A stretch of DNA of 46,818 nt from Bacillota bacterium (GTDB taxonomy: Bacteria; Bacillota; UBA4882; UBA8346). The notes beneath the pieces are model-generated. The model searched no databases. It saw nothing but the letters and a program-made list of their open reading frames with translations, and was not told the DNA's origin. Positions 1-46,818 of this stretch are shown here, piece after piece. The translations under genes were made by a program, and so were the position numbers. Position 1 is the first letter of the stretch. Each line of letters opens with the position of its first letter. The stretch covers positions 1 to 46,818 of the forward strand of contig JAAYEK010000096.1 in the NCBI GenBank assembly GCA_012728785.1, given 5' to 3'.

Positions 1-2
1 AA

Positions 3-476
3 TCGATTGCTGAAGAACTTGTCTCCGAAGAACATTTAATATTTATTTGCGGTCATTATGAAGGTTTTGATGAACGGATCAGAAAATGGGCCCACCGGGA
101 GTTATCAATTGGCGATTATGTTTTAACCGGTGGCGAATTAGCGGCGATGGTTATCTGTGACGCAGTGGTAAGGTTAATCCCAGGAACGCTGGGATCAGCG
201 ACCTCAGCTGAATTTGATTCGTTTAGCGGCAATGTATTAGAATATCCTCAATATACTAGGCCGTTTGAATATGAAGGAATGACCGTTCCCGAAATACTAC
301 TCAGCGGACACCACGCCAGGATTGAAGATTGGCGTAGAAAACAGGCTTTACTAAGGACTGCGGTCCGACGTCCCGATTTATTAAAAAACCGATCTCTATC
401 TAATGAAGAGAGAGAATTCTTAGAGGAACATTTAGGTACAAATCAAACTGATAATAACCGAGGGGAGGTTAAGTAA
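3..476 (+). CDS. trmD: tRNA (guanine-N1)-methyltransferase, 3' part
   Basis: The reading frame is open from the window edge, so the N-terminal part of the gene lies outside. The visible part begins just before the TrmD signature [12 protein letters not shown], followed by [15 protein letters not shown] and the C-terminal [17 protein letters not shown] helix. TrmD methylates N1 of G37 in tRNAs as a homodimer with a knotted SAM site; the GDYVLTGGE stretch belongs to that knot. The stop codon overlaps the rplS start (TAATG), which is the usual trmD-rplS translational coupling in bacterial ribosomal operons. Identification is secure; only the 5' end is missing. Confidence 0.95.
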
Positions 477-823
477 TGAATATCATCGATGCTATTGAAC
501 GCGAACAGCTACGTACCGATATACCGCAATTTGTGCCGGGAGATTCCGTGAAATTGCATGTTAAAGTCGTTGAAGGCGGCAAAGAGCGGATTCAGGTTTA
601 CGAAGGTGTGGTTATCAGAAAAAGTCATGGCGGTTTAAAAGAAACCTTTACCGTACGTAAGATTTCAGGTGGGGTCGGCGTTGAAAGGACCTTTCCGATC
701 CATTCCCCGATGCTTGATAAGATTGAGGTTTTGCGTAAAGGTAAGGTAAGACGGGCTAAGCTTTACTATTTAAGAAAACGTTCTGGAAAATCAGCCCGAA
801 TTGAAGAACGGCGCGAAGTATGA
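476..823 (+). CDS. rplS: 50S ribosomal protein L19
   Basis: This 115-residue protein has the normal L19 length. It shows the family core: the N-terminal [15 protein letters not shown] strand, [34 protein letters not shown] and the basic tail [19 protein letters not shown]19 sits at the 30S-50S interface of the large subunit. The ATG overlaps the trmD stop by one base, and the ribosome binding site (AGGGGAGG, about 461-468) lies inside the end of trmD, indicating co-translation. Expression probably comes from the upstream 16S-processing/trmD operon promoter outside the window. Confidence 0.97.
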
Positions 824-829
824 TAGCAA

Positions 830-869
830 AGTGAGAAGTTGGAATTGTGAAGTGTTCTTACTTCTCACT
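830..869 (+). repeat. Inverted repeat / hairpin between rplS and lepB
   Basis: AGTGAGAAGT (830-839) is perfectly repeated in inverse at 860-869 with a 20-base loop. No T-run follows, so it is not a classical intrinsic terminator. It could be an attenuating or mRNA-stabilising hairpin, or part of a dispersed intergenic repeat. Confidence 0.5.
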
Positions 870-899
870 CTACCCATCTAAATTAGGGGAGGCCGTTCC

Positions 900-1484
900 A
901 TGTTGGAAATCAAAAAGTCCGAATATCGTGAAAACATTGAAGCTTTTGCTATCGCCGTAGTCTCAATTCTCTTTATTCTGATTTTTATTGCCCAGTCTTT
1001 TTTGGTCAAAGGAACATCAATGGATCCATCCTTACAAGACGGGGAACGGTTAATTGTCGATAAGATTACCTATAAATTTCGGGCCCCTAGAACCGGTGAA
1101 ATAATTGTTTTTAAATACCCGGGGGACCCTTCTAAGAAGTTTATCAAACGGGTAATCGGTGAACCCGGCGATTCGGTTTCAATTCGAGATTCCAAAGTCT
1201 ACCTTAATTATCAACCTTTAGCTGAACCTTATATTCTTGAAGAAATGGATTCCGATTATGATAATGTGGAAGTCCCGGATGAAACGATTTTTGTATTGGG
1301 TGATAACCGAAACGGCAGCCGGGATAGTCGTTATCCGGATGTGGGTTTTGTACCCCTTGAAAATGTAGTAGGTAAGGCGGACTTGATTTTCTGGCCCCTT
1401 ACTAAGTTAGAGATCTTATTTAATCCCCATAATAAAAAAGACAGCTCGGGGATAAATGAGTTCTCCGATTATCAATTCGAATAA
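900..1484 (+). CDS. lepB: Signal peptidase I
   Basis: The type I signal peptidase cleaves Sec and Tat signal peptides outside the cytoplasmic membrane. At 194 residues it matches Gram-positive-type SipS enzymes. One membrane segment (about residues 15-36) is followed by box B GTSMDPSL with the nucleophile Ser40. Box D FIKRVIG supplies the general-base Lys83, and box E is GDNRNGSRDSR. An AGGGGAGG site lies just upstream of ATG 900. It sits 76 bases after rplS, the common rplS-lepB order, and ends before an intrinsic terminator. A C-terminal tail of about 20 polar residues extends past the last conserved strand. Confidence 0.95.
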   Translation: MLEIKKSEYRENIEAFAIAVVSILFILIFIAQSFLVKGTSMDPSLQDGERLIVDKITYKFRAPRTGEIIVFKYPGDPSKKFIKRVIGEPGDSVSIRDSKVYLNYQPLAEPYILEEMDSDYDNVEVPDETIFVLGDNRNGSRDSRYPDVGFVPLENVVGKADLIFWPLTKLEILFNPHNKKDSSGINEFSDYQFE

Positions 1485-1509
1485 GAAATAGAATAAGTGA
1501 AGTTTTAAT

Positions 1510-1533
1510 AAACCCGGGTAACCGGGTTTTTGT
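1510..1533 (+). terminator. Intrinsic terminator after lepB
   Basis: The hairpin AACCCGG (1511-1517) / CCGGGTT (1522-1528) has a four-base loop and runs into a T-rich stretch. It marks the end of the trmD-rplS-lepB transcript. Confidence 0.85.
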
Positions 1534-1638
1534 TATATTATGCTCTTTAGCATAGTCCTTTTAAAATAACAATCCTATTTAGTAATATTTTCAAATAACC
1601 GATGGTATTAGTATGGAATAAACACGGGGGTGGTTTTA

Positions 1639-2691
1639 TTGAAAAGGATTGCTATTTCCATTTTTTCGATTCTAATACTGTTATCAGTAGGGATACCCGC
1701 CTACGGTAGTATCGGATTTGGGACTAGGGCCATGGGCATGGGTGGCGCTTTTACCGCTGTGGCTGATGATGAATCGGCTTTTTATTGGAACCCGGCCGGG
1801 ATCACTCAAGTGAGATTCGCTTCGTTAATGTTTGGTGTCGGGGCTCAAGGAGAAGATTTTGATTTTATCGAGGATACGATTGATAATCTTGATGATGCAA
1901 AAAGATTAGATTTTCACGATTTCGAAGATGGCAGGGGCTATTTAAATCTTGGTTTGATCGGCGGAATTACCACTAGGTATGTGGGAGTCAATTTTTATTC
2001 AGAGACAAGCGTTGACACTGAAAAAGAAGGTCTTCGGTTAAATGTTAAAGCATCAAGTTTTAATTACGGCGCAGTAACGATTGCCGCTAATATAAGGGAA
2101 AAGATAGCTGTTGGATGTAACATAAAGAAAGTAATAGCAGGCAAGGGCGGAGGTTTAGTGGAAGTTAATGAAATCACCTTAGAAGACTCAAAAAGCACAA
2201 CATCTTACGGCGATGGCGACGGAATGGCTTTTGATTTGGGAGTTTTATACCGGTTAAGCGATCAAGTGAAGCTTGGCTTTATAGCAAGAAATATCGGTGG
2301 TGAAATTGATTTTGATGTAACAACAACGAATCATATTACCAGTGAAGAATTGAAAGATCCTGAAACTGTAGATTTACCAAGAGAATACGCGGTCGGGGTC
2401 TCCTATCGTCCTTTTAAAAACACTTTACTCGCCGGTGATATTCAAAAATGCGATGCCCGGCTTTTCACCAAGGAACAGACCCGGATCAGGATCGGCCTTG
2501 AACAGACAGCCCTTTGGAATATATTTGCCCTCCGGTTAGGGGCTTATACCAATAAAGACGAGTCGCTGGCTTTTACGGCCGGTTTGGGATTCAAATTAGG
2601 TCCTTTGGCTATCGGGTTGGCTGGCGTTAGGGAAGAATATGACGGCAAAAAAGCTGATGAGGCCTTGGCAACTGTCGGGATCAGATTTTAA
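1639..2691 (+). CDS. Outer-membrane beta-barrel protein, PorV/TraF (UPF0164)-like
   Basis: The 351-residue precursor has a signal peptide (basic start, hydrophobic core, cleavage after PAYG about residue 23). The mature N-terminus GFGTRAMGMGGAFTAVADD, followed by ESAFYWNPAGI, is the hallmark of the PorV/TraF/UPF0164 group and resembles the FadL start. The rest alternates polar and apolar residues in strand-sized blocks and ends TVGIRF, the terminal Phe used by BAM-dependent barrels. I chose TTG 1639 because the GGGGGTGG site at 1626-1633 is correctly spaced for it; GTG 1630 lies inside that site. The 3' end overlaps the convergent gene by 11 bases. Ligand or partner is unknown. Confidence 0.75.
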   Translation: MKRIAISIFSILILLSVGIPAYGSIGFGTRAMGMGGAFTAVADDESAFYWNPAGITQVRFASLMFGVGAQGEDFDFIEDTIDNLDDAKRLDFHDFEDGRGYLNLGLIGGITTRYVGVNFYSETSVDTEKEGLRLNVKASSFNYGAVTIAANIREKIAVGCNIKKVIAGKGGGLVEVNEITLEDSKSTTSYGDGDGMAFDLGVLYRLSDQVKLGFIARNIGGEIDFDVTTTNHITSEELKDPETVDLPREYAVGVSYRPFKNTLLAGDIQKCDARLFTKEQTRIRIGLEQTALWNIFALRLGAYTNKDESLAFTAGLGFKLGPLAIGLAGVREEYDGKKADEALATVGIRF

Positions 2692-3232
2692 CGAATAAAT
2701 CCGGTAACTGAGCGTATTCATCAAGAATCCGGGAGAGTATTTCAATGAAATTAAGTATTTCCGGATCTTTAGCTAACAAGCGAAGGGCTTTGCGGACAGC
2801 CTTGATAAAATCCGGATTGAGTGGGGGCGCTTTTTTATCGCTTACTAATGGACAGATTCCATTGGCTCTGATGTCCATATCTAAGGTTAACGTTTGTTGG
2901 TAAGTAAGATAGGGAGTTAAGGGAAAAATGCGACAGGATAACGGTCTAAAACTCCTGTCGCATTTTCCGTCACAATTAATTAATAAAAGATGACAACCGT
3001 TTTGAAGTTGAATCTCGGTAGGCATGATTCGAAAATACGATAAATCGGAAATAATCAGTTCTTCTCCGGGAAAAAGATACATCCCCAAATCATCTTCGCC
3101 GCCGTCGCAACAAGCTTTGCTACAAAGTAAGCCGCAATCGGTTGTAAGAGGAGTCACTTGATCAAGAATACGGTAAGCCTTTGAATAAAGCTCAATTTTA
3201 GAATTCTTCCGATAATCTTTCGGTATCTGCAT
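2681..3232 (-). CDS. Cys-rich protein, possibly YkgJ-like metal/Fe-S binding
   Basis: This protein of about 183 residues has a cysteine cluster CGLLCSKACC followed by CDGKCDRSFRPLSCRIFPLTPY. That arrangement resembles the YkgJ (UPF0153) putative zinc- or iron-chelating proteins, but I cannot confirm membership. No membrane segment is evident, so it is probably cytoplasmic. Longer starts exist up to 3280, but ATG 3232 has a GGGG site six bases upstream. The start lies inside the 3' end of the preceding minus-strand gene (35-base overlap), suggesting translational coupling. The 3' end overlaps the convergent barrel gene by 11 bases. Confidence 0.65.
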   Translation of the reverse strand: MQIPKDYRKNSKIELYSKAYRILDQVTPLTTDCGLLCSKACCDGGEDDLGMYLFPGEELIISDLSYFRIMPTEIQLQNGCHLLLINCDGKCDRSFRPLSCRIFPLTPYLTYQQTLTLDMDIRANGICPLVSDKKAPPLNPDFIKAVRKALRLLAKDPEILNFIEILSRILDEYAQLPDLFVKI

Positions 3233-3890
3233 CGGTTTCCCCATCAGTCTCTGCGCTCGGAGAAATATATTTTTTAACACTAAAGAATTTATAACCCATT
3301 CTTTCCATTACACCGTTCATGCTATCGAACCAAGTCTGATTTTCCGGTATATCTAATATTTCCGGATAGGAGTAATGAACGGCATCGTGTAAAAATTCCT
3401 GTTTAATGCTCTCGTTTTCCGGTAAATAAAAAAAGGAGAGAGCGATCTTGTGTCTTTGCCGAATCCCAAGGATTAAAAAGGCTGGACCCTTTAACCAACG
3501 ATACTTATTAATTTTAGATTCAATATCTTGGGGATTGTAATTTCTTTTAAACTGATTTCCAACGAAGGGTTGTACTTTTTCATAAACAGCCCTGGTGCGT
3601 TCAAGGGTTTCTCTAATCAAAATTTGAGGAGATTCAATAACTTCGTCTTTGTCAAGTTCGGCTGCTTTGGAATTCATGTATTGGTGGATTTGATCAAAAA
3701 CTTGACGTTGCTCATATTTAGTTAGCATTTCCTCTAGGAATGTTACCCGCATACTCCTTTTTTCCTCTATGGTTAGATCGAGGGCGATAGGGTGCTGACA
3801 ATCGGGGGATTCAACTGATTCAGCCAAACAATGAAATGAAATTGTAAGTAATAATATAAAAAAGAATTTAACCAGAAACGAAGGGTGCAT
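3198..3890 (-). CDS. Exported protein of unknown function
   Basis: I do not recognise this family. The product (about 230 residues) starts with a clear signal peptide: a short basic start, hydrophobic residues 6-20 and likely cleavage after HCLA. The mature part is helical and charged (FLEEMLTKYEQRQVFDQIHQYMNSKAAELDKDE), contains KFFSVKKYISPS near the end, and has an acidic Thr/Glu/Asp-rich tail. The sequence before the cysteine (SFHC) is a poor lipobox. GTG 3911 is possible, but ATG 3890 has AGGAG eight bases upstream. It is the first gene of a two-gene minus-strand unit with the Cys-rich protein, whose start overlaps this gene's end. Confidence 0.65.
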   Translation of the reverse strand: MHPSFLVKFFFILLLTISFHCLAESVESPDCQHPIALDLTIEEKRSMRVTFLEEMLTKYEQRQVFDQIHQYMNSKAAELDKDEVIESPQILIRETLERTRAVYEKVQPFVGNQFKRNYNPQDIESKINKYRWLKGPAFLILGIRQRHKIALSFFYLPENESIKQEFLHDAVHYSYPEILDIPENQTWFDSMNGVMERMGYKFFSVKKYISPSAETDGETDADTERLSEEF

Positions 3891-4212
3891 TTTAAGTACT
3901 CCTATTTTCACTTAATCAGTTAGATAAATCACTGTTGTAAACGGGAGATATCAACTGGAATTTACCAGAGATTTTTTCAATAATAACTATTTTATCATAA
4001 AGAGGATAGATGCGTATATAGGTTTATTCAATTATTAATTGAAGTAATTGAATTACCCATAAATATAAATGCTTACCTTTACTTCCCACTCCGGACCGCT
4101 GACTCTCGGTTCTCATCTCCTGATAAAGGCTACTAAATCAATGAAACTAATAGAAGGGAAAGAGAAAGGGGAGCGCGAACAATTAAAGAAGATCAATAAC
4201 CAGGAGGTAGTG
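3891..4212. other. Divergent intergenic region
   Basis: No credible gene is seen here. The region separates the divergent 3198-3890 and 4213-5448 genes and should hold both promoters. A short palindrome TTCAATT-ATT-AATTGAA lies at 4027-4043 and could be an operator; nothing further supports that. Confidence 0.4.
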
Positions 4213-5448
4213 ATGAGGATTTCATCAGTAAAGCGTTTATTAACGCTTATTATTATTGGCGCTCTAATTTTCGGCGGAGGAAGTATTATTTCAAAGGCCG
4301 AAGGTGATTCCCAACCAGAGTCAATTACTAATGGTGAAGCTGATTTGGCGGAGAACCATACACTTTCTGAGGTACTTGCGAAAGGTAAAGTTATCGAAGT
4401 AATATCGGAAGATGAAACAATTGATCCCCTTTCTCAGCAACCAACAGTGAATCAGATTTTAAAAGTATTAATCACTTCCGGTAAATATAAAGGAAGAGAA
4501 GTTGCAGTTATAAATTATCAAACGGATAATCCGGTTTATAATATTAAAGTTGAAGATGGTGACGGTGTAATTGTCGCCTTGGAAATTGACGGAACGGATC
4601 AAAGTAAAATCAAAGAAGCATATATCGCCGACCATCTTCGAGAGGATGAATTATACTTATTGTTAGCGGTTTTTGTAATTGCGATTTTAGCGATTGGTTG
4701 GCGAAAGGGGGCGAAAGCCCTTTGTGCGCTCCTATTAACTTTGGTTTTAATCTGGGGGGTCTTATTACCTGGATTTTTACATGGTTATAGTCCAGTCTTT
4801 TTAACAGCGGTTATTGCAATTCTTGCTACGGTGGTTACTATTTTAATCGTAGGAGGACGAACCCTGAAAAGTATCACAGCCATTTGTGGTACTTTGGGTG
4901 GGGTCGCCGTAGCCGGGTTATTGGCCTTGCTTGTTGGCAAGGCGGCCCATCTCACCGGTTTCGGAACGGAAGAAGCGGCAATGCTGTTATATATTCCCCA
5001 AGCGGCGAAATTGGATATTCAAGGATTGCTTTTTGCCGGAATTATCATTGGCGCTTTAGGGGCCTCAATGGATGTGAGCATGTCCATCGCTTCGGCGGTG
5101 GAAGAAGTAAAACGGGTTTGTCCGGAGTTGAAGATTTGGCGGTTATTTCAGTCTGGGATGAATGTGGGACGGGATATTATGGGGACCATGGCCAATACGT
5201 TAATTTTGGCTTATACCGGAAGCTCGCTTCAATTGATCCTGATTTTTATGGCATATAAGGAAAGCTTGTTGAAGATTTTTAACTTGGATATGATTGCCTC
5301 CGAGGTAGTCCGAGCGTTATCAGGCAGTATTGGGATGATTATGGTAATACCCTTAACCTCGATAATCGCTGCTGTGTTATATGGGAAAATCAAGAAAGAA
5401 CGGTTCACCACGGATAATGAAAAAGTTGAGGCGGAAAAAGCTATTTGA
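4213..5448 (+). CDS. YibE/F-like multi-pass membrane protein
   Basis: The 411-residue protein has an N-terminal membrane/signal segment, then an extracytoplasmic domain of about 110 residues (GKVIEVISEDETIDPLSQQPTV and following). About seven membrane helices follow from residue 150. The blocks LGWRKG-type IAILAIGWRKGAKAL, GALGASMDVSMSIASAVEEV and GRDIMGTMANTLILAYTG are typical of the YibE/F family, whose function is not established. The open frame extends to 4069, but AGGAGG at 4202-4207 sets ATG 4213 as the start. It lies 27 bases upstream of the PanE-like gene, so the two probably form an operon. Confidence 0.8.
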   Translation: MRISSVKRLLTLIIIGALIFGGGSIISKAEGDSQPESITNGEADLAENHTLSEVLAKGKVIEVISEDETIDPLSQQPTVNQILKVLITSGKYKGREVAVINYQTDNPVYNIKVEDGDGVIVALEIDGTDQSKIKEAYIADHLREDELYLLLAVFVIAILAIGWRKGAKALCALLLTLVLIWGVLLPGFLHGYSPVFLTAVIAILATVVTILIVGGRTLKSITAICGTLGGVAVAGLLALLVGKAAHLTGFGTEEAAMLLYIPQAAKLDIQGLLFAGIIIGALGASMDVSMSIASAVEEVKRVCPELKIWRLFQSGMNVGRDIMGTMANTLILAYTGSSLQLILIFMAYKESLLKIFNLDMIASEVVRALSGSIGMIMVIPLTSIIAAVLYGKIKKERFTTDNEKVEAEKAI

Positions 5449-5475
5449 AGAAATTATTAAAAAGGGTTAGATACA

Positions 5476-6393
5476 ATGAAAACAATTAGAAAAGTTTATC
5501 TTTCCGGTCTGGGAGCGATTGGCAGCTCTTATGCGGCTAAGTTTTATGAGAATAATCCGGATTTGGCGACAGTAGTCGCCGACGCAAAACGGATTGAACG
5601 TTACCGTGCTCAAGGGATTTTGGTAAATGGGAAAGCTTATTCCTTCCGTTATCTTGAGCCGGAAACTACCGACGAAAAGGCGGATTTAATCTTAATCGCC
5701 GTTAAACAGCATCAACTGGAGGAGAGCATTCGAGGGATTCGTAACTTTGTCGGGAGAGAGACGATCATTCTTTCTTTATTAAATGGGATTTCCAGTGAAG
5801 AATTGATCGGCAAGGAATTCGGGATGGAGAAAATGTTATACTCCTTTGTAGTCGGTACCGATGCAGTCCGGGAAGGTACAAAAACATCCTTCTCCAAGCT
5901 TGGAAAGGTAGTTTTCGGTGAAAAAAATAATCCGGAATATTCGGAGAAAGTACTGTTAGTCAAGGAACTTTTCGAACGGGTGGGAATTCCTTATCAGATT
6001 CCAGTGAACATGTTGAAAGAACTTTGGTGGAAATTTATGCTGAATGTTGGAATCAACCAAGTTTCGGCGATTTTGAAAGCGCCATACGGTGTGTTTCAGA
6101 GGATCGGAGAAGCTAAAGAGTTAATGGAGATGGCCTGTAGGGAAGTAATCCGGTTATCGGAGAAAGTGGGAATCAACCTTACCGAGAATGATCTTCAAAA
6201 TAGTATCAAGATTGTCAATACCTTGGGGCCGGATGGTAAGACCTCAATGCTACAGGATGTGGAGGCGGGCCGGAAGACGGAAGTAGAGATCTTTGCCGGG
6301 ACTGTAGCTAGATTAGGAAGGGAGTATGGAGTAAGTACACCGGTGAATGATTTTTTGTTAAGAGCGATCTATACTTTGGAGCAAACTTATTAA
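5476..6393 (+). CDS. panE: 2-dehydropantoate 2-reductase (ketopantoate reductase) family
   Basis: PanE reduces ketopantoate to pantoate with NADPH in pantothenate/CoA synthesis. The 305-residue length is normal. The N-terminal Rossmann motif GLGAIGSSYA (about residues 11-20) binds the nucleotide. The middle has KQHQLEESI and LNGISSEE, and the C-terminal domain has KLWWKF-type ELWWKFMLNVGINQVSAI. The substrate-side signature SMLQDVEAGRKTEVE is near residue 260. Several paralogues in this family act on other 2-keto acids, so the exact substrate is inferred. AAAGGG lies shortly upstream of ATG 5476. Confidence 0.85.
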   Translation: MKTIRKVYLSGLGAIGSSYAAKFYENNPDLATVVADAKRIERYRAQGILVNGKAYSFRYLEPETTDEKADLILIAVKQHQLEESIRGIRNFVGRETIILSLLNGISSEELIGKEFGMEKMLYSFVVGTDAVREGTKTSFSKLGKVVFGEKNNPEYSEKVLLVKELFERVGIPYQIPVNMLKELWWKFMLNVGINQVSAILKAPYGVFQRIGEAKELMEMACREVIRLSEKVGINLTENDLQNSIKIVNTLGPDGKTSMLQDVEAGRKTEVEIFAGTVARLGREYGVSTPVNDFLLRAIYTLEQTY

Positions 6394-6460
6394 ATTTATG
6401 GATTTAATCATAGAAATGCTTTTTTTTCAGAATACTACCTCCGTTAGGAGGTGAAAGAGA

Positions 6461-6646
6461 ATGGATAAAAGGGTCAGAGAAGAAATGGATCCGCACGACT
6501 TACAAGATTTAGAAGACATGCCGGAGATTAATGAACCCCTGCAAAATAAGGCTGGAGTAGGAAAAAAGGGCAAGAAAAAGGCGGATGGAAGCGCCGAGGA
6601 ACCGGAGGTAGATCCGGGGATCGATTATCTGCGTTGGTCCGACTAG
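6461..6646 (+). CDS. Small charged protein of unknown function (61 aa)
   Basis: It has a very strong ribosome binding site (TAGGAGGTGAAAG) before ATG 6461 and an efficient terminator right after, so it is probably a real gene. The product is highly charged and has no hydrophobic segment. Its three parts are an acidic start with DLQDLEDMPEINEP, a central basic run GVGKKGKKKADG, and an acidic end finishing YLRWSD. I recognise no family. It may be a small nucleic-acid- or protein-binding factor, but nothing in the sequence shows which. Confidence 0.6.
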   Translation: MDKRVREEMDPHDLQDLEDMPEINEPLQNKAGVGKKGKKKADGSAEEPEVDPGIDYLRWSD

Positions 6647-6655
6647 CTGATTAGG

Positions 6656-6686
6656 GCTGGCCCAAAGATTTTTGGGCCAGCTTTTT
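6656..6686 (+). terminator. Strong intrinsic terminator
   Basis: Perfect 11-bp stem GCTGGCCCAAA / TTTGGGCCAGC (6656-6666 and 6671-6681) with a GATT loop and T5 tail. It ends the yibE/F-panE-small-protein transcript. Confidence 0.92.
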
Positions 6687-6935
6687 GATAGTTCCGTTAA
6701 ACGACTCAGGAAATACCTCAAACAACATGAATTCATTGAATACTTTACCTTTCATCCTTTAACGTGCCCCGGCGCAGAGACACAGAGTTGAAAACTGGTT
6801 TTCATTAGAAACGTCAACTTGTATTTGTCGGGCTTATTTTGATCTTAAGAAGGAGACTAGTTTTCTAACAGCGAATTCAATTAGGTACAATTTGCCGTGG
6901 GTTAACTATAAATGTTTTAACAGAGGTGCACAGTT

Positions 6936-9900
6936 TTGGAGATTATCAAGACCAAATTACTGCCTCCCCGTTTAAAACCGGGAATGGTTGTCCGGGAGAT
7001 CTGTGCGAACCCTTCGGAACCGATCAGAAATAAAAAGGCGGTTTTGATTACTGCTCCGGCGGGATACGGGAAGACTACTATAATGCTTCAATTGCTGCAC
7101 CAATACAAACAACCCTTTGTATGGTATCAATTAGACACGTATGATAATGATCCCGCAGTTTTCCTTCAATATATAACAGCCGGTTTTCAACAATATTTAC
7201 CGCAGTTCGGTAAAGAAGCAGTAACTATTATCAACCAAGGTGATTTTCCGAATAATCTCCGGTTGGTATTGGGGGTATTTATTAATAGTTTAGTTCAATC
7301 AAAAGAGAAGTTTATTTTAGTTCTAGATGATTATCAAGTCATCAGCGAACCGGTTATTCATCGCTTTATCCAGGAATTTTTAGAACGGCTTCCCGAAAAC
7401 ACTCAGCTCTTTATAGCCAGCCGGACAACCTTGCCGTTATCGCTCTCCCGGCTTACAGCTGTCGGCGAAATATCGATTATTGATTCTAATGAGTTACGCT
7501 TTAACCGTGATGAAATCAAAGAATACCTCGCCTCCTGCCGACAAGATCCGGACGATTCATTAATAGATTATATAGAAAGCAACACCAATGGATGGCCGGT
7601 TGCCCTCGGGTTGACCAAGGCGTTCATGGTTGTCTCTCAAACAAACACATTATCCCTGGGAACCGAGGAAATCTATACTTATCTGGCCGGTGAAGTCCTT
7701 GCCTATCAGTCGGAGGCTATTAGAGAGTTTTTAATCGCCACCTCGGTTTTGGATGAGTTGACTCCCGAGTATTGCGATTTACTGTTGGAACGGTCCGATT
7801 CTACAGAAATATTGCGTTATTTGGAGAAACAGCAATTATTTCTAACGGTATTGGAAGGAAAAACTAGTACATATCGTTACCACCATCTATTCCGGGAGTT
7901 TTTACGGAGCAGGTTGGGGAATAAACGTCCGGATCTGATGCGGCGGGCCGGGTTAATCGCCTGTGAATCGGGAGAATTTGATCGGGCGATTGCCAATTTT
8001 ATCTTGGCCGGTCTTGATGTCGAAGCGATAGCTACCATTGAGGAGGCGGCTAAACCCTCGTTACAACAGGGACGTTGGTTGACCGTCTCCCGTTGGCTGG
8101 ACTCCTTATCATCCAAAATCATCGCTGCTAATTCCTGGCTCTCGTTATACCAAGCCCAAGTTGAACTATACCGCAACCGGTTTGGAGAAGTGGAAAAATG
8201 GGCCGAGATTGCCTTGACTTTATTTAAGAAAAACGGAGATCAAGCTGGTTTGGCCGAAAGCCGTTTGATTCAGGCAAGAATCCTACGACACCGGGGCAAA
8301 TACCGGGAGAGCCTGAAACTTTTGGAAGCGGCTGAAACTTACTTGGCCAAGATGGGTCTGAGGGTCGATTTACCGCTTGAGAAATCAATCCTTCTTTATT
8401 TTACCGGAAGGCATAAAGAAGCCGAAAGCCTATTGTTGGAAACTTTGAAAAGAGCCGAACAATTTGGTGACGGCGATATGATCGCCAATTTACTTGAAGG
8501 TCTGGGAAATATCTATTATATCCAAGGCGATTACCAAAAAGCCTTGGGAATTTACAAAAAAGGAATTCAGGTATCGCCGGAACGGATCTTACCAGGTTAT
8601 TATGCACAGGATTTTATTGCCTTAATCCATTTGGATTGGGGTGAAGTGGAACCGGCGCTTGAATATGCCAAGCGGAATGTGACCATTAGGGAAAACTTGG
8701 GAATGAAGGAAGCGCTTCCTTCGGCATATATGCATTTGGCCTTTCTTTATGTGGATAATGGCGAGGTTGAATTGGCGGAAGATTATTACCGGCGGGCCTA
8801 TGAGCTAAACCGAGAAAACCAGGGAGATTCATTTTATCTTACCATCAACCTCATTTTTTGGGCGCGGAGCTTGGCTTTGCTGCATCGTTTTAGCGAGGCC
8901 CGGCTGAAAGTGGAGGAAGCGTTGCGGGTAGCTGGTCAGGAACCTAGTCTGGCGCTGGCTAATTGTTTGACAGTCGCTGGAATAGTATTACTATTAATTG
9001 GAGATTTGCCAAAGGCGGAAGAAATGCTCCGGCAAGGGACGGCCGTGATGGAACAAATCGGTTTCCGAAAAGGGATTTGTTTCGCATATGAGTTTTCAGC
9101 TGCCTTATATTTCACAACTAACAAAATGGAGTTGGCCGGCGAGTATGCCCATAAAGCCTTGGAATCCGCGGCTAGACTCAACGATCTGCAGGTGTTTATC
9201 ACTTTTTATGAAACATTAAAACCGATTTTAAAGTATGGATTGGTAAACGGCGTTGAAGTTTCGTTTATTAACCGGGTTTTATCACGCCTTGGCCCGACGG
9301 CTGCTGAATTACTTACCGAGTTGGCCGACCATCCCGATCCGGAAGCGCGAAGGCGGGCTATTGTGCCCTTGGCTGAATTAGGAGAGGGTACGGGTAGGGA
9401 AATATTACGGAGATTGGCCAAGGACCCTGCGGTTCAAGTGGCTGAGTTGGCCCGGTCGGTGAGTCTGCGGATGGGTTTTAGCGGTGTAAAGGATGAGGAA
9501 CAAAGGGATTTACCTGCGTTATTACGAATTAACGGTCTGGGACCGCTACAGATCCTTTTGGGAGGTCAAGATATAACCGCTATCAACTGGCGGACGGAAA
9601 AGGCCCGCGATCTGCTAATTTATTTGGCTCATTTTAAAGAACCGGTCTCCAAGGAGCGAATTATCGAAGATCTCTGGCCGGACCAAGAAGAACAAATATT
9701 AAGTTATAATCTTCATTCTACGGTATATCGATTACGTAAGGTATTGGAGAAATATAAACCCGGTGAAACCTTGCTGCTTGGCGGAAGTAGATATCAAGTG
9801 AAGGCTGATTTTTATGAAACGGATTGGCAGCGTTTTGAGGGGCTATGCTCCGCTCTTTCGGCAGACAGCTTTGACCTTCTGAAGAAGATAAACTTATTGG

Positions 9901-10256
9901 AAGAAGCGCTCTCCCTTTACCGGGGGGACTATCTTGAGGAATTGGATTATCAATGGCTCCTTCCTTATCGGCAACGCTATAAAAACCTCTACCTGCAAAC
10001 CGGTGTGAATCTGGCCCGTTTATATATAGAGGCCAAGGAATTTCAAAAGGCCATCAATCTAGTAGATCGCCTAATGGAGACGGACAGTTTTCTAGAAGAA
10101 GCCCATGTTTTGGCGTTGACCGCTTATATCGGAATGGGAGACCGGGTCGGAGCGATCCGATATTATCAGAAAATAGCCGAACTCTTCCAGCTTGAACTGG
10201 GACTATCGCCTCCGGCGGAGGCGGTTGAGTTATATCAAAAGGTGGTTGGAAGTTAA
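6936..10256 (+). CDS. Large MalT/SARP-type transcriptional regulator (STAND ATPase, TPR, BTAD)
   Basis: This 1106-residue regulator has four recognisable parts. First is an N-terminal MalT-like ATPase with Walker A APAGYGKTT (residues 40-48) and Walker B FILVLDDYQ (about 126-134). Second is a long helical region of TPR-type repeats (about 370-780, for example EGLGNIYYIQGDYQKALGIY). Third is a HEAT-like stretch near 800-850. Fourth is a C-terminal OmpR-type winged helix of the SARP class (about 865-955, RTEKARDLLIYLAHF, LWPDQEE, LHSTVYRLRKVLE) followed by a bacterial transcriptional activation domain. Start TTG 6936 follows AGAGGTG. Such proteins are usually ligand-gated activators; the ligand and targets are unknown. 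It stands alone between terminators. Confidence 0.85.
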   Translation: MEIIKTKLLPPRLKPGMVVREICANPSEPIRNKKAVLITAPAGYGKTTIMLQLLHQYKQPFVWYQLDTYDNDPAVFLQYITAGFQQYLPQFGKEAVTIINQGDFPNNLRLVLGVFINSLVQSKEKFILVLDDYQVISEPVIHRFIQEFLERLPENTQLFIASRTTLPLSLSRLTAVGEISIIDSNELRFNRDEIKEYLASCRQDPDDSLIDYIESNTNGWPVALGLTKAFMVVSQTNTLSLGTEEIYTYLAGEVLAYQSEAIREFLIATSVLDELTPEYCDLLLERSDSTEILRYLEKQQLFLTVLEGKTSTYRYHHLFREFLRSRLGNKRPDLMRRAGLIACESGEFDRAIANFILAGLDVEAIATIEEAAKPSLQQGRWLTVSRWLDSLSSKIIAANSWLSLYQAQVELYRNRFGEVEKWAEIALTLFKKNGDQAGLAESRLIQARILRHRGKYRESLKLLEAAETYLAKMGLRVDLPLEKSILLYFTGRHKEAESLLLETLKRAEQFGDGDMIANLLEGLGNIYYIQGDYQKALGIYKKGIQVSPERILPGYYAQDFIALIHLDWGEVEPALEYAKRNVTIRENLGMKEALPSAYMHLAFLYVDNGEVELAEDYYRRAYELNRENQGDSFYLTINLIFWARSLALLHRFSEARLKVEEALRVAGQEPSLALANCLTVAGIVLLLIGDLPKAEEMLRQGTAVMEQIGFRKGICFAYEFSAALYFTTNKMELAGEYAHKALESAARLNDLQVFITFYETLKPILKYGLVNGVEVSFINRVLSRLGPTAAELLTELADHPDPEARRRAIVPLAELGEGTGREILRRLAKDPAVQVAELARSVSLRMGFSGVKDEEQRDLPALLRINGLGPLQILLGGQDITAINWRTEKARDLLIYLAHFKEPVSKERIIEDLWPDQEEQILSYNLHSTVYRLRKVLEKYKPGETLLLGGSRYQVKADFYETDWQRFEGLCSALSADSFDLLKKINLLEEALSLYRGDYLEELDYQWLLPYRQRYKNLYLQTGVNLARLYIEAKEFQKAINLVDRLMETDSFLEEAHVLALTAYIGMGDRVGAIRYYQKIAELFQLELGLSPPAEAVELYQKVVGS

Positions 10257-10278
10257 GATTACATTTGTTTTCATTATA

Positions 10279-10317
10279 AAAAAGACTGATCCGGAAACTC
10301 CGGTTCGGTCTTTTTTA
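10279..10317 (+). terminator. Intrinsic terminator after the MalT/SARP-type regulator
   Basis: A long imperfect stem (AAAAAAGAC.GA.CCGGA pairing with TCCGG.TC.GTCTTTTTT) ends in T6. Confidence 0.88.
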
Positions 10318-10432
10318 TTTAATTTCAAACGCTAACCGCTTACTCGCCTCGCTAAGGCAAGTGGTTAGTGAATGGTCAGAAGCGTTTTGTAATATAGTTT
10401 CGAGAATTTATCGTTCAGGAGGTAGATTGTGA

Positions 10433-11458
10433 ATGAAAAAGCTGTTACATGTTGGGTGTTTATTAGGGTTAATTTTAGTGACGGTCTTAAGCGGCTGTGG
10501 GGGTGGCGGTGGTAAATCAACTCCACCGACTCCGATAGTTTATGCGGCGGGATATTATCATAATGGTGGGGAAATCCCTTTTTATTGGACGAGTAACGAT
10601 GCCGAAACGGTTACACTGTCAACCACATCCGGGGGAGCAATATATTCAATCGCTTACGGAAATGGACAAATTTATTATGGGGGCTACAGTAAAGGGGGAC
10701 CTTGTTTCTGGACGGGTAACACTCTGACTTCACTCGGGACTGACGGCGAGGTAACGTCGATGGTTTATGCCAATGGAAACCTCTATAGCGGCGGGTACTA
10801 CTATGATGGTGATGGAGACCTCCATGCTTGTTATTGGATCGGTGCTAATAATATCCCAAATGCATTGGTGGAAGACAGCGGCCGTTTATATACTATTGTT
10901 TTCGGCAATGGGGCCGTATATGGCGGAGGTTATTACTACCATGATAGCGGTTTAAATCTTCCCTGTTATTGTAAAGGGAATGCTCCACCAGTTACACTTT
11001 CAACGCAAGAGGGGTATGTTTACTCCAGTTCTTTTGCCGACGGCAAGGTTTATCTGGGAGGTTTTTACGGGAGCACCCCTTGCTACTGGACAGTAGATAA
11101 CACAGATAATGTTGAATTTTTTGACCTTTCACCTAATAGCGGTCAAGTTAAATCTATTATTTGCGCTAATGGGACCGTCTATTGCGGAGGGTACTATGAT
11201 AATGATGACGGTAAAGATATCCCCTGTTACTGGACTGGCGCAAATAACGTTCCTACTCGGCTTCCGATACCGGAGGGGACGACAGAAGCCAGGGTGGAGT
11301 CCATCACTTACGCCAATGGGACTGTTTATTGCGGGGGATATTATAGTGATGGCTCGAAGTACTATCCTTGCTATTGGGTAGGGGGCGCCTCTAACCCGGT
11401 TTCGCTTTTTCCCGATGGAGTTAATGGCGGATCTGTCAAAGCGATCCTGGTGAAATAA
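10433..11458 (+). CDS. Lipoprotein with seven YxGGYY...CYW repeats
   Basis: The N-terminus is a lipoprotein signal with lipobox VLSGC (Cys22) and a poly-Gly linker, so the protein should be membrane-anchored and extracytoplasmic. The mature part consists of seven repeats of about 40-50 residues. Each has the form GNGxVYxGGYY, a polar loop, PCYWTG, then a Leu-rich strand. The repeats begin near VYAAGYYHNGG, IYYGGYSKGG, LYSGGYYYDG, VYGGGYYYHD, VYLGGFYGS, VYCGGYYDND and VYCGGYYSDG. Seven such units suggest a beta-propeller, which is an inference. AGGAGG lies ten bases before ATG 10433. Ligand unknown. Confidence 0.75.
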   Translation: MKKLLHVGCLLGLILVTVLSGCGGGGGKSTPPTPIVYAAGYYHNGGEIPFYWTSNDAETVTLSTTSGGAIYSIAYGNGQIYYGGYSKGGPCFWTGNTLTSLGTDGEVTSMVYANGNLYSGGYYYDGDGDLHACYWIGANNIPNALVEDSGRLYTIVFGNGAVYGGGYYYHDSGLNLPCYCKGNAPPVTLSTQEGYVYSSSFADGKVYLGGFYGSTPCYWTVDNTDNVEFFDLSPNSGQVKSIICANGTVYCGGYYDNDDGKDIPCYWTGANNVPTRLPIPEGTTEARVESITYANGTVYCGGYYSDGSKYYPCYWVGGASNPVSLFPDGVNGGSVKAILVK

Positions 11459-11607
11459 ACAAATGTGATAGCTTCCTTTGATAGTAATTGTCAAAATTAA
11501 TGAAAATCGGATATTGATTTTTCTTGTTTAAGTCGATATATTAACAGTAAGCAAAAGGCTGGGAGCGTTTATTAAAATTACCAAGACAAAAAAAGGAGGT
11601 TTTTAAA

Positions 11608-12189
11608 ATGAGTAAACGTATTTTTTCATTCGGCTTAAGTTTATTATTAGCAATTAGCTGTTTCAGCAGCGTCTTGGCAAAAGCTCCGGAGTTTTCGGCA
11701 GACATGGTCATAACTGATGCTAAAGGTAAAACGAACCTAGGCAAAGTCTATATCAAGGGCAACGAAAAAATTCGCCAGGAATCAACCGCTGACGGTGAAA
11801 CCTCAGTAATCATTTTGCGTCTTGACAAGAAAGTCAGTTGGACTCTGCTCCCGGATAATCAGTATATGGAGGTCAAAATGCCGGTTGACCCTAACCAACC
11901 CAATCCGGAGTTTGAATACGACACGGCGGAACTAGGTAATGAAACAGTCAATGGATATCCCTGCAAAATAGTACAATATACCTATAAAAAGAAGAAATAT
12001 GGAGTTTTGAAACAATGGGTCTCCGAAAAATTAGGATATTCCGTAAAGATTGAAAGTAAGGACGCTAAGGGTAAGATAACTCTGATTGAATACAAAAATA
12101 TTAAGGAAGGCAAACAGCCGGATTCATTATTTGAGATTCCGAAGGGATATGAGAAGTTTTCCTTGTCGATTAAAATTCCGGGACTTTAA
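11608..12189 (+). CDS. Periplasmic DUF4412-like protein
   Basis: The 193-residue precursor has a signal peptide (cleavage after VLAKA, about residue 26). The mature domain is a beta-rich sheet: FSADMVITDAKGKTNLGKVYIKGNEKIRQE, then VSWTLLPDNQYMEVKMP, then YPCKIVQYTYKKKKYGV. This pattern matches proteins annotated DUF4412 with a LolA/LolB-like fold, which bind hydrophobic ligands or act in the cell envelope; assignment is by pattern only. AAAGGAGG precedes ATG 11608. It may be co-transcribed with the CsgG-like gene 95 bases downstream, which would make a small envelope operon. Confidence 0.65.
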   Translation: MSKRIFSFGLSLLLAISCFSSVLAKAPEFSADMVITDAKGKTNLGKVYIKGNEKIRQESTADGETSVIILRLDKKVSWTLLPDNQYMEVKMPVDPNQPNPEFEYDTAELGNETVNGYPCKIVQYTYKKKKYGVLKQWVSEKLGYSVKIESKDAKGKITLIEYKNIKEGKQPDSLFEIPKGYEKFSLSIKIPGL

Positions 12190-12284
12190 GAAAAGTTATA
12201 TGCTTTTAATAAAATGTCTGGTAAACTATCCATATAGAGTCATATTATTAGAGTGTTATATTTCGTATGAAGGAGGCTCATACT

Positions 12285-13232
12285 TTGAATCGTAAAATCC
12301 TTTTAATCGTTATTGCTATTATGGTCTTGAGCATTTTAACATTACCCACGCTTAATGCTGCCGCGCTTTATAAAATTGCGGTGTTGCCTTTTGATGACGG
12401 CTCAATTAAAGATCGGTGGTGGGATAATGATTGGGATGTGGGCAAGGGCATATCCGATGAGTTGGTGACTGAGTTACTGAAAACCAATAAATTTCGGTTG
12501 ATTGAACGGGAACAAATCGATAAAGTCTTAAATGAACAGAATTTTGGAATGAGCGGCCGGGTCGATACCGGTAGCGCGGCGAAGATTGGGAAGATATTAG
12601 GTGTTCAATATTTGGTTATGGGCCGGGTTACCGAATTCAGTTTTAAAAGCACCGAAGTCGGCGGTTTGAGTCTCAAAAAAGGCATCGGCTTGGGATTGAA
12701 AAACACCAAATCTAATGTGGCGATTGATGCCAGGCTGGTCGATACCAGCAGCGCCGAGATAATTTCCAGCGTAACCGGAAAAGGCAATAAGAGTACTGCC
12801 AATGTTAAAGTGGCTTATAAATGGGATGCCATCGCCTTGGGCAGTGATGAATTTCGCCAGACCGATCTGGGAAAAGCTACCCGAGAGGCAGTTTCATCGG
12901 TAGCCAAGCAATTAGGGGAAAAAGCCTATGGCAATGGGCCGGCTCAGCCGATGAAACTAACTGGTAGCGTGGCCTATGCTTCGGGAAGCAAAGTGATCAT
13001 CAACGTCGGTTCCTCTGCGGGAATTAAACCGGAGATGGTCTTCGTCGTCCGCCATGTGTTGGAAGTAGTGAAAGATCCTGAAACCGGCGAAGTTATCGAT
13101 GAAGTAACTGAAGCAGTAGCCGAGATTAAGGTAACCGAGGTCAAAGATAAATCCGCTACATGCACAGTATTGAAGAAATTAAGCTCTAACTTGGCAATTG
13201 CGGTCGGGGACAAGGTGGAACAGAAACAATAG
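12285..13232 (+). CDS. CsgG-family (curli-transport-like) envelope protein
   Basis: The 315-residue precursor has a hydrophobic signal segment ending near LNAAA. The CsgG core is present: YKIAVLPFDDGS, GKGISDELVTELLKTNKFRLIEREQIDKVLNEQ, then GVQYLVMGRVTEFS. CsgG itself is the outer-membrane channel for curli, but this wider family includes many soluble or lipid-anchored envelope proteins. No lipobox Cys is present, and no CsgA/B/E/F-like gene is nearby. The C-terminal part (from about residue 225, KLTGSVAYASGSKVIINVGSSAGIK) resembles a small beta-barrel domain. ATG 12267 lies in the AAGGAGG site, so TTG 12285 is the start. Confidence 0.75.
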   Translation: MNRKILLIVIAIMVLSILTLPTLNAAALYKIAVLPFDDGSIKDRWWDNDWDVGKGISDELVTELLKTNKFRLIEREQIDKVLNEQNFGMSGRVDTGSAAKIGKILGVQYLVMGRVTEFSFKSTEVGGLSLKKGIGLGLKNTKSNVAIDARLVDTSSAEIISSVTGKGNKSTANVKVAYKWDAIALGSDEFRQTDLGKATREAVSSVAKQLGEKAYGNGPAQPMKLTGSVAYASGSKVIINVGSSAGIKPEMVFVVRHVLEVVKDPETGEVIDEVTEAVAEIKVTEVKDKSATCTVLKKLSSNLAIAVGDKVEQKQ

Positions 13233-13272
13233 ATTTGATTTGAATAGTTGATTAGTATTTGTTAAGTTATAC

Positions 13273-13314
13273 TCCCGCTGAACTTGATCTTAATCATTCG
13301 GCGGGATTTATTTT
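13273..13314 (+). terminator. Intrinsic terminator after the CsgG-like gene
   Basis: TCCCGCTGAA (13273-13282) pairs with TTCGGCGGGA (13297-13306), followed by a T-rich tail. Confidence 0.8.
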
Positions 13315-13431
13315 CCGTAAATTAAATTTTGAGGAAAAAATTTACTAATATATAGCAGGAAATTATTTGAAAACGGCGAATTATAAGGAGAATCTTTTTT
13401 AGGGCTTACTAATATTTTTGAGGTGAAGAAT

Positions 13432-13460
13432 TTGCCAATTGATCAGAACAACGGTATAAT
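13432..13460 (+). promoter_or_regulatory. Sigma-A-type promoter before the GAF-like gene
   Basis: TTGCCA (13432-13437), 17-base spacer, TATAAT (13455-13460). Transcription should start near 13467, about 72 bases before the ATG at 13539. Confidence 0.7.
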
Positions 13461-13538
13461 AATATTAGTGACAGTTATTCAAGGGTTTAATCAAGTTCCG
13501 GCCAGTGGGATTAGTCCTATGAAAGCCGCCGGATTAAA

Positions 13539-14390
13539 ATGATCAAACAAAGGAAAACCAGTTGGTTATATATTAAGAATTTAATTTTTGTATCTTTACC
13601 GGCGGTCGTTACTTTCTTCACTAAAGATGATAGAAATTTTCATGTTATTACAGGCACTTTTAAATTACCCCAAAATGTAAGCTTTACGATTAGGTTTATC
13701 TTAGGTTTACTGGCGGTATTATTGCAAGGGGTTATCGGATGGCGGATAATCAGGTTAAATATTAAACGGGACCAGCTATTTAAATATTCATTAAACTATT
13801 TAAAAGTGCATAAGTTAGTGTCATTAGATCGAATAGGCCAGGCAATAAAAGCGGAAGAGCGAAATATAATTAAAGGAGATCGCAGTATCGTTAGGCTGCA
13901 AAAAAAGAATGTCAAATGCATTGAAGTCAAGGTCTATTTACCATGTCGAAACTTTTTTCAGGTATGTTTAGAAATACTATCCTTGGGAATTATAAGATCC
14001 AAGACTTTCCTTTATGAGAATAAAATAAAGGAATTCGGCCCACAACATGATACCGGGCTTACTTTTGAAGCTTATCCCAAATCCGAGGGTTTAGTAGGAA
14101 AATGTTATAGGGAAGGTTCGGTTTGTATCGCTAAAGAATTTAATCCCAACCATAGGTCGTTAAATTTGGCCCCGTATCAGATTGATAAATTATTGGATGT
14201 CAAGTTTTACGCTTGTTGTCCAGTATATATGACCAAAAGAAAGATCACCGCGATTCTGGTTTTAGAGTCAAGGGTTCCGATTCAGTATGATGATAGGTTA
14301 GATAAACTCTTTCATAAAAAAATGAGAGAGTACCGGGACCAGTTGGAACTGGAATTCCCGATTATTTTTAAAAAAGCTGAAGGTGAATAA
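13539..14390 (+). CDS. Membrane protein with C-terminal GAF-like domain
   Basis: The 283-residue protein has two hydrophobic segments (about residues 11-27 and 50-68), then a cytoplasmic domain. Residues about 170-255 (FEAYPKSEGLVGKCYREGSVCIAKEF, YACCPVYM, KITAILVLES) follow the GAF pattern seen in sensory proteins. No kinase, cyclase or HTH output domain is present, so the protein may be a sensor that works through a partner. It lacks a clear Shine-Dalgarno site before ATG 13539, and the promoter leader can fold. The next gene starts two bases after its stop. Family not recognised beyond the domain. Confidence 0.6.
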   Translation: MIKQRKTSWLYIKNLIFVSLPAVVTFFTKDDRNFHVITGTFKLPQNVSFTIRFILGLLAVLLQGVIGWRIIRLNIKRDQLFKYSLNYLKVHKLVSLDRIGQAIKAEERNIIKGDRSIVRLQKKNVKCIEVKVYLPCRNFFQVCLEILSLGIIRSKTFLYENKIKEFGPQHDTGLTFEAYPKSEGLVGKCYREGSVCIAKEFNPNHRSLNLAPYQIDKLLDVKFYACCPVYMTKRKITAILVLESRVPIQYDDRLDKLFHKKMREYRDQLELEFPIIFKKAEGE

Positions 14391-14391
14391 G

Positions 14392-14592
14392 ATGTATATT
14401 GCGAAAGAATTGCCACTCCCCAGAGCCGGACGGAATGTATTGTTCAACCCTAGTGAACTCTATTCCATGGAAATTGATGTTTCGGAAACACCGGAGGGAT
14501 TAATAGTAAAGACTAAAAAGGCTTTATGCATTAGCCGTAATTCGGGAGCCAAAAAAATGGTATCGGAAAGCAATTATCGAAGTGGCAAATAA
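14392..14592 (+). CDS. Small protein of unknown function (66 aa)
   Basis: This short product (YIAKELPLPRAGRNVLFNP, then SELYSMEIDVSETPEGLIVKTKKAL) has no membrane segment and no family I recognise. ATG 14392 follows GAAGGTG with good spacing; GTG 14383 is possible but overlaps that site. It follows the GAF-like gene closely and ends before an intrinsic terminator. It is therefore probably the last gene of a two-gene unit and may act with the GAF-like protein. Confidence 0.5.
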   Translation: MYIAKELPLPRAGRNVLFNPSELYSMEIDVSETPEGLIVKTKKALCISRNSGAKKMVSESNYRSGK

Positions 14593-14616
14593 TTCGGATT
14601 TTCTGATCGATTTAAA

Positions 14617-14638
14617 TAAGAGCTAAGGCTCTTTTTTT
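14617..14638 (+). terminator. Intrinsic terminator
   Basis: AGAGC-TAAG-GCTCT (14619-14632) followed by a run of T. It ends the GAF-like/small-protein unit. Confidence 0.8.
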
Positions 14639-14689
14639 ATGGATTACTTTACTTTCAAATAAAGGTTGAGATTAATAATTGGACTTTAA

Positions 14690-14718
14690 TTGACATATGT
14701 CCATAAGAATACTAATAT
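14690..14718 (+). promoter_or_regulatory. Sigma-A-type promoter before the MBL relic
   Basis: TTGACA (14690-14695), 17-base spacer, TAATAT (14713-14718). It may now serve mainly the SCIFF maturase downstream of the broken gene. Confidence 0.6.
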
Positions 14719-14760
14719 TTAAGGTATCACAACAGGGTAACCGTGAAGGAGCAGAGGGTT

Positions 14761-15460
14761 ATGCTTAAATTTCGGGTCTTAACCGAAAACCGGGTTCGAA
14801 TTATTTGATTTTCAGCCATGGTCATTATGATCATACCGGCGGGTTTTTAGAATTTCAGAAGTGTTTAGATTCACGAACAAAGATTTAATTCACCCCGAGG
14901 CTTTTCAAAAACGATATGTCCACAAAGATAAAATGAGCAACCCGGTGGAGGCGGGTATTCCCTGGAATTTTAACTCGGTTGCTATTAAAAACAATGATAT
15001 AGTTTATAACACTAAGCCGAACTTAATTGGCGCAGGAGTTTTAATTTCCGGGGAAATACCTAGGATAACTGATTTTGAACCGGTCCCAGCTTGTTTTATC
15101 ACCGAAAGCTCCACCGGAATGATTCACGACCGAATCATTGACGAACAGATGTTAATCATCAGAGGAGAAGAAGGGATCTATCTTTTCCTAGGTTGCGGCC
15201 ATCCGGGAGTGGTTAATTGCCTGCTTTATGCGGCGGAGTTGTTACCGGGGGAGAAAGTAATGGCTGTAGTAGGAGGAATGCATTTAGAGGCTGCGGAAAC
15301 CCCTCGTTTGGAACAAACAGTCCAAACTTTAATTGATTTTGGGGTCACCAAGGTAATTCCACTCCATTGCGCCGGCGAATCCGCTGTTAATAAAATGAAA
15401 AAAGTCTTTGTTGAATCTTGCTTTACGCCGCTGGTTGGAGATATGATAGAGTTTGAATAA
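14761..15460 (+). pseudogene. Decayed metallo-beta-lactamase-fold hydrolase
   Basis: The pieces belong to one MBL-fold gene of the type annotated as DHPR-ribofuranosyl-aminobenzene phosphate synthase-like. ATG 14761, after an AAGGAGCAGAGGG site, encodes the start LKFRVLTENRV and soon hits TGA. In another frame near 14805-14850 lies the metal motif FSHGHYDHTGGF, the HxHxDH signature. The frame then shifts again, and 14861-15460 carries IHPEAFQKRYV, LFLGCGHPGVVN, VVGGMHLEAAE and VIPLHCAGE, the remaining metal-site motifs. About 50 residues between the start and the HxHxDH motif are missing. At least one deletion and one frameshift make a working enzyme unlikely. Confidence 0.8.
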
Positions 15461-15525
15461 GTTACGAAATAAATCGCTATGTTCGACTCTGAATAACTAA
15501 ATTATCGAAAAGGAAGGCATTAACT

Positions 15526-16887
15526 TTGGTCCACACTTATTGCTTAAATGGTCTTTATATCGCTTTGGATGTTAATAGCGGTAGTATTCACTTGGTGGAG
15601 GAAGTTGTCCACCGGATTTTAAAAGAATTTCCCCATCACCTACCTATCGAAGCGGAACTGTACCAAAGGCTCGGTTCTGATTATTCACAGGAAACAATCC
15701 ATCAAGCTTATCTTGAGATTAAGCCTTTGCTAGCTGAAAATCTGTTATACTCCCCGGAAATTACCTGGGAACAAGTTGCGGATTTGGTTAACAAACCAAA
15801 GGGGCTGAAAGCCCTCTGCCTCCATGTGGCCCATGACTGTAATTTACGGTGTGAATATTGTTTTGCCGCTAAAGGGGATTACCACGGCGGAAGAACTTTG
15901 ATGTCCAGCGAGGTTACGGTTAAAGCGATTGACTTTTTAGTCCAAAACTCAGATCGTCACGAATTGGAGATCGACTTTTTCGGGGGCGAGCCTTTACTCA
16001 ACTTTGAGACGGTAAAAACGGCGGTATCCTATGGAAGGAAACTTGAGCAAAGTTCCGGTAAAAAGCTTCACTTTACGATCACTACTAACGGCACGTTACT
16101 AAATGATAGTATTATTGATTATATCAATGAAAACATCGATAACGTAGTGATCAGTATTGACGGCCGTCAGGAAGTTCATGACGGGATCCGCTATTATCCG
16201 GGAGGGAAAGGATCTTATGAACGAATTCTGCCCATGGCCCAAAAGTTAATTAGTAAACGGGGCTCGAAGGAATACTACATTCGAGGCACCTATACCGCTA
16301 ATAACTTGGACTTTGCCAATGACGTGTTGCACCTGGCCGATTTGGGGTTTCGGGAGATCTCGGTTGAACCGGCGGTTGGAAAAATTGAGGGGGCAACCAT
16401 TACCCGGGAACATTTACCTCAAATTTTACCGGAGTATGAGAATCTAGCCCAAAAGTATCTAGAGCGGATTGCCGCTGGGAAACCTTTCCGGTTTTATCAT
16501 TTTAATTTAAATCTTTATGGCGGTCCTTGCATTTATAAACGGATTACGGCTTGCGGCGCGGGTACTGAATATCTGGCCGTATCGCCCCAGGGAGAGCTTT
16601 ATCCTTGCCATCAGTTTGTCGGTGAGGCTGAGTTTGTAATGGGCAATTTGGAAACGGGGATTACCAATCATAACTTGCTGGAACAGTTTAAAGGGTCGAA
16701 TATCTTTAGCAAAGAAGCTTGCCGAAGCTGTTGGGCCAAGTATTTTTGTTCAGGCGGATGCCACGCCAATAGTTATTATAATAATGATCATATTGAGCAG
16801 CCGGATGAACTTACCTGCGCGATGCAACGTAAGAGAATAGAGTGCGCGATTATGGTTGAGGTAATGCAGCGGATGGAGAAGGAATAA
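15526..16887 (+). CDS. scfB: Radical SAM/SPASM SCIFF-peptide maturase
   Basis: The 453-residue enzyme begins with the stretch typical of SCIFF maturases (YCLNGLYIALDVNSGSIHLVEEV). The radical SAM cluster motif CNLRCEYC (Cys105, Cys109, Cys112) follows, then FFGGEPLLN. A SPASM/twitch region holds auxiliary Fe-S cysteines (GGPCIY, ACGAG, YPCHQF, CRSCWAKYFCSGGCH, LTCAM). Known relatives form thioether cross-links in the small Cys-rich SCIFF peptide. Start TTG 15526 follows AAAAGGAAGG. The precursor peptide normally lies just upstream, but here the space holds the MBL relic and no Cys-rich small frame. Confident in the family; the partner is missing from view. Confidence 0.88.
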   Translation: MVHTYCLNGLYIALDVNSGSIHLVEEVVHRILKEFPHHLPIEAELYQRLGSDYSQETIHQAYLEIKPLLAENLLYSPEITWEQVADLVNKPKGLKALCLHVAHDCNLRCEYCFAAKGDYHGGRTLMSSEVTVKAIDFLVQNSDRHELEIDFFGGEPLLNFETVKTAVSYGRKLEQSSGKKLHFTITTNGTLLNDSIIDYINENIDNVVISIDGRQEVHDGIRYYPGGKGSYERILPMAQKLISKRGSKEYYIRGTYTANNLDFANDVLHLADLGFREISVEPAVGKIEGATITREHLPQILPEYENLAQKYLERIAAGKPFRFYHFNLNLYGGPCIYKRITACGAGTEYLAVSPQGELYPCHQFVGEAEFVMGNLETGITNHNLLEQFKGSNIFSKEACRSCWAKYFCSGGCHANSYYNNDHIEQPDELTCAMQRKRIECAIMVEVMQRMEKE

Positions 16888-16888
16888 G

Positions 16889-17074
16889 TTCGGTTGCGCT
16901 TTTTTACGAGTGTTGTTGGCCCATTCGTTAGTCCGGTTTTTGATGGATTTTCTGCGCCAGCCGGGCCAAAACTTTACCGGTCTTGTATTGACCCAGTATA
17001 TTGCCTTGGGCTTGGCGGTATTTTGCGCGGTCTTAATTTGGTATTTGGGAAAAGATAAAGCAAATTTAGATTGA
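16889..17074 (+). pseudogene. lgt: C-terminal fragment resembling prolipoprotein diacylglyceryl transferase
   Basis: An open stretch without a proper start encodes LLAHSLVRFLMDFLRQPGQN, then LVLTQYIALGLAVFCAVLIWYLGKDK and a stop. The VRFLMDFLR stretch followed by a hydrophobic last helix and short basic tail matches the end of Lgt. Only about 60 residues exist, against about 260-280 for a full enzyme. It begins immediately after the scfB stop, and no Shine-Dalgarno/ATG pair is seen. Best read as a remnant of a deletion. Identification rests on a short match. Confidence 0.5.
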
Positions 17075-17142
17075 AATCCTAATCAAAGCATTAAAAATTA
17101 ATCGGGATTAACAAGATTAAAGTCGGTAATTTGTCACTTTTT

Positions 17143-17172
17143 GTTACGGTTTTTTAAATCGTAACTTTTTTG
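17143..17172 (+). terminator. Intrinsic terminator upstream of the metal-transport operon
   Basis: GTTACG (17143-17148) pairs with CGTAAC (17160-17165), followed by T6. The stem is short, so efficiency is uncertain. Confidence 0.6.
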
Positions 17173-17273
17173 TTTTGATAGAAGGAATAAACCAAAGGGT
17201 TCCAGAATAATAGTAACACAAAAATGAAATTGGTAATACTCAAGATTCGTAATAGAGATAAGGAGTAACTTTG

Positions 17274-17891
17274 ATGGATCAAACTATCGACGATAAACGG
17301 GCTGTTTTCTTTGATAAGTTAGCCGAAACGTGGGACACCTCCGGTCCTTCGCCAGCCGCTACCCTAGTTAGAGCCTTCCTCAAAAAGTTAAACCTGACCC
17401 CTGGAAGTATAATTCTGGATGTGGGAACCGGGACTGGGATGATGGTGCCGTATTTATTCGAACTGGAACCGGAAAAAGTAATGGCCTTGGACTTATCCGA
17501 AGTAATGCTTTCCAAGTTGCGAGCAAAATATGAAACCCATTATGGCGCTGAACTGATAGTTAGTCAAGGTGATGTCCATTTTCTTTCCCTCCCGGACGCT
17601 TCAATCGACGCCGCTATTTGTAACGGGGTTTATCCCCATTTTGATAATAAGCCCAAAGCTTTGGCGGAACTTTTGCGAGTGTTAAAGGCGAAGGGGATCA
17701 TCGCAATTAATCATTTTACCAACAAAGCTTTTATTAATAAAGTTCATGGGGAAGCCTCCGATCCTTTAATTCGAAAGGACTTGTTGGAGCCGGTGGAAGA
17801 TCTGGCGAACTTAGTTATAAAAGCCGGATTTAACATATTGGATATGGCAGATAACGAACACGAATACTACTTGATCGCGGAAAAGGTTTAA
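17274..17891 (+). CDS. Class I SAM-dependent methyltransferase
   Basis: The 205-residue protein has the SAM-binding motif I ILDVGTGTGMMVPYL (about residues 47-61), the acidic loop MALDLSEVML, motif II-like DASIDAAICNGVYPHF and post-motif LLRVLKAKGIIAINHF. It is a Methyltransf_11-type enzyme; the substrate cannot be read from the sequence. ATG 17274 follows AAGGAG; TTG 17271 is the alternative. One base separates its stop from the metal-transporter ATPase start, so they are co-expressed. This suggests a role linked to metal uptake, possibly modifying a small chelator or thiol ligand. Confidence 0.85.
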   Translation: MDQTIDDKRAVFFDKLAETWDTSGPSPAATLVRAFLKKLNLTPGSIILDVGTGTGMMVPYLFELEPEKVMALDLSEVMLSKLRAKYETHYGAELIVSQGDVHFLSLPDASIDAAICNGVYPHFDNKPKALAELLRVLKAKGIIAINHFTNKAFINKVHGEASDPLIRKDLLEPVEDLANLVIKAGFNILDMADNEHEYYLIAEKV

Positions 17892-17892
17892 A

Positions 17893-18591
17893 ATGGCGAG
17901 AGAATTAGGGATTGAACTTCATAATTTAGTTGCGGGATATAACCACAATCAGGTACTTAAGGGAATAGACTTGAAGGTGAAACAGGGTGAGGCGGTAGGT
18001 ATTGCCGGTCTTAATGGGGCCGGCAAAACTACGCTCTTTAAGGTGATGTTGGGTCTGATTCCGGTAACTGAAGGCCGAGTAAGTGTCCTGGGACGCGATC
18101 TTAGGACCGGAATTGATCGGGCCTGGGCGAGGCGGGAGATTGGCTATGTACCACAACAGACCACGCCCGGGAAATTGCCGGTTTCAGTACATGATGCTGT
18201 TTTAATGGGAAAGTGGGGCAAAGGCTATGGTTTCTTTCGTAAACCGCAACATTCCGACCATGAAGCTGTCGGTGCAACCTTGAAACGAGTTGGCCTGGCT
18301 GACTTAGAGTGGCAAGATTGCCGAAAGCTTTCCGGGGGCGAACAACAAAAGGTCTCCCTAGCCAGGGCGTTGGTCCGGGATGCCGTTATCTTGCTATTAG
18401 ACGAGCCTACCACTTATCTTGACCGTAATTTCCAGATTGAAATCCTGGAGTTGTTGAAAGAAATTCGAAATGAAGGCCAGCTTACTTTGATAACCATTAG
18501 TCACGATCCGGCGCATCTAAAAGCGATCTCCGACCGGATTTACCAATTGGACCAAGGCTCCTTACAGGTGGTAAATGATGAATCTGATTGA
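17893..18591 (+). CDS. Zinc/manganese-type ABC transporter ATPase
   Basis: The 232-residue ABC ATPase has Walker A GLNGAGKTT (about residues 38-46), Q-loop IGYVPQQ, signature LSGGEQQKVSLARAL, Walker B VILLLDEPT and switch His in TISHDP. Its neighbours, a ZnuB-type permease and a TroA/ZnuA-type binding protein, identify a cluster 9 metal importer. Zn2+ is the first guess; Mn2+ or another divalent ion cannot be excluded. The 3' end overlaps the permease start, indicating translational coupling. Confidence 0.88.
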   Translation: MARELGIELHNLVAGYNHNQVLKGIDLKVKQGEAVGIAGLNGAGKTTLFKVMLGLIPVTEGRVSVLGRDLRTGIDRAWARREIGYVPQQTTPGKLPVSVHDAVLMGKWGKGYGFFRKPQHSDHEAVGATLKRVGLADLEWQDCRKLSGGEQQKVSLARALVRDAVILLLDEPTTYLDRNFQIEILELLKEIRNEGQLTLITISHDPAHLKAISDRIYQLDQGSLQVVNDESD

Positions 18592-19393
18592 CTTCCTCAT
18601 GGTCCCTCTCTTTCAAAAGGCATTTTTAGGGGCTTTTCTTTCCGGAGTTGGACTTTCTTTACTGGGTGTGGTTATTTTGAACCTAAATTTGACCACGATC
18701 CGTTTTGCCTTAATGCATATTGCTTTACTCGGGGCCGCTGTGGGAATGGTCCTGGGTTTTTCGCCATTGGCCGGGGCAATGGTGGGAATCGTTTTGGCCT
18801 CATTTTTGCTGGGTCCGGTTGGAGACTACTTGAAAATGGACACCGGGGTTAGCGGAACACTTTTTATGACCGGTTCACTGGGTCTGGCCTTTATTCTTTT
18901 CTATAAGGCGGGAGTACCGGCTATGGATGCTTTCGCTTTATTCACCGGTAATGTTTTAGCATTACAAAGTAGCGACCTCTGGGCTATCGGCGGATTGGCT
19001 GCGATTATCATTTCGGTTTTCATCATCTTTTACCGAGAAATTCAAATGACTTTATATAATCCGGAACTAGCCGAGGCTTTGGGGGTGCCGGTCCGGAAAA
19101 TTCGAAACGGACTATTGCTGTTAACCGGTTTGGCTATTGGGATCAATATTCGGATGGTGGGAGCGTTGTTAATCGACGCGGCGGTCTTGCTTCCGGCAGT
19201 TGCTGCCTTAACTGTTTCCCGGAGTTTAAAAGCAGCTTTATTTTGGTCGGCGTTCTTTGGTATTTTCTCGCAAGTGGGAGGACTGATCGCATCGATGATC
19301 TTGGATTTACCCAGCGGCGCTAGTATCACGATGACTGCTGTTTTAGGAGTTTGCCTAGCCGGAATCTTTAACCGGATATTAAAACGAGTTTAA
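18575..19393 (+). CDS. Zinc/manganese-type ABC transporter permease
   Basis: The permease (272 residues) has about eight hydrophobic helices. The family's conserved cytoplasmic loop is present (MTLYNPELAEALGVPVRKI), followed by GLAIGINIRMVGALLIDAAVLLPAVAA, typical of ZnuB/MntB-type ABC-3 proteins. Two adjacent ATGs (18575, 18578) could start it; AGGTGG at about 18566 fits the second better. It overlaps the ATPase gene by 17 bases. The binding-protein gene follows after 135 bases that hold a dispersed repeat. Confidence 0.88.
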   Translation: MMNLIDFLMVPLFQKAFLGAFLSGVGLSLLGVVILNLNLTTIRFALMHIALLGAAVGMVLGFSPLAGAMVGIVLASFLLGPVGDYLKMDTGVSGTLFMTGSLGLAFILFYKAGVPAMDAFALFTGNVLALQSSDLWAIGGLAAIIISVFIIFYREIQMTLYNPELAEALGVPVRKIRNGLLLLTGLAIGINIRMVGALLIDAAVLLPAVAALTVSRSLKAALFWSAFFGIFSQVGGLIASMILDLPSGASITMTAVLGVCLAGIFNRILKRV

Positions 19394-19399
19394 AATAGT

Positions 19400-19466
19400 G
19401 AATCCGTGTTAATCTTGTCAAAAAGAGAAGGGACTTAGACAGGATTAACAGGATTAACGCGGATTT
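19400..19466 (+). repeat. Inverted dispersed intergenic repeat
   Basis: AATCCGTGTTAATCTTGTC is followed at about 19437-19465 by GACAGGATTAACAGGATTA and ACGCGGATT, its near-complement, forming an imperfect hairpin. A related fragment, ATCGGGATTAACAAGATTAA, lies at 17101-17120. This type of sequence recurs between genes in many genomes. It sits between the permease and the binding protein of one operon. Confidence 0.55.
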
Positions 19467-19528
19467 TTAAAAACCAACGATAAGCAGATAAGTTTCATAG
19501 TGGTTAAACAAGAAGGAGTGGGATAAGG

Positions 19529-20299
19529 ATGATTGATAAAAAGGGAAAATTACTGTTGAAACTGGTTTTAGTAATGGGTGTAATTTCGGTATGGGTGGGG
19601 TCTGTCATTCCAGCGGGGTGGTGTGCCCAATCAAAGGTGGTGGTAGCCTCCACCAGTTGGACCGGGGCAATTGCCAGGGCAGCGGGGGCTGATGAAGTCC
19701 GAGTGTTGGCGCCGTTGGAACTGAAACATCCGCCGGAGTATGACTACCGTCCGACGGATATCGCCAAATTGGGCCAGGCCTCAGCGGTGGTTTATGCCGG
19801 ATATGAGCCCTTCATGAAGAAATTGCTGGAGGCGGCCGGGTATCCGGAGTCGCAAACATTCAAAGTCAGAACTACCAATACCCCGGATAATTTGAAACAA
19901 CAAGCGCGGCAGTTAGCGGCGAAGCTAGGCACAGTAAAGCAGGAAACCGAATGGGAAGAAGAGTTTGAGCAAGTGGCGGTGGATATTTTAGAAAAAGCGA
20001 AGGTCCAAAATGCCGCACGAACTAGGGTGCTGGTCCAGCAACATCAACAGCCTTTTGTGGAATGGCTTGGTTATCAAGTTGTCGGCGTTTTCAGCGCCGA
20101 CGAACTTACCCCGGCAAAGGTGATGGAGTACGCCAACCTCCAACCGGATCTGGTAATCGATAATTATCACAACCCCCAAGGAAAGCCCATAGTAGCAGTG
20201 GCCAAGTGTGGCTATGCGGAGTTAATCAATTTTCCTTCGGTAAAAGCGCCGGGTCTGATCGAATTATTCAAGGAAAATGCGGGGAGATTAGGGTTATAG
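19529..20299 (+). CDS. Metal ABC transporter substrate-binding protein (ZnuA/TroA type)
   Basis: The 256-residue precursor has a signal peptide with cleavage after GWCA (about residue 32). The mature protein follows the TroA fold: VVVASTSWTGAIARAAGADEVRVLAP, then LKHPPEYDYRPTDIAKL with the first likely metal His, AVVYAGYEPFMKKL, VLVQQHQQPFVEWLGYQVV with a second His, and NYHNPQGKP with a third. It is shorter than typical ZnuA and lacks the His-rich loop. The upstream permease and ATPase define the transporter. GAAGGAG precedes ATG 19529. Metal specificity is not settled. Confidence 0.82.
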   Translation: MIDKKGKLLLKLVLVMGVISVWVGSVIPAGWCAQSKVVVASTSWTGAIARAAGADEVRVLAPLELKHPPEYDYRPTDIAKLGQASAVVYAGYEPFMKKLLEAAGYPESQTFKVRTTNTPDNLKQQARQLAAKLGTVKQETEWEEEFEQVAVDILEKAKVQNAARTRVLVQQHQQPFVEWLGYQVVGVFSADELTPAKVMEYANLQPDLVIDNYHNPQGKPIVAVAKCGYAELINFPSVKAPGLIELFKENAGRLGL

Positions 20300-20304
20300 T
20301 TATT

Positions 20305-20332
20305 TTGACATCAGGATACTAAATGATATAAT
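20305..20332 (+). promoter_or_regulatory. Consensus sigma-A promoter for the B12-uptake transcript
   Basis: TTGACA (20305-20310), 16-base spacer, TATAAT (20327-20332): both boxes are perfect. A second TATAAT at 20397-20402 with a weak -35 could give a shorter leader closer to the riboswitch. Confidence 0.75.
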
Positions 20333-20454
20333 GAGATAGTTAAATAATAATTTGAGTCACTCATGGGATTTTTAATTTATTATCAAAAGAATATGTTATA
20401 ATCTTCTTAGTCTTTTATTGGCTTGATCGGTTCTTTAGCGAACAATTTCATAAG

Positions 20455-20619
20455 TTTATCAGGTGTCCGGATAGTTCCGGATGAAAAGGGAAAGCGGTGT
20501 GAATCCGCTACAGCCCCCGCTACTGTAAGTGAGGATGCTCAATCAAACAACAGCCACTGGTTTAACCGGGAAGGCGATTGGGTCAGATGATTCACGAGTC
20601 AGGAGACCTGCCTGATAAA
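20455..20619 (+). ncRNA. Cobalamin riboswitch controlling btuFCD
   Basis: Conserved blocks of the B12 aptamer are present in order: GGGAAAGCGGTGTGAATCCGC, ACAGCCCCCGCTACTGTAA, CAGCCACTGG, CCGGGAAGGCG, and the closing GAGTCAGGAGACCTGCC. The ends pair as P1 (TTTATCAGG 20455-20463 with CCTGATAAA 20611-20619). Adenosyl- or related cobalamin binding should switch off the downstream uptake genes. The expression platform is a terminator/antiterminator pair just downstream. Confidence 0.95.
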
Positions 20620-20671
20620 TCTCAATAAGTACCTTCGGTGGGAAGGAAGCGTCGGCTTTAACAGACTGATT

Positions 20672-20706
20672 AAGCCTCTTCCAATATTTACGGAGGGGGC
20701 TTTTAT
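20672..20706 (+). terminator. Riboswitch-controlled terminator
   Basis: AAGCCTCTTCC (20672-20682) pairs with GGAGGGGGCTT (20692-20702, with G-U pairs), followed by T-rich sequence. GGCTT at 20654-20658 can instead pair with AAGCC at 20672-20676, an apparent antiterminator, so the two folds exclude each other. Confidence 0.75.
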
Positions 20707-20843
20707 TTGTTTAATCTTTTACAATTATTAAACCTCACAAAATGAGTTTCGATTGTACATTATAGATTATAAATTGTGAATTGCTGCTCTGGGGGCAAGT
20801 AGTAGCTGACGGGGACGATTACTTGAAAAAGGTGGCCGGATAA

Positions 20844-21788
20844 TTGTTTAAAAAGCGCAATCTGATTTTGATATTGGTTGGATTAGTAATTATCGGATTA
20901 CTTACTTACTTAACGGTCCCCGATAATGCCGACCGAAGGCGACCGACCGAGGGTTCTTCACTCAAGGTTTTCGATTCGTATCAGCGGGCGATTACAATTG
21001 ACCAAGAACCATCCCGAGTAGTATCGTTGGCTCCGAATATTACCGAGATTATATTTGCCTTGGGAAAAGGAGCGACCTTAGTTGGTAAGACCGACTTTTG
21101 CGACTACCCGGAGGAAGTGGGTGGCATCGAATCGGTGGGAGATATTATGAACCCTAATATTGAAAAAATCCTGGAACTGGATCCGGATATTATAATTGCT
21201 TCAAACCATTTTCAAAAGACAGTCCTAAAAAAACTTGAGGCTCTGGGACTTAAAGTTGCGATTTTAGATGGAAAAGAAAGTTTTAACGGCGTTTATGATA
21301 CCATCAGGCAGGTGGGGCAGATCTTGTATGCTAATGAAAAAGCCGTTGAGCTGATCGCCGCTATGCAACAGAAAGTATCTTATATTACTTCCGTAGTCGA
21401 ACAGGGCAGAAAACCAAAAGTTTATTATGTAGTGTTTTATGGAGACGGAGGGTTTTACACTGCGGGCAAAGATACTTTTATCGGCAATGTGTTGACAATG
21501 GCTGGTGGTGATAATGCCGCCGCTGATTCTGAAGGTTGGCAATACAGTATCGAAAAATTAGTTGAACAAGATCCGGAGTTCTTGATCTGTTCCAAATTTT
21601 ATCATACCAAGGCTGTTCTTGAGAGAACGTCCGGTTTAAAAGATGTGCGAGCTATCAAAGAAGGAAAACTACTGGAGATCGATCATAATCTACTGGATCG
21701 GCAAGGACCGAGGTTGACGGAGGGACTGGAAACCTTAGCCCGGTTGCTCCACCCGGAAATTTTTGATGATTACCCAAAGGAGCTATAA
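20844..21788 (+). CDS. btuF: Cobalamin ABC transporter substrate-binding protein
   Basis: The 314-residue protein has an N-terminal membrane/signal anchor (residues about 6-24) without a lipobox Cys. The BtuF/FhuD-type two-lobe fold follows: SRVVSLAPNITEIIFALGKGATLVGKTDFCDYP, then LELDPDIIIASNHF, GQILYANEKAVEL and AGGDNAAADSEGWQYSIEKLVEQDPEFLI. The preceding B12 riboswitch and the FecCD-type permease and ATPase downstream identify cobalamin (or cobinamide) as the ligand. Start TTG 20844 follows AAAAAGGTGG. It is probably tethered to the inner membrane by an uncleaved N-terminal helix. Confidence 0.88.
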   Translation: MFKKRNLILILVGLVIIGLLTYLTVPDNADRRRPTEGSSLKVFDSYQRAITIDQEPSRVVSLAPNITEIIFALGKGATLVGKTDFCDYPEEVGGIESVGDIMNPNIEKILELDPDIIIASNHFQKTVLKKLEALGLKVAILDGKESFNGVYDTIRQVGQILYANEKAVELIAAMQQKVSYITSVVEQGRKPKVYYVVFYGDGGFYTAGKDTFIGNVLTMAGGDNAAADSEGWQYSIEKLVEQDPEFLICSKFYHTKAVLERTSGLKDVRAIKEGKLLEIDHNLLDRQGPRLTEGLETLARLLHPEIFDDYPKEL

Positions 21789-21796
21789 ACGATATC

Positions 21797-22849
21797 ATGA
21801 GTTACATCAATAACCGCAGTTTTTATCAAAAAGTTTTTTGGGCCGGAGTCGTTTTGTTAATCTTGGTGTTAGTTACCGTCGCCACCTTTGGAGTAGCCAA
21901 GATTTCCTGGAACCAAAGCCTAAAGATAATTTTGAATAAATTACCGGTTCTAAACAAACTAATCCCGGTGGAAAACATCAAGTACTCTTCGAGAAATATC
22001 GTCTTGAATTTGAGACTGCCGCGAATTTTATTGGCCGCATTGGTAGGCGCCGGATTGGCAGTGACGGGTGCTGCATTCCAAGGAATCTTTAAAAACCCTC
22101 TGGCCGAGCCATATGTGGTGGGAATTTCTTCGGGGGCCGCTTTGGGCGCTGCATTAACCATGGCTCTGGGCGCTGAAAAAATCGCTTTCGGTTTTGGGCT
22201 TGTCACGGTCAACGCTTTTCTCGGGGCGGTCGGGACCGGATTATTGGTTTACAATATCGCCCGCATCGGACATCGAATCTCAAGCATTACGCTATTACTG
22301 ACCGGGACCGCCGTTAATATCTTACTAACCTCTCTTGTTTCCTTGATTATGACCTTTAAACGGGAGCAGATCGAAAGAATAGTCATCTGGACTATGGGGA
22401 GCGTGGCTACGGCTGATTGGAATGAAGTTTTGACGGTGCTGCCGGTAGTCTTTGGCGTTATGATTGTAATCCGGATCTTTGCCAGAGACTTAAACATGAT
22501 GTTGTTAGGGGATGAAAGCGCTAAAAGCCTGGGAGTGGAAGTGGAAAAAGTTAAAAAGTACCTTCTATTAATCTGCTCATTGATGGTGGCCATGATTGTC
22601 TCCGTAAGCGGTGTGATTGGATTTGTCGGGCTGATCATTCCCCACATGGTTCGGATGTTATTCGGCCCCGACCATCGGGTCGTGATTCCTTTTTCAGCCT
22701 TGGGAGGGGCCCTGTTATTGATTATCTGCGATACTATTGCCCGAACCATAGCGGCGCCGAACGAGATTCCCATCGGGGTCATTACAGCCATCTGTGGTGT
22801 GCCTTTCTTCTTGTCCTTGCTCTATCAAAACAAAAAGAAGGTCTTTTAG
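21797..22849 (+). CDS. btuC: Cobalamin ABC transporter permease
   Basis: The 350-residue FecCD-family permease has about ten hydrophobic helices. Hallmarks are LRLPRILLAALVGAGLAVTGAAFQGIFKNPLAEPYVVGISSGAALGAAL near the N-terminus, split by the first two helices. The cytoplasmic coupling loop LGDESAKSLGVEVEKVK and the late VSGVIGFVGLIIPHMVRMLFGPDHR also fit. With BtuF and BtuD it forms the inner-membrane B12 importer. Eight bases separate it from btuF, and its stop lies four bases before the btuD start. Confidence 0.93.
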   Translation: MSYINNRSFYQKVFWAGVVLLILVLVTVATFGVAKISWNQSLKIILNKLPVLNKLIPVENIKYSSRNIVLNLRLPRILLAALVGAGLAVTGAAFQGIFKNPLAEPYVVGISSGAALGAALTMALGAEKIAFGFGLVTVNAFLGAVGTGLLVYNIARIGHRISSITLLLTGTAVNILLTSLVSLIMTFKREQIERIVIWTMGSVATADWNEVLTVLPVVFGVMIVIRIFARDLNMMLLGDESAKSLGVEVEKVKKYLLLICSLMVAMIVSVSGVIGFVGLIIPHMVRMLFGPDHRVVIPFSALGGALLLIICDTIARTIAAPNEIPIGVITAICGVPFFLSLLYQNKKKVF

Positions 22850-22853
22850 GAAG

Positions 22854-23648
22854 ATGTCAAATCAAGAAGCAGTCAGAACTAAGCAACTGAGTTTCTCCTA
22901 TGGCGGGAAACCGGTCTTGGAGAATATCAATCTTAATATTATCAAGGGTAAATTTTACGCCGTTCTGGGGCCCAATGGTTCCGGTAAAACTACCTTGCTT
23001 AGGAATATCGCTAAATCAGTGGATCTTAAGGAAGATACCGTTTTTATTAATGGAAACGACGTCAAACCGATGGGACGGAAAAGTCTAGCCAAAGAACTGG
23101 CCGTAGTCCCTCAAAGTGTTGAGTTTCAGTTTGATTTTTTAGTGCTGGATTTAGTATTGATGGGCAGAGCTCCTTATCTATCACGATTTGCCATGGAGAG
23201 CGAGGCTGATCTGGAAATAGCTCAACAAGTGATGGAGAATATGGATATTTGGCATTTGAAGGACCGGAGCATTCATACTTTAAGCGGCGGTGAAAGGCAA
23301 AGGGTGATGGTTGCCCGGGCGATGGCTCAAAAAACGGGAATTATCTTACTGGATGAACCCGTTTCCCACTTGGATATTTATCATCAGATCGAATTGTTGA
23401 AACAGATCAAAACCCTCAATAAAACCGGTGAGATTACCGTCTTGGCGGCCCTGCACGATCTGAATTTGGCGGCTGCTTTCGGTGACTATTTGATCTTTAT
23501 GAACCAGGGTAAGATCCATAGCCAGGGGATGCCTGCCGAGATTTGTAAAGAAGAAATCATTAAAGAAATTTATGGGGTAGAGGTAGAGGTGAAGATGGTT
23601 TCCGAGACCGGAAGACCTTATATTATTCCTAAAATTGAATATCAATAA
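22854..23648 (+). CDS. btuD: Cobalamin ABC transporter ATPase
   Basis: The 264-residue ABC ATPase has Walker A LGPNGSGKTTLL (about residues 36-47), Q-loop AVVPQSVEFQF, signature LSGGERQRVMVARAMAQ, Walker B GIILLDEPVSHLD and switch His ALHDL. It belongs to the FepC/BtuD group that energises siderophore and B12 permeases. The open frame reaches back to 22794 inside btuC, but ATG 22854 is the first start consistent with the family's N-terminus. The AGGAAG near it is close-spaced, so coupling to btuC translation is likely. Confidence 0.92.
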   Translation: MSNQEAVRTKQLSFSYGGKPVLENINLNIIKGKFYAVLGPNGSGKTTLLRNIAKSVDLKEDTVFINGNDVKPMGRKSLAKELAVVPQSVEFQFDFLVLDLVLMGRAPYLSRFAMESEADLEIAQQVMENMDIWHLKDRSIHTLSGGERQRVMVARAMAQKTGIILLDEPVSHLDIYHQIELLKQIKTLNKTGEITVLAALHDLNLAAAFGDYLIFMNQGKIHSQGMPAEICKEEIIKEIYGVEVEVKMVSETGRPYIIPKIEYQ

Positions 23649-23650
23649 TA

Positions 23651-23668
23651 AGCGAGTTTCATAATTAC
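23651..23668 (+). repeat. Solo copy of the 33586 palindrome terminus
   Basis: GCGAGTTTCATAATTACG right after btuD matches the left end of the MITE-like palindrome at 33586 (GCGAGTTTCATAATT). No opposite arm follows, so it may be a truncated copy. Confidence 0.45.
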
Positions 23669-23679
23669 GCTAATTTTTC

Positions 23680-23841
23680 AGCCCAAGGCGCCGCAAAACG
23701 GCTTAATAGGGAAACAGGTGTCGAATCCTGTGCGGTCCCGCCACTGTATTAGGGGAGTAACTTGACAATCAGCCACTGGATAACAACCGGGAAGGCGTCA
23801 AGTAGACGATGAACCTAGAGCCAGGAGACCTGCCTTGAGCT
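23680..23841 (+). ncRNA. Second cobalamin riboswitch, controlling btuB-tonB-exbBD
   Basis: A second complete B12 aptamer contains TAGGGAAACAGGTGTCGAAT, CCTGTGCGGTCCCGCCACTGT, CAGCCACTGG, CCGGGAAGGCGTC and GAGCCAGGAGACCTGCC. P1 forms between AGCCCAAGG (23680-23688) and CCTTGAGCT (23833-23841). It separates inner-membrane transport genes from outer-membrane transport genes, so each half has its own B12 control. Confidence 0.95.
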
Positions 23842-23896
23842 AAATATCACGGCCTACGGGAGATAGGAGGATGATGCCGATGTTTTATTGGATAAC

Positions 23897-23934
23897 AGTC
23901 TTTGATCCCTAGTTGTTGGAACAAAGACTTTTTT
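23897..23934 (+). terminator. Terminator of the second riboswitch
   Basis: AGTCTTTG (23897-23904) pairs with CAAAGACT (23922-23929), followed by T6. It lies between the aptamer and the btuB ribosome binding site, as expected for transcriptional control. Confidence 0.85.
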
Positions 23935-23991
23935 GTCGGTTGAGCGAACCCTAAAATTCATGATTTTGAAAATAGTTAAGGAGGTTTTAAC

Positions 23992-25809
23992 TTGAAAAAG
24001 CTGGGCTTGATCATTATCTTGGCTTTGATTATCAATACATATTCGACGGTTACCCATGTTCGGGCCGAAGAGGAGGAGATCGCCGTGGAAGAGGTGGTGG
24101 TCACCGCCACTCGCACCGAACAAGAAGCCAGGATGGTTCCTGGAAAAACGGAGGTGATCACCGCAGAGGTGATTGGAACTTCGGGAGTAACTACGGTAGC
24201 GGAAGTTTTAATGAAGGAAGGTATTGTTATCTCCAGTTACGGTGGGGCTTCAGGAACCGCTACCGTCCAACTTGACGGTGCCGACGCCACGGAAACCTTG
24301 GTGTTGATAAACGGGACGCCGGCCAATACCGGTTGCAGCGGAGAGGTGGACTTAAGTTACTTTCCGGTTGCCGGGATTAAACGGATTGAAGTATCCCATG
24401 GACCCTTATCGGCGTTATACGGCGCTAATGCCTTGGGAGGGGTAGTCAATATTATCACCGATTTAACCGGGGAAACTCAAAGCAATGTTTCAATAAGTGG
24501 CGGTGATTTTGACACCAAAGATTTGGGATTCACCTTGCAACGGGAAAGATGGGGACTGGCCGTGGGAGGAAGTAAAACCGACGGCCACCGCAAACGTTCC
24601 GCTACTGATAAATATTATTTATTGGGTCAGTATGATTTCATTCAAAGCGAGGATGAATATCTCTCTTTGTACTGGCAATATCTGACTAAGGATTCGGAAG
24701 TTCCGGGTTTGGAAACCTACCCCTTAGAGGCTGCGGAGCAAGGGGAAGAAAACGCATCTTTGAACTTGAACGGAAAAAGTTTTTGGTTGAACGGGGTATG
24801 GGAATATAAACTTTTCGGACAGACACTGGATCTGAAATATGATGACGACGGTCCTATTCCCGACCATGCCCGCCATCGGGCGGCAAACTACGGTTGCGAT
24901 CTGGCCGGACTGTATCATTTGGGCCAACATGAATTGTTGAGCGGCCTCATGTTTAAAACCAGTGAGTTTGACAGTACTTTAAGCGGCAAACATGATCTGG
25001 AGAACAGCGGTGTATTCCTTCAGGATGACTGGGAAATTCAAAGGGGATTGAATCTGGTATCCGGGATTCGGTGGGACTATAGCAGCAAATATTCGTCTCC
25101 GGTGACACCCCGGATTGCGCTGGTCAAATCCTTATCGGAATATACAACCGTTAAACTCGGCTATGGGAAAGCTTTTCGGGCTCCCACCATTAATGACTTA
25201 TATTGGGACCAACCCGCTTATGGAATGTACGGTAACGAGGACCTAAAACCGGAAGAAGGCGAACGTTACGAGATTATCCAGGAGTGGCGGCAAGGCAGTC
25301 AAGGGCTGACAGTTAGTTTTTTTCAGAGTTACTTAACTAACGGGATCCGGTGGGACGATCCGGAAGGAGACTTTACTTATACTGTTGTTAATATTGATAA
25401 ATTACGAACCTATGGCGCAGGCATCGATTGGAAGAATACCTGGCAAAACAGGTACACTTGCCGCCTGGGTTATCAATGGCAGGATGAGAGAGCTTGGGAC
25501 TCATCTACCGGAAGCTATACCATTGATCGAAATTTTTTCGGTTCCAACCATTTCAACTTGGGGTTCAGTGTAAAATCTGGGCCCTGGCAATCGGGATTGA
25601 ATTGGAAATGGGTTCAAAACCGGATGAACCAAGGCAGCACTAAGATGCCTGACTACCATACGGGCGACTTTAATCTGGGCTATCAAGTCAATGTTCAATG
25701 GAGAGTAATGTTGGCGGTTAATAATGTCACAAATGAACAATATGCAATCCAAAACGGTTATCCGCTACCCGGACGGGAAATGAAACTTAGTTTAAATTAT
25801 CAATTTTAA
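23992..25809 (+). CDS. btuB: TonB-dependent cobalamin receptor
   Basis: This outer-membrane receptor of 605 residues is close to BtuB length. A signal peptide is cleaved near VRA (residue 25). The TonB box EEVVVTA lies at about 33-39. The plug domain (about 45-150) has LVLINGTPANTG and GPLSALYGANALGGVVNIIT. A 22-strand barrel is expected in the rest; the C-terminal NVTNEQYAIQNGYPLPGREM is typical and the last residue is Phe. The upstream B12 riboswitch points to corrinoid as substrate. Start TTG 23992 follows AAGGAGG. Its presence requires an outer membrane. Confidence 0.93.
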   Translation: MKKLGLIIILALIINTYSTVTHVRAEEEEIAVEEVVVTATRTEQEARMVPGKTEVITAEVIGTSGVTTVAEVLMKEGIVISSYGGASGTATVQLDGADATETLVLINGTPANTGCSGEVDLSYFPVAGIKRIEVSHGPLSALYGANALGGVVNIITDLTGETQSNVSISGGDFDTKDLGFTLQRERWGLAVGGSKTDGHRKRSATDKYYLLGQYDFIQSEDEYLSLYWQYLTKDSEVPGLETYPLEAAEQGEENASLNLNGKSFWLNGVWEYKLFGQTLDLKYDDDGPIPDHARHRAANYGCDLAGLYHLGQHELLSGLMFKTSEFDSTLSGKHDLENSGVFLQDDWEIQRGLNLVSGIRWDYSSKYSSPVTPRIALVKSLSEYTTVKLGYGKAFRAPTINDLYWDQPAYGMYGNEDLKPEEGERYEIIQEWRQGSQGLTVSFFQSYLTNGIRWDDPEGDFTYTVVNIDKLRTYGAGIDWKNTWQNRYTCRLGYQWQDERAWDSSTGSYTIDRNFFGSNHFNLGFSVKSGPWQSGLNWKWVQNRMNQGSTKMPDYHTGDFNLGYQVNVQWRVMLAVNNVTNEQYAIQNGYPLPGREMKLSLNYQF

Positions 25810-25856
25810 TACTGCCGGATTAAGGTTTAAATAACTTCTGCTTTTTGAGGTAAATC

Positions 25857-26531
25857 ATGTTTCGAAATTGGTTATTGGTATCATTATTGCTACATGTGCT
25901 TTTGATAATCGGGGCGGGTTTTACCATCGCTAACAAGGCGGTTCCCGCGGCGATTCCCCTTTGTTTGGAATTGGCGGGAGGGCCCGTTGAAGTGAAGGAG
26001 TCCGGTTCTAACATTGGCCATGGAAAAGCGCGACAACCCAAAACCCTCAAAAAACAGCCGGATATCGTAAAGGCGGCGGAGGACTCTCCGCCCTCCATCC
26101 CGGCTGATACGGAAGATTCACTGAAAATGACCACCGTGGTTGAAACCGGAGCGGATACACCCGAACCACAGGGTCCCCCAATTAATGAAAGGGATAGCGC
26201 AACCGAAACCGGTTCCGGCCTTTCGGTCGAATCGGAAAACCGGAGCACCGGTGGGATACCGGAAGGGCGGTCGCCGATTTACGCCCCCCGTCCCAATTAT
26301 CCCATTCGAGCCCGGCTTAATAACTGGGAAGGTTCGGTTCTTTTGGAGGTAACGGTTGGTCCGGACGGTCAGGTGCAACAAGCAACGGTTTTGCAGTCGT
26401 CGGATTATTCAATCCTGGATCGGGCGGCCCAGAAAACCCTCAAAAGATGGCGTTACCAACCCTTCGATGAAGATGGGCTTGCCGTTATCTGGTTGACTCG
26501 GGTTAGAATCAAATTTGTCTTGGAGGAATAG
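25857..26531 (+). CDS. tonB: TonB energy-transducing protein
   Basis: The 224-residue protein has an N-terminal membrane anchor (about residues 5-27) and a variable linker rich in Pro, Glu, Ser and Gly. The C-terminal TonB domain (about 145-222) holds YPIRARLNNWEGSVLLEVTV, GPDGQVQQATVLQSSDYSILD and KTLKRWRYQP. It passes proton-motive energy from ExbB-ExbD to the receptor plug. The linker lacks the long Pro-Lys/Pro-Glu runs of enterobacterial TonB, so it may span a thinner periplasm. The gene is preceded by btuB and followed two bases later by exbB. Confidence 0.9.
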   Translation: MFRNWLLVSLLLHVLLIIGAGFTIANKAVPAAIPLCLELAGGPVEVKESGSNIGHGKARQPKTLKKQPDIVKAAEDSPPSIPADTEDSLKMTTVVETGADTPEPQGPPINERDSATETGSGLSVESENRSTGGIPEGRSPIYAPRPNYPIRARLNNWEGSVLLEVTVGPDGQVQQATVLQSSDYSILDRAAQKTLKRWRYQPFDEDGLAVIWLTRVRIKFVLEE

Positions 26532-26533
26532 GT

Positions 26534-26989
26534 ATGCGTTGGATAATTCAGGGTGGAATTTTTATGCTGCCGTTGTTAATCTGTTCGGTTTTAATGGTAG
26601 CTATTTCGCTGGAACGGTTTTGGTTTTTTACTAAGGTTATGAAGACGCCTTTAATTGACCAAACCCGGCCGGCGGAGGTCATGAAAAATCTGCGCCGGTA
26701 TTTACCGGCTTTACATACGATCATTACCATTTCGCCGATGTTGGGACTCTTAGGCACCGTAACCGGGTTAATGCGTTGTTTCAATCTGTTAGGCAAGCAA
26801 GCAACGGTTTATGATCCGGTAGAGATGAGTCTGGGGATTAGCGAAGCCCTGATCACCACAGCGGCCGGTTTAATCATTACCGTAATCGCTACTGTCTTTT
26901 ATAATTACTTTTCAGCCCGGATGGACAGCTATTTTTATGATTATGAGCTTGCGCTTGGGGAGGCATCGGCAGATGAAAGTAACGGTTAA
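26534..26989 (+). CDS. exbB: ExbB/TolQ/MotA-family proton channel protein
   Basis: The product is short (151 residues, against more than 200 in enterobacterial ExbB) but keeps the core. The first helix is WIIQGGIFMLPLLICSVLMVA with LERFWFF. The signature is TIITISPMLGLLGTVTGLMRCFN, followed by GISEALITTAAGLIITVIATVFYNYF. ExbB forms the channel that drives TonB with ExbD. ATG 26534 follows GGAGG. Its 3' end overlaps exbD by 17 bases. Confidence 0.9.
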   Translation: MRWIIQGGIFMLPLLICSVLMVAISLERFWFFTKVMKTPLIDQTRPAEVMKNLRRYLPALHTIITISPMLGLLGTVTGLMRCFNLLGKQATVYDPVEMSLGISEALITTAAGLIITVIATVFYNYFSARMDSYFYDYELALGEASADESNG

Positions 26990-27380
26990 ACCACCGCCCT
27001 TGCCAAAACCTCAAGTATCAATAATCAATCTGATTGATGTCTTGATTACTTTGATCGCTTTTTTTATGTTTACGACGGTATTTGCGACCAAACAGCAACA
27101 GATAAAGGTCCACCTTCCCAGCGCCGCTCATGGGGAGACCACTAGGGTTAAGGATATGATTGAGATCCTTTTAACCGCAGAAAACCGGATTTTTATCGGA
27201 GACCATCAGTTGCAACCAGGAGAATTAGCGGATTTTCTGCGCAGTAATTACGGTGGGAAAGAGATGGTGGCGATTTTGGCCGACCGGAGTTGCCGGTATG
27301 AATGGATTGTTGGCCTACTGGATACGGTTAAAAGTTGTGGTTTGACCCGAGTTTCTCTGAATGTTCGGTCTCAGGACTGA
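26973..27380 (+). CDS. exbD: ExbD/TolR-family protein
   Basis: The 135-residue protein has one membrane helix with the functionally key Asp (SIINLIDVLITLIAFFMFTT). A periplasmic domain follows, with ILLTAENRIFIGDHQL, MVAILADRSCRYEWIVGLLDTVKSCGLTRVSL. It completes the TonB-ExbB-ExbD complex. An earlier in-frame ATG (26937) exists, but GGAGG at about 26959 favours ATG 26973, whose protein starts like other ExbD members. Confidence 0.9.
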   Translation: MKVTVKPPPLPKPQVSIINLIDVLITLIAFFMFTTVFATKQQQIKVHLPSAAHGETTRVKDMIEILLTAENRIFIGDHQLQPGELADFLRSNYGGKEMVAILADRSCRYEWIVGLLDTVKSCGLTRVSLNVRSQD

Positions 27381-27923
27381 AACTATAGGTCGCATTTACA
27401 AAATTTATTTCAATTTAGATTGGTTAGGTTGATGGGAGCTAAAAATGCTACCTATGAAGACCATTTAGGGCTGATAGCCGTCGAACTGGGTCTTAACCTT
27501 GAGCGAGGGGATCGTACTCTGTTATTGGGTATTGGCGGTAGGCAGGGGAGAGAAGGAGATTGAAGTTTGAAATGGGGAGAAGTTTGAAAAATCAAAAAAG
27601 GGATCGTATTTTTGACCTATTAGAATATTGCTCTTTTGCCGATCTCTACACCCTCAAACAAATCCGAACCAAAAATAGTATAAAGTAAGAAAAGCTCAAG
27701 AAAATAATGAAGTATAGTAATAGATCTGGTGTTACTTCCCTATTTTGGGATTGTAATTCCGGATTTTTTTATTTTTATCTTTCTGAGTTATCAAGGAAAA
27801 GGAACCATACCTACTTTTAGCCCATATATTGTGGATGAAGTTAGCTTAAAGCAATACTTTTGGTAAGAGAGGATTTGTTTTCAGATTGCTAAAGAATAAC
27901 CTGGCGAAAGGGTATAAACCCAG
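27381..27923. other. Gap between the B12 and iron operons
   Basis: No convincing gene is seen. Two short open stretches exist. One starts near 27432 (EDHLGLIAVELGLNLERGDR, then GIGGRQ and stop) and looks like a gene fragment I cannot name. Another near 27590-27687 encodes RDRIFDLLEYCSFADLYTL. A T-rich stretch at about 27760-27780 may contain a weak terminator. The feoA promoter should lie in the last part. Confidence 0.4.
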
Positions 27924-28163
27924 ATGATAGTCGAATTTAAATTGACCAACCTGCCGATTGGAGAAAAGGCTGAAGTAGTAAGCGTCTTGGCGCAAGGGGT
28001 TGCCCGGAACCGTCTCCTGGATCTTGGTTTGGTGCCGAAGACGATCATTGAAGCAGTTCGTAAAAGTCCGTTGGGGGACCCGGTAGCCTACAAAATCCGG
28101 GGAGCAGTTATTGCCTTACGTGCGGAGGAGAGTTCTCAAATTAGGGTCCGTTCGTTAAATTGA
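27924..28163 (+). CDS. feoA: Ferrous iron transport protein A
   Basis: This 79-residue SH3-like protein shows LTNLPIGEKAEVVSVLAQG, RNRLLDLGLVPKTIIEAVRKSPLGDPVAYKIRG and ALRAEESSQIRV, the typical FeoA layout and length. FeoA is a cytoplasmic partner needed for FeoB activity. It lies 73 bases upstream of the FeoB GTPase gene. No Fur box was identified with confidence. Confidence 0.92.
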   Translation: MIVEFKLTNLPIGEKAEVVSVLAQGVARNRLLDLGLVPKTIIEAVRKSPLGDPVAYKIRGAVIALRAEESSQIRVRSLN

Positions 28164-28236
28164 TTTTTACCGGCAGAGGATAGGCTTCTACCGGTAATCA
28201 AAAACAGTAACCAAAAACAAAGCAGGAGGTTGACAG

Positions 28237-29040
28237 GTGGGACTAACAGCTCAATCTACTGGTATTAATGCTTTTTTAGAAGAATTAAAACAAAGTTCAG
28301 TTAAGGCTGATGCAGTTATCGCTTTGGCCGGCAACCCGAACACGGGTAAAAGTACGGTTTTTAACGGCTTAACCGGATTAAACCAGCATACCGGTAACTG
28401 GCCTGGAAAAACCGTGATCCTGGCCAAAGGTAATTACCAGCATCAAAGGAAGAACATTACTTTGGTGGATCTACCGGGAACATACTCATTGCTCGCCAAT
28501 TCCGCTGATGAACAAGTGGCCCGTGACTTCATCTGTTTTGGAAACCCTGACGCCGTAGTGGTGGTAGCGGATGCCACTTGTCTGGAGCGGAACTTAAACT
28601 TAAGTTTACAGGTCATGGAGATTACACCCCGGACCATTCTCTGTGTCAATCTGATCGACGAGGCTAGACGTAAAAAGATGGAGATTGACTTGGCTAAGTT
28701 GGAAGCTATTTTAGGAATACCGGTAGTTCCTGCTGTTGCTAGAGAAAAAGTGGGTCTAAAACAATTGAAGGATGTAATTGACAAAGTGGCATTTGGCAAG
28801 AAGTGGCCACAACCAAAATCGATGGAATATAGCGAAACTATTGAGGCGGCCTTGGCAGAAATCCAAAGAGAGGTCGACCATTTGCTTCAGGGTAAATTCA
28901 ACAGCAGATGGGTGGCATTGCGTCTTTTGGATGGGGACAACTCAATCATCACGGAGATCTTTCACTATCTGCAAAGACTGGAAATAAAAAAACAGGAGTA
29001 TTATCAAGAAAAGGTCAAGGTGGTGGAGTGTTGTGAGTAG
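28237..29040 (+). CDS. feoB: FeoB N-terminal GTPase part, encoded separately
   Basis: The 267-residue protein is only the cytoplasmic half of FeoB. It has G1 GNPNTGKS (residues 32-39), the G2 region HTGNWPGKTV, G3 DLPG (78-81) and G4 NLID (138-141), then a helical GDI-like region. Usual FeoB is one protein of about 650-800 residues with the channel fused behind this domain. Here the channel is a separate gene whose GTG start lies eight bases inside this one, so the halves should be made together. Start GTG 28237 follows AGGAGG. Split feoB occurs in other Bacillota. Confidence 0.88.
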   Translation: MGLTAQSTGINAFLEELKQSSVKADAVIALAGNPNTGKSTVFNGLTGLNQHTGNWPGKTVILAKGNYQHQRKNITLVDLPGTYSLLANSADEQVARDFICFGNPDAVVVVADATCLERNLNLSLQVMEITPRTILCVNLIDEARRKKMEIDLAKLEAILGIPVVPAVAREKVGLKQLKDVIDKVAFGKKWPQPKSMEYSETIEAALAEIQREVDHLLQGKFNSRWVALRLLDGDNSIITEIFHYLQRLEIKKQEYYQEKVKVVECCE

Positions 29041-30421
29041 CTTGGAAGCCGAGTTTAACCAGATTATTGATCAAGCGCAAGCGGTGCGAAACCGAGTAGG
29101 AGCGGTAAGGGACCAGATTGTTTCGGACATTTATCATCAAGCCCGGGAGATCACTGAAAAAGTAGTGAAAACTTATAACTCTCGTGATCCGGATCGCAAA
29201 ATTGATGATATTGTCACCTCAAAAATTTTCGGATACCCGCTGATGTTCGCTTTACTAAGTTTAGTCTTCTGGTTGACCATTAGCGGGGCCAATGTTCCTT
29301 CAGCGTTCTTGGCAGATCTACTTTTTGGCTTTCAACATCAGTTAACCGCAGTTTTTCAATGGGCGGGGTCTCCTGATTGGCTCCATGGAGTTCTGGTCTT
29401 AGGCTTGTATCGCTGTTTGGCTTGGGTAGTATCGGTAATGTTGCCGCCGATGGCCATCTTCTTTCCGCTCTTTACCTTCCTTGAAGATTTAGGTTATCTG
29501 CCCCGGGTGGCGTTTAATCTTGATAAACTGTTTAAAAAGGCGGGGGCCCACGGGAAACAGATATTAACCATGTGTATGGGCTTTGGTTGCAACGCAGCAG
29601 GAGTCATTGCCTGCCGAATTATTGAGTCTCCCCGGGAGCGATTGATTGCTGTTTTGACCAACAATTTCGTGCCTTGTAACGGGAGGTTCCCAACATTGAT
29701 TACTATGGCGGCGGTTTTTATGGGAACCTTGGTAAGCGGTTATAACAACTTTGCCGCTTCGGCACTAGTGGCGGGAGTGGTTGTCCTTGGAGTTTCGGTT
29801 ACTCTGGCTGTATCCTGGATCTTATCGAAGACACTGCTAAAAGGGGTTCCTTCTACTTTCACCTTAGAACTTCCTCCTTACCGGATTCCAAAGATCGGTT
29901 CATTGTTAATCCGATCCATCCTGGACCGTACCTTGTTTGTGTTGATGAGGGCGGTTGTCGTAGCAGCGCCGGCCGGGGCGGTAACTTGGATCTTAGCCAA
30001 TATTCAGATTGGGGATCTCAGTATCATCGGACATCTTGCCGGTCGGTTTGATGGTTTCGGCCGTCTGATTGGGTTGGATGGCTTTATTATCCTGGCTTTT
30101 CTCTTGGGTTTACCTGCCAATGAGATCGTAACACCGATTTTGATCATGAGTTATCTAACTCAAGGTGTCCTGTTAGAACTGGATAGCATTGGCGCTTTAC
30201 GCCAAATCTTGATTAACAACGGCTGGACCTGGTTGACTGCTTTGAATATGCTCCTTTTCTCATTGCTTCATTTTCCATGTGCGACAACCTTATTGACCAT
30301 CCGCCAAGAGACTCAAAGTATCAAATGGACGGTATTGGCGGCATTGATTCCAACCGTGATAGGGATTTTAGTCTGTTTTTTGGTGGCTCAGATTGTTCGG
30401 ACACTGGGCTTTCAATTTTAA
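29033..30421 (+). CDS. feoB: FeoB C-terminal membrane (channel) part, encoded separately
   Basis: The 462-residue protein carries the FeoB membrane domain with two Gate regions. Key motifs are FPLFTFLEDLGYLPRVAF, MGFGCNAAGVIACRIIESPRERLIAVLTNNFVPCNGR and LGLPANEIVTPILI. A soluble helical start of about 60 residues (FNQIIDQAQAVRNRV) probably continues the GTPase partner's helical domain. It would move Fe2+ across the inner membrane. It overlaps the GTPase gene by eight bases and is followed by a DtxR/MntR-type regulator. Confidence 0.9.
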   Translation: MSSLEAEFNQIIDQAQAVRNRVGAVRDQIVSDIYHQAREITEKVVKTYNSRDPDRKIDDIVTSKIFGYPLMFALLSLVFWLTISGANVPSAFLADLLFGFQHQLTAVFQWAGSPDWLHGVLVLGLYRCLAWVVSVMLPPMAIFFPLFTFLEDLGYLPRVAFNLDKLFKKAGAHGKQILTMCMGFGCNAAGVIACRIIESPRERLIAVLTNNFVPCNGRFPTLITMAAVFMGTLVSGYNNFAASALVAGVVVLGVSVTLAVSWILSKTLLKGVPSTFTLELPPYRIPKIGSLLIRSILDRTLFVLMRAVVVAAPAGAVTWILANIQIGDLSIIGHLAGRFDGFGRLIGLDGFIILAFLLGLPANEIVTPILIMSYLTQGVLLELDSIGALRQILINNGWTWLTALNMLLFSLLHFPCATTLLTIRQETQSIKWTVLAALIPTVIGILVCFLVAQIVRTLGFQF

Positions 30422-30456
30422 CGGGGATCAAGCGGAAAAATAGTGGGGTGGCGCTG

Positions 30457-30951
30457 ATGTTGATCTGTGATTCAATCTTGACCGAAAGCATGGAAGATTA
30501 TTTGGAGATGTTCTATCGGATCGTCGCCAAACAAGGCTATATCCGGCCGGTCGATTTGTCGGATGCCATCAAGGTAAAGCCTTCTTCGGTTACTCGGATG
30601 ATTCAAAAGCTACATAAGACCGGTTTTATTACGTATGAAAAATATCGGAACATTTCCTTGACTGAGAAGGGAATGATCTATGGCCGGTTTTTGGTTTGGA
30701 GAGATGAGAAGCTAACCGAATTTTTAAGTCTGGTCAAAGCTAGCCCCCATATTAGCGAGCAGGTGGAGGGGATGGAGCATTATATAACACCCATAACCAT
30801 GAGGGTTATTAGCAATCTCAATATTTATTTTCGTTCCGATCCGAAACGTTTATCCGACTTAGAGAGTATCCGATGTCAGACCGATTATCCGGATCATGAA
30901 GACTTACGCTTACTTCGGGCTTGGTTGTTTCGGCATGAAACCAGGTGCTGA
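30457..30951 (+). CDS. DtxR/MntR-family metal-dependent regulator
   Basis: The 164-residue protein starts with a DtxR-type winged helix (SMEDYLEMFYRIVAKQGYIRPVDLSDAI, then KPSSVTRMIQKLHKTGFITYEKY). The metal-binding/dimerisation part contains HISEQVEGMEHYITPITMRVI, with metal-ligand-like E and H. It most resembles MntR. Its position right behind feoAB suggests control of iron or manganese homeostasis, but targets are not visible. ATG 30457 follows GGGGTGG; the longer open frame lies inside feoB and is a shadow. Confidence 0.85.
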   Translation: MLICDSILTESMEDYLEMFYRIVAKQGYIRPVDLSDAIKVKPSSVTRMIQKLHKTGFITYEKYRNISLTEKGMIYGRFLVWRDEKLTEFLSLVKASPHISEQVEGMEHYITPITMRVISNLNIYFRSDPKRLSDLESIRCQTDYPDHEDLRLLRAWLFRHETRC

Positions 30952-31043
30952 TCCTGAAGGGGTCGGGTTGGGGTTTTGTTCTGGATACTACGGCGAATGC
31001 TCTTCAAAAAACTTAATTAGTCAACCTGCAAAGGTGGTTATGG

Positions 31044-31049
31044 TATAAT
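31044..31049 (+). promoter_or_regulatory. Probable -10 box before the kinase-like gene
   Basis: TATAAT preceded by TATGG resembles an extended -10; the -35 region is weak. It lies 52 bases before ATG 31101. Confidence 0.5.
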
Positions 31050-31100
31050 AAAAATTAGCCTTAAAGGGGTTAATTATTGACAATCAAGAAGGAGCAATCA

Positions 31101-31697
31101 ATGAAACATTATATCGTTACCATCGCCCGGGAATATGGTTCCGGCGGCAGACTAATCGGGCGGCGATTGGCCCAGGAACTGAATATCCCATTTTATGATA
31201 AAGAACTGATCACCCTCGCTGCGCAAGAGAGTGGCTTTGCCGAAGATTTCATTGAAAAGATTGAGCAGAAAAGGAGAGTCAATTTTCTAGATAATCTCTA
31301 TATGACCGGTCAAGAGTTGCCCGTCGCCGAGCAAGTTTTTTTGACCCAATCCCAAGTGATTCGAAAAATAGCCGAAAAAGAGTCTTGCGTAATAGTTGGT
31401 CGTTGCGCCGATTATGTTTTGCGGGATTTTGTCAATTGTTTGCGGGTCTTTGTTCATGCGCCGCTAGAGTGGCGGATCAAATGTGTACGGGATGAATACC
31501 ATGAAACCGCTAGTAATTTTGAGGATTATCTGCGAAAACAGGATAAAAATCGCGCCGGTTATTATAACTATTTTACACAAAACAAATGGGGTAAGGCGCA
31601 AAACTACCATCTCTCTATCGATAGTAGTATTGGAATTTCCGCTGTGGCGCGGGTTCTCAAAGAAATGGTTCTGGCTTTTGCCGAAGGTGAACGTTGA
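31101..31697 (+). CDS. Cytidylate kinase-like family protein
   Basis: The 198-residue P-loop protein starts with IVTIAREYGSGGRLIGRRLAQ, the unusual GSGG nucleotide-binding loop of the Cytidylate_kin2 family. YDKELITLAAQ, IVGRCADYVL and LRVFVHAPLEWRI follow. Family members are widespread beside transporters or CBS-domain proteins, and their true substrate is mostly unknown. AAGGAG before ATG 31101 sets the start over TTG 31077. Its stop overlaps the MATE start (TGATG), so the two genes are translationally coupled. Confidence 0.82.
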   Translation: MKHYIVTIAREYGSGGRLIGRRLAQELNIPFYDKELITLAAQESGFAEDFIEKIEQKRRVNFLDNLYMTGQELPVAEQVFLTQSQVIRKIAEKESCVIVGRCADYVLRDFVNCLRVFVHAPLEWRIKCVRDEYHETASNFEDYLRKQDKNRAGYYNYFTQNKWGKAQNYHLSIDSSIGISAVARVLKEMVLAFAEGER

Positions 31698-33079
31698 TGA
31701 CAAAGACTATTATGGAAAATTTACCCGAAAACAAGATGGGCATAATGCCAATCCGACGCTTGCTTATCACCATGTCGGCGCCGATGATGCTCTCAATGTT
31801 GGTCCAAGCTCTTTATAACATTGTGGATAGCATATTCGTAGCCCAAATTAATGAAAATGCCCTAACCGCCGTTTCGTTAGCTTTTCCAATTCAGAATTTG
31901 ATGATTGCGGTGGGTTCCGGTACTGGTGTCGGGATTAATGCGCTATTATCCAGAAGTTTGGGAGAAAAGAATAAGGTTAACGCCAGTAAGGCGGCGACCA
32001 ATGGAATTTTTTTGACTTTATTAAGCTGTATGGCATTTGTCTTTTTTGGTTTATTTGGTGTCCGGGCTTTTTATGAAGCTCAAACCGATGTTGTGGAAAT
32101 TATCCAATATGGACGGGAATATCTCATCGTTTGTTCAACGTTTTCTTTTGCCCTATTTGGTCAGATGACCTTCGAACGTCTTTTACAATCTACCGGTAAA
32201 ACCTTTTACACTATGATCACCCAGGCTTTAGGGGCTGTTGTCAATATCATATTAGATCCCATCCTAATCTTCGGCTATTTTGGCCTGCCTGAAATGGGAG
32301 TACTCGGGGCTGCTGTGGCTACGGTGATTGGACAGACCGTGGCGATGCTGTTGGCTATCTATTTTAATTTTGCCAAAAATCATGAAATCAAGCTGGAGTT
32401 TAAGAAATTCAGGCCTGAGGCGGCGGTTATCACAAGAATTTATGCAGTTGGCATCCCCTCGATTATCATGATTTCCATCGGTTCAGTAATGATCTTTTGG
32501 ATGAACAAGATCTTGTTATCTTTTACCCCAACCGCCGCTGCGGTGTTTGGTGTCTTTTTTAGAATGCAAAGTTTTGTGTTTATGCCGGTTTTTGGATTAA
32601 ACAACGGCATGATTCCGATTATCGCTTATAATTTGGGGGCCCAAAAGAAAGCCCGCTTGATAAAAACTATTAAGTTGAGTGTTTTGTACGCTGTCTGTAT
32701 TATGTTGGCGGGCTTTATCGTTTTTCAACTTGTTCCGGATAAATTACTTCTATTGTTTAATGCCTCAGCTGAAATGTTGGCTATTGGAATTCCAGCTTTA
32801 CGGATTATTAGTATTAGTTATGTCTTTGCCGGTTATTGCATTGTGGCCGGCGCAGTTTTTCAAGCAATGGGCAATGGCATGCTAAGCTTGAATGTCTCGT
32901 TGGCGAGGCAGATCGGGGTATTGTTGCCGGCAGCCTATTTATTGGCAAAGTCCGGTTCGGTCAATCTGGTCTGGTGGGCTATTCCCATTGCCGAGATTGC
33001 ATCGGTAACCTTCAGCGTTATTTTTATGAAACGGATTTATGATCAGGAAATTCGGCCTCTTCCAAAAGAGATGAGCTGA
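31697..33079 (+). CDS. MATE-family efflux transporter
   Basis: The 460-residue protein has twelve hydrophobic helices and begins with PIRRLLITMSAPMMLSMLVQALYNIVDSIFVAQ, the typical MATE N-terminus. LTAVSLAFPIQNLM and GVGINALLSRSLGEKN follow, then the mirrored second half (PVFGLNNGMIPIIAYNLGAQKK). It should export organic cations using Na+ or H+. The substrate is unknown. ATG 31697 overlaps the stop of the cytidylate-kinase-like gene; a TTG three bases upstream is an alternative start. Confidence 0.9.
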   Translation: MTKTIMENLPENKMGIMPIRRLLITMSAPMMLSMLVQALYNIVDSIFVAQINENALTAVSLAFPIQNLMIAVGSGTGVGINALLSRSLGEKNKVNASKAATNGIFLTLLSCMAFVFFGLFGVRAFYEAQTDVVEIIQYGREYLIVCSTFSFALFGQMTFERLLQSTGKTFYTMITQALGAVVNIILDPILIFGYFGLPEMGVLGAAVATVIGQTVAMLLAIYFNFAKNHEIKLEFKKFRPEAAVITRIYAVGIPSIIMISIGSVMIFWMNKILLSFTPTAAAVFGVFFRMQSFVFMPVFGLNNGMIPIIAYNLGAQKKARLIKTIKLSVLYAVCIMLAGFIVFQLVPDKLLLLFNASAEMLAIGIPALRIISISYVFAGYCIVAGAVFQAMGNGMLSLNVSLARQIGVLLPAAYLLAKSGSVNLVWWAIPIAEIASVTFSVIFMKRIYDQEIRPLPKEMS

Positions 33080-33131
33080 ATAATCTTTTTACCAAATTTA
33101 TACCAAGGTTAAGGGCAAATATGAATACTTT

Positions 33132-33497
33132 TTGGGCATTGATGAACATGCGGCCATCAAAACTTTGATTATGGAAGATGAAAATAAGTCCCCTTTGATA
33201 ATCTTAATGCACGGAGATTTGGAGGTTTCCACCAAGGAACTGGCGCGGTTAATCGGAGTGAAGAGCATTAAACCATGCGAACCGACAGTAGCCAATAAAC
33301 ACAGCGGCTACTTGGTGGGTGGGACTTCGCCGTTTGGTACCCGCCGAAAGATGCCGGTGTATATGGAAGACACGATCTTAGATCTGCCAAAAGTATATAT
33401 TAATGGCGGCAAAAGAGGTTTTTTGGTAGAGATGGACCCTGGTGATTTGATAAAATTATTGAACCCGATAATGGTCAAAGTGGGGATTAGCGTTTAA
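33132..33497 (+). CDS. YbaK/EbsC-type aminoacyl-tRNA deacylase, N-terminally shortened
   Basis: The reading frame encodes the second part of a YbaK/ProX-like deacylase: HAAIKTLIMED, GDLEVSTKELARLIGVKSI, SGYLVGGTSPFGTRRKMPVYMEDT and YINGGKRGFLVEMDPGDLI. YbaK proteins hydrolyse mischarged Cys-tRNA(Pro) and are about 155-160 residues. Here 121 residues remain if TTG 33132 is used. The open frame reaches back only to 33084 (KVKGKYEYFLGIDE), with no ATG/GTG start or clear Shine-Dalgarno. About 30-40 N-terminal residues are missing, so this is probably a degraded gene. Confidence 0.6.
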   Translation: MGIDEHAAIKTLIMEDENKSPLIILMHGDLEVSTKELARLIGVKSIKPCEPTVANKHSGYLVGGTSPFGTRRKMPVYMEDTILDLPKVYINGGKRGFLVEMDPGDLIKLLNPIMVKVGISV

Positions 33498-33542
33498 AGT
33501 GTGAATGGTAAGTCTGAACCTAATAAATAATTTTTTACATTC

Positions 33543-33583
33543 GAAAAGACGGTTTTGGTTTAATTTAACCGTCTTTTCTATTT
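33543..33583 (+). terminator. Intrinsic terminator
   Basis: GAAAAGACGGTT (33543-33554) pairs with AACCGTCTTTTC (33567-33578), with T-rich sequence on both sides. It probably serves the plus-strand transcript ending at the ybaK-like gene. Confidence 0.8.
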
Positions 33584-33585
33584 GA

Positions 33586-33699
33586 GCGAGTTTCATAATT
33601 CCTAAATTTATCATTTCGATATAATATATTGATAGATACATCTGGGCTGGACACCATATATTGTATCGAAATCTTACTAAATGTAATTATGAAACCGCC
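33586..33699. mobile_element. MITE-like palindrome
   Basis: A 114-bp near-palindrome with ends GCGAGTTTCATAATT and its complement AATTATGAAACCGCC, and inner arms ATTTCGATATAATATA / TATATTGTATCGAAAT. No coding capacity. CTATTTGAG and CTATTTAAG flank it, a possible imperfect target duplication. A matching terminus is at 23651. Confidence 0.55.
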
Positions 33700-33760
33700 T
33701 ATTTAAGTAAAATAAATCAGATCTCTCTAGCTAATTTATGTAGTAAGCCTTAAAAGTAGC

Positions 33761-34279
33761 CTAAAAACACAACTGAAATATTAAATTAGTCCCCCGGAGT
33801 GAATGATAACCGATACCTAATCGGGTCCCTTCGGTTAATCTAAATTTGACTCCTCCGGAACAGGCTAACTCAGTATAGGTATCCACTGTTTGAGTATAGA
33901 GCCAGCCGGTGGCGTTGGAGCGGACTACTTCGCCGGTTTCATACCAATAGATACCGGGGCCTCCATAAAAAAGAATATTGTCCGAAAGATGAATCATTCC
34001 GATCAGATCAAATCCCACAGTAGATCCTAATCTTTGAGAACCCAATGAAGTATAGTCCCAATGGGGGCATTCATAATCGAGAGTTCCATCGGGAAGGGTC
34101 GAGTCATCAATCATTCCAAATTCAACGCCAAGGTTCTTACCTCCAAAGCCCATTGATAGACTGCCGTTCCCGTCCAGGCAGCCTCCGGAGAACCAAAAAG
34201 CTCCGGATTCGGCTTTGGCGGTTGCCGTGGTTCCCAGGATTAAGACCAAAGTTAAAGTAATTATTATGTATTTTTTCAT
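33761..34279 (-). CDS. Small outer-membrane beta-barrel protein
   Basis: The 172-residue precursor has a signal peptide (cleavage after AKA, residue about 22). The rest is Gly/aromatic-rich with alternating strand pattern: GSLSMGFGGKNLGVEFGM, then LGSTVGFDLIGMIHLSDNILFYGGPGIYWY and GGVKFRLTEGTRLGIGYHSLRG. It ends LIFQLCF, with a terminal Phe as in other barrels. This suggests an eight-stranded OmpA/OmpW-like barrel of unknown role. GGGAGG precedes ATG 34279. It follows the XRE regulator gene on the same strand. Confidence 0.65.
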   Translation of the reverse strand: MKKYIIITLTLVLILGTTATAKAESGAFWFSGGCLDGNGSLSMGFGGKNLGVEFGMIDDSTLPDGTLDYECPHWDYTSLGSQRLGSTVGFDLIGMIHLSDNILFYGGPGIYWYETGEVVRSNATGWLYTQTVDTYTELACSGGVKFRLTEGTRLGIGYHSLRGTNLIFQLCF

Positions 34280-34448
34280 TTTATTTTCCTCCCTCTTTTG
34301 ATACCCTTATTCTAAAGGAGGAAAATAAAATAGAAATGAAAAAATAATAAAGAAATATAAATTAATAAAATTGAGCAATGCGGGGGTTGAAAACTGATGT
34401 TGATATTTTCGATGTATTTAAAACGGGGGAGTAAAAGTAGGGAAGGCT

Positions 34449-34808
34449 TCAAAGCTGATCCCGGTATTTTTTGATGATATACTCTTTCAAATAGGCAAGC
34501 TCTTTCCTGGCTTCATCAGGTAATTGATCCTCCAGGTCGGATATTTGTTCCGAATTTCGATGGTATTTTAGCGTTGTTTCAGCGGCTTGGACCGGCTGGC
34601 GGAAGTTAACGCGTCCGAGTAGATAGTCAAGGGAGATGTTAAAGATCTCCGCCAATTTGATCAGCGTTTCCGGCGCAGGGTTTCGTAATCCCTTTTCATA
34701 ACGGTTAACTGTCGCCCCGGAGACGTTCAATATTTTCCCTAATTGTTCCTGAGTCCACTCTTTTTCTTCTCTTAGTTGCCTTAATCGTTCCGGAAGATAG
34801 TTTTTCAC
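34449..34808 (-). CDS. XRE-family HTH transcriptional regulator
   Basis: The 119-residue protein has an N-terminal Cro/C1-type helix-turn-helix: ERLRQLREEKEWTQEQLGKILNVSGATVNRYEKGLRNPAPETLIKLAEIFNISLDYLLGR, shown here in two stretches around the recognition helix. A short C-terminal helical tail (SDLEDQLPDEARKEL) may dimerise it. Start is GTG 34808. It is divergent from the Spo0E-like gene across a 233-base region containing a consensus promoter with an embedded TACC/GGTA half-site pair, a plausible operator. Confidence 0.88.
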   Translation of the reverse strand: MKNYLPERLRQLREEKEWTQEQLGKILNVSGATVNRYEKGLRNPAPETLIKLAEIFNISLDYLLGRVNFRQPVQAAETTLKYHRNSEQISDLEDQLPDEARKELAYLKEYIIKKYRDQL

Positions 34809-34899
34809 GCCAACACCGCCGTTAAATTGTACTTTATTATGATTTTAGCACAGTGGGCGGATTTTATAGAATTTTCATACCGAAATGGCAGTGCAATTA

Positions 34900-34929
34900 T
34901 TGACATTTACCAATACGGTAGCCTATAAT
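34900..34929 (+). promoter_or_regulatory. Consensus promoter with embedded operator-like palindrome
   Basis: TTGACA (34900-34905), 18-base spacer, TATAAT (34924-34929). The spacer contains TACC-AATAC-GGTA, an inverted repeat of a kind bound by Cro/C1-type regulators. It drives the Spo0E-like gene and may be bound by the divergent XRE protein. Confidence 0.65.
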
Positions 34930-35041
34930 ATGACTAGACCTTAATAAATTAGAAAGTATTGGGGTAATCCAGTCTATGGGATAATTTGATATTTAGCAGC
35001 CATGAAGCGCTATTATATATTGCGAGGTATTAAAGAATATA

Positions 35042-35218
35042 ATGTTTAGTATTAAAAATTTGGTTTCGTTGGAAACCCTTCGGGAAGAAATTGAGATCGT
35101 CCGCGGGCGGATGCAACAATTGGGAAATGAAAAGGGTTATACCGATAACGAAGTTTTAACGATCAGTATCGAATTGGACAATTTAATCAATGAGTATCAA
35201 CGGAGGACCGCTGATTAA
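35042..35218 (+). CDS. Spo0E-like sporulation aspartyl-phosphate phosphatase (58 aa)
   Basis: The 58-residue product has the helical hairpin of Spo0E-family phosphatases: LREEIEIVRGRMQQLGNEKG, a TDNEV turn, then LTISIELDNLINEYQR with the characteristic S-x-x-LD-x-L-I-x-x-Y pattern. Members dephosphorylate Spo0A~P and delay sporulation. No strong Shine-Dalgarno precedes ATG 35042 (GCGAGG is 14-19 bases away), so translation may be weak. A consensus promoter lies about 110 bases upstream. Its presence suggests an endospore-forming lineage. Confidence 0.72.
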   Translation: MFSIKNLVSLETLREEIEIVRGRMQQLGNEKGYTDNEVLTISIELDNLINEYQRRTAD

Positions 35219-35255
35219 CACTGACTGATTAAATCCAGGCAAGAATCATAATGCA

Positions 35256-35341
35256 ACTGGTGAACGGACCATTGTCTTGAGTGAAGGGAAAGTACTGGCC
35301 GACGGTAAGACAACTGATTTCAACAGAGATAATCAGAGATT
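35256..35341 (+). pseudogene. Relic resembling the C-terminal end of an ABC transporter ATPase
   Basis: One frame encodes TGERTIVLSEGKVLADGKT followed by TDFNRDNQ, matching the conserved tail of CbiO/NikO-type ATPases (ERVIVLxxGxIVADG). No start, Walker motifs or upstream part remain, so it is a fragment at most. It lies next to nikR, which would fit a lost nickel/cobalt transporter. The match is short. Confidence 0.4.
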
Positions 35342-35752
35342 TTCCCCGGTAGTGGTGGTTACCAGTTTACAGTGTTTGACACCTTTGGTGCCGCTGAGAC
35401 GATCGGCAATCGTATAAATGGCGGATTTATCCCCTTTGACTACCAGCACCTCCAGGCAGTTATGGGCATCAAGATGAACGTGGAGCACGGAGACGATATT
35501 CTGATGAAACTGATGCTGGATATCGGTGAGTTTATCCGCCATTTCCCGTAGATGGTGATTGTATACCAAAGTGATGGTGCCGACGGAAGAGCCTTCCTCG
35601 GTGCGCCATTCCTCTCTCACTAAATAATCCCGGATCAGATCCCGGATTGCCTCGGAACGGTTGGCATACCCCTTAGCTTCAATTAAACGGTCGAATTGGT
35701 CCAATAAAGACGGATCGATTGAAACTCCAAAACGCTGTAATCCTGAGTCCAC
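35333..35752 (-). CDS. nikR: Nickel-responsive regulator
   Basis: The 139-residue protein has an N-terminal ribbon-helix-helix ([38 protein letters not shown] in two halves) and a C-terminal ACT-like domain. The high-affinity Ni2+ ligands are conserved at His80, His91, His93 and Cys99, equal to E. coli His76, His87, His89 and Cys95. With nickel bound it represses nickel-uptake genes; no intact nickel transporter is in the window. Start GTG 35752 has AGGAGG six bases upstream. Confidence 0.93.
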
Positions 35753-35858
35753 GAAAGCCTCCTGTTATAGTATTTTGAGTTTACAGAAACAGCTAATGAA
35801 CATAAATAAACGCGAATAGATCTATAATTCGTTCTGTTTCCCGATACTCCTGCCTTTA

Positions 35859-35893
35859 ATAAATATCCCCCGGCATAGCCGGGGGGATATTTA
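35859..35893 (-). terminator. Strong terminator after the downstream GH48 copy
   Basis: AAATATCCCCCCGGC and its complement form a long perfect stem with a four-base loop, T-rich on both ends. It ends the minus-strand GH48 transcript and separates it from nikR. Confidence 0.9.
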
Positions 35894-35921
35894 TTAAAAC
35901 CCTTTCAACTGTTCTTTTCTC

Positions 35922-38764
35922 TTACCATGACCAGTTCCACCAACTCCAACTTGAGCCGGAACCGCTGCCGGAAGCTGGGGCCGAAGCTGAAGACGGAGGC
36001 GTACTCCGATAACCCGGTAAACTCGTGGTGAGCAGCGTATAATCGAAGGGAACTTGGAAAATATCGGTACTCTGATGGATAACGACGGATTTTCCGATAA
36101 ACGCTCCCTTAGCATCCGCTTTAAATCCAAGATCGACATTGAGATAACCGGTGTTAGGCGCGAATATGGTTCCTCGCCATTTAGAATCCGGCGCGAGATA
36201 AACCTGATTCTGAGAGGCCGTGATAATCAAGACCCTTGATGCGTCGTCATTGGTGACATTCATCTTAGTCCGGCTCTTAATCTCAACATTTCCTTTGGCG
36301 ATGATGATCACCGGATGGGTTGATGTGTCAAAGTCCAGAATCGCATCGGGTTCAGTAGTAAAATTATTACAGTAGAAGACACCGCCGCCTTTAAAGGTTA
36401 AGCGGGCGCCATTACTTCCTACGCTGATGTTTTTATATACACCGTTCCATTTCTCTACACTTTGGCCGCAAATAACATTGCCGACATATGACTGATAACC
36501 GAGGATCATTTGCGGATTACTGCTGCTGCCTTTTCCGACGCCGATCTGTCCATAGGTGCTGGGTTCGTTGTTTTTGCTCTTGGTAATATACAGTTTGGCC
36601 CGATCATGAAAATCGGTATGTTCAGAACCATAGACTCCGTAATTAGCCGCGGCGTTGGTATCAATGGTTATCGGCCCCCAAGTGATATCGTCGCGTGGTT
36701 TGGCTTCGTCGCCAAAGTAAATGCCAAACTCCGCAAAGGCTAAAGCGATCTCCACCTGGCTGAAGAAGCGATGCCACCGGATGGTTACCCCGTTAGGATC
36801 TTCATCAGGATCTGTAGGATAGATATCGCCGTCTCCATCAGGATCATCATTGTTTACGCCGTTTTTAGCGTTTAAGAGTTTAGTGTAACTAATGTCCTTT
36901 GCTCCTTGAGGACCGGGATTTTCTTCAAAACGAGCCCGGATTTGGTCATAGGTCATGTAATTATGAACGTTACGAGGGTCATTGGAACTCTCCAGTTTGG
37001 AAAATACATTTCCATAGCGGCTGCCTGCCTTATGCATTCCCATACCGGTAGGTAAGAGACCTGTCCTTTTCACCATTTCGGGAGAGCCGTCATCGAGACG
37101 GGTGCCGGGAACATAAACCTTAGCGTTGAAGAAGTTATTAACAAAAGCCGCACTACGGTACTCGTTAGCGTATCCCCGCTCATCCTTGAAATTGGCGTAG
37201 AGCAAATCAAGGATTTGTTGGGCTAAATTACGGGTAGCAACAACTGTTGGATTACTAGGATTGTTGGTGTGTTTGCGTTTTCCAGCTGCATAATAGATGT
37301 AGGTCCGGGCTAGGTTACCGGCGACGCTGGTGTCTACGTAATAGACGTCGTTCCCGCCTCCATCTTTTTTCACACTGACATGATAACCGGTGTTGGCCGG
37401 CGGCAACGCATCACCGCTCGTAGGCGCCCAGACGCTATCAGGTTGCCCACTCCATACCAGCGCGCCGGGGGTCTTAATAGATCCGGCCGGATCGGCAGGA
37501 TCGAGCTTTGTCACGCTGCTCGCCCAAGTAATCCATTGATCGAGAATGGTTTCGAGTTTAGTTTTTAGCGGGTCGGCGGTATCCACCTCCAAGTAGAGTT
37601 CGGCCAGACGCTGCATCAGCCAGACTTGCCAGCCAATCCAGGCGTTGCTGTCTCCGTCCGGATTTTTAAAGTTAGGGTCGCTCGGAAGTTTAGTCGGATC
37701 TTGACCGAAATAAACCGGACTGTCCGTGTAATACATACCATAGAAACTTCTTCGGTAATTAGGATCGCTCGATGGGAGTGTCCTATAATTGGCTAGATTG
37801 TGTAGATCGTCCGCAGTGGGGGTTGGGATGGGAGGACTGGGATCCCAAACCTTATTGGGGTCCGAATAATTCCCATTCCAGCAGTTGGTGACGCCGCCGC
37901 CGATGGCGCCTTCAGCCGATTGCAGCCAGCGGATGAGTTCCAGTTGCCGGTTGAGACTGGTGCTCCATTCTTTTGCGCCGCCTTCAGAAGTCGGCATGGT
38001 TTTATTTAGACCCAATACGTTTTTCTGAACGTCGATTTTGTTCGTGAGTCCTTTTTTAAACCAATCATATTTACTGAGCGCATAAGCAGCCATAGGGTTT
38101 TGATAGCCGGCGTGGACGTTATCGTCGCCGATCCGCCAGGGATAGTTTCCGAGCGATGATGGATCGTCAATAGCCGCGCCCCAGGCGTAGTTCCAACCCA
38201 AAAGGTAATGGACATTTTTTTCCGGGTTCTTGGCGACATCCGGATTATGGACGGTAATGCGGTGTTTATATGTGCTTTGTGACGGGGTAGGTTTGTAAAT
38301 CGGTTCAATGGTCTCCGTAAACTTCATGCCGAGGGGTAGAAAATACTTGGTGCGCATCCCGTAACGGAGGAAATTGCCCATTTTCCCCATTTTGGCGCTA
38401 AGATCTTCTAACGCCATTCTATTGTACGGCCTAGTTTTTTCCAGAACCTTAGCCGCCATATACGCGGCCTGAATGGCCCGGGCGTCGGCGTCCGTCGCCA
38501 CTGAGTAACTGTACTCCGGTTTCCAGCCGTATGAACTGTTTAAAAAGATATCGGAAAAACCTTTGTCGCCTGCTGTATTATTGCCGTAAGTATGGTCCTT
38601 CCAGTTGGGATGGGGGATGGTGGACCAGGAAGATTCGGCGCCTCCCCGCTCGCAGGTTGCTAGATAAGGGGGTTTCTTGTGGCGGCATCAGTGGTGTTGG
38701 AAGATACTACCACCATAACCAGTAAAACCAGGACCAAAAAATTAATACAGAACTTTTTCATCAT
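35922..38764 (-). pseudogene. GH48 cellulase copy 1: deleted N-terminal part, frame broken
   Basis: A signal peptide opens at ATG 38764 (or 38761) after AAGGAGG, with FLVLVLLVMVVVSSNTTDAA nearly identical to copy 2. It reads RNP and hits TAG within two codons. The GH48 frame resumes one base off at PYLATCERGGAESSW and stays open to 35922. Compared with copy 2, 193 residues are missing. They include EAPDYGHETTSE, which carries Glu residues matching CelF E44 and E55 (E55 is the proposed catalytic acid). A second in-frame loss of about 70 residues lies in the C-terminal module. The break falls at A-AAC-CCC-C, where a one-base slip or sequencing undercall would restore a secreted but inactive-looking protein. 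The Trp-rich tail WSWWNWSW is intact. Confidence 0.82.
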
Positions 38765-39176
38765 CAACTGCTGTCCTCCTTATTTGAGTCGCTGTGTTAC
38801 ATCTATTGGTGTTATGGTAAAAATAAGATCTGTAGTTACCTCCTTCCAGCTTTATTCAGTTGTTTCAGTATGAAACCTCTAAATATTAGCATTGAATACT
38901 TGCATTAGTAAATCCAGTACTAGTGCCAACGGATAGATTGGTACAAATTTGAGAAATTATATTTGGATAAAATATTTAGCTATGTTGTATTTTAAAAAAA
39001 TAATACTAATGGGGCTCCTAGTTTAGTTTCAATTATTATGGGAATTAATGATAATATTCTGGTAAGTGGTGGGAATGTATTACCTGAATTTAAAACTTTT
39101 TGATACCTCTGCCTTTATTATTTGTCTAAAACATGATAGTATTTTGATAAGTATTTATCGAAGAGGTGTCTTAGTA

Positions 39177-39998
39177 ATGGAGATTATTAACGTTTTAACC
39201 GCTTTCGGTTTAACTCTTTTTGCCGGATTGGCAACGGGAATTGGAAGCGCCTTGGCTTTTTTTACCAAAAGAACAAATACCAAATTCCTATCGGTAGCTT
39301 TGGGATTCTCAGCTGGTGTGATGATTTACGTTTCAATGATTGATATTTTTTCTAAAGCCAAAGATTCATTAGTTAGTAGTTTGGGAGAGGTAACTGGTTC
39401 GTGGGTAAATGTGGGAGCATTTTTTGCGGGGATGTTTTTAATTGCAATCATTGACAGGCTGGTACCCGCTTCGGAGAATCCGCACGAAATGCGGAAAGTG
39501 GAAGAGATTAGCGCCCAACAAGCCGATCAATCGGTAACTAGTCAAAAAAAATTGTTGCGTATGGGAACTTTGACCGCGCTGGCCATTGCGATTCATAATT
39601 TTCCCGAGGGTTTGGCCACATTTACAGCGGCGGTTAAGGAACCCTCACTCGGAATCGTCATCGCCATAGCCATCGCCATCCATAATATTCCAGAAGGAAT
39701 CGCGGTTTCAATACCGGTCTATTATGCCACCGGCAGCCGGAAAAAGGCCTTTTTTTTATCATTCCTATCAGGCTTGTCCGAGCCCTTGGGAGCGATTATC
39801 GGTTATTCAGTCTTACTCTTCTTCTTTAATGACCTGATTTTCGGTATATTATTCGCCGCAGTTGCCGGGATTATGGTCTTCATCTCCTTGGATGAATTAT
39901 TGCCCACCGCCCGGGAATACGGAGATCCCCATCTTTCTATTTATGGGATGATCGCCGGGATGATGGTGATGGCGGTGAGTCTGTTGTTGTTTATTTAA
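39177..39998 (+). CDS. zupT: ZIP-family divalent metal transporter
   Basis: The 273-residue protein has eight hydrophobic helices and the two ZIP metal-site motifs HNFPEG (about residue 139) and HNIPEG (about 168), in helices IV and V. It should take up Zn2+ and possibly other divalent metals. AGAGGTG sets ATG 39177; the open frame back to 39066 is not supported. The gene lies on the plus strand between minus-strand cellulase genes, so it is transcribed independently of them. Confidence 0.9.
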
Positions 39999-40087
39999 AG
40001 AGAATGCTCTATTAATCAAAACTAATGGGCATTTTAACCCGAGAGAAACTGCATTTCATGAACAATACTATAGGTGGCGCCCGGTAA

Positions 40088-40124
40088 ATAAAAGCCCGGA
40101 GATATGTTGTCTCCGGGCTTTTAG
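40088..40124 (-). terminator. Terminator after the GH9 gene
   Basis: AAAAGCCCGGAGA and TCTCCGGGCTTTT form a perfect 13-bp stem with a seven-base loop. It can also act for the plus-strand ZIP gene, so it is bidirectional. Confidence 0.92.
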
Positions 40125-40151
40125 GTTGATAATAATTATAACGATTGACGG

Positions 40152-42962
40152 TTACGGTAAGGTAGTTACGGTCAAGGGACTACTATGACCGGAAATGTTT
40201 CCCGCCAAATCTACCGCGCGAACGGTAAAGCGATATGTGGTGTTTGCTTTCAATTTTTTAACATTATAGGTTAGGTAAGATATAGACGAGACTAAAGTAC
40301 CATTTTGATAGACTTGGTATTTTGCTACCTTTTTATTGTCCCAGGTGGGATCCCATTGCAAAGATATCGTTGTACTTGTCCGGGAGGTGTACTTAAGGTT
40401 CCACGGCGCTGCAGGTGGTGTTATATCGTAGTTGACAGCTTCATCCACGAAACCGGCGACCCAGGCTAGCGCAGCGTTCCAGTTGACGGCAACTTCATTG
40501 CAGGCGTATGCGTCGCAATGATCGATATAGCATTTTTGGGGATAAACATCAGCGAAACGCTTATAGGTATTGCCGACAAGTACATTACTGCGGGGAAATT
40601 CCGTCTCTTTCATAAAATCATCATAATCCTCAACAACTTGACAAGGTCCGCCCAGGATTACTCCAGGTGGAGGGGACGGATAATCGGGATTTACTTGTTT
40701 AGCCCAGAAACGGTGATGGGGATTTTTTGCGTAAAAGCTAGAGTTCGTCATATCTGATGTCACATAGCTGATAAAATTGGCGTTAGTCCCCAGCAGATAA
40801 TCCAGGCATTGGGTGACCCCATCCAGATACTGTTTGTTCCGGTAGTTTAAATCGTAAGCATAGGCCAGAATGATGGCCCGATTAAGGACGCTGCTGTTGG
40901 AACCCCAATAATACTTAGTAATCGGTACGGGGTATTTCTGGCCTTTCATTACGTTGAGCACCGCATTGGCATAATTATTGATTTGGTATTTGGCTATCGA
41001 TTGGTAGTTTGAATTGGTACCAACCAATGCCAGTGATAAGGAACCTAAGGCTGCCGTATCCCGCCAATCGAAGGGTCCTTCTTCACCTGCTTTGTTGACG
41101 CCTTTTAGACCCACATTCCAACCGAAATGTTTCGAATTATTGATTACATTTGAATAACTAGTACCGCCGGTGGCAAGATAAAGTTCGCAGGCGGCCCAGA
41201 ATAATTCGTCCGTATTGTCCCCCTGAACTTTTATTTCTCCTTCGCTATCATAGGATTGGCACTCGTAGTATCCGCCGCCGTAATCCACTCGGTTTTCTTT
41301 TCGTCCGTCATATCCGTCCGTATCATCCATAATCAGCGTCCTGGTATATTCGTTGGGATATTTTTCTGCCGCATCCCATGCGTCTTTGGCCGCAGTCAAA
41401 CAGGTATTGGCAAAACTTTTGTCAAGATTCTTCCATAAACGATAACTTTGGGCGGCAACGGCGGCAAAAGCCAAGGTTGCCGAAGTGCTGGGCGGATAAG
41501 CAACCCGTTTCAGTTTGTTATCGGAAGGTTTTTTAGGAGTCATAGCCCACACGGTATCATGGAATTTATGATGGACCATGCCTTTTTTCACTCCGGATTT
41601 TATCTGCATTCCCAATAACATTTCCATTTCCCAGCGGGCTTCATCGAGAATATCGGGATATGAGTTTTTATTTTCCGGAATCCTCATGGTCCCGTTGGCA
41701 TAGGCCTCGGGTTTAGCGCCTGAGATTTGAAGAGTCCGTTCATACTGATTATGCATTAGCCACAGGGCAAGGGCGCCGCTAGGCACATACTTGCCATGAT
41801 CACCGGCATCGTACCAACCTTTCGCAGCATTGATAGAACCATAGTCCGATTTTTGATATCCTTGATTGACTAAAAATGCGTTGCCGATTTCATCGCTAAC
41901 CGGTTCGCCAATATCCGAAGGATTTCCGTTTTGGTCTACATGTCCGGCAGGCCGACGCAAACCCATATTAAGGGGTAAATTAATTGCAATACCGCTCCGT
42001 TGCTGGTAAAAGAAGTTCAAAGCGTCGTATTTTAAGTCCTCATATAAATCATATGTCATGTTTATTTGATCAGGACATTTAAGAGTTCCGTTTTTGGCAT
42101 AAAGATAGGCGCTTCTTACCGATGGGTCATTAAAAGAACTAAAATCGATAAGATGAAGATGATCTCCCGAACTGGTGTCGGTTCCTAATACCGTGGTAAA
42201 GCCGGAAGCCAGGACCTTATTGCTGTTTTTTAATTGCCAGTCCAGTGGGGATGTGGAGGAGTCTACCAGGATGGCGGTTTTTTTCCCATCAGGAATATAT
42301 CCTTCGAAATTAACCCTGAATGGGCTAATAGTACGAGGTTTGGGCCGCTGGGTATTAGCGCCGCCAGTCAATGAGAAATTATCCATGGTAATGGTGTACG
42401 GTGTAATTTTGATCTTGTTGTTGCTATCTCTTTCTATTTTGCTTAAATCCGATAAATAGACGACAAAATGAGCTTGTTTATAGTCTTGTTTCATCGTGAA
42501 TGTTCGACTGTATTTTACTACCTGACCCGCTTTTAGTTTAAGTTTAGGCGTTTTATCAAAGTCCGGGAACCATGGTTCGTCCGACCAGGTAAGGGCGGCC
42601 CCTTTTAATGTTACATCAATACTTGACTTGATTTCAAAACCCCAAGTATAAGTCACGCCGTTCAGCAGGACTAAATTTTGATGTCTAAACTGAATGTCGT
42701 AATTATTAATACCAGGATGCGTAACTTTAACGTGGTATTTTCCTTGAGCAGGCCTTGTTGTTGTTACATACCCGTTTGCGGTGGCGTCGGGAGACTGATA
42801 TAAAACCCACGGCGATGCCCATCCGGTTTTAGGATAGGTTGCGTTATTGAAAGAGCTATTACCAAGCATAAATTCATTACTGGCATGAATATTCTGCGGC
42901 ATCACGAATAGCGTCATCAAAATTGACGCTATAAAAAGCATGGATAAAACACGTTTTTTCAT
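40152..42962 (-). CDS. GH9 endoglucanase with N-terminal CBM-like and Ig-like domains and C-terminal Fn3
   Basis: The 936-residue secreted enzyme starts with a signal peptide (cleavage near IHA, residue about 27). A CBM4/9-like domain follows (about 30-205), then an Ig-like domain (about 212-315). The GH9 catalytic domain (about 320-840) has GWYDAGDHGKYVPSG with the nucleophile/base Asp pair, NPHHRFW, and the acid Glu in NEVAVNWNAALAW. A fibronectin type III domain (about 845-936) closes the protein. It should cleave internal beta-1,4 bonds of cellulose. No dockerin or anchor motif is present. Start ATG 42962. Confidence 0.93.
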   Translation of the reverse strand: MKKRVLSMLFIASILMTLFVMPQNIHASNEFMLGNSSFNNATYPKTGWASPWVLYQSPDATANGYVTTTRPAQGKYHVKVTHPGINNYDIQFRHQNLVLLNGVTYTWGFEIKSSIDVTLKGAALTWSDEPWFPDFDKTPKLKLKAGQVVKYSRTFTMKQDYKQAHFVVYLSDLSKIERDSNNKIKITPYTITMDNFSLTGGANTQRPKPRTISPFRVNFEGYIPDGKKTAILVDSSTSPLDWQLKNSNKVLASGFTTVLGTDTSSGDHLHLIDFSSFNDPSVRSAYLYAKNGTLKCPDQINMTYDLYEDLKYDALNFFYQQRSGIAINLPLNMGLRRPAGHVDQNGNPSDIGEPVSDEIGNAFLVNQGYQKSDYGSINAAKGWYDAGDHGKYVPSGALALWLMHNQYERTLQISGAKPEAYANGTMRIPENKNSYPDILDEARWEMEMLLGMQIKSGVKKGMVHHKFHDTVWAMTPKKPSDNKLKRVAYPPSTSATLAFAAVAAQSYRLWKNLDKSFANTCLTAAKDAWDAAEKYPNEYTRTLIMDDTDGYDGRKENRVDYGGGYYECQSYDSEGEIKVQGDNTDELFWAACELYLATGGTSYSNVINNSKHFGWNVGLKGVNKAGEEGPFDWRDTAALGSLSLALVGTNSNYQSIAKYQINNYANAVLNVMKGQKYPVPITKYYWGSNSSVLNRAIILAYAYDLNYRNKQYLDGVTQCLDYLLGTNANFISYVTSDMTNSSFYAKNPHHRFWAKQVNPDYPSPPPGVILGGPCQVVEDYDDFMKETEFPRSNVLVGNTYKRFADVYPQKCYIDHCDAYACNEVAVNWNAALAWVAGFVDEAVNYDITPPAAPWNLKYTSRTSTTISLQWDPTWDNKKVAKYQVYQNGTLVSSISYLTYNVKKLKANTTYRFTVRAVDLAGNISGHSSPLTVTTLP

Positions 42963-43091
42963 TATTAACCTCCAATAAGAATAATGGATTTAAATAACTA
43001 AGCTAATGTTTAACCGAAATATCCCTCCTTATGATTTATTTTCCATAGTAAAACAAGAAAACTTTAACATTAAATGCCTGCTTAGTCAACT

Positions 43092-43121
43092 AGGTAGTAG
43101 TACCAACTTATAAGTTGGGAC
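43092..43121. repeat. Hairpin between the upstream GH48 copy and GH9
   Basis: AGTAGTaCCAACTT and its complement AAGTTGGgACTACT form an almost perfect stem. Following bases are T-rich only on the plus strand, so for the minus-strand GH48 transcript it is more likely a processing or stabilising hairpin. Confidence 0.5.
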
Positions 43122-43175
43122 TACTACTTTTAATACCGGTTTACAAATAAATCTTTCCGAGTGTTCCTTTTTACC

Positions 43176-46100
43176 TTACCAAGACCAATTCCACCAACTC
43201 CAACCTGAGCTGGAACCGGTGTTGGAAGGTGCAGACGGAGCGTTAGTTCGATAACCAGGTAAGCTCGTGGTGAGCAGTTCATACTGGAAGGGAACTTGGA
43301 TAATATCCGTGTCTTGATGAATGACGACTGATTTTCCGATAAACGCGCCCTTGGCATCAATCTTTGATCCAATATCAACATTGAGATAACCGGTGTTGGG
43401 AGCGAATAGGGTTCCCCGCCATTTTGCATCCGGAGCAAGATAGACCTGATTTTGGGATGCAGTGATGATCAAAAGCTTTGAGGCATCGTCATTGGTGACA
43501 TTCATCTGAGTCCGGCTCTTGATGTCCACGTTTCCTTTGGCAATGATGATCACCGGATGGGTTGAAGTATCGATGTCTAGAATAGCGTCGGGTTCAGTAG
43601 CAAAATTATTGCAGTAGAAGACTCCGCCACCTTTAAGGCTCAAACGGCCGTTGCTCCCGACGTTAATATTTCCGTAGGTACCGTTCCATTTCTCAATGGT
43701 CTGGCCATTACCGACGTTGATATGGTCGCTTGAGGTGTAACATTTGCTCGCATCGAAAGTATAGTTCAGGAAACCAAGGTCTCGATCGGGATTGTCTTTA
43801 CAAAGGTTATCCAGAGCTATATGCTCTCCTTTTCCGATGAAGCCGGTTCCCCAATCGATTTCGCCGGCAGCAAGCACATCGCCGACACGCACCGGTCCCC
43901 GAATCCATAGTTTGGGTTGACCGCATATAACATTGCCGACATCTGACGCATAGCCGAGGATCATCTGCGGATTGCTGCTGGACCCTTTTCCAACGCCGAT
44001 CTGACCATAGGTGCTGGGTACGCCCGGTACGGTGCTCTTGTTGAGGTATAGTTTGGCCCGATCATGAAAATCGGTATGGGCGGAGCCATAGACACCGTAA
44101 TTAGATGCTGCGTTGGCGTCGATGGTCAAGGGACCCCAGTTAATCTCATTGCTGGTTTCGGCTTCGTCACCAAAGTAAAGGCCAAACTCGGCAAAGGCCA
44201 AAGCGATCTCCACTTGGCTGAAGAAACGGTGATAAGAGATGGTAACCTTCTTGCTTGGGTCGTTATAGGCAGCCATGAGTTTATCGTAGTTAATATCATC
44301 GGCGCCTTGGGGACCGGGATTATCTTCGAATTTTGCCCTGATCTGATCATAAGTCATGTAACCAAAAGCATTATTAGGATCATCGGAGCTTGTCAGTTTG
44401 GAGATTACATCCCCGTATCGGCTGCCGGCCTTATGGTCCCCCATGTTGGCGGGCAAAGCGCCTTCTCTTTTCACCATGTTCGGGGAGGCATAGTTCACTT
44501 TTTTTGTATTTTTCGGATTGGTAGGTTTAGGATCGGGTTCTTCGATTTCGTTTGGACCGAGACGAGTGCCGGGAACATAAATCTTAGCGTTGAAGAAATT
44601 ATCAACGTATTCGCGGGACATATATGTGTTGGTGTATCCTCGTTCATCCTTATAACTGGTGTAGAGTAGATCCAGGATTTGTTGGGCCATATTTCGCGCT
44701 GCTGTTACCGTTGCATCGTTACCGATATGTTTCCGCCTGCCTGCCGCATAGTAGATAAGCGTTCGGGCAAAGTTGCCGGTGATACTGATATCCGTATTGT
44801 GGGTTCCTACATGTACTTTGTAGTTATAATTCCTTGGCGGGGTTGAACCGGATCCGCCGGACCAATCGGCATCGGGTTGATTTTCCCATGTCAATTCCGC
44901 TGGGAGTTTGATCCTATCCATGGGATCTGTGGCGGAAGGATTCATTTGGGCCTCATTCATCGCCCAATTTATCCATTGATCCAGGATTGTGCTGAGTTTA
45001 TCTCTTAGTTGGGTTTCGGTGTTTTTGTCCAGCTCATTATAGAGTTCGGCCAGTCGCTGCATCAACCAGACCTGCCAACCAAACCAAGCGTTGCTGTCGC
45101 CATTAGGGTTCGGGTTTCCGGTAATAGGATCTCTTCCAATATAGACCGGGCTTGGTGTATAGTACATACCGTGGAAAGAATTAACATAGCCGGGATCTCC
45201 GGGGCTTTTACCAAGATTGGGATCTTTATACTGGCCCTCCCAACAGTTGGTCACGCCGCCGCCGATGGCGCCTTCGTAGGTTTGCAGCCATCGAATCAGG
45301 TCCAACTGCCTAATCAAGCTGGTGCTCCATTCTTGCTTACCGCCTTCGGTATATGATGTAGTGTCGGTAAGCTCTTGATTGAACCAATTAAACTTGGTCA
45401 GGGCATAAGCGGCCATCGGATTTTGGTAGGCGGCATGGACATTATCGTCGCCGATCCGCCAGGGGTGTATCCCATCAAGTCTAGATCCCCAAGCATAGTT
45501 CCAACCCAACAGATAGTGAACATTGCCGTTTTTATTATCGGGATCGAGGACGGTGATTTGGTGATCGTATTTACTCAAGGCCGGGTCCGGATTAACAACC
45601 GGAGTAAAAGTTTCCGCAAACTTGCGGCCGAGAGGCATAAAATACTTGGTCCTCATGCCATAGCGGAGAAAATTACCCATTTTCCCCATTTTGGCGCTAA
45701 GATTTCGGAGCGCCAATGGGTTGCTCCTTCTGGTTTTTTCCAGGACTTTAGCCGCCAGATACGAGGCCTGAATGGCCCGGGCGTCAGCGTCGGTCGCCAC
45801 GGAGTAGCTGTACTCAGGTTCCCAACCATACTCGCTGTTAAGGAAGATATCGGCGAAACCGTGAGTGTTACTCGTATTATTGCCGAATCTATGGTCCTTC
45901 CAGTTCGGGTGGGGAATGGTGTTCCAGGAGGATTCGGAGCCTCCGCGCTCGCAGGTGGCAAGGTAAGTCGCTTTCCTCGTGCTGAAAAGGTCTCCCCGAT
46001 ACCCGAAGCCGTAAAAATTGTCGGTATCCAACAACCAGTGCATCCCGTAAACCTGTTTATTCCCATATTTTTTCTTCAATTCTTTGGCTAGAGGATCGTC

Positions 46101-46613
46101 ATTAGGATACAACGGGAAATAACTGTCATCCGGTTTTTTCCCCCTTTTACTCCACATGAGCACGGGGTAGTCTTCCACTGTAATGGATTGTTTAGCGTAA
46201 CGCCCGCCCTTAACAGTACCCTCATTACCAGGATTTTCATATATAGGTTGATCCTGTGGACTGGGAATAATATAATCCTCCATAGATTCCAACGCTGTTC
46301 GAAAAGGCGCATAATCCTTGGTCAACTTAAAGTACATGGCCTCGAGCCAGAGGTAATAGGAGTATGTTTCACTGGTGGTCTCGTGGCCGTAGTCGGGAGC
46401 TTCGCAAAGAAAAGTCTCGAAGGCGTGATAGGGAACGCCTTCGGGGCTGAAGTAACCAGCATCCTGAAATTCGTCCTGAGGCGTCTTTTGGTTTACCTTG
46501 TAGTTGTGAATGATATCATACAACTCAAAGAATCTTTCAGTGTAGGGATTTCTGATGGCGGCTTCTGTGGTATTGGAAGATACCACCACCATAACCAGTA
46601 AAACTAGGACCAA
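43176..46613 (-). CDS. GH48 cellulase copy 2, full length but with disrupted start
   Basis: The open frame gives 1145 residues. The GH48 catalytic region (about 20-855) has CEAPDYGHETTSETYSYYLW (Glu71 and Glu82 match CelF E44/E55), then ATCERGGSESSWNTIPHPNW and YMTYDQIRAKF. The enzyme class is a reducing-end cellobiohydrolase. A C-terminal module of about 250 residues and a Ser/Gly linker ending WSWWNWSW follow. The expected ATG (46637-46635), 13 bases after AGGAGG, is followed at once by TAA (46634-46632). The open frame therefore begins at TTG 46613, which would leave a signal peptide without its basic N-terminus. One base change would restore ATG-AAA-AAA. Confidence 0.85.
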   Translation of the reverse strand: MVLVLLVMVVVSSNTTEAAIRNPYTERFFELYDIIHNYKVNQKTPQDEFQDAGYFSPEGVPYHAFETFLCEAPDYGHETTSETYSYYLWLEAMYFKLTKDYAPFRTALESMEDYIIPSPQDQPIYENPGNEGTVKGGRYAKQSITVEDYPVLMWSKRGKKPDDSYFPLYPNDDPLAKELKKKYGNKQVYGMHWLLDTDNFYGFGYRGDLFSTRKATYLATCERGGSESSWNTIPHPNWKDHRFGNNTSNTHGFADIFLNSEYGWEPEYSYSVATDADARAIQASYLAAKVLEKTRRSNPLALRNLSAKMGKMGNFLRYGMRTKYFMPLGRKFAETFTPVVNPDPALSKYDHQITVLDPDNKNGNVHYLLGWNYAWGSRLDGIHPWRIGDDNVHAAYQNPMAAYALTKFNWFNQELTDTTSYTEGGKQEWSTSLIRQLDLIRWLQTYEGAIGGGVTNCWEGQYKDPNLGKSPGDPGYVNSFHGMYYTPSPVYIGRDPITGNPNPNGDSNAWFGWQVWLMQRLAELYNELDKNTETQLRDKLSTILDQWINWAMNEAQMNPSATDPMDRIKLPAELTWENQPDADWSGGSGSTPPRNYNYKVHVGTHNTDISITGNFARTLIYYAAGRRKHIGNDATVTAARNMAQQILDLLYTSYKDERGYTNTYMSREYVDNFFNAKIYVPGTRLGPNEIEEPDPKPTNPKNTKKVNYASPNMVKREGALPANMGDHKAGSRYGDVISKLTSSDDPNNAFGYMTYDQIRAKFEDNPGPQGADDINYDKLMAAYNDPSKKVTISYHRFFSQVEIALAFAEFGLYFGDEAETSNEINWGPLTIDANAASNYGVYGSAHTDFHDRAKLYLNKSTVPGVPSTYGQIGVGKGSSSNPQMILGYASDVGNVICGQPKLWIRGPVRVGDVLAAGEIDWGTGFIGKGEHIALDNLCKDNPDRDLGFLNYTFDASKCYTSSDHINVGNGQTIEKWNGTYGNINVGSNGRLSLKGGGVFYCNNFATEPDAILDIDTSTHPVIIIAKGNVDIKSRTQMNVTNDDASKLLIITASQNQVYLAPDAKWRGTLFAPNTGYLNVDIGSKIDAKGAFIGKSVVIHQDTDIIQVPFQYELLTTSLPGYRTNAPSAPSNTGSSSGWSWWNWSW

Positions 46614-46637
46614 AAACTTGATACCAAATTTTTACAT

Positions 46638-46818
46638 TCTAAATTTCTGTCCTCCTTTATTTGAGTCTTCGTGTTGTGATAAAAAGATAGTTCTCTTTTT
46701 GGTAAAATAAAAACCAAGCAGAGCGGAAGATAAAAAACCGAGCAAAAAATGGAAAAACCATTGCCAGCACCCGGAACTTAATACCGATACCCTTAAGGTA
46801 GCACACCAAAAGGGGGTA
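46638..46818. other. Upstream region of GH48 copy 2, window edge
   Basis: It contains the AAAGGAGG site for GH48 copy 2 and short inverted repeats. The minus strand is open to the window edge (stop near 46654) with a hydrophobic stretch FRVLAMVFPFFARFF, but there is not enough sequence to call a gene. Confidence 0.35.

Follow-up and report, generated by a model that had tools for sequence, protein, structure and literature searches.

Start codons followed at once by a stop codon regulate genes in eukaryotes, as in the AUGUAA of Arabidopsis NIP5;1 (PMC11915504) and in the start-stop uORFs that depend on DENR-MCT-1 (PMC5972666). In bacteria, termination-reinitiation occurs at NUGA / AUGUGA sites, such as that of narQ (PMC9841429), and in E. 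coli and Haloferax a gap of about 20 nt almost completely abolishes it (PMC10666635). We analyzed a stretch of 46,818 nucleotides from a Bacillota bacterium (the window), in which one of two GH48 genes, copy 2, has TAA directly after its ATG. This site shares with the eukaryotic start-stop uORFs an AUG with an immediate stop upstream of a coding frame, and with the narQ-type sites the juxtaposition of start and stop at an initiation site. However, the uORFs belong to eukaryotic scanning and precede a main ORF with its own start, whereas the stop of copy 2 lies inside its own frame; the narQ-type sites overlap the true start by a few nucleotides, whereas the next possible start of copy 2 is 18 nt off and has no SD sequence. 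By this comparison, known start-stop regulation is eukaryotic or consists of short overlaps at bacterial starts, and neither fits copy 2. Copy 2 also resembles bacterial pseudogenes associated with nonsense mutations or insertion sequences (IS) in its early in-frame stop, adjoining IS, otherwise open frame and disrupted paralogue, but differs from them in that the stop is exactly codon 2 and the whole mature coding sequence is intact. The features of the locus are as follows.

35922-38764, minus strand: GH48 copy 1 (the paralogue), with an SD sequence and a TTG-ATG-ATG-AAA start; frame broken
40152-42962, minus strand: apparently intact GH9 cellulase (CBM_4_9, CelD_N and fn3 domains), located between GH48 copies 1 and 2
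43176-46631, minus strand: GH48 copy 2, with a signal peptide, GH48 catalytic domain and C-terminal DUF7305; frame intact after the TAA
46611-46613, minus strand: TTG, the first downstream in-frame codon usable as a start (rival start site); no SD-like sequence ahead
46632-46637, minus strand: ATG-TAA, a start codon and immediate stop, from sequence, translation and alignment with the paralogue
46638-46693, minus strand: remaining leader of copy 2, 56 nt between the IS end and the ATG, containing AAAGGAGG
46694-46818, minus strand: istA-proximal end of an IS21-family insertion sequence, by repeat identity to other contigs; runs to the contig end

On the minus strand, AAAGGAGG is followed by 13 nt (ACAGAAATTTAGA), ATG (46637-46635), TAA (46634-46632) and then AAA TTT GGT ATC AAG TTT TTG. 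The translation reads past the TAA as M*KFGIKFLVLVLLVMVVVSSNTTEAA... (alternatively given as M*KFGIKFLVLVLLVMVVVSSNTTEAAIRNP...), and no stop follows before the one that naturally ends the frame, the TAA at 43176. Counted from the first TAA, 1151 codons are open; counted from TTG 46613, the frame has 1145 codons. Sequence and translation thus confirmed the preliminary description of this site, in which an SD sequence, 13 bases, ATG, TAA and AAA lead in frame into the signal peptide and a GH48 frame of 1145 codons. The paralogue has, as that description claimed, ATG-AAA at the equivalent place, which is the second ATG (38761-38759) of a TTG-ATG-ATG-AAA-AAG start behind AAGGAGG. The further proposal that one substitution explains the difference holds for the TAA alone but not for the start region as a whole. 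Between the SD sequence and codon 3, the copies differ at 7/18 positions compared with 9/69 in the next 23 codons of the signal peptide (Fisher p = 0.019, for a region picked after being seen). Further, the two other possible starts of the paralogue, a TTG and the first ATG, which have better SD spacing (7 and 10 nt), are TTT and AGA in copy 2. The start region of copy 2 is therefore degraded beyond the TAA.

The protein encoded downstream of the TAA matches GH48 in Pfam (PF02011, residues 24-683, 494.7 bits) and carries the C-terminal DUF7305. E71, E82 and the DADARA motif, which are conserved with other GH48s, are retained; judging from the alignment offset, E71 and E82 should correspond to E44 and E55 of Cel48F. 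By sequence, copy 2 is thus a GH48 with its catalytic glutamates, and this part is absent from copy 1. Copy 2 shares the catalytic domain, both glutamates and DADARA with the GH48 cellobiohydrolases of PF02011, but differs from them in its DUF7305 and in its low identity to other GH48s, only about 40-45%; the GH48s found in the genomes, contigs and plasmids searched (below) were about 32-45% identical. Pfam detected neither a dockerin nor a CBM in the GH48 copies. Their architecture is unusual (43176-46613 and 35922-38501), as a divergent GH48 catalytic domain is combined with DUF7305 (PF23981) and a WSWWNWSW tail. Reassignment of the stop codon was set aside as improbable, since the GH48 frame itself ends in TAA and the genes of the window translate normally under table 11. 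Two cobalamin riboswitches were found in the window on the plus strand (20444-20629 and 23669-23851; Rfam RF00174, 141 and 117 bits), and Rfam detected no riboswitch near GH48.

The paralogue had been taken as an intact reference, which was not borne out. Compared with copy 2, copy 1 lacks 577 nt after the signal peptide, a length that is not a multiple of three and puts the remainder out of frame, and both N-terminal catalytic glutamates fall in the missing part. Translation of the signal peptide of copy 1 ends at a stop (...TTDAATRNPLI*), and GH48 coding sequence picks up in another register at ...PPYLATCERGG; ahead of the junction the GH48 frame contains a TGA, and the frame breaks at a run of five C. 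The DUF7305 region of copy 1 additionally lacks 216 nt, in frame. Thus, the start of copy 1 models an intact start, but copy 1 itself is not an intact gene.

At its end (46694-46818), the window carries 125 nt that recur without a mismatch at the starts of contigs C40 and C32 and with 94% identity at positions 6192-6316 of contig C235; all four sequences part right after ...ACCAAAAAGA. On C235, the ORF that comes after this end matches NF033546 transpos_IS21 (188.2 bits; NCBIfam cut-off 160), and istA is transcribed away from the IS end. The IS21-family assignment thus rests on the transposase for the C235 copy and, for the 125 nt in the window, on similarity to it. Because these last 125 nt are a repeated IS end, the contig stops inside an IS21-family element. 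The preliminary description had seen the ATG-TAA but missed this IS end, the contig end within a repeat and the broken paralogue. Only 56 nt separate the IS end from the ATG of copy 2 downstream, and homology to the leader of the paralogue begins only at 46675, so that the native promoter region has probably been displaced by the IS. Any promoter farther upstream would now lie at best beyond the far side of the IS. No sigma-70-like promoter was found on the minus strand in the last 319 bp (46500-46818), although such scans are weak evidence. On C235 (L008), the related IS21-family end is inserted beside a YD-repeat/RHS-like gene (4802-6268), and the IS end at 6192-6316 is read in frame into this ORF.

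Across 776 aligned codons, the two copies differ with dS of about 1.1 and dN/dS of 0.19, and differences at codon positions 1, 2 and 3 number 177, 123 and 344. For most of their history, both frames have therefore been subject to purifying selection, which argues that the loss is recent. In copy 2, 441 of the 10305 possible single changes create stops, so that each unit of neutral divergence should bring about 147 stops. As no further stop was seen, the time since selection ceased can be at most about 0.02 substitutions per site, which amounts to a few per cent of the time elapsed after the duplication. This short bound indicates either that inactivation was recent or that the gene is still in use. 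Among relatives, the only same-genus genome compared lacks both GH48 and GH9, no same-family genome carries a GH48 and only two other genomes in the class carry one. No close orthologue of copy 2 was found among the proteins of all 29 same-class and 398 phylum genomes or in GTDB genome contigs, viral contigs and plasmids.

We consider it likely, with a probability of roughly 70%, that GH48 copy 2 is a cellulase gene inactivated recently, in a lineage that is losing its GH48 pair. A substitution would have turned the codon after the ATG into TAA and, with TAA as codon 2, ribosomes recruited by the SD sequence would stop after fMet. Separately, an IS21-family element would have inserted 56 nt upstream of the ATG, probably removing the native promoter. 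In the sister copy, the N-terminal catalytic part would have been deleted and the frame broken, so that the whole pair would be in the course of being lost. Our analysis demonstrates the state of the sequence, the IS end, the broken paralogue and the past purifying selection, and from these we infer a genuine and fixed TAA, loss of the promoter and absence of a protein product. Recent inactivation, one of the options raised at the outset, draws support from the IS21-family end just upstream, a sister copy that is broken, a same-genus genome devoid of GH48 and GH9, and a frame that is otherwise intact. Copy 2 shows a disabling change in a gene-like frame and past purifying selection, as expected of a pseudogene. 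Also counting for inactivation, the start region diverged faster than the signal peptide and two starts of the paralogue are missing. On the other side, copy 2 shows no other disabling change over its 3.4 kb and keeps its catalytic residues, as would equally be expected if translation continued; the SD sequence is retained; the ATG-TAA lies 184 nt from the contig end; and the IS may carry an outward promoter overlooked by the sigma-70 scan.

A base-level error or the consensus of a minority strain, with a sense codon truly following the ATG, is an unlikely source of the TAA. The assembly is apparently metagenome-derived and fragmented (296 contigs), the contig ends nearby in a repeat and everything downstream of the TAA is intact, all of which would suit such an error. 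However, consensus errors are rare per base, and an error would leave the IS and the broken paralogue unexplained. Collapse of the two GH48 copies is unlikely because the paralogue is only 82% identical at the site; with the ATG-TAA also lying 60 nt outside the IS repeat, repeat collapse was rejected as the source of the TAA.

Weak translation from TTG 46613 or ATG 46592, initiated afresh or by reinitiation, would yield a poorly secreted or cytoplasmic enzyme, and we regard it as decidedly unlikely. The unbroken frame from TTG 46613 and the conserved catalytic residues are in its favor, but this TTG has no SD sequence and is 18 nt past the TAA, about as far as the gap that all but eliminates reinitiation in E. 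coli and Haloferax (PMC10666635). In copy 2, no start after the TAA was found that has an RBS of its own or falls within the reinitiation range taken from that study. Further, a start at TTG 46613 would drop the lysines of the signal peptide, leaving no basic n-region; that these lysines are part of the signal peptide follows from the N-terminus of the paralogue, which reads MKKFCINF... Reinitiation at TTG 46613, an early suggestion for this site, is thus disfavored.

It is highly improbable that the ATG-TAA is a regulatory start-stop element that controls the cellulase through ribosome parking, conditional reinitiation or readthrough. The strong SD sequence kept before the ATG-TAA, the intact downstream frame and the eukaryotic precedents (PMC5972666, PMC11915504) could be read in this way, with ribosomes parked or recycled at SD-ATG-TAA and secretion-competent GH48 made only under conditions permitting readthrough or reinitiation, a scheme to which we give very little credence. 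When the pattern GGAGG-N4-14-ATG-stop was counted across the genome, there were 8, 7 and 6 sites with TAA, TGA and TAG compared with 16, 5 and 16 for the reversed pattern as control, so that SD-ATG-stop was not enriched. Only the GH48 site, one of 21, opens into a long frame (the next longest has 61 codons), and ATG-stop thus does not recur before long frames among these sites in the genome. The folding of the leader RNA was ordinary compared with shuffles (z = 0.21), and an RNA structure hiding or presenting the start was therefore rejected. In addition, no conserved orthologue was found in the genomes searched, and the upstream region has been replaced by the IS. A bacterial cellulase truly under start-stop control would be new, but nothing here favors such control.

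The ATG-TAA of copy 2 therefore most likely reflects ordinary recent gene loss rather than a new genetic switch. If copy 2 is a pseudogene, the locus is a snapshot of a bacterium losing its GH48 pair, in which one copy was lost by internal deletion and loss of frame and the other by a stop at codon 2 and an IS at the promoter. Gene-calling software would probably report copy 2 as an intact cellulase starting from TTG 46613, and such an annotation, which likely overstates the cellulolytic potential of the organism, should be treated with caution.
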